A stretch of DNA of 64,000 bases from Arachnia propionica. GTDB lineage: Bacteria > Actinomycetota > Actinomycetes > Propionibacteriales > Propionibacteriaceae. The stretch is taken from contig NZ_RQZG01000008.1 in the NCBI RefSeq assembly GCF_003859805.1, positions 1 to 64,000 on the forward strand, in the 5' to 3' direction. The notes below the pieces were generated by a model that saw nothing but the letters and a program-made list of their open reading frames with translations, was not told the DNA's origin and made no database searches. Each line of letters opens with the position of its first letter. Position 1 is the stretch's first letter. Position numbers and translations under genes: made by a program. Positions 1 through 64,000 of this stretch are shown here, in pieces.

Positions 1-783
1 AAGATTTATCCTATCGGAATGAGCTGCCCCTTTGTGTTTAAATTGCGACGTGTTTCATGATGCTATTTTCAAGCCACCTGAATAACCCTCCCGGGGTGGT
101 GACGCGGGTCAAGGTGGGTGTCGGGTGTGATGTTTCGTGGCATGGTGTGGTGTTCCTCGTGAGGGGGCATCCGTGACATGGTGATCGGTGGTTGGTCGGG
201 CAGGGTCGGTGTCGGGTGTGAGCATCGGGACGCAGTCCATACCGAAACCCCGTCCGGGGGTGAGTGGTGGTAACCCATGTGGGGTCCCTGTCATCTTGTT
301 CATCGCCGAGGTTTCCGGCCAGGGTGACAGCCACCACGACGGAGGGGCTCGTCTGATGGCCAGCACGAAGCCGTGAACCCCCACCACACCAAACCCCACC
401 GCATCTCGACCAAGAGCCTCCTCCCACACGACACGGGGTGCCTTGCGGCCGGGATCGGTCCGCGACATCCCCGTGCATCGGAGGTGACCACCAGATCACC
501 AACGGCGTGACGGACCCTGAGATCATCGACCCGACCTGGCAGAGAGCGGCCGGGTTCTCCACGCCCGGGAGGGCTCATCCAGCGATCCGGGCAGCCCTGC
601 CCTCCGGCAGAACGCCGACACACCAATTGGTCCGTGAACCGTTGACGACAGCACCTCGATCCATGTCCATCCAGGCCACTGCCTGACATGCCGCCGTCAG
701 CACCTGTGTCCCGACCCCGATCCTCCTTCCCTGCAGCCGGACTCTGACCCTGCTGAAGAAGGAGGCTGGCCGTGGAGGGGACG
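1..783. other. unassigned region, no gene called
   Basis: Several overlapping open frames cross this stretch on both strands, but none has a recognisable domain, a good ribosome binding site or a consistent third-position GC pattern. The first 60 bases are clearly AT-richer than the rest. An imperfect repeat of GTGTCGGGTGTGA occurs near 119 and 210. It may be decayed coding DNA or a mobile-element remnant, but nothing in the translations supports a named family. Confidence 0.5.
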
Positions 784-1785
784 TCACAGGTGGGGGGAAC
801 GAGGGAGAACGACCTCAACCATGCAGCCTCGGTCATGATTGCGCATCGTGACCTGTCCGCCGTGGGCGGCAACGATGGTGCGCACGATGGGCAGCCCCAA
901 TCCATTGCTGGAGCTGTTCCCCGGTGTTCGGGCCCGATCACCCCGCCAGCCAGCCGAGAACACCTGTGCCAGATTCTCCTCGGACACTCCGCCGCAGCCG
1001 TCGCTGACACTGATCCGAACCATGTCGTCGGTGACCACCTCCATCACCACATCGGTGCCCGGGCGGGTGTAGGCGATCGCGTTCCCGACGATGTTCTGCA
1101 GGGCGCGGGCCAGCAGACCAGGATCCCCGATGACATCACTCGCGGCTCCTGACACGGACCCCCGCAGCCGTACCCCACGCTGATGGGCGAGGGGCTCCAG
1201 CTGGCCCACCAGATCCGAGGCCAGGTCACCGATCACCACCGTCTCCGCGCTCAACGCCACCGAGCCGCTCTGCAGCCCCGCCAGGGCCAGCACGTCATCC
1301 ACCATCTCCGCCGTGCGTTCCGCCTCGGAGACGATGGTGCGGTGGTACCGGGCAGGGTCGGCGGCAATGCCGTCCTCGAGGGCCTCGGCCATGGCACGTA
1401 TCCCGGCCAGTGGGGTCCGCAGATCGTGCGACAACCAGGCGATCAGCTCACGTCTGCCCTGTTCCACCTCCCGCTGCCGACGTTCCCGTTCCAGCTCAGC
1501 CGATGCAGTCATGATCACCCGCTGACTGCGCAGCGACACCAGAACTCCCGCCAGCAGCGCGGCAGGGAGCGTTGCGGCGAGAAGCAGCAACGGCACCCGC
1601 ACGGATTCGATCAGCATCAGTCGCGCGCCCACGAGCAGACCAACCCCGATGGTCGCCACCACCGCAACGGGACTGAGCAGCGCTGCCCAGCGAACCGAAC
1701 GGCGCGCCACGCCGGAGGTCAGGGTCGCGCACGCCAGACCCACGGCGAGGGTCACCGAGGCGACGATCAGCAGATGCTCCGTCAT
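784..1785 (-). CDS. sensor histidine kinase (three N-terminal membrane segments)
   Basis: Membrane-bound histidine kinase of 333 residues. Hydrophobic segments lie at about residues 5-25, 34-55 and 64-85, with almost no extracytoplasmic domain, so sensing is probably within or near the membrane. A short coiled linker leads to the HisKA helix with the phospho-acceptor in LSHDLRTP (His120). The ATPase domain shows an N-box (NAIAYT), a G1 box (DGCGGVS) and a G2 box (GLGLPIV). The start is set by a 4-base ATGA overlap with the stop of the response regulator gene, so the pair is co-translated. The longer open frame upstream lies inside the regulator gene and was rejected. The ligand is unknown; the adjacent redox genes suggest an envelope or redox signal, which is inference. 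Confidence 0.9.
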
Positions 1786-2492
1786 GCCGGTTCCCATCGG
1801 TAACCACGCCCCCACACGGTGACCAGACGGGTGGGGTGCTGCGGATCGGTCTCGACCTTGCTTCGCAGGCGGCGCACGTGCACCGTCACCGTCGAGGCGT
1901 CGCCGACCTCCCAACCCCACACCGCACGCATCAGCTCCTCACGGGAGAACACCTGGTCGGGGTGGCCCACCAGGTGGGCCAGCAGATCGAACTCGCGAAA
2001 GGTCAGGTTCAGTGCCACCCCGGCGAGACTGGCCTTCTGGGCGGTCAGGTCGAGCGTCAGGCTGCCGTCGGTGAGGATCTCACGGTCGGAGGCGACAGGG
2101 CGCTGTCTTCTCAGCACGGCAGCCACCCGGAGCACGAGTTCACGAGGACTGAACGGCTTGGCCAGGTAGTCATCCGCGCCGAGTTCGAGTCCGAGGACCC
2201 GGTCGGCCTCGGAGCTCTTCGCGGTGAGCATGATGACCGGGGCCAGGACCCCGGAGGAACGCAGCCGCCGGAACACCTCGTGTCCGTCGATGCCGGGCAG
2301 CATCAGATCCAGGACGACGAGGTCACAGCCCTGTGCCCTCGACAGAGCGGTGACCCCGTCGCCGACCTCGAGAACGGTGTGCCCCGCGGCGCGCAGGTAG
2401 TCACTGACCACACCGCGCACCGTCGGGTCGTCATCCACCAGAAGAACGGTCGCCACCCGTTCAGCATAGGCGTCATCCGAAGGTGAAGGCAT
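1782..2492 (-). CDS. OmpR/PhoB-family response regulator
   Basis: Two-domain transcriptional regulator and partner of the downstream kinase. The receiver domain has the acidic triad (VDDD), the phospho-acceptor Asp in VVLDLMLPG (Asp62 from the chosen start) and the Lys of AKPFSPREL. The C-terminal winged helix ends with the typical [12 protein letters not shown]. The ATG at 2492 overlaps the end of dipZ by 20 bases; a GTG at 2498 or at 2456 (just before the first receiver strand) is possible and neither has a strong ribosome binding site. Position directly behind dipZ suggests one transcript and possible autoregulation of the thiol-redox group. Confidence 0.9.
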
Positions 2493-4140
2493 TGGCACGC
2501 ACGCCCTCGTCGAAGGTCAGGGTGACCGTGGTGCCACCGGTGGCCTCCGGCAGTCGAACCAGCCGGTACATCCTCGCGCCGTCGATGGTGACCTCCTCCC
2601 CGATGACATCAGCGCCACCCGGAGCGATCCCGCCCTCCACCTCGACCCGGACCCGCGCCCCGGCAGGGCCGTCCATCACGAGGTACATCTCCTGCCCCGA
2701 GAAACGGTAGCGCAGTTGGGCGCCGTCGCTGAGTGCGGTGATCGATTCACCATCGGCACTCCATGGGCCACCGAGAGTCCAATGGCTGGTCTCACGTGGA
2801 TCGGTGGCTGCACCGTAGTCGTGGTCCCCACCCCGCAACCCCGAGTCGTCGCCCGCGGCGCGATCCGTTCCGAGATAGGTCTCCGGTGACTGACCCGGCG
2901 TGTGCTGCAGGGTCTCGTCGGAGACCACCGCCTTGTCGCCACCTTCACCGAGCAGTTCACGGATCTTGGCCTCGGCCTCGTCGTAGTGCCCCTCCCCGAA
3001 GTGCACCCAACGGACCCGGCCCTCGGCGTCGATGAGGTACTTCGCCGGCCAGTAGCGGTTGTTGTAGGCCCGCCACGTGGCGAAGTCGTTGTCGAGGGCC
3101 ACCGGGTACTTGATCCGTGCGTCGGCGACGGCCTTGGCCACGTTCTCCGGCACCTTCTCGAAGGCGAACTCGGGCGCATGCACACCGATGATCTCGAAAC
3201 CTGCATCGTGGTAGCGGTCGTACCAGGCGTTGAGATAGGGCTGAGTCCGGACGCAGTTGATGCAGCTGTAGGTCCAGAAGTCGACGAGGACCACCTTGCC
3301 CCGCAGCTCGGCCAACGTCAGCGGGTCGCTGCCCACCCACGCCGTGATGCCCTGGAGTTCCGGGGCAGGAGTGGGATTGGGGAGCTCCCCCTCACCGGCC
3401 TGCCGAGGAATCGCCTGCTCGGCCGAGGGGATGAGCCCTTCCTCGAAGGCCACCAGCGAGGGGAACTTGTCGACCGCCCAGGCCTGGAACTGCTTGTCCC
3501 AGCCGGTGGCGACGAAGACACCGACGATGATGAACAGCACCGCGACGACCCGTTGGAACCAGCCGCGGGGGTTGGCGGCCCAGCCGAGGCGGTCGATGAG
3601 CCGACGGCCCAGCAGGGAGATCGCCAACAGGGCGCCAGCCATGCCGATGCAGTAGACCCCCAGGTAGAACATGCCGACACTGGGGCTGGCGGGCAGGACC
3701 GTGGCGATCACCCAGGCGTAGGTGGGGGAGCAACTGCTGAACACCGGCCCCAACGCGGCTCCCGTCAGGACGGCGCCGAGGGTTTCGCTGCGGTGGCCAC
3801 GGGCCTTGTCGAGCAGCTGATGGGCGTTGTCGAGCTTCACAGCAGCAGCGATCCGGGCCCACACCCCGGGAAACAGCATCACGAGGCCGAGCAACACCAC
3901 GAGGGAGCCGGAACCGATCGCCCAGACCTTGGGGTCGATGTTCAGGAAGGCGGTGCTGGCCTTCAGCAGCAGTGTGAACAGCAGCAGGGAGACGACGAGA
4001 CTGCCGGCGATCAGGTAGGGGCGACGCCGGGAACCATGGCCCAGACTGCCACCCACGATGACCGGCAGGAAGGGCAGCACACACGGTGCGAGCACCGTGA
4101 GGACGCCCGCCAGGAGGGAAAGAAGTGCGGTCACCAGCAT
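2473..4140 (-). CDS. dipZ: DipZ-like protein: CcdA membrane domain, TlpA/thioredoxin domain, C-terminal beta domain
   Basis: Three-part 555-residue membrane protein that should pass electrons from the cytoplasm to extracytoplasmic thiols. Residues about 1-220 form a CcdA/DsbD-type polytopic domain with the paired cysteines of LAPCVLPFLP and SSCSPTYAW. The middle part (about 260-400) is a TlpA/AhpC-TSA thioredoxin fold with a redox pair in YSCINCVRTQPY. The last 130 residues are a beta-rich domain ending in [14 protein letters not shown], as in mycobacterial DipZ. It starts 3 bases after the thioredoxin lipoprotein gene, which suggests that the lipoprotein is a client or electron acceptor. Disulfide isomerisation, cytochrome maturation and peroxide detoxification are all possible roles. 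Confidence 0.9.
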   Translation of the reverse strand: MLVTALLSLLAGVLTVLAPCVLPFLPVIVGGSLGHGSRRRPYLIAGSLVVSLLLFTLLLKASTAFLNIDPKVWAIGSGSLVVLLGLVMLFPGVWARIAAAVKLDNAHQLLDKARGHRSETLGAVLTGAALGPVFSSCSPTYAWVIATVLPASPSVGMFYLGVYCIGMAGALLAISLLGRRLIDRLGWAANPRGWFQRVVAVLFIIVGVFVATGWDKQFQAWAVDKFPSLVAFEEGLIPSAEQAIPRQAGEGELPNPTPAPELQGITAWVGSDPLTLAELRGKVVLVDFWTYSCINCVRTQPYLNAWYDRYHDAGFEIIGVHAPEFAFEKVPENVAKAVADARIKYPVALDNDFATWRAYNNRYWPAKYLIDAEGRVRWVHFGEGHYDEAEAKIRELLGEGGDKAVVSDETLQHTPGQSPETYLGTDRAAGDDSGLRGGDHDYGAATDPRETSHWTLGGPWSADGESITALSDGAQLRYRFSGQEMYLVMDGPAGARVRVEVEGGIAPGGADVIGEEVTIDGARMYRLVRLPEATGGTTVTLTFDEGVRANAFTFG

Positions 4141-4143
4141 GGC

Positions 4144-4617
4144 TCAGCCCTGCAACTCCTTCAGCAGGGCCTCTGTCGAGGTGCTGGTCCATCTGCGGAC
4201 CTGCTGACCCTGGTCGTCGAGGGCGACGAACGTGTGCTGCATCGTGACACCGTGACGCTGGCGGAGCTCGGTGTGCTCGTCGTAGTCGACGCTGACGAGG
4301 GTGGTCTTCTCGGGAAGCCTGCCGGGGTCGGTGGTCAGTTCCTCGGTGATGGCGCGGCAAGCGGGGCACCACCTCGCGTTGAAGAACAGCACGACGGTGG
4401 TGTCGGTGTATCGCTCCCTCGAGGACTCGTACTCCTCGTGGGTGATGAACGAGGAGGACATCGCCTTCCCGGTCATGGCCCCGGAGGGGGTCGTCATCGC
4501 CGACGGGCTCATGCCATCGGTCATGGCGGGGGACATCGCATCACCGGAAGATCCACCAGCGCAACCGGCGAGGGTGATCAGGGCCGTCACAGCGACGGGG
4601 ACAAGACGTTTCTTCAT
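4144..4617 (-). CDS. thioredoxin-fold lipoprotein
   Basis: Secreted lipid-anchored thiol protein of 157 residues. It has a signal peptide with lipobox (LITLAGC, Cys19), then a low-complexity Ser/Met/Thr linker (repeats of AMT and SPAM), then a thioredoxin fold with the active site FFNARWCPACR. The fold keeps the cis-Pro region loosely (VTMQHTFVALDD), where the usual Pro appears replaced by His-Thr, which is unusual and could alter activity. It is followed after 3 bases by dipZ, the likely electron donor. A -10 candidate lies at 4668-4663. Confidence 0.85.
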   Translation of the reverse strand: MKKRLVPVAVTALITLAGCAGGSSGDAMSPAMTDGMSPSAMTTPSGAMTGKAMSSSFITHEEYESSRERYTDTTVVLFFNARWCPACRAITEELTTDPGRLPEKTTLVSVDYDEHTELRQRHGVTMQHTFVALDDQGQQVRRWTSTSTEALLKELQG

Positions 4618-4662
4618 GCTGGGAAGTCTGCTCCGGCAGTGATGACGTGTTCCAGAGCAGAA

Positions 4663-4668
4663 ATCTTA
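4663..4668 (-). promoter_or_regulatory. -10 element TAAGAT before the thioredoxin lipoprotein
   Basis: TAAGAT on the minus strand; its first three bases are the TAA stop codon of the upstream DCC gene. The predicted leader to the ATG at 4617 is about 40 nt. No clear -35. Confidence 0.45.
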
Positions 4669-5049
4669 CGAATCCATGACATCCAGTCGGCACGTCGGGG
4701 TACCACCGGGCAGTCGGTGCCGATTGCGTGCCACGATCCGGTAGACCCACTGGGACAGCCGTCGCACCCCCGGTGACCTGAGCACCAGTCCCGCGATCGG
4801 CCACGGCAGGCGGGAGGACTGCAGGATCGCGGCGACGGCGTCGCTGCCGATCCGGACCCGACCGCGTGCATCGACCACGTGCAACAGCTCCAGACAGGCC
4901 GCGCGGTCCAACCCCCAACGGCCGAGATCCGCCCGCTGCACCATCAGTGGCCGCATCCTGGTCCGCACCATGCGGCTGGTCGCCACCTGGATGCTCATCG
5001 AGCAGAAACCGCAGTCCGCGTCGTAGAGGATCACCCCGTTTGAATCCAT
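4666..5049 (-). CDS. DCC-family (DUF393) thiol-disulfide oxidoreductase-like protein
   Basis: Small protein of 127 residues of the DUF393/DCC family, whose N-terminus carries DxxCxxC. The motif is visible as LYDADCGFCSM near residues 8-18. The family is described as thioredoxin-like but its substrates are not known. The ATG at 5049 was chosen because a GGAGGG sits 8 bases upstream; an in-frame ATG at 5055 is too close to that site and a TTG at 5064 is less likely. It leads the redox group DCC, thioredoxin lipoprotein, DipZ and two-component system, all on the minus strand, and is divergent from the TPR gene at 5119. Confidence 0.8.
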   Translation of the reverse strand: MDSNGVILYDADCGFCSMSIQVATSRMVRTRMRPLMVQRADLGRWGLDRAACLELLHVVDARGRVRIGSDAVAAILQSSRLPWPIAGLVLRSPGVRRLSQWVYRIVARNRHRLPGGTPTCRLDVMDS

Positions 5050-5118
5050 GTCCATGCCCTCCAAGGATGCCAGCCGCCAATTTTCCTCTGGTCGTGCTGG
5101 TTTGGAAGAATTGTCGGC

Positions 5119-6258
5119 ATGGTTGAACAGGGGAGCTCGTCAGGGCGTGGTGGAGGTCGACGACGCGGTGGACCCGCCAAGGGATCGCAGGGACCAGGCC
5201 CTCGCGGCTCCCGGAACTTCTCGAGGTCCGGCCACCGCAAACCCGCAGCTGGAGGCCGTGACGGGCAACGGCGTGACGACCGAGGCGAGCGTGGTCGCGG
5301 TGGGCAACGGCGTGACGACCGCCCGGGAACCACTCCCGACAGGCGACGATTCCCGCAAGGCGAGCGGTCACGTCGCCCCGAGGAACGTGACCGCGACAGG
5401 GAACGTCGCATCCCGAGCCCCGGGACTGCCCCGGCGATCGACGAGCCACCCACCCCCAAGGAGTTCGACGAGTCGCTGCTGCCGGTCGGGGTCCGTGCTG
5501 AGCTGAAAGGTCTCCCCAAGGACCTCGCGGAGACCATCGCCGCCCATCTGCTGGCCGCGGGCACCCTGCTCGACGAGGACCCCGACCTCGCGTACCGTCA
5601 TGCCGCGGCGGCGAAACGTCGGGCCGGTCGGCTGGCAGTGGTCAGGGAGGCCACCGCCGAGGCGGCCTACGCCTCTGGACGTTACGAGATCGCACTGCGC
5701 GAGTTCAGGGCCATCCGTCGGATGAACGGTGGGGATGAGCTGCTCCCGGTCCTGGCGGACTGTGAACGAGCACTCGGCAGACACCGTGAGGCCCTCGACC
5801 TGCTCGCCACCCTTGACCCCCGCACCAAGAACCTGGGGTTGCGCATCGAATGCCTGCTCGTCGAGGCCGGGATCCGGAGCGACCTCGGACAACGGGGCGA
5901 GGCCCTACGGCTGCTGAGATCCGCCATCTCGCACCGCATCGGTCCGCGTCAGGGACAGGCCCGACTCCGATACGCCTATGCCGATCTGCTCGAGGCCGAT
6001 GGCCAGGTGGCGGCGGCCCGGGAATGGTTCGACGCGGCCGCCAGGCTCGACCCCGACGGCCTCCTCGACGTGTCCGACCGGATCGCAGTTCTCGACGGGG
6101 TCACGTTGCCCGACGACTTCGTCCTGGAGGGGCCCGAGGAGGCGGCACACCCTGAACCGGACCCGGAGGACGTCACCGAGACCGAGGTGATCGAGCTGGT
6201 CAGCCCTGAGGAGGAGATCGCGGAACTTCTCGCCGAGATCGACGGGGAGGACGAGTGA
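5119..6258 (+). CDS. TPR-like protein with Arg/Gly-rich disordered N-terminus
   Basis: Protein of 379 residues. The first 100 residues are almost entirely Arg, Gly, Ser, Pro and Asp with RGG/RRDD-type repeats and should be disordered and strongly basic. From about residue 105 the protein is helical with TPR-like pairs (for example YASGRYEIALREFRAIRR and LGRHREALDLLATLD). The C-terminal 40 residues are acidic. A TPR protein occupies the same place before the HAD phosphatase and tlyA in mycobacteria (Rv1691), but the role is unknown there. The Arg-rich arm suggests RNA or nucleoprotein binding (inference). An AAGAAT hexamer 7 bases before the ATG would make the transcript leaderless. The gene overlaps the next by GTGA. 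Confidence 0.75.
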   Translation: MVEQGSSSGRGGGRRRGGPAKGSQGPGPRGSRNFSRSGHRKPAAGGRDGQRRDDRGERGRGGQRRDDRPGTTPDRRRFPQGERSRRPEERDRDRERRIPSPGTAPAIDEPPTPKEFDESLLPVGVRAELKGLPKDLAETIAAHLLAAGTLLDEDPDLAYRHAAAAKRRAGRLAVVREATAEAAYASGRYEIALREFRAIRRMNGGDELLPVLADCERALGRHREALDLLATLDPRTKNLGLRIECLLVEAGIRSDLGQRGEALRLLRSAISHRIGPRQGQARLRYAYADLLEADGQVAAAREWFDAAARLDPDGLLDVSDRIAVLDGVTLPDDFVLEGPEEAAHPEPDPEDVTETEVIELVSPEEEIAELLAEIDGEDE

Positions 6259-7244
6259 ACGCCCTCGTCCACGCCCACGACGCGGCCCTGTTCGACCTCG
6301 ACGGCGTCATCTACCTCGGCCCCCATGCCATTGACGGGGTGCCCCGGATGCTGAGCGCGATCCGGGACGAGGGGGTACGTCTCGGCTACGTCACGAACAA
6401 TGCGGCCCGCACCCCCGGGGCCGTGGCGGCGCACCTGCGGGAACTCGGGATCGACGCCAGCACCGACGATGTGGTCAACTCCACCCAGGCGACCGTGCGG
6501 ATGCTCCAGGAGCGCCTGCCCGCAGGTGCCCACGTCCTGGCCGTCGGTACCGATGCCCTGGTGGAGCAACTCGCCGAGGGAGGGTTCACCCCGGTCGACA
6601 CCTTGGAGGCCGAGCCCGTCGCCGTCGTCCAGGGCTACCACCCGCAACTGCCGTGGGTACTGCTGGAACTGGGCATCATCGCCATCGAGCGCGGGGCGCA
6701 GTGGTTCGCCACCAATCCTGACCAGACCCGTCCCACCGAACGGGGCATCCTGCCCGGATGCGGTGCCCAGATCGACCTCATCACCTCCTGTGTCGGCTTC
6801 CGTCCCGAGATGGCCGGCAAGCCCTTCCGGCCACTCCTCGACGAGACGGTGCGTCGGCTCGACGCCCGACATCCGATCTTCGTCGGGGATCGCATCGACA
6901 CCGACATCGTCGGGGCGGGCAACGCCGAGATGGACTCATTGTTCGTCTTCACCGGGGCACACGGCAAACGGGATCTCCTGGTCGCCCCACCCGTGGGTCG
7001 CCCCACCCACATCGGCCACGACATCGGTGCGCTGCTGGCGCCACCGCGTGTCCTGCAGCCGATCGGCGACGGTTACCGGTGTGGGGCCGCGGAGGTGACG
7101 GTCATCGGGGCCGAGACCCGAGCCAGCACGGTGCCCACCGACCGGGAGGGGCAGCTGGACCTGTTGTGGGCGGCATTGCACGCCGCATGGCATCGTGATG
7201 CCGACATCGAGGCGTTGCTGGACGACCTGGACCTGCTGCGATGA
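6255..7244 (+). CDS. HAD-superfamily (class IIA) phosphatase
   Basis: HAD hydrolase of the NagD/phosphoglycolate-phosphatase type, 329 residues. Motif I is LFDLDGVIYLG near the N-terminus, followed by the class IIA cap (GYVTNNAARTP, motif II), a Lys in GKPFRP and motif IV GDRIDTDIVGAGNA. The C-terminal 75 residues after the HAD core are extra and have no recognised domain. It starts with GTG overlapping the TPR stop and overlaps the next small gene by 4 bases, matching the mycobacterial order Rv1691-Rv1692-Rv1693-tlyA. The natural substrate cannot be told from sequence. Confidence 0.85.
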   Translation: MNALVHAHDAALFDLDGVIYLGPHAIDGVPRMLSAIRDEGVRLGYVTNNAARTPGAVAAHLRELGIDASTDDVVNSTQATVRMLQERLPAGAHVLAVGTDALVEQLAEGGFTPVDTLEAEPVAVVQGYHPQLPWVLLELGIIAIERGAQWFATNPDQTRPTERGILPGCGAQIDLITSCVGFRPEMAGKPFRPLLDETVRRLDARHPIFVGDRIDTDIVGAGNAEMDSLFVFTGAHGKRDLLVAPPVGRPTHIGHDIGALLAPPRVLQPIGDGYRCGAAEVTVIGAETRASTVPTDREGQLDLLWAALHAAWHRDADIEALLDDLDLLR

Positions 7245-7450
7245 CCGCACCGACCCCCCGTTCTGCGGCGCCCGGGAGAGTGCGACGCATCGAGGAGGTC
7301 ACCGAGGCGATGCAGGCACTCGGTGACCTCGAGGCGATGCCGGTGCCCGAGGCCCTCGCCCGGGTCGAGGAGATCCACCAGCGTCTGCTCACCGCCCTCA
7401 ACCCCGAGGTGACGCAGCCGAGTCTGCCCCGGCTCGGTACCTCCCGATGA
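7241..7450 (+). CDS. small conserved helical protein between HAD phosphatase and tlyA
   Basis: Protein of 69 residues with one amphipathic helical stretch (RIEEVTEAMQALGDLEAMPVPEAL and on to IHQRLLTAL). It has the position and size of the mycobacterial Rv1693 family and overlaps both neighbours by 4 bases (ATGA), so it is certainly translated with them. No function is known. The coupling to tlyA suggests a small partner of the TPR, HAD or TlyA proteins, which is inference only. Confidence 0.7.
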   Translation: MTAPTPRSAAPGRVRRIEEVTEAMQALGDLEAMPVPEALARVEEIHQRLLTALNPEVTQPSLPRLGTSR

Positions 7451-8172
7451 GGTTGGACCGGGAACTCATCGCGCGGGGGCTGGTCAGCTCCCGGACCCGG
7501 GCGGCCAGGCTCATCACGGCAGGCCGGGTGAGCGTGGCAGGCCGGGTGGTCACGAAACCCGCAGCCGAGGTCGGACCCGGGGAGGCGATCCAGGTGGTGA
7601 CGGACCCCTGGGTCTCACGTGCGGCGCACAAGCTGCTCGGGGCGCTCGACGACTCCGGCACCGCTGTGGGGGCACGGGTCCTCGACGCCGGGGCCTCCAC
7701 CGGTGGTTTCACCCAGGTGGTGCTGTCGCGTGGCGCGGAACTGGTCCACGCCGTCGACGTGGGGCACGGGCAGCTTGCCGAAGAGATCCGCATCGACCCG
7801 CGGGTACGGGTCCATGAAGGGCTCAACCTGCGGGACCTGCGCCTGAGTCACCTCGGGGGAGTCGTGGACATGGTCGTCTGCGACGTCTCCTTCATCTCGT
7901 TGAGACTCGTCCTGGCCCCGATCCTGGCCACCCTGCATCCCGAGGGTGTGGCCCTGCTGCTGGTCAAACCACAGTTCGAGGTGGGTCGGGAGCGGTTGGG
8001 ACGTGACGGTGTGGTCCGCGAGGAGGGGCTGCGGGAACAGGCCGTGGCGGAGGTCGTCGCCGCGGCTGCGGAACTCGGCTGGGTCTGCACCTGGCGTGGG
8101 GTCAGTCGGCTGCCGGGGGTCGGCGGGAACATCGAGTTCTTCATCCGGCTGGTCAAGGTCGCCGGGCGCTAG
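7447..8172 (+). CDS. tlyA: TlyA rRNA 2'-O-ribose methyltransferase
   Basis: Methyltransferase of 241 residues that in mycobacteria methylates 16S C1409 and 23S C1920, giving capreomycin sensitivity. The N-terminal S4 RNA-binding domain (about residues 1-60) is followed by a Rossmann SAM domain with LDAGASTGGF at 79-88, DVSFISLR and LLVKPQFEVGRE, the hallmarks of the TlyA/FtsJ group. The old hemolysin name is not supported by domain content. The ATG overlaps the previous gene by 4 bases. Its TAG stop forms the first half of the nadK -10 box. Confidence 0.93.
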   Translation: MRLDRELIARGLVSSRTRAARLITAGRVSVAGRVVTKPAAEVGPGEAIQVVTDPWVSRAAHKLLGALDDSGTAVGARVLDAGASTGGFTQVVLSRGAELVHAVDVGHGQLAEEIRIDPRVRVHEGLNLRDLRLSHLGGVVDMVVCDVSFISLRLVLAPILATLHPEGVALLLVKPQFEVGRERLGRDGVVREEGLREQAVAEVVAAAAELGWVCTWRGVSRLPGVGGNIEFFIRLVKVAGR

Positions 8173-8175
8173 GCT
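8170..8175 (+). promoter_or_regulatory. -10 TAGGCT of nadK (leaderless start)
   Basis: TAGGCT begins with the TAG stop of tlyA and ends 7 bases before the GTG of nadK at 8183, the distance expected if transcription starts at the start codon. Confidence 0.5.
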
Positions 8176-8182
8176 GGGGGGC

Positions 8183-9079
8183 GTGGAGAGACGAACGTTG
8201 GCGGTCCTGCTGCACCCGGAACGGCCCGAGGCCCTGGAGGCTGCGTGCACGTTCATGCGGCGGATGAGCGGGTTCAGTTTCGTCACCTTCGATGACGACG
8301 TCGAGCGGCTGGCCGAACAGGTGCCAGAGGTCGAGCTCCACGCCACCGACTCCCGGACGGCGGAGCTCGCCGTGGTCTTCGGTGGGGACGGGACACTGCT
8401 GCGGGCTGCGGAGTGGGCACATCCTCTGGGGGTGCCGTTGCTCGGGGTGAACCTCGGCCACGTCGGTTTCCTGGCGGAGCTGGAGACCTCTGACCTCAGT
8501 GCCCTGCCCCGGGCCGTGGTGGAACGCGACTATGACATCGAGCAGCGGTTGGTGCTCCAGGTGCAGGTCCAGGACCCCGATGGCTCCGTGGTCTGGGAGT
8601 CCTTCGCCGTCAATGAGGCCTCACTGGAGAAACTCGCCCGCGAGAAGATGCTCAACGTCCTGGCCCAGGTGGATCATCTCCCGTTGTCCCGGTGGGGATG
8701 CGACGGGGTCCTCGTGGCCACCCCGACAGGATCGACCGCCTACGCGTTCTCCGGTGGCGGCCCCGTCGTGTGGCCCCAGGTGCAGGCGATGCTGGTGGTC
8801 CCACTGTCCGCCCACGCCCTGTTCAACCGCCCCATGGTGCTGTCCCCGAGCTCCCGGGTCCAGCTCGATCTGGTGGGGCAGGTGCCCCAGGGAGTGATCT
8901 GGTGCGACGGGCGACGCAGCTGTGAGTTCAGTCTCGGCCAGCGTCTCGAGGTGAGTGCCTGCCCGCAGCCACTGCACATCGCGCGCCTGTCCGAGCAGCA
9001 CTTCACCACACGATTGGTGCGCAAGTTCAAGCTTCCCGTCGACGGTTGGCGACGGGGACCGGGGGAGAGTGGATGCTGA
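8183..9079 (+). CDS. nadK: NAD kinase
   Basis: ATP- or polyphosphate-dependent kinase making NADP from NAD, 298 residues. It shows GGDGT (67-71), NLGHVGFLAE, an NE-type NAD-binding segment (FAVNEASLEK) and the conserved GCDGVLVATPTGSTAYAFSG. A long open frame reaches upstream inside tlyA, but the GTG at 8183 gives the family N-terminus and matches the -10 spacing. The end overlaps recN by 7 bases. The order tlyA-nadK-recN is conserved in actinobacteria. Confidence 0.93.
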   Translation: MERRTLAVLLHPERPEALEAACTFMRRMSGFSFVTFDDDVERLAEQVPEVELHATDSRTAELAVVFGGDGTLLRAAEWAHPLGVPLLGVNLGHVGFLAELETSDLSALPRAVVERDYDIEQRLVLQVQVQDPDGSVVWESFAVNEASLEKLAREKMLNVLAQVDHLPLSRWGCDGVLVATPTGSTAYAFSGGGPVVWPQVQAMLVVPLSAHALFNRPMVLSPSSRVQLDLVGQVPQGVIWCDGRRSCEFSLGQRLEVSACPQPLHIARLSEQHFTTRLVRKFKLPVDGWRRGPGESGC

Positions 9080-10749
9080 CGGAACTACGACTGACCTCGC
9101 TCGGGGTCGTGGCGGATGCCTGCCTGAACCTCGGGCCCGGGCTCAACGCCCTCACGGGGGAGACCGGGGCGGGCAAGACCATGCTCGTCGCCGGGCTGGG
9201 GCTGCTGCTCGGCGCCCGGGCCGATGCCTCGTTGGTGCGCTCCGGTGAGGGCCGCGCCGTCGTGCAGGGCCGCTGGGACGTCGGTGAGGGGACCAGGACA
9301 CTGGTGGAGGAGCTGGGGGGCAGCCTCGACGACGGGGTGGAGCTGGTCTCGGTGCGTCAGGTGACGGCCCAGGGCCGTTCCCGCGCCGTCATCGGGGGAG
9401 CTGCGGTGCCGGTCAGTGCCGCGGCCTCGCTGCTCGGTGAACTGGCCACCATCCACGGCCAGTCGGAGCAGGTCCGGCTGTCGTCCCCTGAACGGCAGCG
9501 GGAGATCCTCGACCACTACGCCCGGCCCGAGGCGTTGCAGCGGTACCGCGAGAACTACGCCGAGCACCGTCGTCTGGTCGAGGAGCTCACCCGGCTGGAG
9601 ACCGAGGCCCTGGAGCGGGCCCGTGAGGTGGACATGCTCAGGCACGGTCTCGATGAGATCGCAACCGTCGGGCCACGGCCCGGGGAGGACGAGGACCTGG
9701 CGGCCGAGGCACTCCGGCTTGCCGATGCGGATCACCTCAAGCTGCTCGCCAGCCAGGTGCAGACCGCGCTCAGCGGGTCGGAGGAGGACTTCGAGCTGCC
9801 GAGCGCGGTCGGACTCGTCGGTGTCGCCCGCAAGACCTTGCGCACCCTGGCCGATCAGGACCCAGCAGCGCAGGATCTGGCCAACCGGCTGGACGACCTG
9901 GGATACGTCATCGACGACCTCGCGCAGGACATCGCCAGCTACACCGCCGATCTGGTCTCCGATCCGGTGCGTCTGGCCGCCGTCGCGGACCGGCGCGGTG
10001 AGCTCAGCCAGTTGACCCGCAAGTACGGCACCACCATCGACGAGGTCCTCGCCTGGGCCGAGGAGTCCCGGGACCGGCTCGCCGAGTTGGAGGGGGCGGA
10101 TGAGCGCATCGACGAGCTGCGGGAGCAGGTGGCGGAACTGGACCGGGCGTTGACGGCGGACGCGGCCTCGATCACCGCTGACCGGGTGGCGGCATCGAAG
10201 CGACTGGCGAAGGCGGCCCATGCCGAGTTGCAGGCCCTTGCCCTCAAGCACGCCCGGCTGGAGTTCGCGGTCACGGCGGCCCCGCGGGGGCCTCACGGTG
10301 CCGACCGGGTGGAACTGATGTTCACCGCCAACCCGGGCTCCACCCCCGGGCCGCTCGGCAAGGTCGCCTCCGGGGGTGAGCTGTCCCGGGTCCGGTTGGC
10401 CCTGGAGGTGGTGCTGGCGGGTGGAACCCCCGGGCACACCTTCGTCTTCGACGAGGTGGACGCCGGTGTGGGTGGTGCCGTGGGATTGGAGATCGGCCGT
10501 CGTCTCAAGCGGCTGGCGCGCACCTCGCAGGTGATCGTGGTGACCCATCTGGCACAGGTCGCCGCCTTCGCGGACCAGCACTTCGTCATCGCGAAGTCGA
10601 GCCGGGGACAGGTCACCACCTCGGACGTCACCCCGCTCGGTGAGGAGGACCGGGCCGCGGAGCTGGCGCGGATGATGAGCGGGACCGTCGACTCCTCGGC
10701 GGCCATCGAACACGCCACCGAGCTGTTGGAACTCGCCTCGCAGGGTTAG
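9073..10749 (+). CDS. recN: DNA repair protein RecN
   Basis: SMC-like ATPase of 558 residues acting in double-strand break repair. The Walker A GETGAGKT is at 29-36, followed by the RecN signature HGQSEQVRLSSPERQREILDH. The middle (about 170-390) is a coiled coil, and the C-terminal half has the ABC signature ASGGELSRVRLAL, Walker B FVFDEVDAGVGG and the H-loop VVTHLAQVAAFAD. The ATG at 9073 follows a GGGGAGAG ribosome site and overlaps nadK; an upstream in-frame start would intrude further. No LexA box was found before it, so any SOS control would need an upstream operon promoter. Confidence 0.95.
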   Translation: MLTELRLTSLGVVADACLNLGPGLNALTGETGAGKTMLVAGLGLLLGARADASLVRSGEGRAVVQGRWDVGEGTRTLVEELGGSLDDGVELVSVRQVTAQGRSRAVIGGAAVPVSAAASLLGELATIHGQSEQVRLSSPERQREILDHYARPEALQRYRENYAEHRRLVEELTRLETEALERAREVDMLRHGLDEIATVGPRPGEDEDLAAEALRLADADHLKLLASQVQTALSGSEEDFELPSAVGLVGVARKTLRTLADQDPAAQDLANRLDDLGYVIDDLAQDIASYTADLVSDPVRLAAVADRRGELSQLTRKYGTTIDEVLAWAEESRDRLAELEGADERIDELREQVAELDRALTADAASITADRVAASKRLAKAAHAELQALALKHARLEFAVTAAPRGPHGADRVELMFTANPGSTPGPLGKVASGGELSRVRLALEVVLAGGTPGHTFVFDEVDAGVGGAVGLEIGRRLKRLARTSQVIVVTHLAQVAAFADQHFVIAKSSRGQVTTSDVTPLGEEDRAAELARMMSGTVDSSAAIEHATELLELASQG

Positions 10750-10752
10750 CCT
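10747..10752 (+). promoter_or_regulatory. -10 TAGCCT of pncA (leaderless start)
   Basis: The TAG stop of recN is the first half of this hexamer. The ATG of pncA is 6 bases downstream. Confidence 0.5.
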
Positions 10753-10758
10753 CGATGC

Positions 10759-11319
10759 ATGACACGTGCACTGATCGTCGTTGACGTCCAACGGGACTTC
10801 TGTGAAGGAGGGTCCCTCGCCGTCGCCGGAGGGGCAGCGGTGGCTGCTGCCGTCGATGACCTGCTGGCCGGTGACCACGGTTACGACCTGGTGGTCGCGA
10901 CCAGGGATCACCACATCGACCCGGGGAGCCACTTCAGCACGCAGCCGGACTACGTGGACTCCTGGCCGGTGCACTGCGTGGCGGGGACCCCGGGGGCAGA
11001 GTTGCACCCCGATCTGACCTTCACCGCCTGGGACGGGGTCTTCCTCAAGGGGCAGCACACCGCCGCCTACTCCGGTTTCGAGGGGGCCGAGGCCGATTCG
11101 GGAGTCCCCTTGGCCGCGTTCCTGCGTGACCGGGGGGTCACGGCGGTGGACGTGTGTGGGATCGCCACCGACCACTGCGTGGACGCGACGGCGCGTGACG
11201 CGGTCAGGGAGGGGTTCGACGTGACGGTGCTGGAGGGGCTCACCGCGGCCGTGCAGCCCGAGGGGTTGGTCGAGTTGCGGCGGGAATGGGCCAGGAACCG
11301 GATCGCACACACACCCTGA
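10759..11319 (+). CDS. pncA: nicotinamidase / pyrazinamidase
   Basis: Cytoplasmic amidase that turns nicotinamide into nicotinate for NAD salvage, and would also activate pyrazinamide. At 186 residues it matches the family length. The catalytic triad is visible as Asp9 (VDVQRDF), Lys97 (FLKGQ) and Cys140 (GIATDHCV). The metal ligands Asp50, His52, His58 and His72 are all present (TRDHHIDPGSHF and PVHC). It sits alone behind its own promoter, with no ribosome site before the ATG, and is the last housekeeping gene before the LPXTG/LCP island. Confidence 0.95.
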   Translation: MTRALIVVDVQRDFCEGGSLAVAGGAAVAAAVDDLLAGDHGYDLVVATRDHHIDPGSHFSTQPDYVDSWPVHCVAGTPGAELHPDLTFTAWDGVFLKGQHTAAYSGFEGAEADSGVPLAAFLRDRGVTAVDVCGIATDHCVDATARDAVREGFDVTVLEGLTAAVQPEGLVELRREWARNRIAHTP

Positions 11320-11337
11320 AACATGTCATCCGAAAGG

Positions 11338-11367
11338 TTGATCATGGATTTGATGCTGCGCTAGTGT
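11338..11367 (+). promoter_or_regulatory. promoter of first LPXTG paralog (TTGATC - 18 - TAGTGT)
   Basis: -35 TTGATC (11338-11343), 18-base spacer, -10 TAGTGT (11362-11367). The block CCGAAAGGTTG at 11330-11340 recurs exactly at 13270-13280 in front of the second paralog, with identical spacing. The leader to the ATG is about 90 nt. Confidence 0.6.
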
Positions 11368-11463
11368 GACGCCACGGGGGGAGAGCTGGGGGGACGACAT
11401 CAATGGATTTCACGCACTGGCACGCCCTCAACGATCCAACGACTCCACGGAAGGGGAGTTCTC

Positions 11464-12309
11464 ATGAAGTTGAAGCGCACATGTGCCAGCATCGCCGCCG
11501 CCTCGCTCCTGTTCGGCCTCGGTGTCACCCAGGCGCAGGCCTACGGGACCGCATACGGCCACTCGGTGGGAAACCTGGTCGACGGCTGGGCCCCGGTGGG
11601 CCTCCACGGGTCCTGTGGTGATGCGGCCAAGCACGCGGTCATCAGTGTCAGTCCAGCCGCCTCCGTCAAACCCGTCACCGGTGACCAGGGCAGCGTGGAG
11701 GGGGATGCCCTGCGTTTCCAGAAGCCCCTCAAGGGCGACGAGAGATGGAACGTGCTGGTGAGCGCCACCGGCAGCATCAAGGTCAACATCTCCTGCGTGG
11801 CCTCCTACAACTACAGCACGAAGACGATCACCCATGACCTGGAGATCGACACCACCAAGCCGACCAACGGAGCCACCGGGCAGAGTGTCATCGCCAGGGC
11901 GGTGAACGGAGAGTTCGTCCCCGGGGCCGAGGTCGAGCTCGAGGTCAGCGGATACCAGGGCCATGACGACCTGGTCGTGACCATGTACTCCGCCCCCGTG
12001 GTGCTGGGCTCCTTCACCGCCGATGAGCTGGGACAGGGCAGGACCAGGGTGCGGATCCCGGAGGATGCCACCGAGGGCACCCACCACCTCGTGGTCAGTG
12101 GCACCCACCACACCGCGGCCTTCGCCCTGAAGGTCGTCAGGCCCGCCACGGCCGCTCCCGGCCAGGGCGGTGCTGAACCCGGGCCGATCAAGCCCGGTGC
12201 CGAAGCCACGAAGCCCGGCAAGGCCCAGGGGCAGGCGGCTGGAAAGGCAGGAAAGCCGGGGAAGCCGGTGAAGGCTGGCCGCCCCGGTCTGCCGCGCACC
12301 GGTGCCTGA
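11464..12309 (+). CDS. secreted surface protein ending in bare LPRTGA (paralog 1)
   Basis: Exported protein of 281 residues. Signal peptide 1-25 (cleavage after TQAQA); a first domain with two conserved cysteines (HGSCG and NISCV), probably a disulfide; then an Ig-like domain of the type seen in actinobacterial surface proteins (DDLVVTMYSAPVVLG to EGTHHLVVSG). A Lys/Pro/Gly-rich linker leads to GLPRTGA and then the stop. A normal sorting signal would continue with a membrane helix and basic tail; both are missing. A strong ribosome site (GGAAGGGGAG) precedes the ATG. It is paralogous to the protein at 13348 and its stop lies 4 bases before the LCP start, so it is co-transcribed with the ligase. 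Confidence 0.85.
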   Translation: MKLKRTCASIAAASLLFGLGVTQAQAYGTAYGHSVGNLVDGWAPVGLHGSCGDAAKHAVISVSPAASVKPVTGDQGSVEGDALRFQKPLKGDERWNVLVSATGSIKVNISCVASYNYSTKTITHDLEIDTTKPTNGATGQSVIARAVNGEFVPGAEVELEVSGYQGHDDLVVTMYSAPVVLGSFTADELGQGRTRVRIPEDATEGTHHLVVSGTHHTAAFALKVVRPATAAPGQGGAEPGPIKPGAEATKPGKAQGQAAGKAGKPGKPVKAGRPGLPRTGA

Positions 12310-12313
12310 TCCG

Positions 12314-13264
12314 ATGACCACTGTGGACCGCCCCGCCCCAAGCCGTGCGGGGCGGTTCCGCACTCGGCGATGGGTGGTTGCCCTGGCGGCGCTGGCACTG
12401 GTGATCTCGCTCGTCACCGTCGCGTCGCTGTGTTTCCTGGAGCGCCGCGCCTCGCGCATCGACGTCGTCCTCCACCACTCCGAAGGGGCGGGACGCACCC
12501 TGCTCGTCGTCGGGATCGACGACCGGGAGCAGGCCCCGGGGGCAAGCGTCGACTTCGGGGAGCCCGGCTCTGATCCGGGGGCCCGAGCCGATGTGATCCT
12601 GGCGCTCCGGACCGGCCCCGGGGGGCTCAGCGCAGTCTCCATCACGCGTGACCTGCTGCTCGAGTACGAGCCTCAGCACTATGACCGGGCAGCCACCACC
12701 TGGTTGCGGGGGCCGCAGGCCTTCGTCGACGGGATCTGTCGCACCCTGAAGATGCCGGTGGACCACCTGGTCGTGGTGAACCTGCGTGGTTTCGTGACCC
12801 TGGTGGACGCCGTCGGTGGGGTCGAGGTGGATCTCGCGGAACCACGTCGTGACCCCTGGGCCCACATCGACCTCCCGGCAGGCCCGCAACTCCTCGACGG
12901 CCGTGCTGCGCTGGGGCATGTGCGCAGCCGTCAGGCAGAGGTGTTCCGTGATGGAGCGTGGATCGCGGACCCCGAAGGTGCTCGGGGGCGGCAGCGGCGC
13001 AGCGGCGAGATGCTACGGGCCGTGGTGAAGAAGCTGCCGCGGAACCCGGGCGCGTTGTACGGCCTGGCCTGGGACCTGCTTCCCGAGATCGGTCTCGATC
13101 ATGAGGTCGGCCTGCTCGATCTCGTGGCCTACCGTGAGGTCCCGGAGGACGTGGAGGTGCTGCCGGTGGCTGGCGGCGCAGACCCCGACGACTGGGTGGC
13201 CTGGGACGTCCCCGAGACCCATGCCGCACTGGAGGCACTCGGCATGGCCCCGGGCTGCGCCTGA
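12314..13264 (+). CDS. LCP-family (LytR-CpsA-Psr) glycopolymer transferase
   Basis: Membrane enzyme of 316 residues. A single membrane segment (about 20-42) places the catalytic domain outside. LCP features are the strand LLVVGIDDRE, an Asp in ARADVILAL, the key Arg of SITRDLL, VNLRGFVTLVDAVGGVEVDL and the C-terminal Arg pair in GHVRSRQ. The family moves polyprenyl-linked glycans onto peptidoglycan or, in Actinomyces, onto a surface protein. A GTG at 12302 is an alternative start that would overlap the previous stop; the ATG at 12314 was chosen. It is flanked on both sides by LPXTG paralogs, which suggests these are acceptors or co-regulated wall components (inference). Confidence 0.88.
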   Translation: MTTVDRPAPSRAGRFRTRRWVVALAALALVISLVTVASLCFLERRASRIDVVLHHSEGAGRTLLVVGIDDREQAPGASVDFGEPGSDPGARADVILALRTGPGGLSAVSITRDLLLEYEPQHYDRAATTWLRGPQAFVDGICRTLKMPVDHLVVVNLRGFVTLVDAVGGVEVDLAEPRRDPWAHIDLPAGPQLLDGRAALGHVRSRQAEVFRDGAWIADPEGARGRQRRSGEMLRAVVKKLPRNPGALYGLAWDLLPEIGLDHEVGLLDLVAYREVPEDVEVLPVAGGADPDDWVAWDVPETHAALEALGMAPGCA

Positions 13265-13277
13265 GTCGGCCGAAAGG

Positions 13278-13307
13278 TTGGCCAGGACCTTAACTTTCGA
13301 CTACTGT
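13278..13307 (+). promoter_or_regulatory. promoter of second LPXTG paralog (TTGGCC - 18 - TACTGT)
   Basis: -35 TTGGCC (13278-13283), 18-base spacer, -10 TACTGT (13302-13307), preceded by the same CCGAAAGGTTG block (13270-13280) found before paralog 1. The leader is about 35 nt. Confidence 0.6.
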
Positions 13308-13347
13308 CTGTGCTGACCAGACATTCCGTCGTCGAAGGACCCGCCCG

Positions 13348-14223
13348 ATGTTGAAACGCCTGCTCGTGGGCACCGCCACCATCTCCCTGTCGGCCACCCT
13401 GGCAGTCGGCCAGGCCTGGGCTGACGAGCTGGTCGAGCCCAGCGAGTATCCCTACCCGGGAGAGCCGGGAGTCACGTGGTACATCGGTCGCCACAGCGAC
13501 GGCTGGGCCCCCGTCACGCTGAACGGTGAATGTGGGCCAGGCACCAAACGCGTGGAGCTGGAGTTCGCCCCGGCGGGTTCGGTCTCCCTGCTCGGTCACG
13601 AAGGCAGGCGCACGGCCGACGGCAGGCTCGGCCTCACCCTCCCCCTGGAGGTCACGGCACCCTGGACGGTGCTGACGAGTGCGACCGGACAGATCACCGT
13701 CGACGTCTCCTGCATCGTCGAGGACGACGTGGTGGACCGGCACTGGAACCCACGGATCGACACCGCGACGCCCGACCCGGACGCCCCGGGAGTCACCGCC
13801 ACCCCGGTCGACCAGGTCTTCCATCCCGGCGGGGAGATCGAGATCGCGGTTCAGGGATTCAAGGCCGACGACGATCTCACCGTCGAGATGTACTCCACCC
13901 CGGTCAGGCTCGGCACGGCACGTACCGATGCCAGGGGCAGCGCCCTGATCCGCTCGAGGATCCCCGACGACACCACCGAGGGCACGCACCACATCGTGGT
14001 GACCGGCAGCGACGGCCGGCGTGCCCTGTTCCGCTTCCGGGTGGGCCCGAAACCGAGCCTCAGGCCCTCACCCCGATCGACCACGCCGCAGAGCGCGGGG
14101 TCCGACACCCCGCAGGCCGCGACCGTGTCCCGGGCCGGGCGGCCGCACCCCGCTGGAACACATCACACCGTTCGCCGCACCCCCACCGCCACTCGCCCCG
14201 GACTTCCCAGCACCGGTTCCTGA
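13348..14223 (+). CDS. secreted surface protein ending in bare LPSTGS (paralog 2)
   Basis: Exported protein of 291 residues, paralogous to the one at 11464. Signal peptide 1-27 (cleavage after GQAWA); a two-cysteine first domain sharing DGWAPVTLNGECG and VLTSATG with its sister; an Ig-like domain with DDLTVEMYSTPVRLG and TEGTHHIVVTG; and a Ser/Thr/Pro/Arg-rich stalk. It stops right after GLPSTGS, again without membrane helix or basic tail. Independent loss of the same tail in both copies by chance is unlikely, so this end is probably functional. It has its own promoter rather than relying on the LCP transcript. Confidence 0.85.
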   Translation: MLKRLLVGTATISLSATLAVGQAWADELVEPSEYPYPGEPGVTWYIGRHSDGWAPVTLNGECGPGTKRVELEFAPAGSVSLLGHEGRRTADGRLGLTLPLEVTAPWTVLTSATGQITVDVSCIVEDDVVDRHWNPRIDTATPDPDAPGVTATPVDQVFHPGGEIEIAVQGFKADDDLTVEMYSTPVRLGTARTDARGSALIRSRIPDDTTEGTHHIVVTGSDGRRALFRFRVGPKPSLRPSPRSTTPQSAGSDTPQAATVSRAGRPHPAGTHHTVRRTPTATRPGLPSTGS

Positions 14224-14294
14224 GCGTCGGGTCGCGGCGCCATCCCGCGGCGGTGCATCCTTGGAGGGTCGTGCAACAGGGAAGGAGTCGTGGG

Positions 14295-14924
14295 ATGGAG
14301 TGGGATCGTCCGATGGCATGGGAGGTGACCGGCCGCGTCGAGCTCGGCGCAGGACGGGTCTCCACTTTCGTCGACGAGACGGTGCTCACCCCGTCGGGGG
14401 AGGTCATGAACCGGCAGTTCCTCACCCACCCCGGTGCCGTGGCCGTGGTGTGCTGGGACGAGGAACGTGACGCCATCGCGGTGGTTCGGCAGTACCGCCA
14501 TCCGGTTCGGATGGAGCTGGTCGAGATCCCGGCCGGGCTGCTCGACCTGGCAGGGGAGCCCTTCGTCGCCGCGGCACAACGGGAGCTCGCGGAGGAGGCC
14601 GAACTGGCTGCCGATCGCTGGGAGGTGCTGGTGGACATCTGCTCCACCCCGGGAGCCTGTGAGGAGTCCCTGCGGATCTTCCTGGCCCGTGGCCCCCACC
14701 CGGTGTCGCGGCCTGAAGGGTTCGTGCTGGAGGGCGAGGAGGCCCACATGAGTGCGGCCTGGGTGGGCCGGACCGAGCTCGTCGACGCGGTGCTGGCGGG
14801 GCGGTGCCAGTCCCCGTCGTTGGTCTCGGGTGTCCTGGCGTTGGAGACCGCACGCCTTGCCGGCAGGCTCGATGCGCTGCGTCCCGCCGATGCCCCGTGG
14901 CCGATCCGGGACCGGCGCGGGTGA
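14295..14924 (+). CDS. Nudix hydrolase, ADP-ribose pyrophosphatase type
   Basis: Cytoplasmic pyrophosphatase of 209 residues, probably acting on ADP-ribose. The ADPRase-style region IPAGLLDLAGEPFVAAAQRE runs into LAEEAEL. The Nudix box has REL-x-EE but Glu replaces the usual Gly after EE, and the first Gly is one residue further from the Glu than in the standard box, a form consistent with the actinobacterial family next to xerD (Rv1700 in mycobacteria). The ATG at 14295 has a GGAAGGAG site about 9 bases before it; a longer open frame upstream lies inside the preceding gene. The end overlaps xerD by GTGA. Confidence 0.87.
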   Translation: MEWDRPMAWEVTGRVELGAGRVSTFVDETVLTPSGEVMNRQFLTHPGAVAVVCWDEERDAIAVVRQYRHPVRMELVEIPAGLLDLAGEPFVAAAQRELAEEAELAADRWEVLVDICSTPGACEESLRIFLARGPHPVSRPEGFVLEGEEAHMSAAWVGRTELVDAVLAGRCQSPSLVSGVLALETARLAGRLDALRPADAPWPIRDRRG

Positions 14925-15832
14925 GACCGGCCGAGGACGCGGTCAGACAGTACCTGGCCCACGTCACCGTCGAACGGGGGCTGCAGGCCAACACCGTCGC
15001 CGCCTATCGGAGGGACCTGGCCCGCTACATCGGTTTCCTGGCGGAGCGGGGGATCGACGACCTCGCTGAGGTCAGCCCGATCGAGATCAGCGAGTACGTC
15101 CGCGACCTGGCCGCCGGGATGAAGGCCTCCTCGGTGGCCAGGCTCGTCAGCAGCGTGCGCAACCTGCACGGTTTCGCCCACGAGGAGGGCCTCACCGAGA
15201 CCAACCCGGCATCCCGGACCGCCCCACCCAAACTGGGCCAACGCCTGCCCAAGGCCCTCACCGTCGCCGAGGTGGCGGCGCTGCTCGACGTGCCGGACCG
15301 GCAGGACCCGATCGGGTTGCGGGACGCGCTGCTGCTGGAACTGCTCTACGGCACCGGGGCCAGGATCTCGGAGATCACCGACCTCGACGTGGATGACGTG
15401 CAGGCGGTCCTGGCGGAACCTGCCAGTGGCCTCAGACTCACGGGAAAAGGCGGCAAGGAACGGGTCGTGCCGCTGGGGGAGCACGCCTTGACGGCCATCG
15501 ATGCCTACCTGGTGCGGGCCCGGCCCGGGCTGGCCGCCAAGGGGCGGGCAGGTGGAGCGCTGCTGCTGAACCGCCTCGGACGTCGGCTCTCGCGCAGCTC
15601 CGCCCACGCCATCGTCGTCCAGTGCGCCCAGCGCGCCGGGATCACCGCCGAGGTCTCGCCGCACTCCTTGAGGCACTCCTACGCCACGCACCTCCTGGAG
15701 GGTGGGGCGGACGTGCGGGTGGTGCAGGAACTGCTCGGGCACTCCTCCGTGGTCACCACCCAGATCTACACGCTGGTGACGATCGACACGCTGCGTGAGG
15801 TCTACGCCGGGGCGCATCCCCGCGCGCGATGA
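14921..15832 (+). CDS. xerD: tyrosine recombinase XerD
   Basis: Site-specific recombinase of 303 residues resolving chromosome dimers at dif with XerC. The N-terminal SAM-like core-binding domain spans about 1-95. Catalytic residues are Arg148 (GTGARISE), Lys177 (GKGGKER), His248 and Arg251 (HSLRHSY), His274 (LLGHSS) and Tyr283 (QIYT). The GTG start overlaps the Nudix stop. Length, neighbours (Nudix before, parA/scpAB after) and the absence of integrase-type extensions favour housekeeping XerD over a phage integrase. Confidence 0.93.
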   Translation: MRPAEDAVRQYLAHVTVERGLQANTVAAYRRDLARYIGFLAERGIDDLAEVSPIEISEYVRDLAAGMKASSVARLVSSVRNLHGFAHEEGLTETNPASRTAPPKLGQRLPKALTVAEVAALLDVPDRQDPIGLRDALLLELLYGTGARISEITDLDVDDVQAVLAEPASGLRLTGKGGKERVVPLGEHALTAIDAYLVRARPGLAAKGRAGGALLLNRLGRRLSRSSAHAIVVQCAQRAGITAEVSPHSLRHSYATHLLEGGADVRVVQELLGHSSVVTTQIYTLVTIDTLREVYAGAHPRAR

Positions 15833-15849
15833 CGTCCGCCGACATGCCC

Positions 15850-15855
15850 TAGGAT
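15850..15855 (+). promoter_or_regulatory. -10 TAGGAT candidate for parA-scpAB-rluB
   Basis: TAGGAT in the short gap after xerD, followed by a strong AGGAGG at 15875-15880 and the GTG at 15885. The gap itself is only 52 bases. Confidence 0.4.
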
Positions 15856-15884
15856 GGTCTTGTCGACAAAATCCAGGAGGCGTA

Positions 15885-16784
15885 GTGGCCGACGAGCTGT
15901 TCAAGGTACCGGATGCCCCGGCCGAGTCCACCCTTGTCAAGGGCGAGATCGGGCCGACCGGCAGACCGCTTCCCGAACTGCGGGTGCCCACCCCGCCGGA
16001 TCCGGGACGGGAGATGGACGCGACCATCATCGCGATGTGCAACCAGAAGGGCGGGGTCGGCAAGACCACCACCACCATCAACCTGGGGGCGGCCCTCGTC
16101 GAGATCGGCCACCGGGTGCTGCTGGTGGACTTCGACCCGCAGGGATCCCTCTCGGTCGGACTCGGGGTCAACCCGCACACCCTGGAACGCAGTGTCTACA
16201 ACCTGCTGCTCAGCAAGGAGTACACCGTCGACGAGGTGATCCAGCCCACCAGCGTCCCCGAACTGGACATCCTGCCCTCCAACATCGACCTGTCCGCGGC
16301 CGAGGTTCAGCTGGTCAGCGAGGTGGCACGGGAACAGACCCTCACCCGGGTGCTCGCCCCGCTGCGTGACCGCTACGACTTCATCCTCGTCGACTGCGCC
16401 CCCAGCCTGGGACTGCTCACCATCAACGCGTTGACCGCCAGCGACTACGTCATCATGCCCCTGGAGTGCGAGTTCTTCGCCCTCAGGGGCATCGCGCTGC
16501 TCACCGACACCATCTCCAAGGTGGCGGAGCGTCTCAACCCGAAACTGAGGATCATGGGCATCCTCGGCACCATGTACGACGGCCGCACCCTGCATTCCCG
16601 TGAGGTGCTGGAACGGGTGGTGCAGGCCTTCGGCGACGACGTGTTCCACACCGTCATCCGCCGCACCGTGAAGTTCCCGGAGACCACCGTGGCCGGCGAA
16701 CCGATCACCACCTACGCCTCGGCCTCGCCCGGCGCCGACGCCTACCGGATGCTGGCCAGGGAGGTGCTGCTCAAGTGTCGCTGA
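15885..16784 (+). CDS. parA: ParA-family chromosome partitioning ATPase
   Basis: Deviant Walker ATPase of 299 residues. A 44-residue N-terminal extension precedes the core, which begins MDATIIAMCNQ. The deviant Walker A KGGVGKTT is at 55-62, with VDFDPQGSLS (A') and FILVDCAPSLGLLT (Walker B). Such a second ParA, distinct from the oriC-proximal ParA/Soj, sits upstream of scpAB in many actinobacteria. No ParB follows; instead a small RHH-like gene overlaps its end by 10 bases. AGGAGG lies 4 bases before the GTG. The operon reads parA, RHH-like, scpA, scpB, rluB. Confidence 0.92.
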   Translation: MADELFKVPDAPAESTLVKGEIGPTGRPLPELRVPTPPDPGREMDATIIAMCNQKGGVGKTTTTINLGAALVEIGHRVLLVDFDPQGSLSVGLGVNPHTLERSVYNLLLSKEYTVDEVIQPTSVPELDILPSNIDLSAAEVQLVSEVAREQTLTRVLAPLRDRYDFILVDCAPSLGLLTINALTASDYVIMPLECEFFALRGIALLTDTISKVAERLNPKLRIMGILGTMYDGRTLHSREVLERVVQAFGDDVFHTVIRRTVKFPETTVAGEPITTYASASPGADAYRMLAREVLLKCR

Positions 16785-17146
16785 ACAAACGCGCCTCGCT
16801 GCCCGGGGCCAGCGAGCTGTTCCGCCTCACCAACCCGGAAGCGGCAGCGGCCTTCGAGCCGGAGCCGAAACCCAAGGCCCAGAAGGTCACCCCACCGCCC
16901 ACCCCGGAGCGCTCCAGCACCCTGCCCCGCCCCTCCGGCCGGGTCAAGCATGACCAGAAGATCACCGTCTACTTCTCCTCCGACGAGTTGTTCGCCCTGG
17001 AGGACGCGGTGCTGCAGCTCAAACGGGTCCACGGCATCAACCTGGACCGGGGACGCCTGGTCCGCACCGCCGTCGCGCTGGCCCTGACCGATCTCGAGGC
17101 CCACGGCATCGACTCCCAGGTGGTGGCGGAGCTGAACCGCTCGTGA
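16775..17146 (+). CDS. small ribbon-helix-helix-like protein paired with ParA
   Basis: Protein of 123 residues. The first 55 are low complexity and Pro/Lys-rich. The C-terminal half begins with a short strand (QKITVYFS) followed by two helices (DELFALEDAVLQLKRVHG and DRGRLVRTAVALALTDLEAHG), the pattern of an RHH DNA-binding fold. Its GTG overlaps parA and its stop overlaps scpA by 4 bases. RHH proteins often act as the DNA-binding partner of ParA ATPases, so this could be the centromere or regulator partner of the upstream ParA. That is inference; the family is annotated only as hypothetical as far as I know. Confidence 0.75.
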   Translation: MSLNKRASLPGASELFRLTNPEAAAAFEPEPKPKAQKVTPPPTPERSSTLPRPSGRVKHDQKITVYFSSDELFALEDAVLQLKRVHGINLDRGRLVRTAVALALTDLEAHGIDSQVVAELNRS

Positions 17147-17958
17147 CCCGGCGGCGTGAGGAGGCGCCGGAGACCACCCCCGGGTTCGCGGTCCACCTCA
17201 CCAACTTCGAGGGGCCCTTCGACCTGCTGCTGCAGCTGATCTCCAAACGGGAACTCGACGTGACACAGGTGGCGCTCAGCCAGGTCACCGACGAGTTCAT
17301 CGCGCACGTCCGCGTGCTCGGGGACACGCTCGGGCTGGAACAGACCAGCTCCTTCCTCGTCGTCGCCGCGACCCTGCTGGACCTCAAGGCCGCCCGGCTG
17401 CTGCCAGGAGGGGAGGTGACCGACCCGGAGGACCTGGCCGCCCTGGAGGCCCGCGACCTGCTGTTCGCCCGGCTGCTGCAGTACCGGGCCTTCAAGCAGC
17501 TGGCGGCCTGGCTCGCCGAGCGGGTGCGTGACGCCGAGCAGCGACACTGGCGTCCCGGTGGCCTGGAGGAGCGGTTCCGTGACGTCCTGCCCGAGGTGGA
17601 GCTGCCGGTCGGGGCGGATCGACTGGCCCGGCTGGCCGCCCGGGCACTCACCCCGAGACCAGTCCCCAGCGTCCAGCTCACCCACCTGCACGGCTCGCGG
17701 GTCAGCGTCGTGGAGCAGGTCGGGATCGTCGCCGAGAGGCTGAACGCCGCAGGTCAGCTCAGCTTCCGGCAGCTCGTGGCCGACTGCGACAGGCTGACCA
17801 CCGTCGTGCGTTTCCTGGCGGTCCTGGAACTGTTCCGGGCGGGGCGGGTCAGTTTCGAGCAGGCCGATCCACTGGGTGAGCTGGGGATCCGCTGGCTGGG
17901 TGGGGACCCGAACCAGCCGATGACCGTCGACGAGTACGAGAGCGTGGAGGAACCATGA
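17143..17958 (+). CDS. scpA: segregation and condensation protein A (kleisin)
   Basis: Kleisin subunit of the SMC-ScpAB condensin, 271 residues. The N-terminus has the family signature FEGPFDLLLQLISKRELDVTQV, which pairs with the SMC neck, and SSFLVVAATLLDLKAARLLP. The C-terminal winged helix (RFLAVLELFRAGRVSFEQ) binds the SMC cap. GTG start overlapping the previous gene; the stop overlaps scpB by 4 bases. Confidence 0.95.
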   Translation: MTRRREEAPETTPGFAVHLTNFEGPFDLLLQLISKRELDVTQVALSQVTDEFIAHVRVLGDTLGLEQTSSFLVVAATLLDLKAARLLPGGEVTDPEDLAALEARDLLFARLLQYRAFKQLAAWLAERVRDAEQRHWRPGGLEERFRDVLPEVELPVGADRLARLAARALTPRPVPSVQLTHLHGSRVSVVEQVGIVAERLNAAGQLSFRQLVADCDRLTTVVRFLAVLELFRAGRVSFEQADPLGELGIRWLGGDPNQPMTVDEYESVEEP

Positions 17959-18518
17959 GCACCATCCGGGCCGTCGAGGCGATGCTCCTCATGGCGACCG
18001 AACCGGTGGCCACCGCCCAGCTGGCGGCAGCCCTGGCGGTGCCGGAGGAGACCGTGCTGACGGAGTTGGAGACCCTGGCCGCCTTCTACCGGGACACCGA
18101 GCGGGGGTTCGAGCTGGTCAGGGTCGCCGGGGGCTGGCGGCTGGCGACCTGCCCGGACCTGGCAGAGATCCTGGAGGCCGGGGTCGTCGCGGACGCCAGG
18201 GCCCGGCTCAGTCAGGCAGCGCTCGAGACCCTGGCCGTGATCGCCTACCTCCAGCCCGTCACCCGGGGCCGGATCGCGGGTGTCAGGGGGGTCAACGTCG
18301 ATGGTGTGGTGCGCACCCTGCTCACCCGGGGGCTGATCGCCGAGGCGGGCGAGGAACCGGGTGGTGCCGTGCAGTTCGCCACCACCCCGCTGTTCCTCCA
18401 GAAGCTCGGGCTCGACTCGCTGGAGGAACTGCCCGACTTGGCGCCGCTGCTGCCGGACGCCGTAGCCTTGGAGGCCGAGCTTCGCACCGCCACCGGAATG
18501 GAGGACAGCCATGAGTGA
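17955..18518 (+). CDS. scpB: segregation and condensation protein B
   Basis: Dimeric winged-helix partner of ScpA, 187 residues. It contains AMLLMATEPVATAQLAAAL near the start and the signature LSQAALETLAVIAYLQPVTR followed by RIAGVRGVNVDGVVRTLLTRGLI. Start and stop overlap scpA and rluB (ATGA with scpA, 8 bases with rluB), so condensin subunits and the pseudouridine synthase are made together, as in most Gram-positives. Confidence 0.95.
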   Translation: MSTIRAVEAMLLMATEPVATAQLAAALAVPEETVLTELETLAAFYRDTERGFELVRVAGGWRLATCPDLAEILEAGVVADARARLSQAALETLAVIAYLQPVTRGRIAGVRGVNVDGVVRTLLTRGLIAEAGEEPGGAVQFATTPLFLQKLGLDSLEELPDLAPLLPDAVALEAELRTATGMEDSHE

Positions 18519-19245
18519 CGAGGAGGGCATCCGCCTCCAGAAGGTCCTGGCACAGGCCGGGATCGCATCCCGCCGGGCCAGCGAGATCCTGATCGATGAG
18601 GGACGGGTCGAGGTCAACGGGAAGGTGGTCACCGAGCAGGGCCGACGCGTCGACCCGGAACGCGACACCATCCGGGTGGACGGGGCCCGCATCCCACCAC
18701 CCAGGCGGCACCGGTACCTGGTGCTCAACAAGCCGCGGGGCGTGGTCTCCACCATGGAGGACCCCGAGGGGCGCCGCACCCTGGCGGACCTGCTGCCCCG
18801 CAGATCCGAGCGGCTGTTCCACGTCGGCCGGTTGGACACCGAGACCGAGGGGCTGATCCTGCTCACCAACGACGGCGAGTTCGCCAACCGGATGGCCCAT
18901 CCCCGCTACGAGGTGCCGAAGACCTACCTGGCCGAGGTGGCGGGCCTGGTGGAGCCGAGGACCCTGCGTCGCCTGGAGAAGGGACTTCGCCTCGACGACG
19001 GCCCGGTCAGGCCTGACAAGGTCAAGCTCGTCTCCCGCAGCGAGTCACGTTCCCTGCTCTCGATCACCCTGCACGAGGGACGCAACCGCATCGTGCGGCG
19101 CATGATGGACGCGGTGGGACACCCCGTGGATCGGCTGGCCCGCACCGGGATCGGGCCGGTCAGGCTGGGTCAGCTCACCATCGGAACCTCCCGTGAACTG
19201 ACCCGCGAGGAGCTCGGTGCCCTCCTCGATCTGGTGGACATGTGA
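18511..19245 (+). CDS. rluB: 23S rRNA pseudouridine synthase RluB-type
   Basis: RsuA/RluB/E/F-family pseudouridine synthase of 244 residues. It has an N-terminal S4 domain (IRLQKVLAQAGIASRRASEILI), then the catalytic domain with VLNKPRGVVST and the active-site Asp in HVGRLDTETEGLILLTNDGE, and ends with EGRNRIVRRMMDAVGHPV. By order with scpB it corresponds to RluB (23S position 2605 in E. coli numbering); the exact target in this organism is assumed. Confidence 0.92.
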   Translation: MSDEEGIRLQKVLAQAGIASRRASEILIDEGRVEVNGKVVTEQGRRVDPERDTIRVDGARIPPPRRHRYLVLNKPRGVVSTMEDPEGRRTLADLLPRRSERLFHVGRLDTETEGLILLTNDGEFANRMAHPRYEVPKTYLAEVAGLVEPRTLRRLEKGLRLDDGPVRPDKVKLVSRSESRSLLSITLHEGRNRIVRRMMDAVGHPVDRLARTGIGPVRLGQLTIGTSRELTREELGALLDLVDM

Positions 19246-19265
19246 GTGCCTGGACCTCACTGGGG

Positions 19266-19271
19266 TAGCAT
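19266..19271 (+). promoter_or_regulatory. -10 TAGCAT of the FKBP lipoprotein (leaderless start)
   Basis: TAGCAT ends 7 bases before the GTG at 19279. No ribosome binding site is present in between. Confidence 0.55.
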
Positions 19272-19278
19272 CTGACGG

Positions 19279-20307
19279 GTGCGTTTGAGTGAATTCCTGA
19301 CCCGTTCCCGCGCCGCCCTGGCCTTGGCGGCCGCCGGTGCCATCGCGCTGACGGCCTGCTCCGCCCAGGAACCAGCGGCGGATCCGACCGCGACACAGAG
19401 CGCCTCGTCAGCTGCCTCGCCCGAGGCTCCCGCCACGGGGGAGTCCAGCACCGACGCGTTGCCGACCAGCGCCGTCGAGCCCTCGGCCGACCTGAGTGCG
19501 ATCACCGTCTCCGACGCCGATGTGCCGGAGGTCACGGTCCCGGCCCCGTGGGGCATCGCCAGCACCCAGACCAAGGTGCTGCGGGAGAGCTCCAGCACCC
19601 AGGTGGTGGGGGAGAACGCGAGGGTGACCGTCAACTACGTCGGTGTCAACGGCCGCACCGGTGAACCCTTCGACAGCAGCTACGAGCGCGGTGCCCCGGT
19701 CCCGTTCTCGCTGGACGCGGTGGTGCCGGGGTTCAAGATCGGCCTGGCGGGCCAGAAGGTCGGCTCGCGGGTGCTCATCGGCATGACCGGGGAGGACGGT
19801 TACAAGGACGGGAACCCGCAGGCCGGGATCGAGGCCGGGGACTCGTTGCTCTTCGTCGTGGACATCATCTCCGCCACCTTCGAGGAGCCCGTGGGCGAGG
19901 AGGTCACCCCTGCCGAGGGAGTGCCGAGCGTCACCGTCACCGACGGCAAGCCGGAGGTCACCATTCCCGAGGGCATGAGTGCCGACTCCCTCGTCGTCCA
20001 GCCGCTCATCAAGGGGCCCGGTGCCGCCATCGCCGCCGACTCCGTCGTCACCGTGAAGTACCGCGCCTGGGGGGCCACCTCCGGCAAGATCATCCTCGAC
20101 GGCTGGGGACCGCAGACCGCGCCGCTGAACACGCTGCTCCCGGGCTGGCAGACCGGCCTGCTGGAGCAGACCGCGGGCTCCCGGGTCCTGCTGGTGGTGC
20201 CCGCCGCGAACTCGTACCCGAACGGCCTGCCCGATCAGGGGCTCCCTGCTGGCGAGGGTCTGGTCTTCGTCATCGACATCGTCGACGTCCAGGCGCCACA
20301 GCAGTAG
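19279..20307 (+). CDS. FKBP-type peptidyl-prolyl isomerase lipoprotein with two FKBP-like domains
   Basis: Lipid-anchored folding factor of 342 residues. Lipobox LTAC after an Ala-rich signal peptide (Cys about 27), a Ser/Ala/Glu linker, then a clear FKBP domain (VTVNYVGVNGRTGEPFDSSY, VVPGFKIGLAGQKVGSRVLI). A second, degenerate domain follows (VVTVKYRAWGATSGKIILDG, LLPGWQTGLLEQTAGSRVLL), with fewer aromatic pocket residues, so it may only bind. Its 3' end overlaps the convergent gluQ gene by 38 bases, so both messages share complementary ends. Confidence 0.88.
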   Translation: MRLSEFLTRSRAALALAAAGAIALTACSAQEPAADPTATQSASSAASPEAPATGESSTDALPTSAVEPSADLSAITVSDADVPEVTVPAPWGIASTQTKVLRESSSTQVVGENARVTVNYVGVNGRTGEPFDSSYERGAPVPFSLDAVVPGFKIGLAGQKVGSRVLIGMTGEDGYKDGNPQAGIEAGDSLLFVVDIISATFEEPVGEEVTPAEGVPSVTVTDGKPEVTIPEGMSADSLVVQPLIKGPGAAIAADSVVTVKYRAWGATSGKIILDGWGPQTAPLNTLLPGWQTGLLEQTAGSRVLLVVPAANSYPNGLPDQGLPAGEGLVFVIDIVDVQAPQQ

Positions 20308-21214
20308 TAGGTGACAGCCGCTCACCCGTCCAGGTGGCGGGTGCGAAGAACTGACGGGGCAGGGGCTCTGGCATCACCGCCAGGGCCCCTGCCGCCGTCT
20401 CCTGCCGACCGAGCCCCAACGAGTCGGTGAGTTCGGCCATGAGGTCGGCATCGCTCCAGCCGAGGCCGTGCAGGTCGGTCCTGGTCACCGCGCCGTCGCG
20501 TTTGGCCAGCCGTGCCCCGTCGTCATTGGTGACCAATCCGATGTGGGCGTAGCAGGGTGGGGTGCCACCGAGCTGGGTGGCCAGCCAGGCCTGCCGGGGT
20601 GCGGAGCCCAGCAGGTCGGCCCCCCGGGTGACCTGGGTCACGCCCTGGAACAGGTCGTCGACCACGACGGCGAGGTTGTAGGCGGGCACCCCGTCGCCAC
20701 GCACCAGCACGAAGTCGTCCACCGGCCCCGTCACCTGCCCGTGGAACCGGTCGGTGACGGTGAAGCCCACCCCCTCGGCCCGGATCCGCAGCGCTGCGGG
20801 ACGCACCCGTCGTCGCTGTTCCCGCTCCCGGGTGCTGAGACGGGCGCAGGTGCCGGGATAGGTGCCGGGATCACCGTGCGGGGCGGAGACCGCCTGGGCG
20901 ATCTCCCGGCGCGTGCAGAAGCACTCGTAGGTGCGCCCCGCGAGCACCGCCAGGGCGTCCCGGTAGGCGTCGTGGCGCTGCGACTGGGTGACCACCTCCT
21001 CGTCCCAGGCGAGCCCCAGGGCACGGAGGTCCGCCAGCTGACGGACCGCCGCACCGTCGGCGGCACGGACCCTGGCCGCATCCAGGTCCTCGATCCGAAG
21101 CCGCCACGAGCCCTCCGCCGCACGGGTCAGCAACCATCCCGCCAGGGCGGTGCGGAGATTGCCCACGTGCAGGTCGGAGGTGGGGGAGGGGGCGTAGCGG
21201 TCAACCACGGTCAT
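20270..21214 (-). CDS. gluQ: glutamyl-Q tRNA(Asp) synthetase
   Basis: Truncated glutamyl-tRNA synthetase-like enzyme (314 residues) without an anticodon-binding domain, which attaches glutamate to queuosine in tRNA(Asp). The HIGH-like motif is PSPTSDLHVGN; KMSKS is replaced by RLAKRDGA as usual in the family. The zinc site CFC (ECFCTRRE) plus Tyr and Cys of GTYPGTCARL are present. The ATG at 21214 starts the family N-terminus; an upstream in-frame start has no support. The gene is divergent from pafB. Confidence 0.92.
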   Translation of the reverse strand: MTVVDRYAPSPTSDLHVGNLRTALAGWLLTRAAEGSWRLRIEDLDAARVRAADGAAVRQLADLRALGLAWDEEVVTQSQRHDAYRDALAVLAGRTYECFCTRREIAQAVSAPHGDPGTYPGTCARLSTREREQRRRVRPAALRIRAEGVGFTVTDRFHGQVTGPVDDFVLVRGDGVPAYNLAVVVDDLFQGVTQVTRGADLLGSAPRQAWLATQLGGTPPCYAHIGLVTNDDGARLAKRDGAVTRTDLHGLGWSDADLMAELTDSLGLGRQETAAGALAVMPEPLPRQFFAPATWTGERLSPTTAVAPGRRRCR

Positions 21215-21273
21215 GCCCCCATTGTTGCCCGGGTGTGACCCCGGTAGCCTCGTCGGCACGAGGAAGGAGCCCC
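21215..21273. promoter_or_regulatory. divergent promoter region gluQ / pafB
   Basis: Minus strand: AACAAT (21226-21221) ends 6 bases before the gluQ ATG. Plus strand: TAGCCT (21245-21250), with a GGAAGGAG ribosome site before the pafB ATG at 21274. The two -10 boxes are 18 bases apart, so the promoters overlap. Confidence 0.45.
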
Positions 21274-22176
21274 ATGTCGGCACACAAGTCGGAACGGCTG
21301 GTCAACCTGCTCATCATGCTGCTCGCCGCTCGCGGCTGGATCTCCCGGGACCGGATCCGCGTCACCGTCGAGGGCTACCGTGGGCTGGATGCCACCAATT
21401 TCGAGCGGACCTTCGAGCGGGACAAGGCAGAACTCAGGGCAGCCGGGGTTCCCCTCGAGGTGGATGACGAGGGAGAGGGCTACCGCATCGATCGCAGCAG
21501 CTACGAGCTGCCCCCGATCAGCTTCAGCCCCGAGGAACTGGCGGCACTGGGAGCGGCGGCCCGGGTGTGGCAGGACAGCGTCGCCGCGGATGGGACGAGG
21601 CAGGCCCTCGCGACGCTGCGCGCAGCAGGGGCGGAACCCGATCCGTCGCGGCTGGAGGTCCTGGCCCCGCGGCTGGGGGCGGTCTCCCACCTGATGGTGT
21701 GGCGGGAGGGGGTGACCACCCGGCGCGAGGTGCGCTTCGGCTATGCCGGGGCCACCCGCAGGGTCCAGCCGTGGACCCTGTTCAGCCGAGGGGGCCGCTG
21801 GTACGTGACCGGACTGGACCCGGACCGACAAGCCGAGCGACGGTTCCGGCTCGACAAGGTGTCGGGAACCCCACGACTGGTGGGTGCCGCCGGGGCCTTC
21901 GAACCTCCCGAGGAGGTCACCACCGATTTCGTGCGGGACGACACCGTCGCCCGAGTGGCGGTGCGGGAAGGGCGGGGCCGTGACCTGTTGCGTGGCGCCC
22001 CACCGGCCAAGGACCAGAGTGGGGCACCACCCGGATTCGTGGTCCACGAGGTGAGACCGGGCCTGGGACTGGTGGGGGAGATCTGTGCGCTCGGGGCGGA
22101 CGCCGTGGCGCTGGAGCCGTCGGACCTGGTGGCCGAGGTCGTCGCCCAGCTGCGTGCCGTGGCGGGGGTGAGGTGA
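21274..22176 (+). CDS. pafB: WYL-domain transcriptional regulator PafB
   Basis: N-terminal wHTH plus WYL-type regulator, 300 residues. With PafC it activates LexA-independent DNA damage genes in mycobacteria. The helix-turn-helix lies at about 1-70 (KSERLVNLLIMLLAARGW) and the WYL/WCX part from about 130. The core motif is altered (PWTLFSRGGRWYVTGLD keeps the GxWY element). The ATG at 21274 follows a GAAGGAG site. It overlaps pafC by a single base. No pafA, prcA or prcB is present in the window. Confidence 0.9.
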   Translation: MSAHKSERLVNLLIMLLAARGWISRDRIRVTVEGYRGLDATNFERTFERDKAELRAAGVPLEVDDEGEGYRIDRSSYELPPISFSPEELAALGAAARVWQDSVAADGTRQALATLRAAGAEPDPSRLEVLAPRLGAVSHLMVWREGVTTRREVRFGYAGATRRVQPWTLFSRGGRWYVTGLDPDRQAERRFRLDKVSGTPRLVGAAGAFEPPEEVTTDFVRDDTVARVAVREGRGRDLLRGAPPAKDQSGAPPGFVVHEVRPGLGLVGEICALGADAVALEPSDLVAEVVAQLRAVAGVR

Positions 22177-23156
22177 TGCGTTCGGTCGACCAGGTGCAAC
22201 GCCTGACCCAGCTGGTGCCCTACCTGATGAACCATCCCGGTGTCTCCATCAGCGAGACCGCCGAGGCCTTCGGCGTCACCCCGGCCACGGTGCTCAAGGA
22301 CCTGGGGGTGATCCAGTTCTGCGGGCTGCCCGGAGGGCTGCCCGACGACCTGTTCGAGGTGGACATCGATCAGGTGCGCAAGGAGGGGGAGATCTGGATC
22401 GGCAACGCGGAGGTCCTGGCCCGCCCCATGACCCTGACCACGATGCAGGCGGTGACGCTGCTGCTGGCGCTGGACACCCTCGTCGCCCTCGGCTCCGAGG
22501 CGGCCCGGAGCGCCCATGAGAAGCTGAGCCGGGCCTGCGGGCAGCTGAATCCGGGGATCCAGGTGCAGGTGCTGGCCGGTGACCCGGTGATCCGGCAGCG
22601 ACTCGCGGCAGCCGCGGAACAGGGCCGGGTGGTGGTCATCACCCATCGTCGCCGGGACGGGGAGCACCGGGTGGAGGTGGAACCCGTCCGACTCACGGTC
22701 TGCGACGGTGTCACCTACCTGGAGGCCTGGTCCAGACCGCGTCAGGCCTGGCGCAGTTTCCGGCTGGAACGCATCCTCGGGTGTCGGGAGACCGGCGAGG
22801 TGTTCCACCCCCGTCAGGATCTGCCTGCGGAGGGAGTGGGCTGGTTCCAGGACGCGACCGGCGAGCTCACCCTGGAGGTCGACGCGTCGGCCGGTTGGGT
22901 GACCGAGCACCACCCCACCACCCGCATCGAAACCACCCGGGACGGGTTCAGCATCACCCTGCCGATCGGCTCGAGGGACTGGGCCGTCGGGCTGTTGCTG
23001 CGGCTCGGGAAGGCGGTCCGGGGGGTGGATGACCCCAGCCTCGCGGCCGAGGCGGCAACGGCCGCGCGGGAGGCGTTGACCCACTACGGGACACCGGTGC
23101 AGGATCAACAGGGAATCAAGACGGGGAACGACGTCGGCTACGATGGCGAATCGTGA
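22176..23156 (+). CDS. pafC: WYL-domain transcriptional regulator PafC
   Basis: Partner of PafB, 326 residues: an N-terminal HTH (LVPYLMNHPGVSISETAEAF) and WYL domain (TYLEAWSRPRQAWRSFRLERI), the ligand-sensing part thought to respond to single-stranded nucleic acid. A GTG at 22173 is an alternative start. Its stop overlaps the GTG of the next small gene (GTGA). Confidence 0.9.
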   Translation: MRSVDQVQRLTQLVPYLMNHPGVSISETAEAFGVTPATVLKDLGVIQFCGLPGGLPDDLFEVDIDQVRKEGEIWIGNAEVLARPMTLTTMQAVTLLLALDTLVALGSEAARSAHEKLSRACGQLNPGIQVQVLAGDPVIRQRLAAAAEQGRVVVITHRRRDGEHRVEVEPVRLTVCDGVTYLEAWSRPRQAWRSFRLERILGCRETGEVFHPRQDLPAEGVGWFQDATGELTLEVDASAGWVTEHHPTTRIETTRDGFSITLPIGSRDWAVGLLLRLGKAVRGVDDPSLAAEAATAAREALTHYGTPVQDQQGIKTGNDVGYDGES

Positions 23157-23341
23157 TCGTGGTGGTACTGATCCTGTGCGGGATCGCGCTCCTGGGCGTC
23201 GTGGCGCTCGTCGTCGGGGCCCTGCAGCTTCGCGGCAAGGTGCAGGACGTGACGGCGGAGTACCGGCTGCTCACCTCCCGGGTGGGTGAACTGCGTGACC
23301 TGACTGCCCGCATCGACCGTCCCCGAGGGCGAGGCAAGTAG
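23153..23341 (+). CDS. small single-pass membrane protein before tatA
   Basis: Protein of 62 residues: a membrane helix at 2-25 (VVVLILCGIALLGVVALVVG), then a short basic coiled helix (EYRLLTSRVGELRDLTARID). It overlaps pafC by 4 bases, and TACGAT lies 8 bases before the GTG, allowing an internal leaderless transcript. Its TAG stop is part of the tatA -10. It may be a Tat accessory or simply a small membrane protein; no family recognised. Confidence 0.6.
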   Translation: MIVVVLILCGIALLGVVALVVGALQLRGKVQDVTAEYRLLTSRVGELRDLTARIDRPRGRGK

Positions 23342-23344
23342 ACT
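23339..23344 (+). promoter_or_regulatory. -10 TAGACT candidate for tatAC
   Basis: Begins with the TAG stop of the preceding small gene. A leader of about 40 nt with a GGGGAGACGAGGAA purine tract leads to the tatA ATG at 23391. Confidence 0.4.
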
Positions 23345-23390
23345 TCAGCGATATCGAGCCCGGGAGATTCCCGGGGAGACGAGGAACGAC

Positions 23391-23720
23391 ATGCCAAACA
23401 TTGGTCCCATGGAGCTCATCATCATCCTGGCCATCGCCCTGCTGCTGTTCGGTGGCAGCCGACTGGCGGGGCTGGGCAAGGGCGTGGGCCGCTCCATCCG
23501 TGAGTTCAAGGAGGAGGTCAAGTCCGCCGACGAGGTGGCCGCCAAGGCCGAGGAGGCCGAGGTGGTGGAGGCCGAGATCGTCGACACCCAGCAGGTGGCT
23601 GACGAGGACCTGGCGCGTCGGCAGCGTGAACTCGCCGCCCGCGAGCAGGCCCTCAAGGAGGCCGAGCTCAAGGCCCGCGAGGACGCACTGCGTGCCCGCG
23701 AGAACGAGATCGGGAACTGA
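23391..23720 (+). CDS. tatA: Sec-independent translocase subunit TatA
   Basis: Pore-forming subunit of the twin-arginine translocase, 109 residues. One N-terminal membrane helix (MELIIILAIALLLFGGSRL) is followed by the hinge and amphipathic helix (GKGVGRSIREFKEEV), then a long charged Glu/Ala/Arg tail predicted as coiled coil. It is 7 bases before tatC. The order pafB-pafC-tatA-tatC-helY is the mycobacterial one. Confidence 0.94.
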   Translation: MPNIGPMELIIILAIALLLFGGSRLAGLGKGVGRSIREFKEEVKSADEVAAKAEEAEVVEAEIVDTQQVADEDLARRQRELAAREQALKEAELKAREDALRARENEIGN

Positions 23721-23727
23721 CCCCGTC

Positions 23728-24603
23728 ATGAGTGCCGAGACCAACCGCGCCGACGCGAAGCCGCGTCGGTTCGGCTGGTTGCGCCCGCCGAAGGCCGAAG
23801 CGCCGGACGGGAGCATGTCGCTCGGCGACCATCTGCGGGAGGTCCGCTACCGGGTCACCATCTCCGCCCTGGCACTGGTGCTCGCCGCTGTTGCCTCCGC
23901 CTTCTTCTACCGGCCGCTGGTGCTGTTCATCATGCACCCCTACACGGTGGCGAAGGCCGATGTGCAGGCGATGAACGAGGAGGCGATGCTGCAGCTCGCC
24001 AACACCGGTGTCACGGGACCGTTCACCCTCGGGATCGTCGTGCTCATCATGTGCGGGCTGATTTTCACCACCCCCGTGTGGATGTACCAGATCTGGGCCT
24101 TCGTGGCCCCCGGCCTGCTGGCCAAGGAGAAGAAGTACGCGCTGGCCTTCCTGGGCGCCGGAACCCCCCTGTTCCTGCTGGGGTGTGCACTGGGCTACTG
24201 GATCTGGCCGAAGGGCATCGCGGTGATGCTGAGCCTCACCCCGACGGGGCTCGGGGTGATGAACTACCAGGACATGGCCGAGTTCGTCATGCTGGAGCTC
24301 AAGATCATCCTGGTCTTCGGGGCCTCCTTCCTGCTGCCCGTCATCGTGGTGGCACTCAACATGTTCAACATCGTGCGTGGCCACCAGCTGAAGAAGTGGC
24401 GCAAGGGGGTCTTCTTCGGCTCCTTCGTCTTCGCCGCCATCGCCACCCCGTCCACGGACCCGTTCTCGATGCTGGCGATGGCCATCCCGGTCACCCTGCT
24501 GTTCTTCGTGGCCGAGCTGATCTGCCGGATGCTGGACAGACGCAAGGGAATCGACGAGGCCGTGGAGGCCCAGTTCAAGATCGACGTGGACGACGGCAAG
24601 TGA
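23728..24603 (+). CDS. tatC: Sec-independent translocase subunit TatC
   Basis: Receptor subunit of the Tat translocase, 291 residues with six membrane segments. Typical marks are SLGDHLREVRYRV before the first helix, VWMYQIWAFVAPGL and FAAIATPSTDPFSML near helix 5. The ATG was chosen at 23728 right after tatA; a longer frame lies inside tatA. The stop overlaps the lipid kinase GTG by 4 bases. Confidence 0.95.
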   Translation: MSAETNRADAKPRRFGWLRPPKAEAPDGSMSLGDHLREVRYRVTISALALVLAAVASAFFYRPLVLFIMHPYTVAKADVQAMNEEAMLQLANTGVTGPFTLGIVVLIMCGLIFTTPVWMYQIWAFVAPGLLAKEKKYALAFLGAGTPLFLLGCALGYWIWPKGIAVMLSLTPTGLGVMNYQDMAEFVMLELKIILVFGASFLLPVIVVALNMFNIVRGHQLKKWRKGVFFGSFVFAAIATPSTDPFSMLAMAIPVTLLFFVAELICRMLDRRKGIDEAVEAQFKIDVDDGK

Positions 24604-25514
24604 ACCAGCTGGCCAAACCGCGCCTGTTCACCCTGGTCGTGAACGAGCGCTCCGGAGGAGGGCGCGCCGGGCGGCTGCTGCCGAAGGTGGCCAGAAGGCT
24701 CCGTGAGCAGGTGCCCGCCGCTGAACTCCACATCATCTCCTCCAGCTCCTGGGTGGATGCCGAGAACCTCACCCGGGCCGCCGCGTTGGAGGCCCGACCG
24801 GGCGACGCCCTGCTCGTCATGGGGGGCGACGGCATGGCCCATCTGGGACTGAACGCCGCTGCCGGGACGAGGACGACCCTGGGTGTCATCCCGGCCGGGA
24901 CCGGCAACGACTTCGTCCGGGGACTCGGTCTGCCCCGCAGCATCGACGAGGCCATCTCCGTCGTGGTCGCAGGCCGCACCCGCAGCGTCGACCTCACGCG
25001 CATCACCAACCCGGCCTTCCCGCAGCGTTACGTCGGCGCGGTGGTCTCCACCGGCTACGACGCCCGCGTCAACCGCGCCACCAACGAGATCAGGTTGAGG
25101 CTGGGGGCGCTGTCCTACGGCTACATCGCGTTGAAGGAACTGGCGGGCTTCTCCCCGCTGGACTACCAGCTCACCATCGACGGGGAACTGATCCAGCAGG
25201 AGGCGATGCTGGTCGCCGTCGCGAACACCGGCATGTTCGGCGGTGGCATGAGGATCGCGCCGGAGGCCGACCCGGCCGACGGACTGCTGGACGTCACCGT
25301 CGTCGGTGCCGTCTCCCGCACCACCCTGCTCCGGCTGCTGCCCAGCATGTACTCCGGCGGTTTCGTGCGCCACCCCGCCGTCGAGCAGCTCCGTGCCCGT
25401 CGTGTGGAGATCGCAGGTGAGGGCCTGTTCGTCATGGGCGACGGCGAGGAGCTCGGCCCCGTCCCGGTCACCGCCGAGGTCGCGCCCGGCGTGCTGAAGG
25501 TGTTCGTGCCGTGA
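24600..25514 (+). CDS. diacylglycerol kinase-family lipid kinase
   Basis: Lipid kinase of the DagK/YegS group, 304 residues. The nucleotide-binding loop is VMGGDGMAHLGLNA (GGDGM instead of GGDGT) and the second signature is GVIPAGTGNDFVRGLGLP. Residues for the C-terminal beta sandwich include GGGMRIAPEADPADGLLDV. It probably recycles diacylglycerol to phosphatidate at the inner membrane face. GTG start overlapping tatC. Confidence 0.88.
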   Translation: MNQLAKPRLFTLVVNERSGGGRAGRLLPKVARRLREQVPAAELHIISSSSWVDAENLTRAAALEARPGDALLVMGGDGMAHLGLNAAAGTRTTLGVIPAGTGNDFVRGLGLPRSIDEAISVVVAGRTRSVDLTRITNPAFPQRYVGAVVSTGYDARVNRATNEIRLRLGALSYGYIALKELAGFSPLDYQLTIDGELIQQEAMLVAVANTGMFGGGMRIAPEADPADGLLDVTVVGAVSRTTLLRLLPSMYSGGFVRHPAVEQLRARRVEIAGEGLFVMGDGEELGPVPVTAEVAPGVLKVFVP

Positions 25515-25532
25515 CCGGCCCGGTGGGGCTGC

Positions 25533-25538
25533 TACGTT
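25533..25538 (+). promoter_or_regulatory. -10 TACGTT of helY (leaderless start)
   Basis: Ends 6 bases before the GTG at 25545; no ribosome site between. Confidence 0.5.
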
Positions 25539-25544
25539 GAAACC

Positions 25545-28292
25545 GTGACGGAACCGGTGTCTCGCTTCGCAGAGCTCTACTCCTTTCCCCTCGACGACTA
25601 CCAGTTGGCCGGGTGCCGGGCCCTGGCCGACGGGGCCGGGGTGCTGATCGCCGCACCCACCGGGGCGGGCAAGACCGTCGTGGGGGAGTTCGCGGTGTGG
25701 CTGGCACTGGAGACCGGCCGCAAGTGCTTCTACACCACCCCCATCAAGGCACTCAGCAACCAGAAGTTCCACGACCTCGTGGAGCGGCACGGCCCCGATG
25801 CCGTCGGTTTGCTGACCGGGGACGCCAGCATCAACGGTGACGCCCCCGTGGTGGTGATGACCACCGAGGTGCTGCGCAACATGATCTATGCGGGCTCGAC
25901 CGGGCTGAACAACCTCGGTTTCGTGGTGATGGACGAGGTCCACTACCTGGCCGACCGGTTCCGAGGCGCCGTGTGGGAGGAGGTCATCCTCGGCCTGGAG
26001 GCGAGCGTCCAGATCGCGGCGCTGTCGGCGACGGTGAGCAACGTCGAGGACTTCGGGGACTGGCTCGCCACGGTGCGGGGACGCTTCGAGGTGGTGGTCT
26101 CGGAACGACGTCCCGTGCCGCTCTACCAGCAGGTGCTGGTCGGCTCCAGGCTCGTGGACCTGTTCGACGGTGTGGCCCCCACCGCCCAGGAGCTGCCGTC
26201 CGCCAGGGCTGCCCGGGTGAACAAGGAACTGCTCAAGGTCTCCAGGGCGGAGTCCTCCCGGGTGCGCGACGACTCCAGGCGGCCGCGCGGCCGTTCCGGG
26301 CGGGGAAAGAAACACACCAAGGGCTCCGGCTCCTTCGGTGGGGACGTCCATCCCCGCTTCGCCGGGAAACCGACGTCACGGGCCGAGATGGCCCGGCTGC
26401 TGGACCGGGCCCGCCTGCTGCCGGCCATCTGCTTCATCTTCTCCCGCGCCGGGTGCGACGCCGCCGTCGCGCAGCTGCTGGCCTCCGGGGTGAGCCTGAC
26501 CAACCGGGCCGAGGCGGAACTGCTGGGGGAGATCGCCGACCGGCACGTCGCCGGGCTGTCCTACCAGGATCTCGAGGCGCTGGGCTACGAGGACTTCCGG
26601 CAGGCCTTCTGCGCCGGGGTGGCCGCCCACCACGCCGGACAGCTGCCCGCCTTCAAGGCCATCGTGGAGGAGGGCTTCGCCACGGGGGCCTGCAAGCTGG
26701 TCTTCGCCACCGAGACCCTGGCGCTCGGCATCAACATGCCGGCCCGCACCGTCGTGCTGGAGAAACTGGTCAAGTTCAACGGCGAGGCCGTGGTGGACAT
26801 CACCCCGGGCGAGTACACCCAGCTCACCGGCCGGGCCGGGCGGCGTGGCATCGACGTGGAGGGACACGCCGTCGTGCTGTGGCAGGCAGGCATGGATCCG
26901 CGGGCCGTCGCCGGGCTCGCCTCCAACCGCACCTACCCGCTGCGCTCCTCCTTCGCACCCAGCTACAACATGGCGGTCAACCTGACCGCGACGCTGGGCC
27001 GGGAGCGGGCCCGGGAGGTGCTCAACCAGTCCTTCGCCCAGTTCGTCGTCGACAAGAACGTGGTGAAGGCGGCCAGGACCACCAGGGACCGGAGCCGGGA
27101 GATCGCGGAGCTGAGGCAGGAGGCGACCTGTCACCTGGGTGACTTCATGTCCTACGCCCTGCTGCGGGACGAGATCTCCCAGCTCGAGAGCACCTCGGCT
27201 GCGGCCCGTCGCGCCCGGCGGGCCGACGACATCGCCGATGCCATCACCACACTCATGGCCGGGGACATCGTCCACGTGCCCCGACAGGGCTGGTGCGTGG
27301 TGCTGACGGTGGGTCAGAAACGCAGCCGTGACGCCGCACCGTGGGTGCAGGTGATCGCCACCGATCACACGGTGCTCAGGCTCGGCCCGCACGACCTGCC
27401 GGGGGCTCCCGTCGCGGTGGGGCGGGTGCGGGTGCCGCGCAGGTTCTCCCTGCAGGACCGCAAGGCCCGGCGGGAACTGCTGGCCTCGCTCTCGGCCAAG
27501 TTGGAATCCCTGGACCCCGAGACCCCGACGGTGGAGCCGACGCTGACCGACGAGGCCCACCGGGCGAGGATCGCCGAGCTCCGACGGGAGCTGAGGCATC
27601 ATCCCTGCCATGCCTGCGAGGAACGCGAGCTGCACGCGGTCGCCGCGGCCAGGATGATCCGGTTGGAGCGCGAGCAGGCCCGCCAGGAGGAGGCCATCAC
27701 CGGACGGGCCAACTCGCTGGGTGTGCAGTTCGACCGGGTCTGCGGGGTGCTGACCGATCTCGGCTACCTCGACGGTGACGAGCTGACCGATGCGGGGCGG
27801 ATGCTCAGACGGATCTACAACGAACTCGACCTCGTGGCCGCCGAGTGCATCCGCCGTGACGTCTTCGCCGAGCTGGATGCGCCCCAACTGGCGGCGGTGC
27901 TGTCGTCGCTGCTGTACGAGTCGCGTCCCAGTCGGGACGCCAGGCGACCCAGGATGCCCGATGTCGCCTCCGAGGCCGCGCAGTCAAAGCTCCGCACGGT
28001 GTGGCGTGAGGTGGGGGCCCTGGAACGCAACCACAAGCGGGACCGCGGGAGGGAACCGGACATCGGGTTCGCCGAGGCCGCCTGGCGGTGGTGCAGCGGG
28101 CAGGAGCTGTCCAAGGTGCTGTGGAACTCCGGGCTTCCTGCCGGGGACTTCGTGCGCTGGGTCCGCCAGGTGGTGGACCTGGCGGGGCAACTCGCCACGG
28201 CAGCAGGGCCGGGGGACCTGCGACGCACCTGCCGGGAGGTCGTCGCCTCGATGCGTCGTGGAGTGGTGGACACGGACCTGGAGGAGGACTGA
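25545..28292 (+). CDS. helY: Ski2-like DEAD/DEAH RNA helicase HelY
   Basis: Superfamily II helicase of 915 residues of the Ski2/Mtr4 group. Motif I APTGAGKTVVGE, motif II DEVHYLAD, motif III SATVSN, then a basic insert near 230-265 (PRGRSGRGKKH), motif V TETLALGINMPARTVV and motif VI QLTGRAGRRGID. The C-terminal half contains a beta-barrel-like insertion and the DSHCT domain (LTDLGYLDGDELTDAGRMLRRIYNELD). Likely role in RNA turnover. It follows tatC and the lipid kinase, as in mycobacteria, but has its own leaderless promoter. Confidence 0.92.
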   Translation: MTEPVSRFAELYSFPLDDYQLAGCRALADGAGVLIAAPTGAGKTVVGEFAVWLALETGRKCFYTTPIKALSNQKFHDLVERHGPDAVGLLTGDASINGDAPVVVMTTEVLRNMIYAGSTGLNNLGFVVMDEVHYLADRFRGAVWEEVILGLEASVQIAALSATVSNVEDFGDWLATVRGRFEVVVSERRPVPLYQQVLVGSRLVDLFDGVAPTAQELPSARAARVNKELLKVSRAESSRVRDDSRRPRGRSGRGKKHTKGSGSFGGDVHPRFAGKPTSRAEMARLLDRARLLPAICFIFSRAGCDAAVAQLLASGVSLTNRAEAELLGEIADRHVAGLSYQDLEALGYEDFRQAFCAGVAAHHAGQLPAFKAIVEEGFATGACKLVFATETLALGINMPARTVVLEKLVKFNGEAVVDITPGEYTQLTGRAGRRGIDVEGHAVVLWQAGMDPRAVAGLASNRTYPLRSSFAPSYNMAVNLTATLGRERAREVLNQSFAQFVVDKNVVKAARTTRDRSREIAELRQEATCHLGDFMSYALLRDEISQLESTSAAARRARRADDIADAITTLMAGDIVHVPRQGWCVVLTVGQKRSRDAAPWVQVIATDHTVLRLGPHDLPGAPVAVGRVRVPRRFSLQDRKARRELLASLSAKLESLDPETPTVEPTLTDEAHRARIAELRRELRHHPCHACEERELHAVAAARMIRLEREQARQEEAITGRANSLGVQFDRVCGVLTDLGYLDGDELTDAGRMLRRIYNELDLVAAECIRRDVFAELDAPQLAAVLSSLLYESRPSRDARRPRMPDVASEAAQSKLRTVWREVGALERNHKRDRGREPDIGFAEAAWRWCSGQELSKVLWNSGLPAGDFVRWVRQVVDLAGQLATAAGPGDLRRTCREVVASMRRGVVDTDLEED

Positions 28293-28368
28293 ACCACCAC
28301 CCGGCGCGCTCTCCGCGCTCGACGGGCTGACCGGGCCACAGGGACGATCACGACCCCTGCTGAACAAT

Positions 28369-28401
28369 TTTTCGACAGCCCTGCAGGGAATTCTTCGAAA
28401 A
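28369..28401. repeat. nested inverted repeat upstream of the lipoprotein gene
   Basis: Outer arms TTTTCGA (28369-28375) and TCGAAAA (28395-28401) enclose the perfect palindrome CCCTGCAGGG (28379-28388). It lies in the 175-base gap after helY and is AT-rich at its edges. It could be an operator or terminator remnant; no T-run follows on the plus strand. Confidence 0.4.
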
Positions 28402-28467
28402 CGCTGCTGCCGGGTGGGGTTTCGTGGTGGACTTGGTGGGTCAGGTTCGGGGCACGAAGGGGTGGTC

Positions 28468-29043
28468 ATGAAACGTGTGGTGCCGGTGTTGCTGCTGGCC
28501 GGTTCGGTGGTGGCCTGTGGGCCGAGGGCGGTGGGGCCGGAGGTGACCTCGACCCCGGATCCGACGGCCGGTCCGGTCAAATCCTGGCCGAAATCGTCGT
28601 CGACCGTGTCCACGTCGCCGTCCCCGGTGAAGTCAGCGGATCAGCTCGCCGCCGAGGAGGTCGTGACCGAGTACTTCAGACTGAAGAACATCGTGAAAAA
28701 AGACCCTGAAGCAGACCTTGAGCCACTGCAAGACATTGTGGTGGGCGACCTGCTGGAAAATGAGCTGGCCTTGTTCGAGCAGGATAGAGAGAACAACGTG
28801 GTCCAGACAGGAGATTTTCTCTTTGTCATTCATGGTTCGCGTCGACAAGATGATGGAACGGTTCAGGTCTCGGCCTGCACGGATGCATCGCAGATCGATC
28901 TGGTGGATCGAGACACCGGCGAATCGGTGCTCGATCCGAACCGTCCCTTCGTCAAGGAATGGAGTATACAAACCACGCAGTTCGGTAAAGTTTGGAAGGT
29001 CTCCGACTTGGACACAAAGGATGCGGATCAATGCGCACTGTAG
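28468..29043 (+). CDS. lipoprotein with NTF2-like-sized exported domain, function unknown
   Basis: Lipoprotein of 191 residues. Lipobox VVAC (Cys17) after a short signal, a Ser/Thr/Pro linker to about residue 55, then a folded domain starting AEEVVTEYFRLKNIVKKDP and ending VWKVSDLDTKDADQ, reminiscent in size and topology of small actinobacterial lipoproteins with an NTF2-like layout (weak). Base use changes sharply inside the gene: the leader and linker are GC-rich, but from about 28660 the codons are AT-richer than anywhere else in the window. The stop overlaps the following secreted-protein gene. Confidence 0.7.
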   Translation: MKRVVPVLLLAGSVVACGPRAVGPEVTSTPDPTAGPVKSWPKSSSTVSTSPSPVKSADQLAAEEVVTEYFRLKNIVKKDPEADLEPLQDIVVGDLLENELALFEQDRENNVVQTGDFLFVIHGSRRQDDGTVQVSACTDASQIDLVDRDTGESVLDPNRPFVKEWSIQTTQFGKVWKVSDLDTKDADQCAL

Positions 29044-29897
29044 TTTCTGTTCTAGTAGTAGTCCTTGTGGAGGTACTCGGTTTTGGTCAGTTAGCGAAAG
29101 CTGACGACGACCCACCGGTGAACCTCGAGGACAATCGAGTCGTACTGAGAGCTCGTGATCCCGGGTCTGCGGGGCGTTCTGGGCGTAAGCCGAAGGTCTC
29201 TTCCGGTCCGACCGAGTGCCTCGCCCACGGTACCTTGGCGGTTCCCTGCACCAGCCAGTGGGGGCACTGGGACCACACCCACAACTGCTACGTCGTCACC
29301 CGGGACGCCACCGGGGGCTGGTGCCTCGATCTACCGGTGTTCTCCCTCATGCCCGGGAGCGAGCCCCGACGCATCCCGCCCACCCAGGCCGGGGTGGAGC
29401 TTCCCGATCCCGGACAACTCGCCCGCATCGCCGTCGAACACATGAACCTCCAACCCGTCACCATCGCCACCAGTCCCAAGACCCTCGAACAGGACCCCCA
29501 CGCCCTGACCTACGTCAAATGGCACACCTGGCTGTGGAACGCCAACCCCGACCCCGCCAGCACCGGTCCGATCACCCAGACCGCCACCGCCGGCAGCTAC
29601 ACCGTCACCGCCACCGCCACCATCGACCACATCACCTGGGACATGGGCGATGGAGAGACCGTCACCTGCACCACCACCACGCCCTGGCAACCCCGCTACA
29701 ACCGCAACCAACCCTCCCCCGACTGCGACCACGTCTACACCCGCGACGGTGAGTACGTCATCACCGCCACCACCCACTGGACGATCACCTGGAACGCTCC
29801 CGGCGCCCGGGGCACCCTCACCGCCGAGACCAGCGACACCGCCCACATCACCGTCGCCGAGGCCCACATGCTCAACACCCCCACCAAACGAAGATGA
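29031..29897 (+). CDS. secreted PKD-like protein, partner of the lipoprotein
   Basis: Exported protein of 288 residues. Signal peptide 1-24 (VVSVLVVVLVEVLGFGQLAKA), a middle part with three cysteines (ECLAHGTLAVPC, HNCYV), and a C-terminal domain with the PKD-type strand pattern ITWDMGDGETVTC to DHVYTRDGEYVITAT. The ATG at 29031 follows AAAGGA and overlaps the lipoprotein stop by 13 bases, so the two are a translational unit. The first 30 codons share the low-GC patch of the lipoprotein, while the rest is extremely rich in ACC and CCC codons. Probably wall- or matrix-associated; a function is not known. Confidence 0.7.
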   Translation: MRTVVSVLVVVLVEVLGFGQLAKADDDPPVNLEDNRVVLRARDPGSAGRSGRKPKVSSGPTECLAHGTLAVPCTSQWGHWDHTHNCYVVTRDATGGWCLDLPVFSLMPGSEPRRIPPTQAGVELPDPGQLARIAVEHMNLQPVTIATSPKTLEQDPHALTYVKWHTWLWNANPDPASTGPITQTATAGSYTVTATATIDHITWDMGDGETVTCTTTTPWQPRYNRNQPSPDCDHVYTRDGEYVITATTHWTITWNAPGARGTLTAETSDTAHITVAEAHMLNTPTKRR

Positions 29898-29930
29898 CAA
29901 CGGCTCCACAACCCTGAGAGGGTGGGCCCC

Positions 29931-30701
29931 ATGCCTGTTGCGCTGCGTGTCATCCCATGCCTCGACGTCCACGACGGCCGCGTGGTCAAGGGGATCAACT
30001 TCCGGGATCTCCGTGATGCGGGGGACCCGGTGGAGCTGGCGGCCCGGTACAGCGCCGAGGGGGCCGATGAACTCACCTTCCTCGACATCTCCGCCTCCTC
30101 CGACGGCCGAGCCACCACCCGCGAGATGGTGCAGCGCTGTGCTGAGACCGTCTTCATCCCGCTCACCGTCGGCGGGGGAGTGCGTGGCGTCGACGACGTG
30201 GACGCGCTGCTGCGATGTGGTGCCGACAAGGCAGGCATCAACACCGGTGCCCTGGCCCGGCCCGAGGTGATCGACGAGATCACCTCCCGTTTCGGCAACC
30301 AGGTGCTGGTGCTCTCCCTGGACGCCCGTCGGGCCGACTGGGCGCCGTCGGGCTTCGAGGTCACCACCCACGGTGGCCGCACCTCGGCCGGGCGCGACGC
30401 CGTCGAATGGGTGCGGGAGGCCGTCGACCGGGGTGTGGGTGAGGTGCTGCTCAACTCGATGGACGCCGATGGCACCACCGCGGGATTCGACCTCGAGATG
30501 ATCGAGGCGGTGCGTTCCGTGGTGGAGGTTCCCCTCATCGCCTCCGGCGGGGCCGGGACCGCATCCCACTTCGTCGAGGCCGCCAGGGCCGGGGCCGACG
30601 CCGTGCTGGCGGCCAGCGTCTTCCACTACGGTGCCTTGAGTATCATGCAGGTCAAGCAGGAACTGGCCGCGGCCGGTTTCGAAGTCCGAGGAGCGACATG
30701 A
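29931..30701 (+). CDS. hisF: imidazole glycerol phosphate synthase subunit HisF
   Basis: Cyclase subunit of the histidine and purine-linked branch, 256 residues, a TIM barrel. It has the catalytic Asp in [15 protein letters not shown] and the second in [14 protein letters not shown], with phosphate loops VGGGVR and [10 protein letters not shown] at 29931 after GAGAGGG. No other his gene is in the window, so hisF is separated from hisH/hisA here, and it is coupled by 4 bases to a HIT-protein gene. Confidence 0.93.
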
Positions 30702-31093
30702 GTGACTGCCTGTTCTGCCGGATCGTCGAGGGCGAGATCCCCGCGCGCCGCATCCACGAGGACGAGACCGCCATCGCCTTCCTCGACATCAACCCGTGGC
30801 AGCTCGGCCACACCCTGGTGATCCCGCGGCGCCACGTCGTCGACGCACTCGCCGACGAACACGCCTTGGCCGAGATCGCCCCCGCGGTGCAGCAGGTGGG
30901 CACCCTGCTCAAGGACAGGCTCGGGGCGAGTGCCTGCAACATCCTCAGCAATGCCGGGGCCGACTCCGGCCAGGAGGTCTTCCACCTCCACGTCCACGTG
31001 CTGCCCCGATACGCTGACAACCCCGGTATCGCCGCGATGCGCGGTGTCATCGACGAGGACCTCGCGACGGTGCACGCCAGGATCATGGGGTGA
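30698..31093 (+). CDS. HIT-family nucleotide hydrolase (HinT-like)
   Basis: Histidine-triad protein of 131 residues that probably cleaves adenosine phosphoramidate or AMP-lysine type bonds. N-terminal zinc-type [12 protein letters not shown], substrate-binding [20 protein letters not shown], and the triad [10 protein letters not shown]. Overlaps hisF by 4 bases and touches the TerD-like gene by 1-4 bases, so all three are co-translated. Confidence 0.92.
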
Positions 31094-33171
31094 TGAGCTG
31101 GACCGGGGAACAGCTGTGGCGGATCAACGCCGCCACCATTCGTCGACGCGCTGCCGTCTTCCTGCCGCACCGTGGCGGTCCCGAAATCGACGATCCGGCG
31201 CGGATCGATGCCGCCGTCGTGGCCCTGGCGGAGCTGGGCTACCGGCTCGACGACTGCGCGAGGGAGGCCCTCGTCTCGGCCGAGGACGCCTGGGTGCTGG
31301 TGCAGGCCGCTGCGGCTCTCGAGGGGGCCGATGTCAGCTACGAGCCCTTCTACCCGAACTTCCCGCAGCAGGTGCGCGATGCCTCCGCCTTCACCCTCCG
31401 CCTCAACGCCCTGTTCCACTACCTGGGCGATATCACAGGGAAACGGTGGGTGCCGCGATACGACCGCACACAGCGTCACGAGCTGGAGGATGTCCCGAAG
31501 GCGACGGTGCTGACCGCGCTGCGGGAACACGAACTGCGGCAGATCGTCGTCGATCTCATGACCCAGGGCCAGCCGTTCTCCGAGGAGGACCGCGCCGATC
31601 TGGTGGCCTTGAAGGATTTCACCCCGAGGCAGGTACCGCAGATCGAGGTCCGGGAGAACCTGGCCCGGCTGAGTGTCACCTTCCCGGAGCTCGACTTCAG
31701 TGCCTCGGTGAAGACCGCCACCGATGTGCTGCGGCTCGCGGTCGCCATGAGTGGCGGTGATGTGTCGTTGGCCACACGAACGAGGTTTCGGACCTTCAGC
31801 CGCCCGGAGCGGCGACGCCTCCTCGGGTTGTTGGAGGAGCACGGCCGCCCGGAGGACCTGCGGCGCTGGGAGGAACGCTGGAAGCGGTTGACCCGGCACC
31901 TGCGCCCCGGCGACCACAAGGCCCGTTTCCCGAAGGCCGCGGAGATGCTGCACGCGCTGTCGGCGGGCACCCTGCCCCGCAGCTTCGAGTCCCACCTGGA
32001 GGAGGTGCTGGAGCGCGGCGACGTCCCGGCCGCGCTCAACCTGCTCACCCATCGCCCCGGGATCTTCGCCCGGCGGCTGGCCCACCTGATCCGGGCGTGC
32101 CGGGAGAACGCCGCGCTGGAGGAGCAGGTGGCGGCGACGTTCGCGTGGGTGACGGGGGAGGTCTCCACCTTGGTGCTGGTCCAGCTGTGGCAGTACTTCG
32201 CCTCCCCGGACAACACGGTGCTGCCCGATCGGGTGGTGGCCATCAAGACCGGCGCCGACCAGCGTTCCCGCATCATCGCCAACCGGCGCAGCCTGCGCGG
32301 GGTGGATGCACGCCTGGTCGAGGTGATCGAGGACGCGCTGCGGGCCCGGGCCCGGCTGGGGCCGACCTGGGTCAACCGGGAGCTGTTCCGCCAGTACGCC
32401 GTACCGCTCGGGAACCGCTCCGCCTCACCCGGGCTGCGCACCGCAGGCCGGGGATCACGGTTGCGCATCCCCGAGGGCAGGGTGGTGCGTTTCTTCATGC
32501 ACTGGCGGGACCTCGAGGAGGGGCCGGAGCGGCGAGTCGACCTGGACCTGTCGGCCTTCTGTGTCACCGAGGACTTCCAGCAGACCCAGGACATCGCCTA
32601 CTACAACCTCAAGGAGAACGGCGCCACCCACTCCGGGGACATCACCTCCGCCCCGCAGGGAGCCGCCGAGTTCATCGACCTCGAACTCGAGACCTTGCGG
32701 GGACGCGGGTGGCGCTACGTCGTGATGACCGTGCACTCCTTCACCGGGCAGCCCCTGTCCCTGGTGCCACAGGCCTGGGCCGGGATGATGAGCCGCGACG
32801 GCCACAGCGGCGAACTCTTCGACCCCCGCACTGTCGAGATCCGGCTCGACCTGACCTCCACCGGATGCAACGCCACCCCGTTGGTGCTGGACCTGGAGAC
32901 CCGGGAGACCATCTGGTGGGACCACAACGCCGGGGTGACCGCGGGGGCCCTGCGCAACCTCGACGTCAACGCCAACCGCACCCTGGTCCACCTCCAGCAC
33001 GCCGTGCTGGGCCGTGTCATGACCCTCGACCATCTCATCTCGCTGCTCGCCACCGAACTGGTCGACGATCCGGCCCGAGCCGAGGTGGTCTTCGACGATC
33101 CCGCGGTGGCCGGACGACGGGCCATCGCACCCTGGCAGAGTGAGTGCATCCTGCAGCTGCTGACCGGGTAG
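31093..33171 (+). CDS. large protein with C-terminal TerD-like domain
   Basis: Cytoplasmic protein of 692 residues with no signal peptide or membrane segment. About 1-430 is helical with conserved-looking Arg/His-rich patches (WVTGEVSTLVLVQLWQYF, RRSLRGVDARLVEVIEDAL) and matches no domain I know well; similar N-terminal parts occur in large TerD-containing proteins of streptomycetes and myxobacteria. From about 470 it has a TerD-type fold (EGPERRVDLDLSAFCVTEDF, DITSAPQGAAEFIDLELETL, RYVVMTVHSFTGQPL), a calcium-binding stress-response domain. A GTG at 31090 is an alternative start. Tellurite resistance should not be assumed; other ter genes are absent. Confidence 0.75.
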   Translation: MSWTGEQLWRINAATIRRRAAVFLPHRGGPEIDDPARIDAAVVALAELGYRLDDCAREALVSAEDAWVLVQAAAALEGADVSYEPFYPNFPQQVRDASAFTLRLNALFHYLGDITGKRWVPRYDRTQRHELEDVPKATVLTALREHELRQIVVDLMTQGQPFSEEDRADLVALKDFTPRQVPQIEVRENLARLSVTFPELDFSASVKTATDVLRLAVAMSGGDVSLATRTRFRTFSRPERRRLLGLLEEHGRPEDLRRWEERWKRLTRHLRPGDHKARFPKAAEMLHALSAGTLPRSFESHLEEVLERGDVPAALNLLTHRPGIFARRLAHLIRACRENAALEEQVAATFAWVTGEVSTLVLVQLWQYFASPDNTVLPDRVVAIKTGADQRSRIIANRRSLRGVDARLVEVIEDALRARARLGPTWVNRELFRQYAVPLGNRSASPGLRTAGRGSRLRIPEGRVVRFFMHWRDLEEGPERRVDLDLSAFCVTEDFQQTQDIAYYNLKENGATHSGDITSAPQGAAEFIDLELETLRGRGWRYVVMTVHSFTGQPLSLVPQAWAGMMSRDGHSGELFDPRTVEIRLDLTSTGCNATPLVLDLETRETIWWDHNAGVTAGALRNLDVNANRTLVHLQHAVLGRVMTLDHLISLLATELVDDPARAEVVFDDPAVAGRRAIAPWQSECILQLLTG

Positions 33172-33362
33172 ACTCTCACCTGCCCGGCCATGTGGGTGCA
33201 TCCTTCTGACCTGGAACCCTCGCGTCCACGCCTCCCGGGCCCCACAACTGGTCCGACCTTTCATAAGAAAGTTCTCATCAAGCCCTGATGGTCCTCTACT
33301 GGACATCGGCAACTCTGGAGTTGATGAAGTTCCAGACTGATGTCCACGAGGGGGCCACGACC
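33169..33362 (+). promoter_or_regulatory. leader region before the glycosyltransferase operon
   Basis: TAGACT at 33169-33174 starts with the stop codon of the TerD-like gene and could be a -10 for a leader of about 180 nt. Two small palindromes lie in it: CTTTC-ATAA-GAAAG (33258-33271) and CATCA-AGCCC-TGATG (33276-33290). This is the AT-richest intergenic patch in the centre of the window and a good operator candidate. A GAGGGGG ribosome site precedes the ATG at 33363. Confidence 0.4.
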
Positions 33363-34574
33363 ATGTCGAAGACAACGCGAGTGCTGCTGTACAGCCACGA
33401 CTCCCAGGGGCTCGGGCATGCCCGTCGCAACCTTGCCATCGCACATGCCCTGGCCCGTCGCCTGCCGGAGATCACCGGCGGTGAGGTCTCCGGTCTGATC
33501 GTCTCCGGCCTGCCGCGCAGCGCCGAGTTCCCGCTGCCCGCCGGGTTCGACTGGATCACCATCCCCGGCATCGCCAAGGGCAGCAGCGGCTACCAGCCCC
33601 GCTCCCTCAGTGGTGACTTCGCCTCCGTGGTGAAGCTGCGTTCCCAGCTGCTCGCCGCCGCCATGCTCGGTTTCGAGCCGGACCTGGTGATCGTCGACCG
33701 TCACATCCTGGGGGTGGCCGAGGAGCTCCGTTCCCCGCTCATGCAGCTGCGTGAGCACTGCCCGAACACCCGGATCGTGCTGGGACTGCGTGAGGTCCTC
33801 GACGAGCCGGAGGTCGCCGCCAAGGAATGGGCCAGGCTCGGAGACCCCGAGCGGCTCCTCGACTTCATCGACGAGGTCTGGGTCTACGGCGACCCGGTCA
33901 TCCATGACCCCTTCGCCAGTGGAGAGATCCCCGCGACGTTGCGTGAGCGGGCCCGCTTCACCGGATTCCTCGCGAAGGATCGCCCCGGTGTCCCCGAGGA
34001 GGAGAACCTCAGCGACTCCCCGTTCGTGCTGACCACCGTCGGAGGTGGCTCGGACGGCTACGACCTGCTGCACACCGCCGTCGCCATGACTCCTCCCGCA
34101 GGTCATGAGCACGTCGTGGTGACCGGCCCGCAGCTGAGCGATGCCGAGTTCAACGCCATCCGGGCCGAGGCCCCTGCCGGGACACGTGTGCTGCGCACCT
34201 GGCCGGGACTGGCCCATCAGATCGGTGAGGCCGCCGCCGTGATCTCGATGGCCGGGTACAACACCACCTGTGAGATCCTCGCCACCTCGACCCCGGCACT
34301 GCTCGTGCCCCGTGAGGTGCCGCGCAAGGAGCAGTTGATCCGGGCCCGTGCCCTGGAGCGGGCCGGCGCCATCGACCACATCCGGTGGGACGAGATCACC
34401 CCGGAGGCCCTCAGCGACTGGGCAGCCCGGGCGGTCACGACGCGGATCGACCGTGACCTGGTTCGGGTCGACGGCCTTGCCGCTGTGGCCGACATCGCTG
34501 CCGATCTGCTGGAGCGCGCCCGGGTCGACCTCCTCGATCCCCAGACCGGTGTCGAGCTGGTGACCGTGGCATGA
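33363..34574 (+). CDS. MurG-like (GT28-type) glycosyltransferase
   Basis: First gene of the operon, 403 residues, soluble or membrane-associated. GT-B fold with an N-terminal LYSHDSQGLGHARRNLAIA loop as in MurG-type enzymes, and a C-terminal donor site (TTVGGGSDGYDLL, MAGYNTTCEILATSTPALLVPREVPRKEQ). It probably transfers a sugar from a nucleotide donor to a lipid or glycan acceptor. The ATG at 33363 is favoured by the purine tract GAGGGGGCC; a further in-frame ATG upstream lacks one. The stop overlaps the next glycosyltransferase by ATGA. Confidence 0.85.
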   Translation: MSKTTRVLLYSHDSQGLGHARRNLAIAHALARRLPEITGGEVSGLIVSGLPRSAEFPLPAGFDWITIPGIAKGSSGYQPRSLSGDFASVVKLRSQLLAAAMLGFEPDLVIVDRHILGVAEELRSPLMQLREHCPNTRIVLGLREVLDEPEVAAKEWARLGDPERLLDFIDEVWVYGDPVIHDPFASGEIPATLRERARFTGFLAKDRPGVPEEENLSDSPFVLTTVGGGSDGYDLLHTAVAMTPPAGHEHVVVTGPQLSDAEFNAIRAEAPAGTRVLRTWPGLAHQIGEAAAVISMAGYNTTCEILATSTPALLVPREVPRKEQLIRARALERAGAIDHIRWDEITPEALSDWAARAVTTRIDRDLVRVDGLAAVADIAADLLERARVDLLDPQTGVELVTVA

Positions 34575-35770
34575 AACGCATCGGTTACGTCCTGAAGGTC
34601 TACCCCCGGTTCTCCGAGACGTTCATCGTCACGGAGATCCTGGCCCGGGAATCCCACGACGAGGAGATCACGATCTTCGCCCTGCGCCCCACCACCGACG
34701 CCCGGTTCCACCCGGAGATCGCGCGGGTGCAGGCCCCCGTGAGGTGGGTTCCCCGACCACTGAAGAGCAGCGACTTCTGGCTGGAGATCGCGAGGACCCT
34801 CGGTGAGTTCCCCACCTTCCAGGAACCCTTCGCGAGGATCGCCCCGCAGCTGGCAGACCTGCCCACCTCCGAGGTGGCCCAGGGGATCGCCCTGGCCCGG
34901 ATGGCACTGGACGAGGGCATCGACCACCTCCACGCACACTTCGCCTCCATGGCCGGACGGGTGGCCTGGATCGCCTCCCGTCTGAGCGGCCTGCCCTACA
35001 CCGTCACCACCCATGCCAAGGACATCTACCACGAGTCCGTGGATCCGGTGTGGCTGCGTCGGGTGTGCGGCGACGCCCAACAGGTCATCGCCATCAGCCA
35101 GTTCAACCAACGTCACCTCGAGCAGGTGCTGGAGGGCACCGGGGCCAACGTGGTGCTGCAGTACAACGCCCTCGAGCTGGACCGGTTCATCTACTCGGAT
35201 CCGGCTCCCCGCAGCGAGGTGCTGCGCATCTCGGCCGTGGGGCGGCTGGTGCCGAAGAAGGGATTCGCCGATCTCATCGCCGCCGTGGCCCGGCTGGAGG
35301 TGCCCGTCGAGGTGCAGATCGCAGGTGACGGCGAGGAACGTGCGGCGCTGGAGGCACGGATCACGGAGGCCGGCCTGGGGGATCGGGTGCGTCTGATCGG
35401 GCCGAGGACCCAGAGTGAGGTCATCGAACTGGTGCGCAACTCGGATGTCTTCGCCGCCCCGTGCATCCCGGCCGAGGACGGCAACATCGACGGCCTGCCC
35501 ACCGTCGTGCTCGAGGCGATGGCTCTGGGCACCCCGGTGCTGGCGACCTCGGTGAGCGGTCTTCCCGAGGTGATCCACCACCTGGAGACCGGCCTGATGA
35601 TTGAGCCGGGTGACGTGGCCGCGCTGACCGAGGCCCTGACCCGGATCGCGACCGGACAGGTCCCGGTGGAACGACTGGCCCGCAACGCCCGCGCCCTCAT
35701 CGAGGAGCGTTTCGACAGCCGACGGCAGGCGGCCCGACTTCTTGAAATGCAGAACGACGAGGTGAAGTGA
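34571..35770 (+). CDS. GT4-family glycosyltransferase (first)
   Basis: Retaining GT-B enzyme of 399 residues. N-terminal YVLKVYPRFSETFIVTEI is typical of polysaccharide GT4 enzymes of the WcaL/colanic type. The donor domain has VGRLVPKKGFADLI, the EX7E-like stretch EDGNIDGLPTVVLEAMALGTPVLAT, and a GGDGEE-like IAGDGEER. It may add the second sugar of the glycan. Overlaps its upstream neighbour by 4 bases and lies 2 bases before (or overlaps) the next gene. Confidence 0.88.
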   Translation: MKRIGYVLKVYPRFSETFIVTEILARESHDEEITIFALRPTTDARFHPEIARVQAPVRWVPRPLKSSDFWLEIARTLGEFPTFQEPFARIAPQLADLPTSEVAQGIALARMALDEGIDHLHAHFASMAGRVAWIASRLSGLPYTVTTHAKDIYHESVDPVWLRRVCGDAQQVIAISQFNQRHLEQVLEGTGANVVLQYNALELDRFIYSDPAPRSEVLRISAVGRLVPKKGFADLIAAVARLEVPVEVQIAGDGEERAALEARITEAGLGDRVRLIGPRTQSEVIELVRNSDVFAAPCIPAEDGNIDGLPTVVLEAMALGTPVLATSVSGLPEVIHHLETGLMIEPGDVAALTEALTRIATGQVPVERLARNARALIEERFDSRRQAARLLEMQNDEVK

Positions 35771-35772
35771 CG

Positions 35773-36903
35773 ATGCGTGTCGCATACGTGAGTGTCGATC
35801 CGGGTATCCCGGTCTTCGGGACGAAGGGGGCCTCGGTCCATGTGCAGGAGGTGATCCGTGAACTGCTGTCCCGAGGACACCAGGTGCGGGTCCACACCAC
35901 GCGCAGGGGAGACCGGGTGCCGGCGGACCTGACCGGGCTCGAGGTCGTCGAGCTCCCGATGACCTCCCACGAACCCGCCGCCCGGGAGCAGGAGCAACGA
36001 CAGGCCTCGGCGGAGATCGCCCGACGCGTCCTTGCCGATGGTGCGGATCTGGTCTACGAGCGGTACTCCCTGTTCAGCACGGTCATCGCCGAACTGGCCG
36101 GGAGCGCCGGCATCCCCGGGATCCTCGAGGTCAACGCCCCGTTGATCGAGGAGCAGGGCAACCACCGCAGCCTCGTCGACGAGGCCGCGGCCTCCCGCGC
36201 CCTCGTCGCCCAGGCGGAGGCCGCCAGCGCCGTGATCTGTGTCTCCGACCCGGTACGTGACTGGGTCCTGGAGCGGGTTCCCGCTGCCCGGGCCCACACC
36301 GTTCCCAACGGGGTCAGCCTGACCCGGATCCGTCCTCAGCTCGAGGCCCCCGGCGAGGTGGTGGTCACCTTCGTCGGCACCCTCAAGCCCTGGCACGGGG
36401 TCTCCGACCTGATCCAGGCCGCCTCCCTGGCCAAGCAGCCCTGGCGGGTGCGGATCATCGGCGACGGCCCCGAACGGGAGAACCTGATCACCCAGGCCGA
36501 GGCCCTCGGGGTGAAGGTCGACTTCCGTGGAGCCGTCGCGCCCAGCGAGATGCCCGAGCACCTGGCCGGATCGGCCATCGGTGTCGCCCCGTACCCCGAC
36601 CTCGGCGGGGGCAACACCCAGTACTTCTCGCCGCTGAAGGTCTACGAGTACCTCGCGGCGGGGCTGCCCGTCGTCGCGTCCGCTGTCGGTCAGGTGCCGG
36701 AGATCATCGCGGACTGCGGGGTGCTGGTGCCACCCTCCGACCCTGCCGCGCTGGCCTCGGCCATCGATGATCTCGCCGCCGACCCGCTGCTGCGGGGGCA
36801 ACTCGGCGGTCGTGCCCGTTGTGCCGCCGAGCAACGCCACAGCTGGGAGGCCGCGGTCACCCGGATCCTCCGGCTCGCGGGCGTGGAGGCGATGCATGGC
36901 TGA
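35773..36903 (+). CDS. GT4-family glycosyltransferase (second)
   Basis: Second GT4 enzyme, 376 residues. The acceptor domain starts MRVAYVSVDPGIPVFGTKGASVHV; the donor side has VGTLKPWHGVSDLI, IIGDGPEREN and SPLKVYEYLAAGLPVVAS with the EX7E glutamates replaced or shifted. A GTG at 35767 would overlap the previous stop; the ATG at 35773 follows GAGGTGAAG. It overlaps the ABC exporter gene by 8 bases. Confidence 0.87.
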   Translation: MRVAYVSVDPGIPVFGTKGASVHVQEVIRELLSRGHQVRVHTTRRGDRVPADLTGLEVVELPMTSHEPAAREQEQRQASAEIARRVLADGADLVYERYSLFSTVIAELAGSAGIPGILEVNAPLIEEQGNHRSLVDEAAASRALVAQAEAASAVICVSDPVRDWVLERVPAARAHTVPNGVSLTRIRPQLEAPGEVVVTFVGTLKPWHGVSDLIQAASLAKQPWRVRIIGDGPERENLITQAEALGVKVDFRGAVAPSEMPEHLAGSAIGVAPYPDLGGGNTQYFSPLKVYEYLAAGLPVVASAVGQVPEIIADCGVLVPPSDPAALASAIDDLAADPLLRGQLGGRARCAAEQRHSWEAAVTRILRLAGVEAMHG

Positions 36904-38698
36904 GGGCAGGCGCTCGGCGATGCGCCGAACTCTCAGTCTCGTCGGTCCTGACGTGGCACCTCACCGGTGGCTCATCGTCGGGGGCACGTTCTCGTTGCTG
37001 CTGGACGTCGTGTTCCGGGTGCTCGAGCCCTGGCCCATGAAGATCGTCATCGACGCTGTGACGAACTCACTCGGGGCCGAGGTCTCGGGACGCCCTGCCA
37101 GCATCGGCCTGCTGGTGACCTGTGGGGTGGCGTTGGTTCTCATCGTCGCGTTGCGGGCCGCCAGCAACTACCTGGCAACCCTGTGCTTCGCGCTGATCGG
37201 TGCCCGTGCCGCGACCAGCCTCCGGGCCAGGGTGTTCCGGCACGTCCAGGGACTGTCGCTGCAGTTCCACGCCCGCAACCGCAGCGCCGACACCGTGCAG
37301 CGGTTGGTCAGCGACGTGGCCCGCATGCAGGAGGTCGCCACGACGGCCGGGCTGCCCCTGCTGGCCAACGTCGCGACCCTGCTCGTGATGATCGTCGTCA
37401 TGGTCATCCTGGATCCGCTCCTGGCCCTGGTGGTCGTGCTGGCGATCCTCGGCTTCGCTCTCACCTCCAGACGTACCTCCGGGAAGATCACCTCGGCTGC
37501 GCGACGTACCCGCAAGGGGGAGGGCCAGCTGGCCAACACCGCACAGGAGAGTCTGGCCGCGATGCCCGTGGTCCAGGCCTACGGCCTCGAGCGCACGGTG
37601 GAGGGACACTTCACCGGGGCCAATCTGGTCTCCCTCAAGCAGGGGGTCCAGTCCCGACGCTTCGCCGCCCGCCTGGAGCGGGGCACCGATGTGATCGTCG
37701 GTCTCGCCACCGCCGTCGTGCTGATCGGTGGTGCCTTCCGGGTGCTCAGCGGCGACATCACCCCCGGCGACCTGGTGCTGTTCATCAGTTACCTGCGCAC
37801 CGCCATGAAGCCCCTGCGGGACATGGCGAAGTACACGGGACGGATCGCCCGCGCCAGTGCCTCCGGGGAACGGGTGGCTGATCTGCTGGAGCAGGTCCCC
37901 GACATCACCAGCCCCGCCGATCCGGTGCCGCTCGGTCACGTGCGTGGTGCCATCGACTTCCAGCAGGTCCGGGCCTCCTACGACGGTCACCAGGTGTTGC
38001 ACGGCATCGATCTGTCGGTCGCCCCGGGGGAGCGGGTCGCCATCATCGGTCCGTCCGGTTCCGGCAAGTCGACCCTGGTCTCGTTGCTGGTGCGGGCCAT
38101 GGATCCCACCTCCGGCTCGGTCCGACTCGACGGGAAACCCCTCACCCGACTCGACCTCGCCGAACTCAGGGGCAACATCTCCCTGCTGCACCAGGAAGCC
38201 GTGCTGTTCACCGGCACCATCCGTTCCAACATCCGGTTGGGCCGGGCATCGGCCAGTGACGAGGAGGTCGAGGCCGCCGCGGTGGCCGCCAACGCGCACG
38301 ACTTCATCATGGCCCTGCCCGATGGGTACGACACGGTGGTGGGGGAGCGCGGCGGTACCCTCTCCGGCGGGCAACGTCAGCGCATCGCCATCGCACGGGC
38401 GTTGCTGCGCGGCTCCAGGGTCGTGGTCCTCGACGAGGCCACCACCGGACTCGACCCGGAGGGTGCGGCGCTGGTGCTCGATGCGATCGACCGGCTCGCC
38501 GCAGGCCGTACCACCCTGGCCGTCACCCATGACGCCCAGGTGGTGCTCCGCGCCTCCCGTGTGGTGTGGATCGAGAACGGACACATCCGCATGGACGCCT
38601 CCCCGCAGGAACTGCTCGCCACCAACCCGGTCTTCAGGTCCTGGATCGAGGCGAGTGGCCGGGATGCCGATTCGATCACCGTCGGGGAGCCGGAATGA
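36896..38698 (+). CDS. ABC exporter, fused membrane and ATPase domains
   Basis: Half-transporter of 600 residues that should act as a homodimer. The membrane domain (about 20-310) has six helices; the nucleotide-binding domain has Walker A IGPSGSGKST, Q-loop LHQEAVLF, signature LSGGQRQRIAIARALL, Walker B VVVLDEATTGLD and H-loop VTHDAQ. Type I exporters with glycosyltransferase neighbours usually flip lipid-linked glycans or lipids. ATG at 36896 lies 6 bases after GGAGG. The stop overlaps the first kinase-like gene by 4 bases. Confidence 0.9.
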   Translation: MAEGRRSAMRRTLSLVGPDVAPHRWLIVGGTFSLLLDVVFRVLEPWPMKIVIDAVTNSLGAEVSGRPASIGLLVTCGVALVLIVALRAASNYLATLCFALIGARAATSLRARVFRHVQGLSLQFHARNRSADTVQRLVSDVARMQEVATTAGLPLLANVATLLVMIVVMVILDPLLALVVVLAILGFALTSRRTSGKITSAARRTRKGEGQLANTAQESLAAMPVVQAYGLERTVEGHFTGANLVSLKQGVQSRRFAARLERGTDVIVGLATAVVLIGGAFRVLSGDITPGDLVLFISYLRTAMKPLRDMAKYTGRIARASASGERVADLLEQVPDITSPADPVPLGHVRGAIDFQQVRASYDGHQVLHGIDLSVAPGERVAIIGPSGSGKSTLVSLLVRAMDPTSGSVRLDGKPLTRLDLAELRGNISLLHQEAVLFTGTIRSNIRLGRASASDEEVEAAAVAANAHDFIMALPDGYDTVVGERGGTLSGGQRQRIAIARALLRGSRVVVLDEATTGLDPEGAALVLDAIDRLAAGRTTLAVTHDAQVVLRASRVVWIENGHIRMDASPQELLATNPVFRSWIEASGRDADSITVGEPE

Positions 38699-39816
38699 AC
38701 CACGAACTGGTCTCACTGCTCACCCGGGTGCTGGACCCCGACTGGTTGGGTGAGCACACCGGTGCACCGGTGCGCGCGGCGCGGCTGAGGGTGAAACCGC
38801 GCACCTCGATCAGTGTCTCGCTGGTCTCCGGGGACGACGGCGTGGGCGTCGGCTGGATGCGGGTGCTGTGGCCCATCAACCATGTCAAGGCCGATCTGGC
38901 CCTGCGGGATGCCGAGAGACACGGCTACCACGTGGACGTGAGGCACGTCACGCAACGGCTCGTCACCGTCACCGGCCCCACCGAGGGGGATCCGAAGCTG
39001 CGACGCAACCTCCGTCGTGCCCTCTCGGGAGGGCTGCTCAGCGCCTGGCCACCCGCAGAGCTGCTGCGGTACAACCCGATGCGCCGCCTCGTGGTGCGCG
39101 ACGGTGACCGGGTGGTCAGGATCGCCGCGAAGGCCGCCCCGGGTGAGGAGGAGATCCTGGATCTCGTCTCCGGGATCGTCCCGTGCCCTGAACGTCTCGA
39201 CGACCGCAGCCTGCCCGGGTGCAGTGCCGTCCGTTTCACCGGTGACGGTGATCTCGCGGCCCTGCCCAGCAGCGCCGGGGCCGAACAAACCGGAAGGCTC
39301 ATCGCACGGCTGCACGACGCTGTCGTCGCTCCCGGTGAGCTCCATGACCACTTGGGCTCACGCGGCCTCGACCCGGTGCGGCAGGGTCTCTGCCACGCCG
39401 ACCTGCTGGATCATCTCGCCCCCACGCTGGCAGCCAGGGTCCGCAGGACGCTCGCCCAGCTGCCCCCCTGGCCCACCACCGGTGGGGTGTTGTCCCATGG
39501 TGATCTCTCCCCGGACCAGGTGCTGGTGGTCCGGGACGGGACGAGGGTGTGGCTCACCGACTTCGACCGGGCACAGTTGGCCCCGGTCGCGGCGGATCTC
39601 GGTTCCTTCCTGTCCGAGGCCACCCCCGAGATCGGAGCCGCCTTCCGCGCCGGATACGAAGCAGCCGGTGGGACGCCGCTGGATGAGGAGGACATCGCCC
39701 ACGGCATCGCATGGTCCTGGACCCTGCGGTTGATGGACCCGCTGCGCCATGCCGACCCGAACTGGCAGGAGCGGGTGGAGCAGCAGCTGGACCGGATCGA
39801 CGAGGTGCTGTCATGA
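38695..39816 (+). CDS. APH-fold phosphotransferase-like protein (first)
   Basis: Protein of 373 residues with the aminoglycoside/choline-kinase fold. The catalytic loop reads VLSHGDLSPDQVLV and the metal loop LTDFDRAQLAPVAADLGSFL. The HxDxxxxN motif has Gln in place of the second metal-binding Asn. The N-terminal lobe is hard to recognise, with a Lys candidate around VRIAAKAAPG. Substrate unknown; in this context it could phosphorylate a sugar or lipid carrier. It is coupled by ATGA to both neighbours. Confidence 0.8.
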   Translation: MNHELVSLLTRVLDPDWLGEHTGAPVRAARLRVKPRTSISVSLVSGDDGVGVGWMRVLWPINHVKADLALRDAERHGYHVDVRHVTQRLVTVTGPTEGDPKLRRNLRRALSGGLLSAWPPAELLRYNPMRRLVVRDGDRVVRIAAKAAPGEEEILDLVSGIVPCPERLDDRSLPGCSAVRFTGDGDLAALPSSAGAEQTGRLIARLHDAVVAPGELHDHLGSRGLDPVRQGLCHADLLDHLAPTLAARVRRTLAQLPPWPTTGGVLSHGDLSPDQVLVVRDGTRVWLTDFDRAQLAPVAADLGSFLSEATPEIGAAFRAGYEAAGGTPLDEEDIAHGIAWSWTLRLMDPLRHADPNWQERVEQQLDRIDEVLS

Positions 39817-40826
39817 CGCTGCTCACCACGTTGCTGGAACGTCCCGACGTGACCCGGGTGTGGCCCGGGAAACGCGGTTCACTCACCTTCGAGTGGGTTG
39901 ACGACCGCGGTCTGGTCCGGGCAGGGAGGTTGGCCGCCGACGGTGGGATGGATCTTCTCGACCACGCCGTCGACCCGGCCCTCCCAGGACTCTCGGACAG
40001 GACCCCGGGACCTGTCGTGGTCCACCGTTACGGCCGCCGGGCGGTGGCGGTCGGGGATGATCGGGTGGTCAAGTACACCCGGGGGGGACACGCGGCAGCC
40101 ATCGTGGCCAACTCCACAGGCTTTGCCACGCTGTGCCGACACGCCGGGTTGCGCACACCGCAGGTGCTGCACCACGACGACGCCAGCATCGAGTTCGACA
40201 GGTGCCCCGGCACGAGTCTCCATGATCTGGGTGATGCCGGCATCGAGGGGTGGCGCCACTTCGTCGCGGCCTGGCCGGAGCTCGTGGCCACCTCGGTTCC
40301 CCTGCCCAGCCATCGGGGCATCGACGAGGCCACCACCCTGCAGCGCTGGTACGAGCACGCCACCCGGCACGGAGCCGTTCCGGAATCGGCCCGGCTCGCC
40401 GACCGGGTCACCGCCCTGTGCGACGCCTTGGCGGCCGGCGACGGCCCAGCGGTGCCCATCCACCGGGACCTGCACGACAAGCAACTGCTCTGGGACGGCA
40501 GCGAACTGACGCTGCTGGACCTGGACCTCGGGTCGAGCGGGGAGATCGCCCTCGACCTCGGGAACCTCTGGGCCCATGCCGAGGTGCGACGACGGCAGTC
40601 GGTGCTGTCGACGACCGGCCTGACCGTGCTGAGCGACCTGCTCGGGCAGGCCGTCGAACAGCTCAGCGCCGACCCGGATCGAGTGGCACTCCACCGCAGC
40701 GCGTCACGGCTGCGCATCGCCTTCGTCCACGCCTTCCGGCCTGCGGACCGAGGTTGGCTCACCGGTTGGGTGGAGGAATGCCTCGCCCAACCCCTTCATG
40801 CCCCATTGGAAAGGACACTGTCATGA
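39813..40826 (+). CDS. APH-fold phosphotransferase-like protein (second)
   Basis: Protein of 337 residues, a distant relative of the preceding one. The N-lobe has DRVVKYTRGG with a candidate ATP-binding Lys; the catalytic loop is VPIHRDLHDKQLLWDG and the metal loop LTLLDLDLGSSGEIALDLGN. Again Gln stands where Asn is usual. Sharing this change argues for a family habit rather than decay. Overlaps ugd by 4 bases. Confidence 0.8.
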   Translation: MTLLTTLLERPDVTRVWPGKRGSLTFEWVDDRGLVRAGRLAADGGMDLLDHAVDPALPGLSDRTPGPVVVHRYGRRAVAVGDDRVVKYTRGGHAAAIVANSTGFATLCRHAGLRTPQVLHHDDASIEFDRCPGTSLHDLGDAGIEGWRHFVAAWPELVATSVPLPSHRGIDEATTLQRWYEHATRHGAVPESARLADRVTALCDALAAGDGPAVPIHRDLHDKQLLWDGSELTLLDLDLGSSGEIALDLGNLWAHAEVRRRQSVLSTTGLTVLSDLLGQAVEQLSADPDRVALHRSASRLRIAFVHAFRPADRGWLTGWVEECLAQPLHAPLERTLS

Positions 40827-42133
40827 GAATCTCAGTCATCGGATGCGGCTACCTGGGTGCCGTCCACGCCGCCTGCATGGCACGTCTCGGTCACGACGTC
40901 CTGGGGGTGGACGTCGACCGGAACAGGATCGCGGCCCTGAAGGAACACCGTCCCCCGTTCTACGAGCCGGGCTTCGAGGAACTGCTCGCGGAGGTGGCCG
41001 ACTCCGGGAGGCTGCGGTTCACCTCGGAGCCGCAGATCATCGACCTGGGGGCGGTCGACGTCCACTTCATCGCCGTCGGCACCCCGCAGGGACCGACCGG
41101 TGCGGCGGATCTCAGCTATGTCGAATCCGCCATCGAGTCGATCCTGCCCGCGCTGCGGCTGAACCCGGGGGCGCTCGTGGTGGGCAAGTCGACGGTGCCG
41201 GTCGGGACCGCGTCCAGGCTGGCCGACAAGGTCGAGGCCGCCGGGGGGCGGCTGGTGTGGAACCCGGAGTTCCTCCGCGAGGGGTTCGCCATCGAGGACA
41301 CCCTGCGGCCCGACCGGATCGTCTACGGGGTCAGCCCCGACCCGCACCATGCCGGGGAGGGGCAGCGGGTCCTCGACGAGGTGTACCTCGATCTCCTGGT
41401 CGCGGGGATTCCGCGCCTGGTGACCGACTACGCCACCGCCGAGCTGGTGAAGGTGGCGGCGAACTCGTTCCTCGCCACGAAGATCAGCTTCATCAACGCG
41501 ATGGCCGAGGTCTGCGAGGCCGCCGGGGGGGATGTGACCGCGCTGGCGGAGGCCATCGGGTACGACGTGCGGATCGGCAAGCAGTTCCTCAAGGCCGGGG
41601 TGGGCTTCGGCGGGGGGTGCCTGCCGAAGGACATCCGGGCCTTCGTGGCCCGTTCGGAGGAGCTCGGCGTCAGCGGGCTGGCCTTCCTCAAGGAGGTCGA
41701 CCGCATCAACCAGGCCCGCCGCGACCGGGTGGTGGAGCTGGCGACGGCGACACTGGGGGAGGACCTGGCAGGGGCCCGGATCGCCGTGCTCGGGGCGTCG
41801 TTCAAGCCGCGCAGCGACGACATCCGGGACTCGCCCGCCCTCGAGGTGGCCGCCAGGCTGCAACGGGCCGGGGCGAGTGTGACGATCACGGATCCGAAGG
41901 CCCTGCCAGCGGTGCGGTCCCGGTGGCCTGAGCTCAACGCGGTCGACTCCATCGACGAGGCCCTGCGCGATGCCGACCTGGTGCTGGTGCTCACCGAGTG
42001 GGACGAGTACCGGGAGCTCGACCCGACCGCTCTGGAGCAGGTGCGTCGTCGCATCGTCATCGATGGCAGGAACTGCCTCGAACCGGCGGTGTGGCGGGCG
42101 GCCGGCTGGGACTACACCGGGCTTGGGCGCTGA
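40823..42133 (+). CDS. ugd: UDP-glucose 6-dehydrogenase
   Basis: NAD-dependent oxidation of UDP-glucose to UDP-glucuronate, 436 residues. It has the Rossmann loop VIGCGYLGAVHAACMA, GKSTVPVGT, NPEFLREGFAIED and the catalytic Cys266 in VGFGGGCLPKD, with the C-terminal NAD-sugar domain to the end (GASFKPRSDDIRDSP). It gives the operon its donor, so the exported glycan probably contains glucuronate or a derivative. ATG overlaps the second kinase gene. Confidence 0.94.
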   Translation: MRISVIGCGYLGAVHAACMARLGHDVLGVDVDRNRIAALKEHRPPFYEPGFEELLAEVADSGRLRFTSEPQIIDLGAVDVHFIAVGTPQGPTGAADLSYVESAIESILPALRLNPGALVVGKSTVPVGTASRLADKVEAAGGRLVWNPEFLREGFAIEDTLRPDRIVYGVSPDPHHAGEGQRVLDEVYLDLLVAGIPRLVTDYATAELVKVAANSFLATKISFINAMAEVCEAAGGDVTALAEAIGYDVRIGKQFLKAGVGFGGGCLPKDIRAFVARSEELGVSGLAFLKEVDRINQARRDRVVELATATLGEDLAGARIAVLGASFKPRSDDIRDSPALEVAARLQRAGASVTITDPKALPAVRSRWPELNAVDSIDEALRDADLVLVLTEWDEYRELDPTALEQVRRRIVIDGRNCLEPAVWRAAGWDYTGLGR

Positions 42134-42168
42134 ACGCACGGACCTCCCGACACGGGACAATGGGTCTC

Positions 42169-43629
42169 ATGAAACGGCTCCTGAGATTCGTGATCGGACC
42201 GATCTCGGTTCGCATCATGCTGGCGGTGATCCTCGTCTCCGGAGTGGCGCTGGCGATGTCGGGAACCATCGTGTGGCTCTTCCAGGAGCGTCACCTGGAG
42301 GAGATCGCCACGCAGAGTCTGCAGCGGGTCCGGGCGCGTCTGGAACAGGAGATCAAGCAGCCCGATCCCAACACCGGGGAACCCTACGCCTCGATCTCCG
42401 CGGTCCTGCACACCCACATGCAGCACAGTGTCCGCAGTCCTGACGCGGGTGAGGTGGGATTTCTGGGAACAGCGGTCGCCTACGTGACGCAGGCCGGGAC
42501 CCAGATCCGCCCGGAACGTGACAAGGATCTGATCATGCAGATCCGGCAGGACCTGCGTGGCACCGACAGCGTGATCCGCACGATCGAGACCCCCGTCACC
42601 CGGTACCGCGTCCTGGTGGTGCCGATCAGCCTGGGCGAGGAGACCGGAGGTCTCGCCCAGGCGATCGACATGCAGAAGGCCAGCGCCGAGCTGCGGGACA
42701 CGATGCGGCAGTACACCGTCGTCGCCGTGGCGACGGTGCTGCTGCTGATCGTGCCCACCTGGCTGGTCATGGGGCGTCTGCTCAGGCCCATCGGGGAACT
42801 GCGACGTGCCACCGACGCCATCGACGAGAACGACCTGACCACGCGGGTCTCGATCCGGGGCCGGGACGACCTCTCGGCACTGGCCCGTGCCGTCAACCGC
42901 ATGTTGGACCGGGTGCAGGCGGCGGTGGAGGCGCAGCGGAACCTGCTCGATGACGTGAGCCATGAGCTGCGCACCCCGATCACCATCGTCAGGGGACACC
43001 TGGAACTGATGGACGCCTCCGACCCGGAGGACGTCAACGCCACGCGGAAGGTGTCCATCGACGAGTTGGACCGGATGGGTGCCCTGGTCTCCGACCTGCT
43101 CCTGCTGGCCAAGGCCGAGCAGGCGGATTTCGTGGTCCCGGTCCCGACGGAGCTGGCCGAACTGACGCTGCAGGTGTTGACGAAGGCGCGCGCCCTGGGC
43201 AATCGCGACTGGCGGCTGGAGGGTCTCGCCGAGGGCACGGCGGTGCTGGACCCCGGGCGGATCACCCAGGCGTGGCTGCAGCTGGCCTCCAATGCGGTCA
43301 AGTACTCGGCCGAGGGAACGTGCATCGGGATCGGCAGCACGGTGGTGGGGTCCGACGTGCTGCTCCACATCCAGGACCAGGGCATCGGGATGAGCGCGGA
43401 GGAGATGGCGACGGTGAGCACCCGTTCCTTCCGAACGGGATCAGCTGCGCTGCTCGCCAGCGGACACGGCCTCGGACTGAGTATCGTGAAGAGCATCGCC
43501 GAGGCCCATGGGGGACGGCTCGAGATCCAGTCGGAGGAGGGGCGTGGTTCCCTCTTCACGTTGCGTGTCCCGAGGACCGGGCCGGAGGGCGGTGAGGGCA
43601 CTCTCGCACAGGAAGGGCATGGATCATGA
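42169..43629 (+). CDS. sensor histidine kinase with HAMP domain
   Basis: Histidine kinase of 486 residues. Membrane helices at about 15-38 and 180-200 frame an extracytoplasmic sensor of about 140 residues with several charged and His residues. HAMP follows (RLLRPIGELRRATDAI), then HisKA with DDVSHELRTP and a HATPase domain (NAVKY, DQGIGMS, GHGLGLSIV). The ATG at 42169 fits a GACAAT hexamer 7 bases upstream (leaderless); ATG at 42160 is possible. It is co-translated with the regulator at 43626 and lies 35 bases after ugd. Confidence 0.9.
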   Translation: MKRLLRFVIGPISVRIMLAVILVSGVALAMSGTIVWLFQERHLEEIATQSLQRVRARLEQEIKQPDPNTGEPYASISAVLHTHMQHSVRSPDAGEVGFLGTAVAYVTQAGTQIRPERDKDLIMQIRQDLRGTDSVIRTIETPVTRYRVLVVPISLGEETGGLAQAIDMQKASAELRDTMRQYTVVAVATVLLLIVPTWLVMGRLLRPIGELRRATDAIDENDLTTRVSIRGRDDLSALARAVNRMLDRVQAAVEAQRNLLDDVSHELRTPITIVRGHLELMDASDPEDVNATRKVSIDELDRMGALVSDLLLLAKAEQADFVVPVPTELAELTLQVLTKARALGNRDWRLEGLAEGTAVLDPGRITQAWLQLASNAVKYSAEGTCIGIGSTVVGSDVLLHIQDQGIGMSAEEMATVSTRSFRTGSAALLASGHGLGLSIVKSIAEAHGGRLEIQSEEGRGSLFTLRVPRTGPEGGEGTLAQEGHGS

Positions 43630-44288
43630 GCAGCATCCTCATCATCGAGGACGAGCCCAGGATCGCAGGTTTCATCGCCAAGGGCCTCAAGGCCGCCGGG
43701 TACACCTCGGAGACCACCGGGCAGGGCAGGACGGGGATCGAGCTGGCCTCGCAGGGAGATTTCGCGTTGGTGATCCTCGACGTGGGACTGCCTGACATGA
43801 GCGGTTTCGACGTGCTGGAGGAGATCCGGGGGCGCGGTGTCGAGATTCCTGTGATCGTGTTGACCGCACGCTCCTCCGTGGCGGACCGGGTCACCGGACT
43901 CGAGGGCGGGGCCGATGACTACATGGCCAAGCCCTTCGCCTTCGAGGAGCTCCTGGCCCGGGTGCGACTTCGGCTGCGTCCCTCGGGGGAGCGTTCGCAG
44001 CAGGCGACGGAGATCAGCCACCGAGGGCTGACCCTGGACTATCACAGCCGACGCGCCAGGGTGGATGGGGTCTGGGTGGACCTGTCGGCCCGGGAGTTCA
44101 CCATGGTGGAGGTCTTCCTGCGCAACCCCGGACAGGTGCTCAGCAGGGAACAGCTGCTGAGCCTGGTCTGGGGCCTCGACTTCGACCCGGGCACGAACGT
44201 GGTGGGGGTCTACGTCTCCTACCTCAGGAACAAGCTGGGCAAGGAACGTTTCGAGACCGTTCGGGGCATGGGTTACCGCTTGGTCTGA
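43626..44288 (+). CDS. OmpR/PhoB-family response regulator
   Basis: Regulator of 220 residues. Receiver with IIEDEP, phospho-acceptor Asp in VILDVGLPDMSG and Lys in AKPFAFEELLARV; winged helix ending GTNVVGVYVSYLRNKLG and VRGMGYRLV. ATGA overlap with the kinase gene. It is the likely controller of the glycosyltransferase operon; the palindromes at 33258-33290 are a possible target (inference). Confidence 0.92.
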   Translation: MSSILIIEDEPRIAGFIAKGLKAAGYTSETTGQGRTGIELASQGDFALVILDVGLPDMSGFDVLEEIRGRGVEIPVIVLTARSSVADRVTGLEGGADDYMAKPFAFEELLARVRLRLRPSGERSQQATEISHRGLTLDYHSRRARVDGVWVDLSAREFTMVEVFLRNPGQVLSREQLLSLVWGLDFDPGTNVVGVYVSYLRNKLGKERFETVRGMGYRLV

Positions 44289-44294
44289 CGGGCC

Positions 44295-44714
44295 TCAGCC
44301 GTCATCCCCGTCGTCGTCCCCGTCATCCCGGTCGTCCCTGTCGTCATCCCGGTCGTCGTCGCTGTCACCGGGCCTCACCGGTGGGGCGGGTTTGACGGCG
44401 GTCACGGTGGTCTTCCGGGTGGTGGGTTTCGCGGCCGATGTCGGCTGGGCTGGTGGGGGAGCCACCGCGGTGCTGGGGTCGGGGGTGACGGTGACGGGTT
44501 CCGTGGTGGCCGCGGGGGTGGGGGCCTCGAGCGTGGGTTCCCGGGTGGTCTCGGTCGAGGCCGATGGGCTCGGCTGGAGGCTGATGACCAGGCCGGGTTC
44601 CTTGAGATCGGTGTCGGGGGCGTTGAGATGGGGCAGCAGGACGGCCACCACCACGCCGCCGAGTGCGGCGATGGTGATCAGGGTGGCGATCAGTCGGCCA
44701 CGGGTCAGTTCCAT
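44295..44714 (-). CDS. single-pass membrane protein with Thr/Pro stalk and Asp/Arg tail
   Basis: Protein of 139 residues with an N-terminal membrane helix (7-27, LIATLITIAALGGVVVAVLL), a Pro/Thr/Ala stalk and a 23-residue tail made almost only of Asp, Arg and Gly. The tail DNA is a simple-sequence tract (GTC/ATC/CCG triplets on the plus strand) that could change length by slippage. It is tail-to-tail with the response regulator (6-base gap), downstream of lexA on the same strand. Topology suggests an exported acidic tail binding cations or wall (inference). Confidence 0.7.
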   Translation of the reverse strand: MELTRGRLIATLITIAALGGVVVAVLLPHLNAPDTDLKEPGLVISLQPSPSASTETTREPTLEAPTPAATTEPVTVTPDPSTAVAPPPAQPTSAAKPTTRKTTVTAVKPAPPVRPGDSDDDRDDDRDDRDDGDDDGDDG

Positions 44715-44752
44715 GGTGCAGCTCCGTTCGCTCTCGTCGCGCGAGGTCTTCC

Positions 44753-45550
44753 TCAGATCCGCCGCATGACGGCGACAACCTTTCCCATGATGGTGGCACA
44801 GGAACCGTCGATGGGCGAGTAGTCCTTGTTGTGGGGCAGCAGCCAGACCGCACCGTCCTTGCGCTGGAGCGTCTTGACGGTCGCCTCGTCGTCCAGCAGG
44901 GCCGCGACGATGTCGCCGTTGTTGGCGTCCTGCTGCTGGCGCACCACCACCCAGTCGCCGTTGCAGATGGCGGCATCGATCATCGAGTCGCCCTTGACCT
45001 CCAGGAGGAACATCGTTCCTTCACCGACCAGTTGCTTCGGCAGGGCGAGCACATCCTCCACCTGCTCCTCGGCCAGGAGGGGGCCACCGGCGGCGATGCG
45101 TCCGACCAGGGGAACGGTGACACTGTTCGGCACCGTGTCGAAGCTCTGCTCGGGGGGCAGCTGGACGCCGGCGGGCTCGCGCTCACCCGTCTCGGGGAGG
45201 GTCACCACCATCGCCCGAGGGCGGTTCGGGTCCCGACGGATGAACCCGGCACGTTCCAGCGTCTTGAGCTGGTAGGCGACCGAGGAGGTAGAGGCCAGCC
45301 CGGCGCGTTCGGCCAGTTCCCGCATGCTCGGCGGGTAGCCCTCGTTCGCGACGGCGTCACGGATCAGTTTCAGCAGCAGACGCTGACGGGGGGTGAGGCC
45401 TGCGGCGTCCGTCTGCCCGTCCGGGAGATCCGCGATGCGTGCCACCTCGGCCGCGGCGCGCGCCTTGCTCGGACGTCCGGCCCGGTTCCTGGTCGGCGAC
45501 GCCGGATCGGCCGTCGCGAACTGCCCCTGGTCCTCAGTGTTGTCTGCCAT
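44753..45550 (-). CDS. lexA: LexA repressor
   Basis: SOS repressor and auto-protease, 265 residues. A 50-residue low-complexity extension precedes the wHTH DNA-binding domain ([38 protein letters not shown]). The self-cleavage bond is Ala154-Gly155 ([10 protein letters not shown]), and the Ser189-Lys226 dyad is intact ([14 protein letters not shown]). It is probably leaderless: TATACT lies 6 bases before the ATG. The LexA box just upstream implies autoregulation. Gene order lexA, divergent membrane protein, nrdR matches mycobacteria and corynebacteria. Confidence 0.96.
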
Positions 45551-45556
45551 GTCCCC

Positions 45557-45586
45557 AGTATAGCGCCAATCCGAACACTCGTTCGA
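45557..45586 (-). promoter_or_regulatory. lexA promoter with LexA box
   Basis: -10 TATACT (minus strand, 45562-45557), 6 bases from the ATG. The LexA box CGAACACTCGTTCG (45572-45585, GAAC-N4-GTTC) covers the -35 region, where TCGAAC sits 18 bases upstream of the -10. Confidence 0.75.
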
Positions 45587-45670
45587 CCTCGGGGGCGTGG
45601 TGGGTGGGGTGGCGGAAAATGTCGGACCCGACCTGTTGACTCGTGTGCATCGGTCGGGACGACACGTGAT

Positions 45671-45729
45671 TCGAAAGACAGTTTGAAACAGCTGATCGAT
45701 TCATGTACCGTTCTCGAACGCCCGTTCGA
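45671..45729 (+). promoter_or_regulatory. SOS promoter of the small membrane protein, two LexA boxes
   Basis: TTGAAA (45683-45688), 17-base spacer, TACCGT (45706-45711). A perfect LexA box TCGAACGCCCGTTCGA (45714-45729) covers the predicted start point. A weaker box TCGAAAGACAGTTTGA (45671-45686), with one change in each half, covers the -35. Confidence 0.75.
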
Positions 45730-45769
45730 TGAGTCGCGGATGGCGGCCATCAGTCACGAGGAGGAAGTC

Positions 45770-46084
45770 ATGAGTGCAGTCAGCTGTGAGCCGGTCGTCA
45801 CGAGGGATGCGGTCCGGCGCGCCGTGTGTCCCCGGCGCAGGGCGCGTCGTACGCTCGCCCTGCGCCGCGGTCCGGTCGCCGCCGGGTGTGGTCGGTCGAC
45901 GACGGCGACCGCCGTGCGGTCGCCCGGTGCCTGGCTCGTGGAACTGCAGGCCGTCGTGTTCGTCGTCCTGGTCCTGCTCGGACTCCTGTTCGCCGTGCCG
46001 AAACTGGTGGCGATGACACAGCCGGACCCGTCGCTCGACCCCGTCGCGGGCGATCCGGCCTGGGCCCATGTGACCGAGAGATGA
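45770..46084 (+). CDS. SOS-controlled small membrane protein, candidate division inhibitor
   Basis: Protein of 104 residues between lexA and nrdR, the place of Rv2719c in mycobacteria and DivS in corynebacteria (SOS cell-division suppressors). A very basic cytoplasmic N-terminus (PRRRARRTLALRR) with two cysteines precedes one membrane helix (about 55-81, AVVFVVLVLLGLLFAVPKLV), and only about 23 exported residues follow. The LysM domain found in the mycobacterial protein is absent. The ATG at 45770 follows GAGGAGG; an in-frame ATG at 45740 is possible. No sequence family can be named, so the role rests on regulation and position. Confidence 0.75.
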   Translation: MSAVSCEPVVTRDAVRRAVCPRRRARRTLALRRGPVAAGCGRSTTATAVRSPGAWLVELQAVVFVVLVLLGLLFAVPKLVAMTQPDPSLDPVAGDPAWAHVTER

Positions 46085-46132
46085 GGCGGGTGGTGGGTGT
46101 CGTGCGAGTTCTGCGCGACACGCCCGCGGTGT

Positions 46133-46208
46133 TTGACGATGGATGCCGACAGCCCTACAGTTCCCATATCTAGTAGTTGCACCCCTGTGTTTTGTCAACA
46201 AGTTGTGT
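46133..46208 (+). promoter_or_regulatory. nrdR-nrdJ promoter with two degenerate NrdR boxes
   Basis: TTGACG (46133-46138), 17-base spacer, TACAGT (46156-46161). Box 1 at 46161-46176 contains ATATCTAGT; box 2 at 46193-46208 (TGTCAACAAGTTGTGT) keeps the GTGT end. Their 32-base spacing (three helical turns) is that of known NrdR box pairs. Confidence 0.55.
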
Positions 46209-46290
46209 GAACGCTGTTGGAGGGGGCTGACGGGGTGCGACTGTCCAACGTCATCACCCGATGGTTCGGGTGCCAAGGGGAGGGTCCGTC

Positions 46291-46836
46291 ATGCACTGTC
46301 CGTTCTGCCGCCATGAGGACACGAAGGTGTCCGACTCGCGGGTGACGGACGACGGTCTCGCCATCCGGCGGCGTCGCAACTGCCCCGTCTGTGGGAGGAA
46401 GTTCACCACCATCGAGCAGATCCAGCTCTCGGTGGTGAAGCGCTCCGGGGTGGTCGAGGCCTTCAGCCGGGACAAGATCATCAAGGGTGTCGGCAAGGCC
46501 TGCCAGGGTCGTCCCGTCACCCAGGCCCAACTCGCGGCCCTGGGACAGCGGGTCGAGGAGAGCCTGCGTTCCGCGGGGAACGCGGAGATCCCGGCGGAGG
46601 ACATCGGCGTGGCCATTCTCGGGCCACTCGCCGAGCTGGATCCGGTGGCGTACCTGAGGTTCGCCTCCGTCTACAAGAACTACGACTCGGTGGACGATTT
46701 CACCGCCGAGATCGAGTCGATGAAGCAACGAGCCCTCGAGCATCAGGTCGAGACCGACGAGCCCCCAGTCAGGCGTCGTCGATCCCGACGCGTGAAGTCA
46801 GAACCGTCGGACTCCCAGCAGCCGCTCATCGGCTGA
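46291..46836 (+). CDS. nrdR: transcriptional repressor NrdR
   Basis: Nucleotide-sensing repressor of ribonucleotide reductase genes, 181 residues. Zinc ribbon with [17 protein letters not shown] and [13 protein letters not shown], then the ATP-cone ([20 protein letters not shown]). The C-terminal 35 residues are an Arg-rich extension. ATG at 46291 after GGGGAGGG; the open frame further upstream is ignored because the zinc ribbon starts here. It is followed after 42 bases by nrdJ, its likely target. Confidence 0.95.
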
Positions 46837-46878
46837 GCGCCGTCCGCATCCAGATTCACAGCATCCAGTGAGGAAACC

Positions 46879-49731
46879 ATGACCGCTACCGTGACCAAGA
46901 ACAGCAGCCGCCGCAGGAACGCCGGTACCCAGCCGGCCCTTGCCGGAGGGCTCACCGTCTCGCGGGTGTTCTCCACCGAGGGAGTCCATCCCTATGACGA
47001 GGTCACCTGGGAGAGGCGCGACGTCGTCCAGACCAACTGGCGGACCGGGGAGGTGGTCTTCGAACAGCGCGGGGTGGAGTTCCCCGACTTCTGGAGCGTC
47101 AACGCCTCCACCATCGTCACGAGCAAGTACTTCCGCGGGGCGCTCGGCACCCCGCAGCGGGAGGCCAGCCTGAGAACCCTCATCGACCGTGTCGTCGGCA
47201 GGTACGTCAAGGCCGGTCGGGAACACGGCTACTTCGCCACCGATGCGGATGCCGAGGTCTTCGAGGCGGAGCTGACCTGGATGCTGCTCCACCAGTACTT
47301 CTCCTTCAACTCCCCGGTGTGGTTCAACGTCGGGACCAGCTCCCCGCAGCAGGTCTCCGCCTGCTTCATCCTCAGCGTCGATGACTCCATGGACTCCATC
47401 CTCAACTGGTACAAGGAGGAGGGTTTCATCTTCAAGGGAGGGTCGGGGGCCGGGCTCAACCTCTCCCGGATCCGCTCCTCGAAGGAGCTGTTGACCTCCG
47501 GTGGCACCGCGTCCGGACCCGTCTCCTTCATGCGCGGTGCGGACGCCTCCGCAGGCACCATCAAGTCCGGTGGCGCCACCCGTCGCGCCGCGAAGATGGT
47601 GGTGCTCGACGTCGACCATCCCGACATCGAGGAGTTCATCGAGACCAAGGCCAGGGAGGAGGACAAGATCCGCACCCTGCGCGACGCCGGGTTCGACATG
47701 GACCTGGGGGGCAAGGACATCACCTCCGTCCAGTACCAGAACGCCAACAACTCGGTTCGGGTCAGCGACGAGTTCATGACGGCCGTGGAGCGTGGCGGCT
47801 CCTTCGGGCTGCGGGCCCGCACCACGGGTGAGGTGATCGAGAGCGTCGACGCCAAGGAACTGTTCCACAAGGTCGCCAAGGCCGCGTGGGAGTGCGCTGA
47901 TCCCGGTATCCAGTACGACGACACCATCAACGCATGGCACACCAACCCGATGACCGGACCGATCAACGCGTCGAACCCGTGCTCGGAGTACATGAGCCTC
48001 GACAACAGCTCCTGCAACCTGGCGAGCCTCAACCTGCTGAAGTTCCTGCGTGACGACGACGTCTTCGACGCCGAGCGCTTCGTGCGTGCGGTGGAGCTCA
48101 TCATCACCGCGATGGACATCTCCATCAACTTCGCGGACTTCCCGACCCCCTCCATCGGTGAGACCACCCGGAACTACCGTCAGCTCGGCATCGGCTACGC
48201 CAACCTGGGTGCACTGCTCATGGCGATGGGCAAGGGCTACGACACCGATGGGGGACGCTCCACCGCTGCCGCCATCACCTCGATCATGACGGCCGCCTCG
48301 TACCGTCGCTCCGCCGAGCTGGCCGGAATCGTCGGTCCCTACAACGGTTACGCCGCCAATGCCGAGGCCCACAAGAAGGTGATGCGCAAGCACCGTGCGG
48401 CCAACGACGAGGCCCTCATCCTGCCCGCCGACAAGGAGCTGCACGACGTGGCGAGTCGGGAGTGGGCCGAGGTCGTCGCGCTGGGGGAGGTCAACGGCTA
48501 CCGCAACGCCCAGGCCTCCGTGCTGGCCCCGACCGGCACCATCGGTTTCATGATGGACTGCGACACCACCGGGATCGAGCCCGACTTCTCACTGGTGAAG
48601 TTCAAGAAGCTCGTCGGTGGCGGTTCCATGCAGATCGTCAACCAGACCATCCCGCGGGCCCTGAAGAAGCTCGGCTACACCCCTGAGCAGATCGACGCCA
48701 TCGTGGAGCACATCTCCTCCCACGGACACGTCGTGGGTGCCCCGGACCTGGCCGAGGAGCACTACGAGGTCTTCGACACCGCGATGGGGCAGCGGGCCAT
48801 CGCCCCGATGGGGCACGTGCGGATGATGGCGGCCGTGCAGCCGTTCCTCTCCGGGGCCATCTCGAAGACCGTCAACCTGCCCGAGACCGCGACGGTGGAG
48901 GACATCGCCGATGTCTACATGCAGGGCTGGAAGCTCGGCCTGAAGGCGTTGGCCGTGTACCGCGACAACTGCAAGGTGGGGCAGCCCCTCTCGGATGCCA
49001 AGAAGACCGAGGAGAAGAAGGACGACCCGGCAGCCCAGACCAAGGTGGTGGAGAAGATCGTCTACCGGCCGAAGCGGGAGCGACTGCCCAAGTCCCGGAT
49101 GGGGCGCACCACCAGCTTCTCCGTGAGCGGTGCCGAGGGGTACATGACCTCGGGTGCCTACGAGGACGGGCGTCTGGGTGAGGTGTTCCTCAAGCTCGGC
49201 AAGCAGGGCTCCACCCTGGCCGGTGTGATGGACGCCTTCTCCATCGCCGTGTCCATCGGGCTGCAGTACGGCGTGCCGCTGGAGAGCTTCGTCCAGAAGT
49301 TCACCAACCTGAAGTTCGAGCCCGCGGGTATGACCGACGACCCGGACGTGCGGATCGCGCAGTCCTTCATGGACTACATCTTCCGTCGCCTGGCGCTGGA
49401 CTACCTGAGCTTCGACGAGCGTGCCGAGCTCGGCATCTACACCGCCGCCGAGCGGGCCCGCTACGTGGAGACCGGGTCCTACCTCTCCGAGGAGGACGAG
49501 GCGAACCTGCCGGAGCCCGAGAGCCTTCGCAACGACGCCTACGACTCCTTCGACGTCGACGGTGCCCGCCAGCCCTCCCTCATCGACGCCCACACCACGG
49601 CCGAGCTGATGGAGTCGCTGACCGGCCGCGAGGTGGATGCCCCGCTGTGCATGACGTGCGGCACCAAGATGCGGCCCAGCGGGTCGTGCTACGTCTGCGA
49701 GGGCTGCGGTTCCACCAGCGGCTGCAGCTGA
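46879..49731 (+). CDS. nrdJ: adenosylcobalamin-dependent (class II) ribonucleoside-diphosphate reductase
   Basis: B12-dependent ribonucleotide reductase of 950 residues. Visible marks are FNSPVWFNVG, the first redox Cys in VSACFILSVDDSMDSI, FKGGSGAGLNLS, the thiyl-radical region NPCSEYMSLDNSSCNLASLNL, and LAPTGTIGFMMDCDTTGIEP. The C-terminus carries a cysteine-rich tail (CMTCGTKMRPSGSCYVCEGC) that reduces the active site. It works without oxygen and needs cobalamin. Start at 46879 after GAGGAAA. It is coupled to the next gene by TGATG. Confidence 0.96.
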   Translation: MTATVTKNSSRRRNAGTQPALAGGLTVSRVFSTEGVHPYDEVTWERRDVVQTNWRTGEVVFEQRGVEFPDFWSVNASTIVTSKYFRGALGTPQREASLRTLIDRVVGRYVKAGREHGYFATDADAEVFEAELTWMLLHQYFSFNSPVWFNVGTSSPQQVSACFILSVDDSMDSILNWYKEEGFIFKGGSGAGLNLSRIRSSKELLTSGGTASGPVSFMRGADASAGTIKSGGATRRAAKMVVLDVDHPDIEEFIETKAREEDKIRTLRDAGFDMDLGGKDITSVQYQNANNSVRVSDEFMTAVERGGSFGLRARTTGEVIESVDAKELFHKVAKAAWECADPGIQYDDTINAWHTNPMTGPINASNPCSEYMSLDNSSCNLASLNLLKFLRDDDVFDAERFVRAVELIITAMDISINFADFPTPSIGETTRNYRQLGIGYANLGALLMAMGKGYDTDGGRSTAAAITSIMTAASYRRSAELAGIVGPYNGYAANAEAHKKVMRKHRAANDEALILPADKELHDVASREWAEVVALGEVNGYRNAQASVLAPTGTIGFMMDCDTTGIEPDFSLVKFKKLVGGGSMQIVNQTIPRALKKLGYTPEQIDAIVEHISSHGHVVGAPDLAEEHYEVFDTAMGQRAIAPMGHVRMMAAVQPFLSGAISKTVNLPETATVEDIADVYMQGWKLGLKALAVYRDNCKVGQPLSDAKKTEEKKDDPAAQTKVVEKIVYRPKRERLPKSRMGRTTSFSVSGAEGYMTSGAYEDGRLGEVFLKLGKQGSTLAGVMDAFSIAVSIGLQYGVPLESFVQKFTNLKFEPAGMTDDPDVRIAQSFMDYIFRRLALDYLSFDERAELGIYTAAERARYVETGSYLSEEDEANLPEPESLRNDAYDSFDVDGARQPSLIDAHTTAELMESLTGREVDAPLCMTCGTKMRPSGSCYVCEGCGSTSGCS

Positions 49732-50228
49732 TGCGGCTTCGCGCCGTCGAGGAGATCATCGGTGGCCGTGGCCCGGGAGTGATTCCCCGGGCCACGGCCA
49801 CCGAGTTCGTCGACCTCCTGGGCGAGGAGGTGGCCGCCGCGCTGATCCACCTGCACGGCACCGAGTCCAGCGGGGACATCGCATGGTGCCTGACGGTGGA
49901 TCTCGCTGTTCTCAGCCTCGCCGAGGAGCTGGGGGAGGACGCGCCCTACCGGGTCATCGCCGAGAGTGGTGCCGGGGATTCCTGGGCGATCCACACCGGT
50001 GACCTCACGGTCGTCTTTCTCGACCACGACCGCTGGGGAGATGAGTCCGACATCGTGATGCACACCGGGCTGGAGGTCCTGGACTTCATCCGGGCCGCCG
50101 ACGCCTGGGCACAGGCGGAGGTCCACTTCGGAGGTGAGGAGGAGGATCGGGCGATGGCCGAGTTCGCGGCCCTGCTCCAGTCGCTTCCCGGCGCAACCGG
50201 GAAGTGGCCCTACCTGTGGGATGGATGA
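49731..50228 (+). CDS. uncharacterised acidic protein coupled to nrdJ
   Basis: Protein of 165 residues, acidic, no signal or membrane segment. Its ATG shares the A of the nrdJ stop (TGATG), so it is expressed together with the reductase. The segment GDSWAIHTGDLTVVFLDHDRWGDE faintly recalls SUKH/SMI1-type domains; this is not strong enough to name it. The neighbourhood suggests a role linked to NrdJ or to damage response (inference). Confidence 0.6.
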   Translation: MRLRAVEEIIGGRGPGVIPRATATEFVDLLGEEVAAALIHLHGTESSGDIAWCLTVDLAVLSLAEELGEDAPYRVIAESGAGDSWAIHTGDLTVVFLDHDRWGDESDIVMHTGLEVLDFIRAADAWAQAEVHFGGEEEDRAMAEFAALLQSLPGATGKWPYLWDG

Positions 50229-50281
50229 CCCGGGCCGGACCCGGTCCCCGCGCAATCACGTCGGTTCGAGACCCGGGTGCG

Positions 50282-50287
50282 TAGACT
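50282..50287 (+). promoter_or_regulatory. -10 TAGACT of thrE (leaderless start)
   Basis: Ends 7 bases before the GTG at 50295; no ribosome site in between. Confidence 0.5.
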
Positions 50288-50294
50288 CACACGG

Positions 50295-51650
50295 GTGACG
50301 CAACCTGACCCGGAGTGCTACGGCGACCAGGAGTTCGAGGACTCCCTGGAGCCGATGCATCTGATCCGCAGGGCCGAGGCGGTGGCCCGGGCCGGCGGTC
50401 TCATGCTGGGTGCCGGCACCAGTGCGTTGCGGGTGAGGGAACTCATGCGACGGTGCGCCTCGGCGCTGGGGCTGACCGGGATGGAGGCCTCCATCGGGTT
50501 CACCGAACTCACCATGACGGTGGAACGCCGTGGGGTGTTCCGCACCATGGTCACCCAGGTGCGTCGGCTGGGGGTGGACGCCCACCGCATCGCGTCGTTG
50601 CGGGAACTGTCCAATGCGATGCCGCAGCGGATCACCGCCACCGAGCTGCATGCCCGGTTGGACGCCATCGAGCAGCAACCGAAGCTGTACCCCGCGTGGC
50701 TGCGGGGGATACTGGTGGCGCTGGCCTGCGCCGCCATCGCGCTGCTGGCCGGGGGTGGGCTGCGGGAGGCGGTGACCGTGCTGCCGGCATCCGGACTGGC
50801 CTATCTCATGTTCCGGCGGCTGGGACGGTGGCAGCTCAACCACCTGGCGGTCGTGGTGTCCTCGGCGTTGACGGCCTCGGCGGCCTACCTGCTGGTGGCC
50901 TCGGCACTCACCCACCTGCTGGGGGAGCCGACCCCCGGGCTGGCCGCAGGCTTCGTCTGTGCCTCGATCTTCCTCATCCCCGGTTTCCCGCTGGTCACGG
51001 CGGGGATGGACCTCACGCGACTCGACCTGACGGCCGGGGTGCCGCGCACCGCCTATGCCGCGATGATCCTGATCTCGATCACCATCGGGGTGTGGGTGGT
51101 GGCCCGGCTGGGAGGCATCACGGCCTTCCCGGTCCCGGTGCCGACGCTGGAGCCACTCTGGGTGTGGGGGATGCGCGTGGTGGCGAGTTTCGTCGCGGTC
51201 TTCGGCTGGGCCATCATGCTCAACTCCCCGCTGCGGGCGGCAGCGGTGTCGGCGCTGATCGGGGTGGGTGGCAACGCCATCCGGCTCGCGATGGCCGATG
51301 CCGGGGTGCCGGATCACGTCGCGGTGTTCACCGGGTGCGTGGTGATGGGGCTGGCCTGTGCCTTGCTCGGGTGGGTCTTCCAGGTGGAGAAGATCATCAT
51401 GACGGTGCCGACCCTGCTGGTGATGGCCCCCGGTTCCTCGGCGTTGCGGACCCTGCTGTACTTCGATGCGGGGGAGCTCGGGAACGCCGTCGCCCAGGGG
51501 ATCGCGACGGTGCTCGGGGTGGTCGCGATGGTGGCCGGGTTGGCGGCAGCGCGGATGCTCACCGACCCGGAATGGATCTTCACCCGCGACGACCCGCCGC
51601 AGCTGCGCATCCCCTTGACGGGTCGAGGTCCACGACACCGGGGCGGGTGA
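50295..51650 (+). CDS. thrE: threonine/serine exporter ThrE
   Basis: Membrane exporter of 451 residues. The soluble N-terminal domain (about 1-130) contains LGAGTSALRVRELMRRCASALG and ASIGFTELTMTV, as in the ThrE domain, followed by ten membrane helices (for example AGFVCASIFLIPGFPLVTAGMD). It probably lowers internal threonine and serine pools. The GTG at 50295 fits the -10 spacing; a GTG/ATG slightly upstream is less supported. Confidence 0.9.
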   Translation: MTQPDPECYGDQEFEDSLEPMHLIRRAEAVARAGGLMLGAGTSALRVRELMRRCASALGLTGMEASIGFTELTMTVERRGVFRTMVTQVRRLGVDAHRIASLRELSNAMPQRITATELHARLDAIEQQPKLYPAWLRGILVALACAAIALLAGGGLREAVTVLPASGLAYLMFRRLGRWQLNHLAVVVSSALTASAAYLLVASALTHLLGEPTPGLAAGFVCASIFLIPGFPLVTAGMDLTRLDLTAGVPRTAYAAMILISITIGVWVVARLGGITAFPVPVPTLEPLWVWGMRVVASFVAVFGWAIMLNSPLRAAAVSALIGVGGNAIRLAMADAGVPDHVAVFTGCVVMGLACALLGWVFQVEKIIMTVPTLLVMAPGSSALRTLLYFDAGELGNAVAQGIATVLGVVAMVAGLAAARMLTDPEWIFTRDDPPQLRIPLTGRGPRHRGG

Positions 51651-51670
51651 TGCCGCGAACGTTGAGCCGG

Positions 51671-51676
51671 TACTGT
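51671..51676 (+). promoter_or_regulatory. -10 TACTGT of the SHOCT gene (leaderless start)
   Basis: Ends 6 bases before the GTG at 51683. Confidence 0.45.
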
Positions 51677-51682
51677 TCTTCT

Positions 51683-52144
51683 GTGAGGAACAGGCGCAGG
51701 GTACCGGGTCGATTGAGAGCGGAATTCTCCTTCAGGCGTGTGGTCCGGTGGTCCTTGGGGGCGTTCCTCACCACGGTCGGGGCCATGAGTCTGCTCTCGA
51801 ATGTGGTGGGCTTCATCCTGACGGGATCATTCCAGACCCTGGGGTTGGAGCTCGCCATCGGGTGCGTCGTGATCGGCCCGTATCTTTTGTTCAAGAGCGA
51901 CAGGAAACCCGTGAGCACCCCACAGCGCAACTGGGCTCCACCAGCGGTGCCGCCTGCCGCCCCCGTGGCTCCGCCCCCACCTACCCCCAGGTACGAGCCG
52001 CACGAATCCGTGCTCCGGGTCATCGTCGAGGAATCGAATGAACCGCAGGACGTCCGAATCCGCAAGCTCAACAATCTGCGCTACGAACGGCTCATCACCG
52101 ATGAGGAGTTCCAGGCGGCGAAGGCCAGGATCCTGGGGATCTGA
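51683..52144 (+). CDS. small membrane protein with C-terminal SHOCT domain
   Basis: Protein of 153 residues: basic start, two membrane helices (about 22-45 and 50-72), a Pro/Ala linker (WAPPAVPPAAPVAPPPP), and a 30-residue SHOCT domain (IRKLNNLRYERLITDEEFQAAK), which mediates oligomerisation or membrane-protein assembly. An ATG at 51649 would add 11 residues. Tail-to-tail with the aroD-aroK gene. Confidence 0.7.
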   Translation: MRNRRRVPGRLRAEFSFRRVVRWSLGAFLTTVGAMSLLSNVVGFILTGSFQTLGLELAIGCVVIGPYLLFKSDRKPVSTPQRNWAPPAVPPAAPVAPPPPTPRYEPHESVLRVIVEESNEPQDVRIRKLNNLRYERLITDEEFQAAKARILGI

Positions 52145-52157
52145 GAGGAGGCCGTCC

Positions 52158-53420
52158 TCAGCGGTCGGTGAGGTGGGCGACGACGGCATCCACGACCTGC
52201 TGGCTCGAGGATCGGTTCGTGTCGACGGTGATCGTGGCGAGCCCGGCGTAGGTGGGGCCGCGTTCTGCCAGCAATCGTTCCAGTCGGGCCCGGGGGTCCT
52301 CCCCGGCCAGCAGCGGGCGCCCGTGGCCGCTGCCGATCCGCGAGGTGGCGGTCCCGGGATCGACCTGCAGCCAGACCACCTGATGTCCGGTCAGAGCGGC
52401 CGCGATGGCGGGGGTCATGGGGGCGCCCCCACCCAGACTCAACACCCCGGGGGCGGCCAGCAGCTCCAGGGTGAGGTCGCGTTCCAGCTCCCGGAAGTGC
52501 GCCTCCCCGTCGGTGGCGAAGATCTCGGTGATGCTGCGTCCCTGCTGCTGTTCCAGGAGCTGGTCCACGTCCCGGTGTGGTACCCCGAGACGCTCCGCCA
52601 GCCGCGGCCCCACCGTCGACTTGCCCGATCCCGGCAGCCCGATCAACGCGATGGCCGGTGCGGGCAGGTGCGCATCGATCAGGTCCATCACGGGCCGGAG
52701 CTCGCCGACCGGGATCTGGCCGGGGGCGGAGGCCGCACCCACGGTGGCGAAGGTGGCGCAGGACCCGCTCAGCTGCGGGGCCAACCGGGTGATGAGTCCG
52801 AGACCCCCCATCGCCATCGTCAGCACCGGGAACCCGGGGTACCGGGTGACCATCGTCCGGGTGGCGACCATCACCTCCAGCACATCGGCAGGACTGTGGG
52901 GCATCACCGCGGCCTTGGCGACGGCGCAGCCCCGCTGCCGGATCCCGGCGAGGATCTCCACCAGCTCGTCGGCGGGCGGGGTCGTGGTGAAGTCGTGGAC
53001 GCTGCCGATCACCGGCACCCCGGCCGTCCGGGCGGCGGCGATCACCGCATCACCTGCGGCAGGCTCGACGCGGTGTTCCACGTCCACGGCATCCACCAGG
53101 CCGGAGGCGACCACGGCCAGGTTGAGCTCGCGGTACTGCTCAGGGGTGATCTCCTGCTGCCCCCCCTCGGCCCGGGTGCGGAAGGTGAACAGCAGGGGAC
53201 GCTCGCCGAGGGCCTCGCGCAGCCGGGCCGCGCCCTTGAGGACGGCGGCGACCGAGCAGTCGGCCAGGAGATCCGCGCGCCACTCCACGATGTCGGCCGC
53301 CACCGGCGTGAGATCGGCGACCGTCGTCAGCAGGCCGTCGAGGTCGGTGCCGACCAGGGGGACGATCACCTTGGGTCTGCCCTGCCCGAGGGCCACGCCC
53401 CGCAACTGAACTGATGACAT
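52158..53420 (-). CDS. aroD-aroK: fused type I 3-dehydroquinate dehydratase and shikimate kinase
   Basis: Bifunctional shikimate-pathway enzyme of 420 residues. Residues 15-250 are AroD (DIVEWRADLL; Schiff-base Lys169 in AVAKAAVMPH; His142 in GSVHDF). Residues 256-420 are AroK: Walker A GLPGSGKST (261-269), Asp pair in HRDVDQLLE, GGGAPM and GRPLL. All key residues are intact, so both halves should work, on step 3 and step 5, which are not consecutive. Leaderless start at ATG 53420 (TACCCT 7 bases before it); the frame further upstream lies inside ilvD and was ignored. Confidence 0.92.
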   Translation of the reverse strand: MSSVQLRGVALGQGRPKVIVPLVGTDLDGLLTTVADLTPVAADIVEWRADLLADCSVAAVLKGAARLREALGERPLLFTFRTRAEGGQQEITPEQYRELNLAVVASGLVDAVDVEHRVEPAAGDAVIAAARTAGVPVIGSVHDFTTTPPADELVEILAGIRQRGCAVAKAAVMPHSPADVLEVMVATRTMVTRYPGFPVLTMAMGGLGLITRLAPQLSGSCATFATVGAASAPGQIPVGELRPVMDLIDAHLPAPAIALIGLPGSGKSTVGPRLAERLGVPHRDVDQLLEQQQGRSITEIFATDGEAHFRELERDLTLELLAAPGVLSLGGGAPMTPAIAAALTGHQVVWLQVDPGTATSRIGSGHGRPLLAGEDPRARLERLLAERGPTYAGLATITVDTNRSSSQQVVDAVVAHLTDR

Positions 53421-53478
53421 GGGGCTCAGGGTAGCGGCTGCGTCTACACTTGGCGGGTCCGTCGCATGAAGGAGAGAC
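53421..53478. promoter_or_regulatory. divergent promoter region aroD-aroK / ilvD
   Basis: Minus strand TACCCT (53433-53428), 7 bases from the aroD-aroK ATG. Plus strand TACACT (53445-53450) with AAGGAGAG before the ilvD ATG. The -10 boxes are only 11 bases apart, so RNA polymerase cannot occupy both. Confidence 0.5.
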
Positions 53479-55317
53479 ATGCCCGCGCTGCGTTCCCGCA
53501 CGTCAACCCATGGTCGCAACATGGCCGGTGCCCGAGCCCTGTGGCGTGCCACAGGCATCACCGACGCCGATTTCGGCAAGCCGATCATCGCGGTGGCCAA
53601 CTCCTTCACCCAGTTCGTTCCCGGCCACGTGCACCTGCGCGACATGGGCAGGCTGGTCAGTGAGGCCATCAAGGAGGCCGGGGCGACGGGGCGCGAGTTC
53701 AACACCATCGCCGTCGACGACGGCATCGCGATGGGGCACGGCGGGATGCTGTACTCCCTGCCCAGTCGTGAACTCATCGCCGACTCCGTGGAGTACATGG
53801 TCAACGCCCACTGCGCCGACGCCCTGGTGTGCATCTCCAACTGTGACAAGATCACCCCGGGCATGCTGCTGGCCGCATTGCGGCTCAACATCCCCACGGT
53901 CTTCGTCTCCGGTGGCCCGATGGAGTCCGGCAAGGCGATCATCCGCGACGGTGAGGCCACCACCTCGCTGGACCTGGTCAACGCGATGACCGCCGCCGTC
54001 GACCCGAACGTCACCGATGACGAGTTGGGCCGGATCGAGCAGAGCGCCTGCCCCACCTGTGGTTCCTGCTCCGGGATGTTCACCGCCAACTCCATGAACT
54101 GCCTGCTGGAGGCCATCGGGCTGGCCCTGCCCGGCAACGGGTCGACCCTGGCCACCGCCGCCGCCCGTCGTGACCTCTTCCTCGAGGCGGGACGGCTGGT
54201 GGTGGAGCTGTGCCGCCGTCACTACGACGAGGACGACGACTCGGTGCTGCCGCTGTCGATCGCCACGAAGGAGGCGTTCAGCAATGCGATGCGGCTGGAC
54301 GTGGCGATGGGCGGCTCCACCAACACCGTGCTCCACCTGCTGGCCGCCGCGCAGGAGGCCGGGGTCGACTTCGACCAGGACGACATCGATGCGATCTCCC
54401 GCGTCACCCCGTGCCTGGCGAAGGTGGCCCCCAACTCGGAGCGCTACTACATGGAGGACGTCCACCGGGCCGGAGGCATCCCCGCCATCCTGGGGGAGCT
54501 CCACCGCGGCGGGAAACTCGACGACAGGGTGCACAGCATCCACTCCGACTCGCTCCAGCAGTGGCTCGCCGACTGGGACATCCGCGGCGGCCGGGCGAGT
54601 GGGAAGGCCATCGAGCTGTTCCACGCCGCCCCGGGTGGGGTGCGCACCACCGAGGCGTTCAGCTCCACCAACCGCTGGGAGTCCCTCGACCTCGACGCCG
54701 AGTCCGGGTGCATCCGCTCCGTCGCCCACCCGTACACCGCGGACGGCGGGTTGGCGGTGCTGCGGGGCAACCTCGCGCCCGACGGGGCCATCGTCAAGAC
54801 CGCCGGGGTGCCGGAGCACCAGTGGGAGTTCACCGGTACCGCCTTCGTCACCGAGTCCCAGGAGGAGGCCGTCGAGTCCATCCTCGGTGGTCTGGTGAAG
54901 GAGGGTGACGTCGTCATCGTGCGGTACGAGGGTCCCAAGGGCGGTCCGGGGATGCAGGAGATGCTCTACCCGACCAGCTACCTCAAGGGACTGGGACTCG
55001 GGCCGAGGTGTGCACTGATCACCGACGGCCGGTTCTCGGGAGGATCGTCGGGGCTGAGCATCGGGCACGTCTCCCCGGAGGCGGCCTCGGGCGGGCCGAT
55101 CGCCCTGGTGCGCACCGGGGACCGGATCTCCATCTCCATCCCTGAGCGGAGCATCACCGTCCAGGTGAGCGACGAGGAGTTGGCGTCCCGCAGGGCCGAA
55201 CTGGAGGCCGGGCACGGATATCGCCCGGCGACCCGGGACCGTCAGGTCTCCACGGCCCTCCGGATCTACGGTTCCCTGGCCCAGTCAGCCGACAAGGGAG
55301 CGGCCAGGCGCTTCTGA
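53479..55317 (+). CDS. ilvD: dihydroxy-acid dehydratase
   Basis: Iron-sulfur dehydratase of branched-chain amino acid synthesis, 612 residues, the length of the class with an oxygen-sensitive cluster. It has Cys122 with Lys124 ([10 protein letters not shown]), the second cluster motif [19 protein letters not shown], and the Mg-site region of the N-terminal domain ([10 protein letters not shown]). The stop is overlapped by the convergent DedA gene by 33 bases. Its divergent neighbour is also an amino-acid biosynthesis gene. Confidence 0.95.
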
Positions 55318-55800
55318 GGGGGCACTTCCCGCCCTGCGGCGGTTGACCCGGATCAGGGTCAGCCAGAGTCCGAGCGACCCGAGGAGGGCCGTCGCGACGA
55401 CCACGGTGAGAACGGGATTGAGCTCCCAGGCCCGGATCAGCAGTTCCCAGGAGATGAACCCGACGGTGCCGTAGATCAGCGCCCAGATCACGCACCCGAC
55501 GGTCACGGCGGGCAGGTAGCGCCGCAGTGGCATCCGGGTGACCCCGGCGGCCAGGTTGGTCATCGTCTGCACCCCGACGAAGAGGAAACTGACGCTGATC
55601 GCCGGTGGGCCCCAGCGGTTGATGAGTGCGGAGGCACGCCGGTAGGCCCGGGTCTCCAGGGCTCGACGCCACCGGGTGTTGCCCGTGCCGGCGATGATGC
55701 CGCGCCCGATCCAGTAGGTTCCGTTGGCCCGAAGCATCACGATGACGAAGAATCCGAGCAGCACCACCCACAGGGGCGCCTGCCAGTCAGCGGGATTCAT
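55285..55800 (-). CDS. DedA-family (VTT domain) membrane protein
   Basis: Short DedA-type protein, 171 residues. It has the hydrophobic hairpin and motif layout of the family ([53 protein letters not shown]), with a conserved Gly/Arg segment in the re-entrant loop; three further helices follow. DedA proteins move polyprenyl or phospholipids across the membrane. The usual N-terminal Glu residues are not obvious, so transport is not assured. It overlaps the convergent ilvD end by 33 bases. Confidence 0.8.
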
Positions 55801-55893
55801 GGGGGCCTTTCACTCGGGAACCCTCATCTTAGGTCACCCTCACCGCAGGGGCCAGTTCCGTGGCGTCGACGTTGCGAAAATCCGGAGCCGGGT

Positions 55894-57018
55894 TCAGAGC
55901 CAGTCGCGGGACCTGAAGAGCAGGTACATGACCACCCCGGAGACGAGCATGAGGACCAGGGCGAACGGATATCCCCAGACCCAGCCCAGTTCGGGCATGT
56001 GCTGGAAGTTCATGCCGTAGGTGCCCGTGATGAGTGAGGGCACGAACAGCACACCCGCCCAGGCGGCGATGCGCCTCGAGGTCTCGCCCTGCTGCAGCGC
56101 GGCCTCGGTCATCGCGGCCATCTCCTCGTTCTGCCGCCCGGTCTGCAGGGACTGGTTGAGCTGGAGAATGCCGTGGAGGTTCTCCCGCAGTGAGTCGGTG
56201 CGTTCGTTCAACGCGATGGCGTGGTCCTCGATGTCACGCAGTTCCTGGAGGCGGCGTTCCCCCAGGGCGGCGAACGCCTTGTCCAGGCGCAGTGCATCGA
56301 TGATCTGGCGCAGGGGGCGAAGCGCCCGTTGGAACTCCAGCACCTCCCGCGAGAGCTGGTAGATGCGTCGGCCGGCCTGGGCGTGACCGCTGAAGACCTC
56401 GGTCTCGATCTCCTCGATGTCGTTCTCGAGCCCGCTGACCACCGGTTCGTAGTCGTCGACGATGATGTCGAGCAGTCGTTGCAGCACCGTCGACGGGCCC
56501 TTCGCCAGGCGTCGTGGCTGCGCCTCCAGGTCCTGCCTGACCCGGGTCAGGTCCGGGGAGTCGGAGTGGCGCACGGTGATGACGAAGCGTTCCCCGGCGA
56601 AGGCGTGCACCTCACCGAAGACCACCTGCTCGTCCTCGTCGACGTAGTGGGCGGCCCGCAGCACCATGAACAGGGTGTCCTCGTAGCGCTCCAGCTTCGG
56701 GCGCTGGTGGGCGACGATGGTGTCCTCGACCGCCAGGGGATTGAGCCGGAACTCGGCGGCGAGGCTGGCCAGCTCCCGTCTGTGTGGTCGGTACAGTCCG
56801 AGCCAGGCGAAGGAGTGGGGGTGGCGGTCCAGCAGTGAGTAGGCCTCCTCCAGGGTCTCCGGCTGGGCGATGCACTGCCCGGCCACGTAGATCCGGGCTG
56901 CGACGAGGGAGCTCCGGGTCTCCTCCGGTTCGCTCGGAGGGGGCAGCTCCACGGGGTCGGCAGGGGCGGCGGGGCGTCGACCGAAGGGGCGGAACAGCCT
57001 GCGTCTGGACTCGGACAT
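55894..57018 (-). CDS. corA: CorA-family magnesium/cobalt transporter
   Basis: Mg2+ channel of 374 residues. A long cytoplasmic funnel with the stalk helix (LREVLEFQRALRPLRQI-like), then two C-terminal membrane helices with the signature YGMNFQHMPEL after the first. The N-terminal 40 residues are Pro/Arg-rich and variable. The start is fixed by AGGAGGTG 3-4 bases before the ATG at 57018; a longer frame upstream overlaps the next gene. A -10 TACACT lies at 57046-57041. Confidence 0.92.
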   Translation of the reverse strand: MSESRRRLFRPFGRRPAAPADPVELPPPSEPEETRSSLVAARIYVAGQCIAQPETLEEAYSLLDRHPHSFAWLGLYRPHRRELASLAAEFRLNPLAVEDTIVAHQRPKLERYEDTLFMVLRAAHYVDEDEQVVFGEVHAFAGERFVITVRHSDSPDLTRVRQDLEAQPRRLAKGPSTVLQRLLDIIVDDYEPVVSGLENDIEEIETEVFSGHAQAGRRIYQLSREVLEFQRALRPLRQIIDALRLDKAFAALGERRLQELRDIEDHAIALNERTDSLRENLHGILQLNQSLQTGRQNEEMAAMTEAALQQGETSRRIAAWAGVLFVPSLITGTYGMNFQHMPELGWVWGYPFALVLMLVSGVVMYLLFRSRDWL

Positions 57019-57055
57019 GATCACCTCCTGGGGACAGGACAGTGTACGCCTGATC

Positions 57056-57970
57056 TCAGCCCGTGAGCATCGTGGCAACCGTGATCACGGGGACGCTGAG
57101 CAAGGTGGTGGCGAACAGCACCTGCTGGATGAGATCCCGTTCCAGGTCGTAGCGGATGGCGTGCACCAGGGCCACCTGCGCGGTGGGCAGGGCGGCGAGC
57201 ACCGTGGCGGCCCGCACGTGCTCGGGGGACATCCCGGCCACGCTCGCGATGCCCCAGGCCGCCACTGGCATCAGGAGACATTTCATGGCGATGAGGAAGC
57301 GGGCCCGACCGGAGAACCGGCGCGGTATCCCGGAGACGCGGAGTCCGAGCCCGAAGGCGATGAGCATCAACGGGATCGAGGTCTCGGCCAGCAGGTTGAC
57401 CGGGTCCATCACCAGCGGGGGCAGCGTGACCCCGGTCAGACCCACGCCGAGGCCGAGCAGGGTCCCGACGGTGACGGGATTCGTGTAGACCAGCGCCGCG
57501 ATGACTCGGGGACCCAGCCGACGGCGGGCCTCCCGGGCACGGGCGGCGTCGATGACGAGCAGCATCGCGGGTTGCAGCAGACTGACCTGGAACAGGAACA
57601 CCGGGGCCACCCATGCGGCTGAGCCCAGGACGTAGTGCGCGATGGGTAGTCCGAGGTTGCCCGAGTTCGTGTAGGCCGCGCCCATGCAGTTCATGACCCG
57701 TTGGTCGACACGCTGTCGCCACGACACCGCGACGGTGAGCACCACCACCAGGGTCGAGGCCCCGAGGAAGGGCAGCAGGTGCCAGCTGAACACCGTCGCG
57801 AGATCCGCCTGGGAGGCGACCTGGAACATCTTCGCCGGGGTCCCGACATAGAAGGCCAGGGCCGCGATGCTCCGGTGGGCGTTCTCGGGGAGGGCACGCA
57901 GCCCTCCGATGAGATAGCCGACGGCGACGGCGACGAAGATCGTCGCGAACCCTGTCACCACCGCAGTCAC
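57056..57970 (-). CDS. AEC-family (auxin efflux carrier-like) transporter
   Basis: Membrane carrier of 304 residues with about ten helices in two halves. The AEC signature is seen in NSGNLGLPIAHYVLG, with the conserved Asn and Pro in VYTNPVTVGTLLG. Substrates in bacteria include malate and other organic acids; none can be chosen here. The GTG at 57970 is leaderless: TAGGCT is 6 bases upstream. Confidence 0.85.
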   Translation of the reverse strand: MTAVVTGFATIFVAVAVGYLIGGLRALPENAHRSIAALAFYVGTPAKMFQVASQADLATVFSWHLLPFLGASTLVVVLTVAVSWRQRVDQRVMNCMGAAYTNSGNLGLPIAHYVLGSAAWVAPVFLFQVSLLQPAMLLVIDAARAREARRRLGPRVIAALVYTNPVTVGTLLGLGVGLTGVTLPPLVMDPVNLLAETSIPLMLIAFGLGLRVSGIPRRFSGRARFLIAMKCLLMPVAAWGIASVAGMSPEHVRAATVLAALPTAQVALVHAIRYDLERDLIQQVLFATTLLSVPVITVATMLTG

Positions 57971-58018
57971 GGTTCCAGCCTAGGGCCTGCTAGGTTGAGG
58001 CCGAAGGAGGTTGCCACC
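57971..58018. promoter_or_regulatory. divergent promoter region AEC transporter / YbjN-like gene
   Basis: Minus TAGGCT (57982-57977) and plus TAGGTT (57991-57996) are only 8 bases apart. GAAGGAGG precedes the GTG at 58019. Confidence 0.5.
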
Positions 58019-58876
58019 GTGGCCGACATCGAGGACTTCGATCTGGACGAGACCACCCGTCAGGCGTGGTGTGAGTTCACCGAACGCCTGACGGAGGTGT
58101 TGTCCGTCATGGACGCCAGCGCGGACCTGACCATCTCCGTGGCGGGGGAGGAACACCCGGAGGACTCGCCGTCGATCCGGTTCTCCGCCTCACCCGACGG
58201 GGTGATCCAGGCCACGCTCAGCCATGTGCAGTCGAGCAGGTTGGAGGAGGCCGGATGGCAGCCCGACGGTGACGTCTGGGTCACCCGGCGTGGCGAGGAC
58301 CGGCTCCAGGAACTGGCTGAGCTCACCACCTCGGCGATGGCCGACATCGTCGGGGTGCTGCACCCGATCTTCCTGGAGCCGGATCAACTGGCCGAGGTCC
58401 TCACCCCCCGGGGAGGAGGATCCACCCCACCCACCCCCGGACAGTACGGCATCGTGATGCCCGCGAACCAGGCCCAACTGGACGCCGTCGTCGACGAGGA
58501 ACTGGGACGGCTGTTCGGCAGACCGGCTCTGCGCAATGCCCAGGGCGACGTGGCGATCCGGGTGGGCTCCACCGTCGTGTTCTGCCGCTCCACCCCGGAC
58601 TTCCGTGAGCTGGTGCTCTTCTCGGCCCTGGTCCATGACGTGAGTGGGCGGTCCCGGGCCTGCGAGGTGCTGAACGATCTCAACGTGCAGGTCCGCTACT
58701 GCCGGTTCGCGCTGCACCAGGACCGGGTCTTCGTCCAGGTCTCGGTCCCGGCCCAGCCATTCGTCCCCGCACACCTGCGCCAGGCCCTGGAATCCATCTC
58801 CCACGTCGCCGACGGCATCGACAACGAGCTGGCCCACAAGCTCGGGGGACACACCACCTATCCGACGACCGGTTGA
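58019..58876 (+). CDS. YbjN / TY-Chap-like domain protein
   Basis: Cytoplasmic protein of 285 residues. Two parts are apparent: an N-terminal half (about 1-130) and a C-terminal half (130-285) with the strand-helix pattern of YbjN or type III secretion chaperone-like proteins, including VFCRSTPDFRELVLFSALVHDVSGRSRACEVLNDLN and VFVQVSVPAQPF. The GTG at 58019 follows AAGGAGG. The fold fits a small-protein chaperone, but no client is known. A GC-rich hairpin follows the stop. Confidence 0.7.
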   Translation: MADIEDFDLDETTRQAWCEFTERLTEVLSVMDASADLTISVAGEEHPEDSPSIRFSASPDGVIQATLSHVQSSRLEEAGWQPDGDVWVTRRGEDRLQELAELTTSAMADIVGVLHPIFLEPDQLAEVLTPRGGGSTPPTPGQYGIVMPANQAQLDAVVDEELGRLFGRPALRNAQGDVAIRVGSTVVFCRSTPDFRELVLFSALVHDVSGRSRACEVLNDLNVQVRYCRFALHQDRVFVQVSVPAQPFVPAHLRQALESISHVADGIDNELAHKLGGHTTYPTTG

Positions 58877-58895
58877 GCCCGCGCCACACGCGGGC
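58877..58895 (+). terminator. GC-rich hairpin after the YbjN-like gene
   Basis: Perfect 7-base stem GCCCGCG / CGCGGGC (58877-58883, 58889-58895) with loop CCACA directly after the stop codon. No T-run follows, so termination is only probable. Confidence 0.5.
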
Positions 58896-58906
58896 CCACA
58901 TCCGGC

Positions 58907-58912
58907 TACAGT
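58907..58912 (+). promoter_or_regulatory. -10 TACAGT of the flavin-barrel gene (leaderless start)
   Basis: Ends 6 bases before the ATG at 58919, just after the hairpin. Confidence 0.5.
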
Positions 58913-58918
58913 TCACCC

Positions 58919-59320
58919 ATGACGGATGTGACCTACTTTGAACGTCTCGAGCGTTCCGAGTGCCTCAGGCTGCTGGCCGGCCATGAGGTCGGGCGGGTCG
59001 CGTGGTGGACCGACGAGGGTCCGACCATCCTCCCCGTCAACTACCACCTCGTGGGGGAGGACCTGGTCTTCCACACCCACCCGACCTCGCCCCTGGCGAG
59101 ACTGGTGGTGCCGGGCCAGGTCGCCTTCCAGGTCGATGACATCGACGTGGCGGCCGCCATCGGGTGGTCGGTGCTGGTGCGCGGTACCAGCGGCCCCTCC
59201 GACGACGAGCGGTCCTCGAGTTTCCTGCCGGATCCCCCCGGCCTCGGGGTCGCGATTCGGATCCACACGGTGGAGGGGCGGGTCCTGTCCGGAATCGTCA
59301 AGGGAGAACGAGATGAGTGA
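58919..59320 (+). CDS. pyridoxamine 5'-phosphate oxidase-like (FMN split-barrel) protein
   Basis: Protein of 133 residues. Signature of small flavin-binding proteins related to Rv1155/Rv2074 types: CLRLLAGHEVGRVAWWTDEGPTILPVNYHL, VFHTHPTSPLARLV and VLVRGTSG. It may bind F420, FMN or heme; which one cannot be told. The stop overlaps the start of the universal stress gene by 8 bases, so both are co-translated. Confidence 0.82.
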   Translation: MTDVTYFERLERSECLRLLAGHEVGRVAWWTDEGPTILPVNYHLVGEDLVFHTHPTSPLARLVVPGQVAFQVDDIDVAAAIGWSVLVRGTSGPSDDERSSSFLPDPPGLGVAIRIHTVEGRVLSGIVKGERDE

Positions 59321-60191
59321 GACCAAACCGAAGTTGATCGTGGTCGGTGTCGATGGCAGCGATGACGGCCTGCGGGCCGTCAAGTACGGGGCCTCCTACG
59401 CCGCCGAGATCGGCGGGGAGCTGTTGCTGGTGCACGCGGTCGACGATGCGATGCTGGCCGGGGCGTGGGGTGTGGTCTACGACCCCGAGGTGCTGCAGAA
59501 CGCCGGTGTGACCGCCAACGAGGCCGCCGCGGCGATCGCCAGGGAGTGCGGGCTGCCGGATGAGAGGATCCGCACCGAGGTGGTGCTGGGATCCCCCGGC
59601 GGTGTCCTCGGACGGCTCTCCGAGGTGGCGGACCTGATCATCGTGGGCCGTCGCTCCACCTCGGGGCTGGAGCGGATGTTCGTCGGATCCACCAGTGTCT
59701 CCGTCGTGGCCGGTTCCTCCTGCCCGGTGCTCGTGATCTCCGCCGCGGCGCATCCGCAGGATGTCGGACACAAGGGGCTCATCGGGGTGGGGCTCAACAC
59801 CAGCCCGGGCAACCGCTCCACCCTCATCGCCGGTTTCGAGGAGGCGGCGCAGTGGGGGGCGAAGCTGGAGATCGTCCACGCGCTCCAGCCCCCCATCGGG
59901 CTGTTCGGACCGAAGCTCGGCCCCGCGGACCTGGATGAGCTGATCCGCTTCACCCGGGGCGGGATCGAGGCGATGGCCGCCGAGCAGGCCAAGGCCTTCC
60001 CCAAGGTGGACTACGAGGTGGTGGTGGTGGCAGCCACCCCGATCAACGAACTGGTCACACGCTCCGAGAGCTACGACATCCTCGTGCTCGGCACCGGGGA
60101 GGAGGCCATCCCCGGATTCGGGCTGGGTGGCCTGCTGCGGGGTCTCATGGCCCATGCCCTGTGCCCGCTGCACATCACCCACGGACAGTGA
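59313..60191 (+). CDS. tandem-domain universal stress protein
   Basis: Protein of 292 residues with two Usp domains: 1-150 (IVVGVDGSDDGLRAVKY, IIVGRRSTSGLERMFVGSTS, PVLVIS) and 150-292 (LIGVGLNTSPGNRSTLIAGFEEA, ILVLGTGEEAIPGFGLGG). The first half keeps the ATP-binding GxxxxG-x-S/T pattern partly; the second is degenerate. Typical of actinobacterial dormancy and hypoxia regulons. GGGAGAACGAG lies before the ATG; the stop overlaps hrpA by GTGA. Confidence 0.88.
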   Translation: MSETKPKLIVVGVDGSDDGLRAVKYGASYAAEIGGELLLVHAVDDAMLAGAWGVVYDPEVLQNAGVTANEAAAAIARECGLPDERIRTEVVLGSPGGVLGRLSEVADLIIVGRRSTSGLERMFVGSTSVSVVAGSSCPVLVISAAAHPQDVGHKGLIGVGLNTSPGNRSTLIAGFEEAAQWGAKLEIVHALQPPIGLFGPKLGPADLDELIRFTRGGIEAMAAEQAKAFPKVDYEVVVVAATPINELVTRSESYDILVLGTGEEAIPGFGLGGLLRGLMAHALCPLHITHGQ

Positions 60192-63100
60192 ACCAGCCGG
60201 TCCTGACCTTCGACGCGGCGCTTCCGATCTCTGCGGAGGCGCCGCGCATCGCGTCGTTGATCCGCGACCACCAGGTGGTGGTCGTGGCGGGGGAGACCGG
60301 CTCCGGCAAGACCACGCAGTTGCCGAAGATCTGTCTTCTCGCGGGGCGGGAACGCATCGCACACACCCAGCCCCGCCGGATCGCGGCCCGCACCGTCGCC
60401 CGGCGCATCGCGGACGAGTGCGGGGTGGCCCTGGGGGAGTTCGTCGGCTACCAGGTGCGGTTCACTCGCAAGGTCAGCCGCTCCACCCGGATCAAGGTGA
60501 TGACCGACGGGGTGCTGCTGAGCGAGCTGGCCCACGACCGGGATCTCAGCCGCTACGACACGATCATCATCGACGAGGCCCACGAACGCAGCCTGAACAT
60601 CGACTTCCTGCTGGGTTACCTCAAGCAGCTGCTGGAGCGCCGCCCGGAGCTCAGGGTGATCGTCACCTCCGCCACCATCGACACGGCCCGGTTCGCCGCT
60701 CACTTCGACGACGCCCCCATCGTCGAGGTCTCCGGCCGCACCCATCCCGTCGAGATCCGCTACCGACCCCTGGGGGACGAGGACGAGGTGGATGCCATCG
60801 CCAAGGCGGTGCAGGAGATCGCCTCGACGAGCAGCACCGGGGACGTGCTGGTGTTCCTGACGGGGGAGCGGGAGATCCGCGATGCCGCGGAGGCCATCGA
60901 GGCACTGCGGCTGCGCGGCTGGGAGACCCTCCCGCTGTACGCCCGTCTGGCCGCAGCAGACCAGGAGAAGGTCTTCCAGCCGCACCGGGGGCGACGTGTG
61001 GTGCTGGCCACGAATGTCGCGGAGACCTCCATCACGGTGCCGGGGATCCGGTTCGTCGTCGACGTCGGTACCGCCCGGGTCTCACGCTACTCCGCCCGCA
61101 CCAAGGTGCAGCGGCTGCCCATCGAGCCGATCTCCCGGGCTTCGGCCGATCAGCGGGCGGGACGGTGCGGCCGACTCGGACCGGGGATCGCGATCCGGTT
61201 GTACTCACAGGAGGACCTCGCCTCCCGACCCGAGTTCACCGAGCCGGAGATCCTGCGCACCAACCTGGCGACCGTCATCCTGCAGATGGCCCAGGCCGGG
61301 CTGGGCGACATCGAGGGCTTCCCCTTCGTCGAGGCCCCCGTCTCCTCCCAGATCAGTGACGGGCTCAGGGTGTTGACCGAGCTGGGGGCCATCCACCCCA
61401 GACGACGGCGTGAGCACGTGCGGTTGACCCGGACCGGACGGCTGCTGGCCCGGATGCCGGTCGACCCCCGGTTGGGCCGGATGCTCATCGAGGCGTCCAG
61501 GCGTGGTGCACTGCACCAGGTGCAGGTGATCGTCGCGGGGCTGACCGTGCCGGATGTCCGGGAACGTCCGCTCGAACACCAGCAGGCCGCCGATGAGCTG
61601 CACCGTCGGTTCACCGTCCCAGCGGTCACGTCGGCGGCCCCCTCCGGTGGGCAACCCCGCCGTCACACCGTCCACACCGGTACCCGCCCCGTCAAGGAGA
61701 CCGCCGGGGCTCTTCCCGGTGGCGACTTCGAGGCCCTGATGAACGTGTGGCACCACCTTCGCGCCCGGCGTCGGGAGCTCTCCGGCAGCGCCTTCCGGAA
61801 GATGTGTCGCGCGGAGTTCCTGCACTTCGTGAGGTTCCGGGAATGGGAGGACCTGGTCTCGCAGCTCCGCGAGGTGTGCCGGGAACTGGAGCTGCCCGAG
61901 GAGGGTGAGGCCCCGTTCGACGTGGTGGTCGAGTGTCTGTTGACCGGGCTGCTGTCCAACATCGGCCTGGCGCTGCCCAGCCCGGCCAAGCAGGGCAGAC
62001 GTCGTCCCCTCACCGAGTACCAGGGTGCCCGGGGGGCGCGGTTCGCGATCTCCCCGGGATCCGCACTCGCCAGGACCACCCCACCCCTGGTGGTGGCCTA
62101 CGAACTGGTGGAGACCTCCCGGCTCTGGGCCCGTACACTCGCCCCGGTCTCCGCCTCGCAGATCGAGCGGGCTGCCGGTGATCTGGTGACCCGGACCCTC
62201 AGCGAGCCGACGTTCTCGCCCCGCAGCGCGACGGTGGTCGCCTCCGAGACCGTCTCCCTGTTCGGGGTCCCGATCATCGCGGGGCGTCGGACGAACTACG
62301 CCACGAGCCACCCGGAGCAGGCCCGGGAGATCTTCATCCGTTCCGGACTGGTCGAGGGGCAGTGGGAGACCCGCAACCCGGTGGTGGTCGCCAACCGGTA
62401 CGCACTCGAGGAGGCGGAGCGACTGACCGACCGGATGCGCCGCCCGGAACTGCTGATCTCGGATGCCGCACTGTACGACTTCTACGACCGGGTGCTGCCG
62501 GAGACCGTGGTCTCCGGGGCCACCTTCGACAAGTACGTGCGGCAGCTGGACTCGGATGCCGGGCTCCGGCTCACCCCCGCGGACTGCGTGACCGATCCCG
62601 GGCAGGTCCGGGTCCAGGACTTCCCGGACCGGTGGCGGGTGGGGGACCTGGAACTGCCGGTGAGCTACGTCTACGACCCCGGGGCAGGGGCCGACGGTGT
62701 GACCGTGGAGGTACGACTGGAACAGCTGGGGGTGCTGGATCCCGCCCCGTTCACCTGGCAGGTGCCGGGGCTCAGGGAGTCCCTGGCGGTGGCGCTGATC
62801 AAGTCACTCCCCAAACGGATCCGCACCTCCTTCGTCCCGGCCCCGGACCATGCGCGTCGGGCCCTGGCCTGGCTGGAGGAGCAGGGGGTCGGCGAGGAGG
62901 TCTCGTTCGCCCGGGCGATGGGACAGGCCCTGCTGGCCCTCACCGGGGTCGCGGTCGCGCCCGAGGACTGGAACGCCGCTGCCCTTGACACCCACCTGCG
63001 TCCCACCTTCGTGGTGGTCGACAACCGGACGGAGGTCGCCCGTGGTGAGGACCTCCAGGAGCTCAAGGTGAGACTGTCCGCGAAGGTGGCGGGCACGCTG

Positions 63101-63976
63101 ACCCGACGGGCGGGGCGACTGGCGGCCACGAGGGCCACGACCTGGAGCTTCGGCACCCTGCCCCGCACCACGGAGCTGGGCGGCGGCGTGGCCGGTCATC
63201 CCTGCCTGGTCGATGAGGGGAGCACGGTCGGGGTGCAGGTGGCCGACACCGTCGCCAAGGCACGTCGCAGTCATGCCGCGGGGTTGCGACGGCTGCTGAC
63301 CCTGGTCACCCCCTCGCCCCTGAAATGGGTGGTCTCCCACATGGGCAACGCGGAGAAACTGGCCCTCGGCGGCAGCCGCTACGACAGCGTCCCCGAGCTG
63401 CTCGCCGACGCCTGGCTCAAGGCGGTGGACCGGCTGGTGCGGGAGGCGGTCGACCCGATGGAGATCCGTGACGAGAGGGCGTTCAGTGACCTGGTGGAGC
63501 AGGTGCGTCCCGAGGTGCCGCAGACCACGGCTGCCGTCGTGGCCACCGCGGCGAGGGCCCTGGCCGCCGAGTCCCGGGTGTCGCGGCTGCTGGCCACCCT
63601 CCCGGAAACGGACGAGACCGCCCGTGACATCACGGAACAGCTGGCCAACCTCACCTTCGCACGCTTCATCTCCGCCACCCCGGATCCCTGGTACGACCGG
63701 ATCCCGGTGTGGGTGGAGGCCTGCGAGACCCGGCTGACCTCACGGGGCAAGAACCCGAACCTGGCGGCGCGGAACCGGGAGGAGATCGCCCGCCTGGAGG
63801 CCCGGTACGCGGAACTGTGCGATGCCCAACCCCCCGGTCCGCTGCCGCAGGAGGTGGAGGAGATCGCCTTCCTGCTCGAGGAGTTCCGCGTCAGCCTGTT
63901 CGCCCAGGGGGTGCGCACGGCTGTCCCGGTGTCGGCCAAGAGGATCACACAGGCGATGGGCCTGGTGGGTCGATAA
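60188..63976 (+). CDS. hrpA: ATP-dependent helicase HrpA
   Basis: DEAH-box RNA helicase of 1262 residues, complete in the window. Motif I AGETGSGKTTQLPK, motif II DEAHERSLNIDFLLGYLK, motif III SATIDT, motif V TNVAETSITVPG, motif VI SADQRAGRCGR. It is followed by winged-helix, OB-like and a C-terminal domain typical of the bacterial HrpA family (about 1250-1300 residues). The GTG at 60188 was chosen for its 4-base overlap with the stress gene; an upstream start adds 9 residues. Roles include ribosome rescue and mRNA handling. Confidence 0.94.
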   Translation: MNQPVLTFDAALPISAEAPRIASLIRDHQVVVVAGETGSGKTTQLPKICLLAGRERIAHTQPRRIAARTVARRIADECGVALGEFVGYQVRFTRKVSRSTRIKVMTDGVLLSELAHDRDLSRYDTIIIDEAHERSLNIDFLLGYLKQLLERRPELRVIVTSATIDTARFAAHFDDAPIVEVSGRTHPVEIRYRPLGDEDEVDAIAKAVQEIASTSSTGDVLVFLTGEREIRDAAEAIEALRLRGWETLPLYARLAAADQEKVFQPHRGRRVVLATNVAETSITVPGIRFVVDVGTARVSRYSARTKVQRLPIEPISRASADQRAGRCGRLGPGIAIRLYSQEDLASRPEFTEPEILRTNLATVILQMAQAGLGDIEGFPFVEAPVSSQISDGLRVLTELGAIHPRRRREHVRLTRTGRLLARMPVDPRLGRMLIEASRRGALHQVQVIVAGLTVPDVRERPLEHQQAADELHRRFTVPAVTSAAPSGGQPRRHTVHTGTRPVKETAGALPGGDFEALMNVWHHLRARRRELSGSAFRKMCRAEFLHFVRFREWEDLVSQLREVCRELELPEEGEAPFDVVVECLLTGLLSNIGLALPSPAKQGRRRPLTEYQGARGARFAISPGSALARTTPPLVVAYELVETSRLWARTLAPVSASQIERAAGDLVTRTLSEPTFSPRSATVVASETVSLFGVPIIAGRRTNYATSHPEQAREIFIRSGLVEGQWETRNPVVVANRYALEEAERLTDRMRRPELLISDAALYDFYDRVLPETVVSGATFDKYVRQLDSDAGLRLTPADCVTDPGQVRVQDFPDRWRVGDLELPVSYVYDPGAGADGVTVEVRLEQLGVLDPAPFTWQVPGLRESLAVALIKSLPKRIRTSFVPAPDHARRALAWLEEQGVGEEVSFARAMGQALLALTGVAVAPEDWNAAALDTHLRPTFVVVDNRTEVARGEDLQELKVRLSAKVAGTLTRRAGRLAATRATTWSFGTLPRTTELGGGVAGHPCLVDEGSTVGVQVADTVAKARRSHAAGLRRLLTLVTPSPLKWVVSHMGNAEKLALGGSRYDSVPELLADAWLKAVDRLVREAVDPMEIRDERAFSDLVEQVRPEVPQTTAAVVATAARALAAESRVSRLLATLPETDETARDITEQLANLTFARFISATPDPWYDRIPVWVEACETRLTSRGKNPNLAARNREEIARLEARYAELCDAQPPGPLPQEVEEIAFLLEEFRVSLFAQGVRTAVPVSAKRITQAMGLVGR

Positions 63977-64000
63977 TTGGCGGGTGCCTGCAACCGTTGA

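Follow-up and report, generated by a model that had tools for sequence, protein, structure and literature searches.

A recurrent cassette of glycosyltransferases, an ABC exporter and paired APH-fold kinases in Arachnia propionica, with a proposed role in glycan export

WbdD is the chain terminator of ABC-exported O antigens, and its kinase acts on the glycan before export. The Arachnia propionica cassette considered here likewise combines glycosyltransferases, an ABC exporter and kinases, and by analogy its kinases too may act on a glycan. It differs in that its exporter (D) is a half-size type IV protein, not Wzm/Wzt, and in that its kinases have the APH fold, number two per cassette, are sometimes fused to D and come with no methyltransferase. 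The HepA and NdvA-ChvA systems also place a half-size ABC exporter within a polysaccharide cluster that has no flippase; to our knowledge, they have no APH pair. The teichuronic acid (tua) operon is echoed by TuaC- and TuaH-like GT4 matches (NCBIfam) and a TuaD-like dehydrogenase (346 bits, against a cut-off of 700 for the TuaD equivalog), all below cut-off, whereas counterparts of TuaA, TuaB and TuaE are absent from the cassette, which has an ABC exporter and kinases. The TuaA-H set is thus incomplete, and identity with the tua operon was rejected. Fold relatives of the kinases include maltokinase (Asp305, Gln310, Asp322) and glucosamine kinase (D300, Q305, D317), the substrates of which are free sugars (PMC4306142, PMC6520443).

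The window, a stretch of 64,000 nucleotides, contains nine cassette genes, all on the forward strand between 33363 and 44288 (Table 1), as reading of the open reading frames and Pfam matches confirmed. An earlier note on this DNA had described seven genes in overlap or near-overlap followed by a histidine kinase and a regulator, and this layout stands: the consecutive pairs from A/B to F/G overlap by 4, 4, 8, 4, 4 and 4 bases and H/I by 4, and G and H are 35 bases apart if H begins at the in-frame ATG at 42169. Translation of H was taken from 42181, and in that frame a hydropathy scan finds two hydrophobic segments flanking a loop of about 140 residues.

Table 1. Features of the cassette and of the region upstream (positions in the window)
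Feature	Assignment	Position	Strand	Basis
Upstream of A	Intergenic, likely promoter region	33172..33362	+	Alignment; largely conserved, two close relatives
A	GT28/MurG-like glycosyltransferase, 403 aa	33363..34574	+	PF04101, 6e-9
B	GT4 glycosyltransferase	34571..35770	+	Pfam GT4 models; EpsE, TuaC NCBIfam relatives below cut-off
C	GT4 glycosyltransferase	35767..36903	+	Pfam GT4 models; L062 relative fused to APH kinase
D	Half-size type IV ABC exporter	36896..38698	+	ABC_membrane and ABC_tran
E	APH-fold kinase, HGD type	38695..39816	+	PF01636, 1.9e-16 (longer frame)
F	APH-fold kinase, HRD type	39813..40826	+	PF01636, 4.5e-10 (longer frame)
G	Nucleotide-sugar dehydrogenase, probably UDP-glucose 6-dehydrogenase	40823..42133	+	Three UDPG_MGDP_dh models; TIGR03026
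H	Sensor histidine kinase	42169..43629	+	HAMP/HisKA/HATPase; hydropathy scan (from 42181)
I	OmpR-family response regulator	43626..44288	+	Response_reg and Trans_reg_C; RR tree

A Pfam scan of ten flanking genes gave strong matches to housekeeping proteins (HisF-like, HIT, LexA, NrdR, class II RNR and DSHCT helicase), and three of the ten had no match. By the same approach, neither the cassette nor these ten neighbors yielded a Wzy polymerase, a flippase or an initiating transferase, which bears out the earlier note for the span scanned and led to rejection of a Wzx/Wzy capsule or EPS locus, where all three are expected. The genome has one PF02397 initiating transferase, on a different contig.

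A carries an N-terminal SHDxxGLGHxRR motif, and its profile aligns to MurG structures across the C-terminal half. A is nevertheless neither MurG nor a MurG duplicate, scoring 33 bits against the TIGR01133 cut-off of 250; the true MurG, at 269.5 bits, is encoded elsewhere in the genome. G passes the TIGR03026 cut-off (404 versus 189.8 bits). The earlier note had counted UDP-glucose dehydrogenase (UGD) in the set, which is probably correct for this locus, but in relatives it is an optional member.

The gene order recurs, as far as the contigs extend, in all 15 same-genus loci that were fetched, as well as in other phyla, and chance is therefore excluded. A colinear A-B-C-D-APH-APH arrangement is found in several families of Actinomycetota, in one Ardenticatenales locus (L055, with the kinases fused), and on one Paracoccus and one E. 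coli plasmid; variants of the cassette occur in Chloroflexota. Thus the failure of the neighbors to be co-conserved, which the earlier note had named as evidence against its reading, is not what was found. The co-occurrence search that it suggested gave an F-like kinase in 16 of 18 A-positive Actinomycetota genomes versus 13 of 378 A-negative ones (p = 7.6e-19), and this co-conservation supports the idea of a unit that assembles and exports a glycan and includes two kinases. What most distinguishes the cassette is its kinases, yet they are not obligatory, because no APH gene adjoins the cluster in seven of nine sampled Chloroflexota loci (centre excluded; one with a 36-bit edge fragment) and none was found at the cyanobacterial loci examined. 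Rhizobial loci have no annotated APH gene, and one of them (L250) has a remote exporter. The H-I pair adjoins recurrently, yet what the earlier note called the operon's own sensor is an optional neighbor from a common subfamily.

D was compared with curated exporter models, of which the best 25 of 189 are considered. It falls below the cut-offs for the lipid A exporter MsbA (343 bits versus 602, TIGR02203), HepA (303 versus 725, NF045513), NdvA (304 versus 733, NF010178) and ChvA (252 versus 585, TIGR01192), and each of these identities was rejected. A HEP-type system was likewise discarded, three cyanobacterial D relatives scoring 383-410 bits, below the HepA cut-off. No drug, peptide or bacteriocin exporter model among those best 25 of 189 exceeds its cut-off for D, nor does any of those listed for the tested relatives. 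In a quick tree, 40 of 40 cluster-linked D proteins fall within one 98% group of 42, which excludes 19 of 21 other exporters and all three E. coli exporters, MsbA included; MdlA and MdlB lie outside the D group in two quick trees, and YojI in one quick tree only. D therefore stands apart from nearly all tested exporters of the same genomes, as well as from the MsbA and MdlAB of E. coli, and the other outcome that the earlier note had held against itself, membership of a characterized drug or peptide exporter clade, did not materialize.

These comparisons bear on the possibility that the locus is a drug inactivation and efflux cassette, in which an antibiotic would be glycosylated, phosphorylated and pumped out. 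Resemblance to APH and macrolide-glycosyltransferase proteins and the pairing of an ABC exporter with a sensor are consistent with such a role, as are the best PDB matches of the E profile, which are antibiotic kinases; those matches, however, mirror which APH enzymes have solved structures. Moreover, six D relatives score only 210-302 bits against SmdA/B and Tet46 versus 428-470 against MsbA, with the peptide and protein exporters TAP2 and HlyB intermediate (347-396 bits), and relatives keep the three glycosyltransferases in the company of UGD, in some cases an SDR epimerase, a polysaccharide lyase, a deacetylase or an alginate porin. Exporter scores, tree and partner genes together make drug efflux highly improbable.

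The earlier note had preferred a glucuronate-containing glycolipid or short glycan, perhaps phosphorylated, with export by a lipid-type ABC exporter. Taken as a glycolipid, the product would be assembled on a lipid of the membrane, and an MsbA-like exporter would flip it. D and the six tested relatives do score highest against MsbA or an MsbA-related model, no polymerase was seen in the cassette and scanned neighbors, and the A profile weakly matches MGDG synthase (9.2e-5), but every MsbA score is below the cut-off and E. coli MsbA is not a member of the D group. On the E. coli plasmid, the cassette comes with an Alginate_exp porin (1.3e-23) and a sugar dehydrogenase, and a porin of this type suits a soluble or free-chain glycan. 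The porin was seen in one plasmid lineage, in 18 of 5426 E. coli genomes; a polysaccharide lyase adjoins one rhizobial locus, in S. meliloti. Because of the porin and dehydrogenase, an exported uronate glycan is favored over the glycolipid, which is displaced as best fit, with the lyase pointing the same way, and is here considered unlikely.

E and F belong to the APH-fold kinase superfamily, scoring 61 and 40 bits against the PF01636 gathering cut-off of 23.2 and retaining the catalytic Asp and metal ligands. H268, G269, D270, Q275 and D289 are invariant in 14 of 14 aligned E sequences, as are K87, H217, R218, D219, H221, Q224, D236 and D238 in 15 of 15 aligned F sequences. Both proteins share the catalytic Asp, the Gln at +5 and the DxD with maltokinase and glucosamine kinase, and F has in addition the sugar-contacting His two residues past the catalytic Asp (D-x-H). 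The maltokinase profile match (4o7o) is weak, at 3.1e-4 for E and 0.56 for F, and the glucosamine kinase signature of the SjGlcNK type, Q-x(2)-RE-x(2)-YA-x(3)-LP-x-W, is absent from both, so that assignment was rejected. Unlike those enzymes, E and F are encoded within a glycan export cassette.

The shared catalytic set and the sugar-contacting His raise the possibility that E and F are free-sugar kinases serving salvage or the supply of precursors, with no phosphate placed on the glycan that is exported. This is rather unlikely: the cassette genes include no mutase or nucleotidyltransferase, the C-terminal signature of glucosamine kinase is missing, and some lineages join a kinase in one polypeptide with the exporter or with a GT4 enzyme, both of which work on the glycan rather than on free sugar. 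Very unlikely is the proposal that D or the glycosyltransferases are regulated by one or both proteins acting as pseudo-kinases or scaffolds. Fusion of kinase domains to D and the 22 of 99 APH domains with no recognizable motif, which may be inactive, would fit it, but no catalytic residue varies across the aligned members of the E and F families.

The fusions link products of neighboring genes. Those of exporter and kinase occur in six loci (D-E in L100 and L111; D-APH in L048-L050 and L164), and Pfam detects both parts in four of the six. APH-APH fusions are found in L055 and Paracoccus, and a C-APH fusion in L062, its kinase part being seen by Pfam and by an F-profile match at the same place and missed by an in-house kinase profile. 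Epimerase-A fusions are present in L155, L156, L158 and L159. A histidine phosphatase lies beside D in cyanobacterial and acidobacterial loci and beside glycosyltransferases in two Roseobacter loci; the idea of a phosphatase substitute was set aside.

The reading preferred here, with confidence evenly balanced, is that of a mobile, self-contained module, spread horizontally, in which a glycan is put together, receives phosphate at the membrane and leaves through D. The product would be secreted, contain uronate and probably be phosphorylated. G, with the SDR epimerase in some relatives, would provide UDP-GlcA or a derivative, from which A, B and C would build a chain on an acceptor at the cytoplasmic face. 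E and F recur as a pair and have a catalytic set like that of maltokinase; at the membrane they may add phosphate to the glycan, either during its growth or once it is complete. The favored detail, by analogy with WbdD, is that this step would license export or terminate the chain. D would then export the glycan, with passage through the alginate-export-type outer-membrane porin in the Escherichia copy, and H-I may adjust expression of the cassette. A stricter version is possible and more doubtful: D would be a kinase-licensed exporter that admits its substrate only once the paired HGD/HRD-type kinases have phosphorylated it, the kinases acting in cis at the exporter, as a single polypeptide in several lineages, and the module moving between phyla, partly via plasmids.

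None of the full-text literature matches listed for the gene set or the host describes this gene set, in agreement with the earlier note, which knew of no such system. Record annotations scatter its parts among 'aminoglycoside phosphotransferase family protein', 'putative multidrug ABC transporter' and 'glycosyltransferase', and glycan kinases may be hidden among the genes now labeled as putative drug kinases. The exporter-kinase fusions yield the testable claim that phosphorylation is coupled to export. Paracoccus aestuarii DSM 19484, an environmental strain in which the cassette has a fused kinase pair, is accessible material. Together, the work suggests a cross-phylum route to surface or secreted glycans that proceeds via neither Wzx/Wzy nor Wzm/Wzt.

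The cassette, which lies on contig C68 (genome size 3.40 Mb), comprises nine genes in which every overlap from A through G measures 4 or 8 bases. The families assigned in the earlier note agree with the family model matches: a GT28/MurG-like glycosyltransferase (A), two GT4 glycosyltransferases (B, C), a half-size ABC exporter (D), two APH-fold kinases (E, F), a nucleotide-sugar dehydrogenase of UGD type (G), and a sensor histidine kinase with its response regulator (H, I). None of A to F passes the cut-off of any NCBIfam model listed (for B and D, the 25 best), and G passes only that of a general nucleotide-sugar dehydrogenase model. Of the records found, the nearest are a Propionibacteriaceae MAG, with A 90% identical, and Arachnia propionica (A 80%).

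Coordinates of the cassette and of single genes noted beside or apart from it
Feature	Record	Coordinates	Strand	Remark
Cassette, genes A to I	window	33363-44288	+	
693-aa protein	window	31090-33171		directly upstream of the cassette; without Pfam match; kept in the two closest relatives
Second F-like APH gene	own genome, G000:C35 (L098)	122850-123581		apart from the cassette; no cassette glycosyltransferase detected in the surrounding 20 kb
Exporter-like gene	Sulfitobacter, L258	14056-17040		C-terminal cyclic-nucleotide-binding domain

The cassette is a conserved unit. A is found at E <= 1e-100 in 15 of 35 other genomes of the host genus, and A-B-C is unbroken up to contig limits in 15/15 of the neighbourhoods fetched there. 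D follows in 14 of these loci and two APH genes in 13, the exceptions (L040, L043) being truncated by contig ends; UGD comes next in 7/15, with the sensor-regulator pair directly behind it in 5/15. In Actinomycetota, A occurs at E <= 1e-30 in 18 of 396 genomes, the own genome counted. F-like kinases, sought with a profile built from the host genus and a few relatives, are present in 29 of these genomes at E <= 1e-10. Both are present in 16 genomes (Fisher p = 7.6e-19, n = 396), which, with the constant order within the genus, bears out the co-conservation of neighbours on which the original proposal depended. Stretches were fetched around all 17 A loci outside the own genome: by coordinates, B comes after A in 15 of them, and 15 have D on the contig of A, no more than 12 kb away. 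One of the latter, L167, has D about 6.5 kb off on the opposite strand, and its genome carries C-D-APH-APH on a second contig; in the two loci without D (L131, L168) the contig stops before the D position. In Chloroflexota, A is present in 10/201 genomes, centre included. D is near A in 8 of the 9 other loci and APH genes in 2, with UGD, epimerase or regulator genes as frequent neighbours.

Tree distances of A, B and D correlate over 41 loci (Spearman 0.49, 0.62 and 0.76; highest value among 500 label permutations, 0.19), a correlation that owes part to shared species history. On its sequence, exporter D appears to form a group by itself: in an unrooted tree made by a quick method, 40/40 cluster-linked D proteins entered share a single 42-member group (SH-aLRT 98), whose remaining two members are a second exporter adjoining the L101 cluster and one from genome G067. 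Outside lie E. coli MsbA, MdlA and MdlB and 19 other exporters, picked among the best exporter matches of five of the same genomes. CydC, CydD and YojI also fell outside in an earlier quick tree, likewise unrooted, and were left out of the later one for their long branches.

Gene fusions tie the cassette parts together. Exporter and kinase form a single open frame in six loci; Pfam finds both domains in four (L049, L100, L111, L164), and in L048 and L050 the APH part, below Pfam detection at 1e-3, is seen with our own kinase profile. L111 reads A-B-C-(D+E)-F, each overlap being 4 bases, and the E profile recognises the fused kinase in both L100 and L111. Kinase-kinase fusions occur in L055, L048-L051 and Paracoccus, a fusion of C with a kinase in L062, and one of A with an SDR epimerase in L155, L156, L158 and L159 (by Pfam for L155). 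Loci L048, L049 and L164 hold five kinase domains each, and L050 six.

E and F are homologous (hhalign probability 96.8%), and many clusters pair an HGD-type with an HRD-type kinase, an arrangement shared by the fused kinases of Paracoccus and the two of E. coli. The motif is present in 77 of 99 scored kinase domains, close relatives and lone kinases counted too, and absent in 22. Classical APH enzymes have Asn at a position where the 77 motif-bearing domains have Gln in 73 cases and Asn in 4. Maltokinase is reported to bind magnesium via Gln310 and Asp322, with Asp305 as putative base (PMC4306142), and glucosamine kinase to use D300, Q305 and D317 (PMC6520443). The residues in E are D270, Q275 and D289, and in F D219, Q224 and D236. 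At +2, F has His (H221), as do both known enzymes, where this position contacts the sugar; E has Ser272 there; in other lineages Tyr is often found.

The sensor pair is a recurrent, optional cassette partner. Of 60 loci, with repeat copies of a locus removed, 18 have an I-type regulator (>200 bits) no more than 6 kb from the A-D core. Relatives in this count are non-independent, some loci are truncated, and part of the loci also served to train the profile. With 10 OmpR-type regulators in 3.4 Mb, about 5% would be expected by chance in the own genome. In a tree with 8 of the 9 own-genome paralogues entered, 15 of the 18 cluster-linked regulators stand apart from these paralogues (support 86), as do 6/7 regulators of lone-APH loci. 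The I subfamily is common (49/198 Actinomycetota at E <= 1e-75), and among its 30 best loci, the window counted, an APH gene lies within 1.5 kb in six, and one besides the window adjoins the cassette. Thus what the earlier note calls "its own sensor" is a partner that recurs without being constant. Lone APH genes without a glycan cassette adjoin a sensor-regulator pair in 6/7 fetched loci of other genomes (L106, L110, L113-L116; L117 is without one), the regulators being mostly of the I subfamily.

Relatives of A occur on 275 of 72,556 plasmid records, all below 60% identity, 223 of them in Rhizobium or Sinorhizobium. Nine regions were viewed, eight of them with annotation; gene tables of these records are incomplete. 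On Paracoccus aestuarii p296221, regulator and sensor face A-B-C-D and a 740-aa double kinase. The E. coli plasmid pCFSAN004181P (L254), typed as conjugative, carries A-B-C-D-APH-APH, followed by genes for an alginate-export protein (PF13372, 1.3e-23) and a nucleotide-sugar dehydrogenase; A to D are 32-44% identical to the window proteins. At least 80% of this 10 kb stretch is present in 18/5426 E. coli genomes, every copy on plasmids. In three rhizobial regions, relatives of A and B lie together with UGD and a cyclase, and no APH gene appears in the incomplete gene tables. In L250 a third glycosyltransferase is A-like and the exporter is remote; in L255 (Rhizobium etli CIAT 652 plasmid pA) an ABC exporter is annotated and the A and B relatives are named redA and redB. 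In S. meliloti a polysaccharide lyase adjoins, with no exporter annotated beside these genes in the incomplete table. Two annotated Roseobacter regions have glycosyltransferases, a histidine phosphatase and a deacetylase, one also UGD; in Azospirillum, A is annotated alone, close to the record start. A histidine phosphatase adjoins the exporter in six cyanobacterial/acidobacterial loci (L056, L058, L059, L063, L066, L067), at which no APH was detected; kinases are present in the copies of E. coli and Paracoccus, whose incomplete gene tables show no annotated phosphatase.

The porin of the E. coli copy and the lyase of the S. meliloti locus make a secreted uronate glycan a likelier product than the glycolipid first proposed. 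No paper on the cassette was among the matches listed for its gene set or host in open PMC full text, with subscription papers and preprints outside that scope, in keeping with the earlier note, which knew of no described system of this kind. ABC-dependent glycan export is already known; the paired maltokinase-like kinases, the kinase-exporter fusion and the cross-phylum spread mark this cassette out as a variant of it.
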